NCBI GenBank assembly: GCA_025936205.1
Contig: JAICTU010000341.1
Span: 1 to 9,971, forward strand
Length of the DNA: 9,971 nt
DNA from: Polyangiaceae bacterium
Lineage (GTDB): Bacteria; Myxococcota; Polyangia; Polyangiales; Polyangiaceae
Reading direction: 5' to 3'
Every line of letters begins with the position of its first letter. The stretch's first letter is position 1. A program made the position numbers and the translations under genes. Below the pieces are notes generated by a model, which did no database searches, was not told the DNA's origin, and was given only the letters and a program-made list of their open reading frames with translations. Positions 1 to 9,971 of the stretch are shown one piece after another.

Positions 1-1107
1 CGTAGCGTTGCAATCGTTCGCCGTTCGTTGCCGATCCTGGTCGCGCCCGCGCTGCTGCTGGCGTGTGGCGAGGAGGATGCCGCGCAGTTCGACGCCGGCT
101 CTTCCGATCTGCAGGGCGCGGGCGACCTCGCGCTCGGCGCGGGGTCGACATCACAGGCAGCGACCGGGCCCACCGGCGCCGCGGGGCCGCAGGGCGACCC
201 AGGCGCTGATGGAGCTCCAGGGCCGCAGGGCCCCGCTGGCCCGCCGGGGCTGCCCGGCGCGCCGGGGCCTGCCGGCGTCGCCGACGAGACGAGCGCCGTG
301 CCGTATGCCGGTCAGTTCGTGCTCGACATCGAGGGCTTCAGTGGCACGGTCGCGCTCGCCAGCTTTGCTGGCTGCTTCGATCAGTTCGTGGGCGTGCTGT
401 ACTCGGACTGCGTGTTCGAGGTAGAGGGCCTGCCGGCGCCGGTGCTCAACTGGTTCCAGGAGTCGATCGCCGGTGGGGAAGCCCGCCGCGATCTCACCGT
501 GCGCGAGCTCGATACGAGCGGAGGTCCGTCCCAGCACGTGATCACCGAGCTCGCGATCGGCAACGCCTGGCTCACGGATTTTCGCATTTCTGACTTCGAC
601 GCCGCGGCCACGGGCACCGGCAAGCTGAGCTTCGTCGTGGTGCCGGACTCGCTCGCCAACCGCACGCCGACCGATCTGAGCAGCACGCCGAGCGCGCCCG
701 CGTTCAGTCCTGCAGACTTCGTGCTGCAAATTCCCGACGTGGATCCCACGGGCCTGGTTGCGCTGTCCGGCTTTCACCTGCGCCGCGACCGCCTGTCCGC
801 GACGGGACCCGATCCAGACCGCTCGTACTTCCGGCCCGATGCGCAGCTGTTCGATGATCTCACGCTGGTGGCGGCGCAGAGCCGATCGGCCGATACACTC
901 GATGACCTGACGAGCTGGGTCGACGGCCTGGGTCACTCGGCAAACGATCGCCGTGACGGCGTGCTCACGGTGCGCGACGGCAGCCAGACTGCCCTCGCAC
1001 ACATCCACCTGCCGCAGCTCACGCCCTTCACGGGGCTCAGCCTGGTGGGGGAACGGCGCTCGATCACCCTGGTGGTCGACAGCTTCGATCTCGTCGCGCT
1101 GCCTTGA
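1..1107 (+). CDS. Collagen-like lipoprotein with two tail-tube (gp19)-like domains, 5' partial
   Basis: The reading frame is open to the left edge. The first possible start inside the window, TTG at 28, would give a signal peptide with no positive charge, whereas the codons before it encode Arg-Arg-Ser, so the true start probably lies outside the window. Numbering from that TTG, a hydrophobic segment ends in lipobox LLAC (Cys13), so the product should be exported and lipid-anchored. A small-residue linker (14-46) leads to 13 perfect Gly-X-Y triplets (47-85), a collagen-like stalk. Two globular segments follow, about 96-209 and 230-357. Each begins F-V-L-(D/Q)-I and contains an L..W...., then (R/D)RRD and L-T-V pattern, with a hydrophobic strand near its end. 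The order resembles phage tail-tube gp19/Hcp-like proteins (PF06841), recognised by eye only. No other tail genes are nearby, so a surface adhesin or structural role is possible. The lipoprotein and collagen calls are firm; the gp19 call is moderate. Confidence 0.8.
166..282 (+). repeat. Collagen-like Gly-X-Y tract (13 triplets)
   Basis: Thirteen consecutive in-frame Gly-X-Y codon triplets encode units such as GPT, GPQ, GPP and GAP. Pro is common at X and Ala, Pro, Gln or Asp at Y. The tract sits directly between the lipoprotein linker and the first globular domain, as expected for a trimerising rod. Bacterial collagen-like tracts can vary in length between strains. Confidence 0.9.
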
Positions 1108-1162
1108 CGCGGAGCCCTCGAGCGGAGGCCCCGAGCGGCGCCAGCCACCTGCTTCGCGGCGT

Positions 1163-1187
1163 CTCGCCGGTTCACTCACCCGGCGAG
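1163..1187. terminator. Hairpin between convergent genes, possible terminator
   Basis: CTCGCCGG (1163-1170) pairs perfectly with CCGGCGAG (1180-1187) across a 9-nt loop. It lies 55 bp after the stop of the left gene, and its loop contains the stop codon of the convergent membrane-protein gene. There is no T-tract on either strand, so it is only a plausible bidirectional terminator. Confidence 0.35.
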
Positions 1188-1819
1188 GGCACGTGCGCCA
1201 TCGAGCGATCGTGCAGCCGCGAAGCGACCAGCAGGCTCAGCACGGCGCCCACCAGCGCCAGCAACATATCCCACTGAGCGTCCCACACGTCGCCCTGCGA
1301 GCCCAGAAAGGCCTGCCCGACGTCGGACGCCACGATCAGCGTCGTCCACCACTCGAGCAGCTCCCAGAAGGCAGCGAACGCGAACACCACACTCACGCTC
1401 AGAAAAGCCAACCACTTGCCGCGCTGGAGCGGACTGGTGCGCAGCAAGAGCTCGCGCGCCAGCAGCACCGGAAACGCTCCCAGCGCGACATGGCCCACGC
1501 GGTCATAGTGGTTGCGATTGAGCCCGAACGCCTCCTTCGCCCAGTTGCCGAGCGGCGTCAGCGCGTACGTGTAGTAGCCGCCGTAGATCAACACCAGCGT
1601 GTGCACGAACACCGTCGCGTACACCAGGTGTGAGAGCGGCACGCGCCGGTAGAGCACGGCCAGCGCCGCGATCTCGATCAACCCCGGACCGACCTCCAGC
1701 GCCCAGCTGGTGCGCCCCGCCGGCGGATTCCACACCGTCAGCGCGCTGATCAGCGCCAGCAGCCCGAGCAGCGCCAGCGGCAGGCGAGCATGACGGCGCA
1801 GCGCGGAGGAAATCGGCAT
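1172..1819 (-). CDS. DUF2238 (YjdF-type) integral membrane protein
   Basis: This 215-residue inner-membrane protein has about six hydrophobic segments (roughly 12-30, 42-58, 61-79, 107-122, 135-155 and 184-200). It carries the features I associate with the DUF2238/YjdF family: GGYYTY (80-85), RNHYDRVGH (102-110) followed by a Pro and an Arg-Glu pair (122-123), ELLEWW (153-158), and GSQGDVWDAQWDM (173-185). The length is normal for the family, and its biochemical function is not established. The ATG start at 1817-1819 has an AGG-containing stretch about 8 nt upstream. It is a single gene, convergent with the collagen-like lipoprotein and divergent from the TIGR02147 gene. Family assignment is confident; function is unknown. 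Confidence 0.88.
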   Translation of the reverse strand: MPISSALRRHARLPLALLGLLALISALTVWNPPAGRTSWALEVGPGLIEIAALAVLYRRVPLSHLVYATVFVHTLVLIYGGYYTYALTPLGNWAKEAFGLNRNHYDRVGHVALGAFPVLLARELLLRTSPLQRGKWLAFLSVSVVFAFAAFWELLEWWTTLIVASDVGQAFLGSQGDVWDAQWDMLLALVGAVLSLLVASRLHDRSMAHVPSPGE

Positions 1820-2111
1820 GGCTCACGCCTACCAGCTGCGCGCGCCCGCCCGACACAGCAAATGCAGTCCTCCGGATGGGCTCGGAGCCTGCACACACCC
1901 GCCGACACCAGAAATGCGCCCCCCGCACGACCCTGCGCGCCGACGATGTACGGCCCCGAGCGGAACGAAACCGCACGACCCCGCGAACCGGGCGCGAAAG
2001 AGCCCGTGATCCCACTGGAGTTCACTGGCCGCGCAGCTTGCGCGGGACTGCCGTGCGGCGCTGAAGCATTCTGAGGCCTTCGGCGGAGGGGTTCTGCGCT
2101 CGCAAAGCGAA

Positions 2112-2125
2112 GTTTCCATGGAAAC
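2112..2125. promoter_or_regulatory. Perfect 14-bp palindrome, candidate operator
   Basis: GTTTCCATGGAAAC equals its own reverse complement and is less GC-rich than its surroundings. It lies in noncoding DNA, 292 bp upstream of the DUF2238 start and 257 bp upstream of the TIGR02147 start. This form is typical of a dimeric regulator site, but the regulator is unknown. Confidence 0.4.
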
Positions 2126-2306
2126 CTCGATTTGTACGGCGCGGGGGGACCTGGCGAGCTGCTACGACGGAGCGGATGCCGGCGTGGCACGACGCGCCGT
2201 GCAGGGTCCCGAGGTGGGCGGCAGCGCCGTGGGGCTGAGGTCCGGCCCCACTCGCATGCCAGGTGAACCAGAGTGAAACACAGCCGGCGGCGGCTGCCGG
2301 AACGCG

Positions 2307-2335
2307 TTGGCGTATTCTCGTAGAATACGTTTATT
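2307..2335 (+). promoter_or_regulatory. Candidate promoter with inverted repeat in the spacer
   Basis: TTGGCG (2307-2312) and TTTATT (2330-2335) could serve as -35 and -10 elements with a 17-nt spacer. The spacer region is filled by an inverted repeat, CGTATTC (2311-2317) and GAATACG (2323-2329), separated by 5 nt. A regulator bound there would overlap polymerase contacts. Transcription would start about 40 nt before the TIGR02147 ATG at 2383. TAGAAT (2321-2326) is a better -10 match but has no -35 partner. Autoregulation by the downstream HTH protein is a guess. Confidence 0.4.
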
Positions 2336-2371
2336 CGGGTGCGCGAGTGGCCGGGTGGGCCTCGTGCAGTC

Positions 2372-2375
2372 AGGA
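2372..2375 (+). promoter_or_regulatory. Ribosome binding site supporting the start at 2383
   Basis: AGGA lies 7 nt before the ATG at 2383. This favours that start over the in-frame GTG at 2263, which would add 40 residues ahead of the conserved family N-terminus and would place the candidate promoter inside the coding region. Confidence 0.6.
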
Positions 2376-2382
2376 TTTGAGC

Positions 2383-3297
2383 ATGGATCGCGCCCGAGAG
2401 GTCGATGTTTTCGAGTACCGCGACTACCGCGCGTTCTTGCGGGATGTATACAGCTCGCGCAAGCAGACAGAATACGGTTTCTCCTATCGGGCGTTCGCGA
2501 AGCGCGCCGGGCTGAGCGCGCCGAATTACCTGAAGCTGGTCGCGGAAGGGCAGCGCAACCTGACGGGGGAGATGGCGGGGCGTTTCGCGGCCGCGCTGGG
2601 GCTGGAGGGCGAGGCCGCGGGTTACTTCTGTGATCTGGTCGCGTTCAATCAGGCGAGCAGCGCCACCGAGCGCGAGCGTTGCTACCAGCGGCTGCAGAGC
2701 TATCGCCGCTATCGCAACACCTTCCGGCTGGACGCAGCGCACGCGGCGTATCACTCGGAGTGGTACATCCCGGCCATCCGCGAGCTGGCGGCCTGCCAGG
2801 GTTTTCGCGAGGACCCGAAGTGGATCGCGCGCCGCTTGCGTCCCAGCATCACGGCGCGCCAGGCGCAGCAGGCGCTGGCGGTGCTGGAGCAGCTCGGGCT
2901 ATTGGTGCGCGACGCTGCGGGGCAATTGGTGCAGCACCATCCCGTGCTGTCGACGGGCGATGATCAGCCGCTCGGGCATCACATCGCCACGTTTCATCGC
3001 ACGATGCTGCAGCGCGCGGGCGAGGCGCTCGATGGCGTGCCGCGCGAGGAGCGCGAGATCGCCGCGCTCACCCTGGGTCTGGATGCGGCGCGCTTTCGCG
3101 AGTTCAAGCAGCGGCTGTACGAGCTGCGGCAGGAGCTGCTGCAGCTGGCCAGCTCCAGCAGCGAACGAGCCGATCGGGTGGTGCAGATCAATTTCCAGAT
3201 GTTCCCGCTCAGCCACTTCGACGGCGGCGAGAGTGGGGATGCAGTCGAGGCGGTCGCCGGCGGCCACGCAGAGCCGGAAGGAAACGAAGTGTCATGA
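2383..3297 (+). CDS. TIGR02147 family HTH protein (putative regulator)
   Basis: This is a 304-residue cytoplasmic protein. The N-terminus DVFEYRDYRAFLRDVY (8-23), followed by FSYRAFAKRAGLSAPNYLKL (33-52) and a GQRNLT segment (56-61), is the typical TIGR02147 (DUF4423-like) signature. This includes a helix-turn-helix-like unit around 34-60. A central helical region contains the paired Tyr-Arg residues (107-111) and HSEWYIPAIREL (124-135). A second winged-helix-like region follows at about 145-190 (WIARRLRPSITARQAQQAL then a leucine-rich helix), and the end is QINFQMFPLSHF (268-279). The family is known from Fibrobacter, Bdellovibrio relatives and myxobacteria, often as many paralogues; DNA binding is presumed from fold. 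Its stop overlaps the next gene's start (ATGA, 3294-3297), so the lipoprotein downstream is probably co-translated and may be its functional partner. Residues after about 280 are an acidic, low-complexity tail. Confidence 0.88.
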   Translation: MDRAREVDVFEYRDYRAFLRDVYSSRKQTEYGFSYRAFAKRAGLSAPNYLKLVAEGQRNLTGEMAGRFAAALGLEGEAAGYFCDLVAFNQASSATERERCYQRLQSYRRYRNTFRLDAAHAAYHSEWYIPAIRELAACQGFREDPKWIARRLRPSITARQAQQALAVLEQLGLLVRDAAGQLVQHHPVLSTGDDQPLGHHIATFHRTMLQRAGEALDGVPREEREIAALTLGLDAARFREFKQRLYELRQELLQLASSSSERADRVVQINFQMFPLSHFDGGESGDAVEAVAGGHAEPEGNEVS

Positions 3298-4652
3298 AAA
3301 AGCTAGTTGCGTCCTTGCTCTTGTGCGCGTGCGCCAGCTCCGGAAATCCGGATGGGGCCACGCAGAACCCCGATGACCCGGCAGGCGGCACCGACACCGG
3401 CAATCCCAATGACGGTCGAGGCACCACCGTCGAGAACGGTATCGGCAACTGCGACGAGGCCGCACGCGCGCTCGATCCCGACGAGGTCACGCCGCTCGGG
3501 GTGAGCGCCGCCGAGTTGCTCAGCTGGGTGGGCGGCACACACACGGAGACACTGGCCTGGCAAGACAGCGCCGCGAGCTTCGGACCGGAGCATGGTCGCT
3601 CGGAGATCACGATCGAGGTCGAGCCGCTCGGCGCGCGCTTCATCGACCGCAGCCCCAAGCAGTCTTCGGGCGACGGTGCAGGCCTGGCCATCGCCGAGAT
3701 CGCCCTGATCGGTGGCGACCTCTGCCCCGACTCGATCGCGCTCGACGTGCGCCTGCACCTCTCGACCGCTGGCGGCGCGCTGAACGAGACCGTGGAGACG
3801 ACGCTGCAAGCCAGCGCGCGCGACTACGCCACGGGGCACCTGACGTTGCCCACCGATATGCTGACGGGCAGCTTCGAAGCGCAGGTGTCCGTGCCGAATG
3901 GCTTCGTGCAGCGGGGCTCGCCCAAACTGCAGGTGGATCTGGGCCTCTCGCAGTACGGCGATCGCGGCCAGGTGCAGCTGCAGAGCGAGTTCGCGAGCAG
4001 CGACGGGCAGGCGGTGGGGCAGGGCGGGGCCGGTATCATTGCCCGCTTTCCGGCGGACGACATCTGCCAGAGCGGCATCGGTGTGGCGGCGGATCAAAGC
4101 GTGCGCGGCATCTCGGTCGCGGCCGTGCTCGAGCAGCTGAACGGCTCGAGCCCCGCGCGCCTGGCCGGCAGCTCGGCGACGCTCGATCTCGCGTTCGAGA
4201 GCAGCGCCGCGCGGGTGTGCGTGGCGCTCGATGGATCCGAGAGCGGTCCGATGCGGATCGAGGTGCCCGGCAAGGTGCGCCTGCTCTCCAGCGACCAGCA
4301 CATCGATGGCAGCATCGACGTGACGATCAGCGGGGACGCCAGCGGCGGCGTGCTGCAGCGCAGCAGCGCCAACGCCAACGACTTCCTGCTCGACACGGCG
4401 CAGGCCCAGGCGAAGGTGGCGACGTATGCGATCGCGCAGCAGCTCGACTTCTCGAGCTACGATGGTGGCTCCTTCGAATTCCTCGCCGAAGTGAACGGCG
4501 GCGCTGCCAGCGGCGCGCTGCGCGCGTACGGGGTGCTGCTGCCGGATTGCCAGAAGAATCCTCCGGCTCCGGTGCCCGGCGCGCAAAGCTCGCCCGGCTG
4601 CGCCGGCGCCGACCGCATCCCGCTGTGGAGCGCCACCTGGTCGAGGCCTTGA
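3294..4652 (+). CDS. Lipoprotein of unknown function, partner of the TIGR02147 gene
   Basis: This 452-residue product begins MKK, then a short hydrophobic stretch and a Cys-Ala-Cys. The lipidated residue is probably Cys13 (Leu at -3, Ala at -1), with Cys11 as an alternative. Residues 14-52 are a flexible Gly/Asn/Asp/Thr/Pro linker containing GNP twice. The rest (53-450) appears to be β-rich, with alternating hydrophobic strands and six further Cys (53, 144, 258, 309, 419, 436) that could form three disulfides in the periplasm or at the surface. A segment around 66-90 (TPLGVSAAELLSWVGGTHTE) looks like a recurrent opening of uncharacterised myxobacterial lipoproteins. No enzyme motif is visible. 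The ATG overlaps the upstream stop by 4 bp, and AAGGA lies 11 nt before it inside the upstream gene. Export is confident; function is unknown. Confidence 0.85.
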   Translation: MKKLVASLLLCACASSGNPDGATQNPDDPAGGTDTGNPNDGRGTTVENGIGNCDEAARALDPDEVTPLGVSAAELLSWVGGTHTETLAWQDSAASFGPEHGRSEITIEVEPLGARFIDRSPKQSSGDGAGLAIAEIALIGGDLCPDSIALDVRLHLSTAGGALNETVETTLQASARDYATGHLTLPTDMLTGSFEAQVSVPNGFVQRGSPKLQVDLGLSQYGDRGQVQLQSEFASSDGQAVGQGGAGIIARFPADDICQSGIGVAADQSVRGISVAAVLEQLNGSSPARLAGSSATLDLAFESSAARVCVALDGSESGPMRIEVPGKVRLLSSDQHIDGSIDVTISGDASGGVLQRSSANANDFLLDTAQAQAKVATYAIAQQLDFSSYDGGSFEFLAEVNGGAASGALRAYGVLLPDCQKNPPAPVPGAQSSPGCAGADRIPLWSATWSRP

Positions 4653-4660
4653 GAGCCTGA

Positions 4661-5056
4661 TCAGCGGGGAGCGGCCGGCAGTTGGCTCAACAGGTAGCTG
4701 ATGGCGGCCGCTTCGTCGTTGAAGGGTTGAACCGTCTGCGTTTGGTCGGCGCACAGCCGGTTCACCTGCAGGATGGCGACCTTGGTGCGAACCACCGTCG
4801 CCACGCGCTCGAAGCCGCGCGAGACATCGACGCGAAAGCGCCGGAATTCTTCCTGCAGCGTGTCGTCCGTGGAGTGCGGCGCGTTGCGCGAGTCGATCAG
4901 CAGGCCGCGACCGGAGCGGCCGATGCTGTTCAGCTTCTCGACCAGCAAGGAGCGCTCGAGCCTCAGCTCCTCTGCGCTCTCGAAGCCGCGCGAGCTGCGC
5001 CGGACGCAGACGATGCGCCCATTGTGCGATACATCGATTTCGTGAAACGGAGACAT
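4661..5056 (-). CDS. Small STAS/SpoIIAA-like protein
   Basis: This is a soluble protein of about 131 residues from the ATG at 5056; an in-frame GTG at 5071 would add five residues (MRARG). I prefer the ATG because the SPFHEIDV opening fits the family, but neither start has a well-spaced ribosome binding site. The pattern resembles small myxobacterial SpoIIAA/STAS-like proteins: an N-terminal strand pair (HEIDVSHNGRIVCVRR), a Glu-rich helix, a buried strand GLLIDSRNAP, a GFERVATVVRTKVAILQVNRL strand-helix unit and a C-terminal FNDEAAAISYLL helix. The equivalent of the phosphorylatable serine of anti-sigma antagonists is not clear. It ends 8 bp from the convergent lipoprotein stop. The role may be regulatory through protein contacts; this is inferred from fold only. 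Confidence 0.7.
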   Translation of the reverse strand: MSPFHEIDVSHNGRIVCVRRSSRGFESAEELRLERSLLVEKLNSIGRSGRGLLIDSRNAPHSTDDTLQEEFRRFRVDVSRGFERVATVVRTKVAILQVNRLCADQTQTVQPFNDEAAAISYLLSQLPAAPR

Positions 5057-5129
5057 GCCTCTGGCCCGCACTGACGAGAACGGCGTTCCGGAGCGGGCCT
5101 GGAGGGGTCTTCGCGAGCGGTCAGGCAGG

Positions 5130-5154
5130 AGGGCAGCGAGTGGATCGCTGCCCT
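5130..5154 (-). terminator. Strong hairpin after the Cys-rich lipoprotein gene
   Basis: AGGGCAGCGA (5130-5139) and TCGCTGCCCT (5145-5154) form a perfect 10-bp stem with a 5-nt loop. It starts 16 bp after the stop of the minus-strand lipoprotein gene, as expected for a terminator or an mRNA 3'-end stabiliser. No T-tract follows on the minus strand. It separates that gene from the STAS-like gene 60 bp further on. Confidence 0.5.
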
Positions 5155-5170
5155 GCCCGCGAGACGAGGC

Positions 5171-5707
5171 TCAGTGGCTGCCGCAGGGAACCCAGGTGCT
5201 GGAGTCGGGGTTCGAAGAACAGCCCAGGGGGAAGTAGGTATCCATGGCGCCGCAGTGACCCGATGCGGTGCAACAGCCGGGCATGGTCGGGCCAGGTGGG
5301 ATCGTGACGTCCAGACAGGCGGTATCGACCACGCCCGGCTGGTTCAGCTGGGCACAGCCGGGAGAGCCAAACGCGCTCAGGTCGACGCCGCACTTGCCGG
5401 CCTCGACCGCGTGGTTACCGGTCACGTCGTCCGCCGTCGTGCAACAGGCCACGGAGTTCGGGGGCACCGTGCAGGCGCTCGCCACGCAGGCCCCGCCAGT
5501 GTCGCCGGAGTTCAGGTGGTCGGCGTTGTCGAGGTTGTCAGCGGTCTGCGTGTTGGTGTCGGTGTTGGTCTGCGTGTTGGTGTCAGTTTGCGTCGCCGGA
5601 GGCGTGGGCGTGGGCGCGACAATGTCATTGTCTGCCCCGCACGCCATCAGCGGCAGGTAGAGTGCGAATGAAAGTCCCAAAAGACGGCCCAGCTGATGAC
5701 GGCTCAC
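5171..5707 (-). CDS. Cys-rich lipoprotein with Thr/Asn repeat linker
   Basis: This 178-residue protein starts at GTG 5707, supported by GAGGA six nt upstream. The signal peptide ends in lipobox LMAC, so Cys23 should be lipidated. Residues about 30-56 are a low-complexity Thr/Pro/Asn/Gln linker with repeated TDTNTQTN-like units, probably a flexible tether. The remainder holds 12 cysteines, including two Cys-Cys pairs arranged as ACC...GKCG and GCC...GHCG. This looks like two related small modules, each with a CC-x(n)-CG core, consistent with several disulfides in an exported domain. Similar Cys-rich modules are common in myxobacterial lipoproteins of unknown function. The gene is divergent from the winged-helix gene and has a hairpin just after its stop. 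Export is confident; function is unknown. Confidence 0.82.
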   Translation of the reverse strand: MSRHQLGRLLGLSFALYLPLMACGADNDIVAPTPTPPATQTDTNTQTNTDTNTQTADNLDNADHLNSGDTGGACVASACTVPPNSVACCTTADDVTGNHAVEAGKCGVDLSAFGSPGCAQLNQPGVVDTACLDVTIPPGPTMPGCCTASGHCGAMDTYFPLGCSSNPDSSTWVPCGSH

Positions 5708-5713
5708 GTGGTT

Positions 5714-5718
5714 TCCTC
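5714..5718 (-). promoter_or_regulatory. Ribosome binding site fixing a GTG start
   Basis: Read on the minus strand this is GAGGA, six nt before the GTG at 5707-5705. It supports GTG as the start of the Cys-rich lipoprotein, which also gives a normal signal peptide with a His/Arg-containing n-region. Confidence 0.65.
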
Positions 5719-5802
5719 GAAGTTGGCGGTGACTGCGAACATCCTTCGAGAACGGATGGTTAAGGGCGACCCGAAGTGCTTTTTTCGCGCGGGGTGAGGG
5801 GG

Positions 5803-5816
5803 TGACTCTAGAGTCA
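5803..5816. promoter_or_regulatory. Perfect 14-bp palindrome in a divergent intergenic region
   Basis: TGACTCTAGAGTCA is a perfect palindrome in the 189-bp gap between the divergent Cys-rich lipoprotein gene (start 5707) and the winged-helix gene (start 5897). It lies 95 and 80 bp from the two starts, a suitable place for a shared operator. The winged-helix product is one candidate ligand, but nothing in the sequence proves it. Confidence 0.45.
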
Positions 5817-5896
5817 TCTGTGGTTCAGGTTCCGCTCGAGGCAGGCTCTGCGATGTGGCGAGGTGATGTGCCCCCGCTACCCTACGAGCGAGCCCC

Positions 5897-6922
5897 GTGA
5901 ACACCCCCCTGCTGATCGATTCCATCGTACGTCAGGTCACCGTGCTGCTCGCGCAGCTCGCCACGGCGGGCGGACTGCGGGCGCCGATGGCCGATCTGGC
6001 GGACCAGGTGTTCTTGCATCTCGCCAAGGAGCTCGAGGCGCAAGGCGTGAGCCGCAAGGTGAGCGCAGACATGTTCGGCATGGCGCTGCGCGCTTACGTC
6101 CGCAAGGTGGGCCGCCTGCGCGAGGGGCAGAGCTCGCCGGGGGTGACGCTCTGGCAAGCGGTGCTGGAGTTCATCCGCGAGCAGGGACTGGTGCTGCGCT
6201 CGAGGGTGGCGGCGCGCTTCTCGCGCGATCCGGAGCCGATACTGCTCTCGGTGCTGCACGACCTGTGCGAGAGCGGGCTGGTCTTCGCGATCGGCAGCGG
6301 CAGCCGCGTGGCGTATCGAGCGGCTACCGAGGAGGAGCTGAGCGAGCTCGCGCGCTCCGGCCAAGACGACGGGCTGGAGGAGTTGCTCTGGGCCTTCGTG
6401 GCGCACGAAGGCCCGGTCTCCGACGCAGCGCTCGCCCGGCGCATCTCCCGCGCACCCGCCGATCTGGAGCCGATCCTGGCTGCCTTGCTCGCGGATGGGC
6501 GCGTGGAGCGGCGGCCTGATGGGCGGCTCTCGGCGCGCGATCTGTTGATCCCGCTCTCGGCTCCTTCTGGCTGGGAGGCGGCGGTGTTCGATCACTTTCA
6601 GGCGGTGGTGCAGACGATCGTGCAACGCATCGATCGGCGAGCGGCGGATGCCGCCGCGCCGGTCGGCGGCAGCACCTACCGCTTCGACATCTGGCCCGGC
6701 CATCCGCTGGAGCGTCGGGTACAGGAACAGCTCGGGGAAATCCGCGAGCGCCTGAGCGCGCTGCGCAGCGAAGTCTCGGAGCACAATCAGCGCGCGCCGC
6801 TGCCGCCGGAGTACCGGCAAGTGGCGCTGTACGTGGGACAGTGCCAGCTCGATCGCGAATCCGACGCGGCTTCGAGCGAGGACTCTCGACGGCCGCCGCC
6901 GGCGGCAGAGGAGCAAGCATGA
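5897..6922 (+). CDS. Multi-winged-helix putative regulatory protein
   Basis: This 341-residue protein has no signal peptide or membrane segment, so it is cytoplasmic. Residues 1-75 form a helical unit (IVRQVTVLLAQLATAGG, then a DQVFLHLAKEL helix, then SADMFGMALRAYVRKVGRL) reminiscent of DUF6502-type or sigma-like HTH N-termini. Two winged-helix-like repeats follow, about 84-142 (LWQAVLEFI ... LLSVLHDLCESGLVF) and 158-218 (LEELLWAFV ... LAALLADGRVERR). The C-terminal region contains STYRFDIWPGHPLE (259-272), a motif I associate with an uncharacterised myxobacterial family, and then a coiled-coil-like helix (273-298). The GTG start at 5897 is chosen because NTPLLIDSIVRQ looks like the family N-terminus; its ribosome binding site is weak. 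The stop overlaps the heme lipoprotein start by 4 bp. A DNA-binding regulator is likely; its target is unknown. Confidence 0.8.
   Translation: MNTPLLIDSIVRQVTVLLAQLATAGGLRAPMADLADQVFLHLAKELEAQGVSRKVSADMFGMALRAYVRKVGRLREGQSSPGVTLWQAVLEFIREQGLVLRSRVAARFSRDPEPILLSVLHDLCESGLVFAIGSGSRVAYRAATEEELSELARSGQDDGLEELLWAFVAHEGPVSDAALARRISRAPADLEPILAALLADGRVERRPDGRLSARDLLIPLSAPSGWEAAVFDHFQAVVQTIVQRIDRRAADAAAPVGGSTYRFDIWPGHPLERRVQEQLGEIRERLSALRSEVSEHNQRAPLPPEYRQVALYVGQCQLDRESDAASSEDSRRPPPAAEEQA
6908..6913 (+). promoter_or_regulatory. Ribosome binding site for the heme lipoprotein
   Basis: GAGGAG lies 5 nt before the ATG at 6919, inside the 3' end of the winged-helix gene. It supports this start over upstream in-frame candidates, which would bury the signal peptide behind an Arg-rich extension. 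Confidence 0.7.
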
Positions 6923-7914
6923 AGCGATTCGGGGCGATTCTCCTGGGCAGCGTGCTGGCGGCGAGCTGCAATGGCCAAACGGACGATGGCGCGGGCATCG
7001 GCGGGGAGACCCACTTTCTGGTCACCTGCGGTGAGGGCTGCGGCCCCGGTCTGAGCTGCATCGACGGTGTCTGCACGCGGCATTGCGAGCCCGGTTTCTC
7101 CAGCTGCACGGAGCTGGCGGCATCGGCGGCGTGCGTGGGCCCCGCGGATGAGGGCGCCGAGGCGAGCGCGTTCAGCGGCACCTGCGACGTGCCGTGCGCC
7201 GGCGATGGCGATTGCTCCTCACTCGGCACAGGATATCTGTGCACGGCGGGAGCGTGCCGGGCGGAGCCGGAGGCGCGGGAAGCCGAGCTCGAGTCCGCGC
7301 TGCGCTCGAATCGCGCCCCGAAGGTGATGGCCGTGGACACGGACACCTGCGATGCAGGCCTGCGCTGGGTGGGCGGTAACGAGGGCAGCGCGGAGATGCA
7401 TCCCGGCAGCGACTGCGTGGGCTGTCATCGCGAGACCGGGGCCAGGCCCTTGATGTTCGGGGGCACGGTGTATGCCAAGCCGACGCAGAACATGTACAAA
7501 AGCAATGCGATGGATCCGCTCGAGGGCTGCTTTGGGCTCGAGGGAATCACAGTCCAGGTGACGGACGGCAACGGCAGAGAATACGTCACCGTGACCAATC
7601 GCGCCGGCAACTTCTACGTTGAAGGCCGGGAGAGCGATCTAGTGCCTCCGTACAGCGCCAAAATCACCTTCAGCACGCAAGAGCAAGAGCAGCTGCCGTT
7701 CTTCAACGGACCGATCGAGCGCACCGTGGATCACGAGGTCCAGATGTACACCACGCCGTTCTACGGCGGCTGCGCGCGCTGCCATACCGCTACCGCGGTT
7801 TCCACCGGTCGCAGGGACATCCCGGGATTTGATGAGTCGGACGAGGATCTCGCCAAGTTGGTGACTCCCGCCGGATCCGTCATCTTCCCGCCGGGCCTGT
7901 ACCCCGACCCGTGA
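6919..7914 (+). CDS. Putative diheme c-type lipoprotein with Cys-rich N-terminal region
   Basis: This 331-residue lipoprotein has a signal peptide (MKRFGAILLGSVLAAS) with Cys17 as the predicted lipidated residue. Residues 37-113 are Cys-rich, with repeats such as CGPGLSCIDGVC and CAGDGDCSSLG....C..GACR, typical of small disulfide modules in exported myxobacterial proteins. Two CXXCH motifs follow: CVGCH (166-170) and CARCH (285-289), which would covalently bind two c-type hemes in the periplasm. Between them is a β-sandwich-like region (about 180-280) with TVQVTDGNGREYVTVTNRAGNFYV, resembling a carboxypeptidase-regulatory or Ig-like fold. Axial Met or His ligands cannot be assigned by eye. 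The gene is coupled by ATGA to the upstream winged-helix gene and ends 10 bp from the convergent kinase stop. A role in electron transfer or redox sensing is plausible but inferred; the CXXCH motifs are seen directly. Confidence 0.83.
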   Translation: MKRFGAILLGSVLAASCNGQTDDGAGIGGETHFLVTCGEGCGPGLSCIDGVCTRHCEPGFSSCTELAASAACVGPADEGAEASAFSGTCDVPCAGDGDCSSLGTGYLCTAGACRAEPEAREAELESALRSNRAPKVMAVDTDTCDAGLRWVGGNEGSAEMHPGSDCVGCHRETGARPLMFGGTVYAKPTQNMYKSNAMDPLEGCFGLEGITVQVTDGNGREYVTVTNRAGNFYVEGRESDLVPPYSAKITFSTQEQEQLPFFNGPIERTVDHEVQMYTTPFYGGCARCHTATAVSTGRRDIPGFDESDEDLAKLVTPAGSVIFPPGLYPDP

Positions 7915-7924
7915 CCGTGCGCCT

Positions 7925-9910
<1,986 letters not shown>

Positions 9911-9971
9911 GGGGGACCACCATATATCACGCGCGCCGCTGCCATGCGTGCGCAACGGCAAGCGGTGGATC

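Follow-up and report, generated by a model that had tools for sequence, protein, structure and literature searches.

The window is a stretch of 9,971 nucleotides from a Polyangiaceae bacterium (contig JAICTU010000341.1 of assembly GCA_025936205.1). Positions 1-1107 form a frame that is open up to the first base of the window. In our searches, the window's own protein (P0001, 370 amino acids) is longer at the N-terminus than this frame, which places the start two codons upstream of the window. The GC content by codon position in this frame is 0.73, 0.54, and 0.82 (0.682 for the whole window), values typical of coding frames in GC-rich genomes. The encoded protein has, in this order, a putative lipobox, a 33-residue spacer, 13 Gly-X-Y triplets, and some 270 residues that make up the head:

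1..1107, + strand: whole gene for the collagen stalk protein with a tandem tail-tube-like head; the 5' end is cut by two codons
52..66, + strand: putative lipobox LLLAC, by pattern match only; Cys22 (nucleotides 64-66) would be lipidated after cleavage of the signal peptide
67..165, + strand: spacer of 33 residues from the lipidated Cys to the collagen; many relatives have a DUF7151 domain here
166..282, + strand: collagen-like run of 13 Gly-X-Y triplets, residues 56-94 (repeat count and Pfam)
304..666, + strand: domain 1, predicted tail-tube (gp19/Hcp-like) fold, apparently short at the ring-stacking loop of tail tubes (profiles and model)
373..411, + strand: Cys125...Cys137, the head's only two cysteines, both present in all 40 members measured; possible disulfide
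436..468, + strand: helix of domain 1 with the invariant Trp151 (alignment and model)
694..1104, + strand: domain 2, predicted tail-tube (gp19/eCIS-tube-like) fold with a loop region of injection-tube length (profiles and model)
889..924, + strand: helix of domain 2 with the conserved Trp306 (alignment and model)

The gene converges with a gene for a DUF2238 membrane protein (1819-1172, minus strand; identified with Pfam). Scanning the region 1000-1300 for promoters and terminators gave nothing.

From the 47 open frames in the window, we picked eight other proteins and compared them to Pfam (E ≤ 1) and PHROGs (E ≤ 10 for one protein and E ≤ 0.01 for the other seven). None of the eight matched a sheath, baseplate, tape-measure, or other phage-structural or injection-system family. 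The original prediction had also noted that sheath and baseplate genes were absent; our scan agrees for these proteins, with the flank visible on one side only. The kinase at 7925-9961, which is a hybrid sensor kinase with PAS domains, HisKA (just below the cut-off), HATPase, and a C-terminal receiver (Pfam), matches nine PHROGs families whose function is kinase or unknown. The protein at 4661-5071 is similar to phrog_23872 (unknown function; E = 0.0019), and PADLOC gave only a weak match of this protein to KwaB (E = 0.026). Positions 2383-4652 look like a regulator plus secreted-protein unit: a TIGR02147/DUF4423 regulator gene (248 bits, NCBIfam) overlaps the start of the next gene by ATGA, and the next gene encodes a putative lipoprotein of 452 residues with no match in Pfam or NCBIfam. 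A second two-gene unit of similar layout, also with an ATGA overlap, lies at 5897-7914; it pairs a protein whose winged-helix matches are weak (FeoC at the cut-off) with a putative lipoprotein that has two haem motifs of the CXXCH type (CVGCH and CARCH). The minus strand encodes, at 5171-5707, a putative lipoprotein rich in Cys (LMACGADND); it has a short TDTNTQTNTDTNTQT stretch and no Pfam match.

The N-terminal part of the protein resembles bacterial collagen-like proteins. The original prediction had described a lipobox and 13 Gly-X-Y triplets, and both are present: LLLAC places its Cys at residue 22, and the longest run of uninterrupted triplets is 13. A chance origin of this run can be ruled out, as the longest run in 5000 shuffles of the protein never exceeded 6 triplets (a length seen once), and the Pfam Collagen match has E = 3.3e-7. 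The putative lipobox would provide the export signal and membrane anchor that are expected of such proteins. The NCBIfam models for Scl and Lcl match the collagen region only (residues 37-97). Similarly, of the 25 PHROGs matches listed (out of 45), 24 fall within residues 27-127, and the other one is phrog_4542 on domain 1. Phage collagen-like tail fibre proteins in PHROGs share the collagen run with our protein, but no PHROGs match among those listed covers both the collagen and the head.

What distinguishes the protein is the head. PF06841 (gp19) matches domain 1 only, with E = 0.001 and 19.3 bits against a cut-off of 28.2. TIGR02241 (E = 0.012; 15.4 bits against a cut-off of 62.4) and the tail tube protein family phrog_4542 (E = 0.049) also match domain 1. 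The relatives score higher: seven of the nine that we scanned exceed the PF06841 cut-off (P0025, P0028, P0029, P0034, P0043, P0047, and P0048, but not P0036 or P0041), with P0043 scoring best (52.3 bits). The best PF06841 stretch is in domain 1 for five of the nine and in domain 2 for the other four, and two separate stretches are found in P0025, P0034, P0043, and P0047. When we searched the PDB with a profile of domain 1, the top matches were 8bl4 (E = 0.003) and 7aeb (E = 0.023), and all six matches at E ≤ 1 were tube proteins of contractile injection systems. With a profile of domain 2, the first four of 13 matches at E ≤ 5 were injection system tube proteins, including 7adz (E = 0.0021) and 7b5h (E = 0.0035), and unrelated proteins appeared from E = 0.42 on. 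The two profiles also align with each other (hhalign probability 89.6 over 80 columns; E = 1.9e-6 as a single comparison). A single-sequence search of the PDB with the window's head did not find any tube protein; the best match was an antibody chain (E = 0.16). Neither T5 pb6 nor the tail tube protein of P74-26 was among the matches of the domain profiles or of the single sequence. The T5 paper reports that T5-like proteins had no database homologues by PSI-BLAST and HHPRED.

Structure prediction points to the same fold. An AlphaFold2 model of residues 94-368 has a pLDDT of 93.2 and a pTM of 0.90, and in it both domains are predicted to have the tail-tube fold (a beta sandwich plus a helix). 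Comparing this model to the PDB with Foldseek gave 18 chains at E ≤ 1e-3, and a model of a second family member gave 21; all of these are phage-tail or contractile-injection entries. The second-best match of the head is SH-Ab15497. T4 gp27 and VgrG are not among the 50 structural matches listed, which does not exclude them. Because most of the relatives scanned have PF06841 scores above the cut-off and the fold is predicted for both domains, the original claim of two segments with the gp19/Hcp fold stands: profile and structural matches were found. We considered whether the gp19 match was a false positive, as the window's protein scores below the cut-off, but we rejected this since the relatives, the domain profiles, and the two models agree. 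Overall, the predicted fold and the architecture are well supported.

The placement of the domains within the pair is like that in T5 pb6 and the P74-26 tail tube protein, which are two-domain, trimeric proteins. In both of our models, the domain pair aligns to the eight top two-domain chains from the PDB with an rmsd of 3.4-3.9 Å over 235-252 residues. The Foldseek superposition of both domains is looser (TMq of 0.48-0.58 and rmsd of 7-14 Å across ten two-domain matches), so the angle between the domains may differ from that in tail-tube proteins.

To find relatives, we searched with the head alone (29 proteins), with a profile of eight members (46), and with a profile of six distant members (26), for a total of 68 identifiers, including the window's own protein and fragments; about 8000 candidates were scored per search. 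Since the query was only the head, the association with collagen was not built into these searches. Of the 50 proteins in which the Cys motif is present and the head is preceded by 50 residues or more, 46 have at least 8 Gly-X-Y triplets. (The other 18 identifiers were left out of this count: ten have just 0-13 residues before the head, and eight lack the exact Cys motif.) The ten with such short N-terminal parts may be cut, mis-started, or genuinely collagen-less. The triplet-poor exceptions are P0011 (6), P0013 (6), P0020 (3), and P0035 (3). The N-terminal part of P0035 looks frameshifted to us. P0011, P0013, and P0020 belong to the DUF7151 clade and keep the head, so it appears that the stalk can be nearly lost. 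In 46 members, few residues separate the last triplet from a conserved Tyr of the head (median 8, range 1-18), which is what one would expect of a head that sets the rod's register.

The N-terminal modules of the family vary. DUF7151 was found in 15 of 25 relatives scanned, and PEGA was found in P0029, P0041, P0043, and P0048, out of nine scanned. Residues 38-69 of P0047, before its collagen run, form a small predicted beta domain with two cysteines (pLDDT 80-86 at 41-70); similar ACV...C segments occur in P0025, P0027, and P0033, and this may be an N-terminal capping module. The lipobox pattern is also found, at Cys 23-24, in P0002, P0003, P0005, P0007, P0009, and P0021. Among 22 other rows (P0025 to P0049), only three match even a loose lipobox pattern, and three of the 22 have no N-terminal part. 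Hence, of the homologues that the original prediction sought, those with collagen before a two-domain head are common, but the lipid anchor is not constant. Hosts are named for three members: P0005 (complete) comes from a Polyangiaceae bacterium, P0046 (partial) from a deltaproteobacterium, and P0064 (partial and cut just before the head) from an acidobacterium. P0004 lies on a contig of 26,865 bases.

The two domains differ in length at one place. The distance from the Phe of the first strand to the Trp of the helix is 44-46 residues in domain 1 and 61-70 residues in domain 2 (40 of the 45 aligned rows; we skipped five that were cut or frameshifted). For 7adz_1a, a hand count along the alignment with the domain 2 profile gives 64 for the same distance. 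Domain 1 is thus about 20 residues short in all 40 members. From our reading of the alignment, the missing stretch appears to be the long ring-stacking loop of tail tubes. By this reading, domain 1 does not have the long loop that is characteristic of the gp19 tail-tube family, while domain 2 keeps its length. Exactly two cysteines are found in the head of 43 of the 45 aligned members, and the other two (P0038 with three and P0049 with five) look frameshifted. In an exported protein, Cys125 and Cys137 are plausible candidates for a disulfide.

Could the protein be part of a phage tail, a tailocin, or a contractile injection system, perhaps with a special role in the tube, the cap, or the tip? 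The nearest solved folds are tail and injection-tube proteins, but the protein has a lipobox motif and the cysteine pair in its head is conserved, the eight neighbouring proteins on the visible flank include no sheath, baseplate, or tape-measure match, and no relative was found in phage records or in viral contigs, so we consider this role extremely improbable. For phage and plasmid records, tblastn found no relative at E ≤ 1, and we therefore rejected a phage or plasmid gene. For viral contigs, a peptide pattern had no matches and the family alignment gave 19 stretches, none of which was confirmed. GTDB species contigs gave ten stretches, again with none confirmed, but the pattern that was used fits 20 of the 45 members (including the window's, by eye), so this absence concerns that part of the family.

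We do not classify the protein as a tail-tube protein, because of its short domain 1, its lipobox, and the lack of a tail gene in the visible flank; in its fold and its profile matches, it is related to these proteins. Single-domain gp19/eCIS tube proteins (PF06841 and TIGR02241; Afp1, Pvc1, and those of Algoriphagus and Anabaena) are tube subunits of contractile machines, whereas this protein has two fused domains on an exported stalk. T5 pb6 and the P74-26 protein share the two-domain arrangement, but we found no sequence similarity to them, and they differ from our protein, which has a lipobox and a collagen stalk, has a cysteine pair in a domain 1 that is short at the stacking loop, and has no phage-structural gene in its visible flank. 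Like Scl1/Scl2 and Lcl from Legionella, the protein combines an anchor or export signal with a Gly-X-Y rod and an adjacent non-collagenous domain; BclA from Bacillus and the C1q type are also collagen-like. The heads of these proteins are of other kinds (the V region of Scl, the C-terminal domain of Lcl, and the jelly roll of C1q/TNF), while here the head is a doubled tail-tube fold. On our reading, the protein would act much as an adhesin on a collagen stalk does, with the head as the unusual part.

We propose that the gene product is exported as a lipoprotein, most likely to the outer membrane, and that it trimerises and carries one pseudo-hexameric ring of tail-tube-fold domains as its head. 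We put the probability of this at roughly 0.55. Collagen rods are trimers. Three chains would form a short collagen-like rod, about 11 nm long with ~0.86 nm for each of the 13 triplets, and, at the end of the rod, the three two-domain heads would close into a ring. With two tail-tube domains per chain, a trimer has six domains (3 x 2), or one complete ring. The original prediction named a monomer, a trimer, and a hexamer as states to model; a trimer is expected, because the two-domain arrangement matches the trimeric pseudo-hexameric rings that have been reported, and a trimeric head fits a collagen triple helix. We infer the trimer and the ring closure by this analogy. In solution, the P74-26 tail tube protein occurs mostly as a monomer, so the fold by itself does not have to lead to trimers. 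From the C-terminal end, the head would probably nucleate the triple helix, setting its register and locking it. The original prediction also suggested that the fold had been reused in a lipid-anchored collagen-like protein, and this is supported by the profiles, the structure prediction, and the conserved family; for its ring-forming part, the evidence is indirect, namely an arrangement that resembles trimeric tail tubes.

An ordinary collagen-like adhesin would explain much of this without an open ring, with the head domains as beads or as a compact trimer and the fold as a mere scaffold. A fold match does not prove ring closure, and the Foldseek superpositions of the pair are loose, but the alignment of the pair to the top two-domain chains in both models argues for the ring; we view the ringless adhesin as unlikely, if still a serious contender. 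It is much harder to believe that the rings stack into a tube or fibre on the cell surface, as a pilus-like conduit on many collagen roots. Domain 2 does retain a loop region as long as that of injection tubes, but domain 1 is short in every member measured, long loops are required for tube formation in T5, and every subunit would be fused to a stalk. Instead, as domain 1 seems to lack the stacking loop and has a cysteine pair there, the proposed ring should remain single.

Which side of the membrane the rod faces matters for its function. In a periplasmic arrangement, the outer-membrane lipoprotein would face inward, with the rod spanning towards the peptidoglycan. The lipobox and the 33-residue spacer do not decide the side. 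As so few of the rows P0025 to P0049 match the loose lipobox pattern, and as bacterial collagen-like proteins are mostly surface-exposed, we consider this quite unlikely. We infer the membrane side, the ligand, and the disulfide of the proposed trimer, and surface exposure and adhesion by the head are guesses. The head of this trimer might present a binding face or rim, which would most likely be used to attach to a surface or a polymer. It is improbable, but conceivable, that a free-standing open ring, raised above the outer membrane by the collagen rod, docks axially with another tube or ring instead of adhering side-on; it would then be a docking collar or decoy for an incoming phage tail, the injection tube of a neighbour, or a partner filament.

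Tail-tube domains are known from phage tails, type VI secretion systems (T6SS), and injection systems. Among literature titles and the openings of abstracts, with subscription papers mostly outside of this search, we found no report of a collagen rod joined to a tail-tube head. If experiments confirm our proposal, then the tail-tube fold has been exapted, in doubled form, as the three-part head of a bacterial collagen-like stalk. This might be a further independent case of a duplication by which a hexameric ring became trimeric; in the T5 paper, two such events are regarded as independent, one in pb6 and one in the hub/spike proteins. It would also give bacterial collagens a type of head that was not reported in the literature we searched, and protein designers might be able to use this head as a cap that nucleates collagen triple helices.
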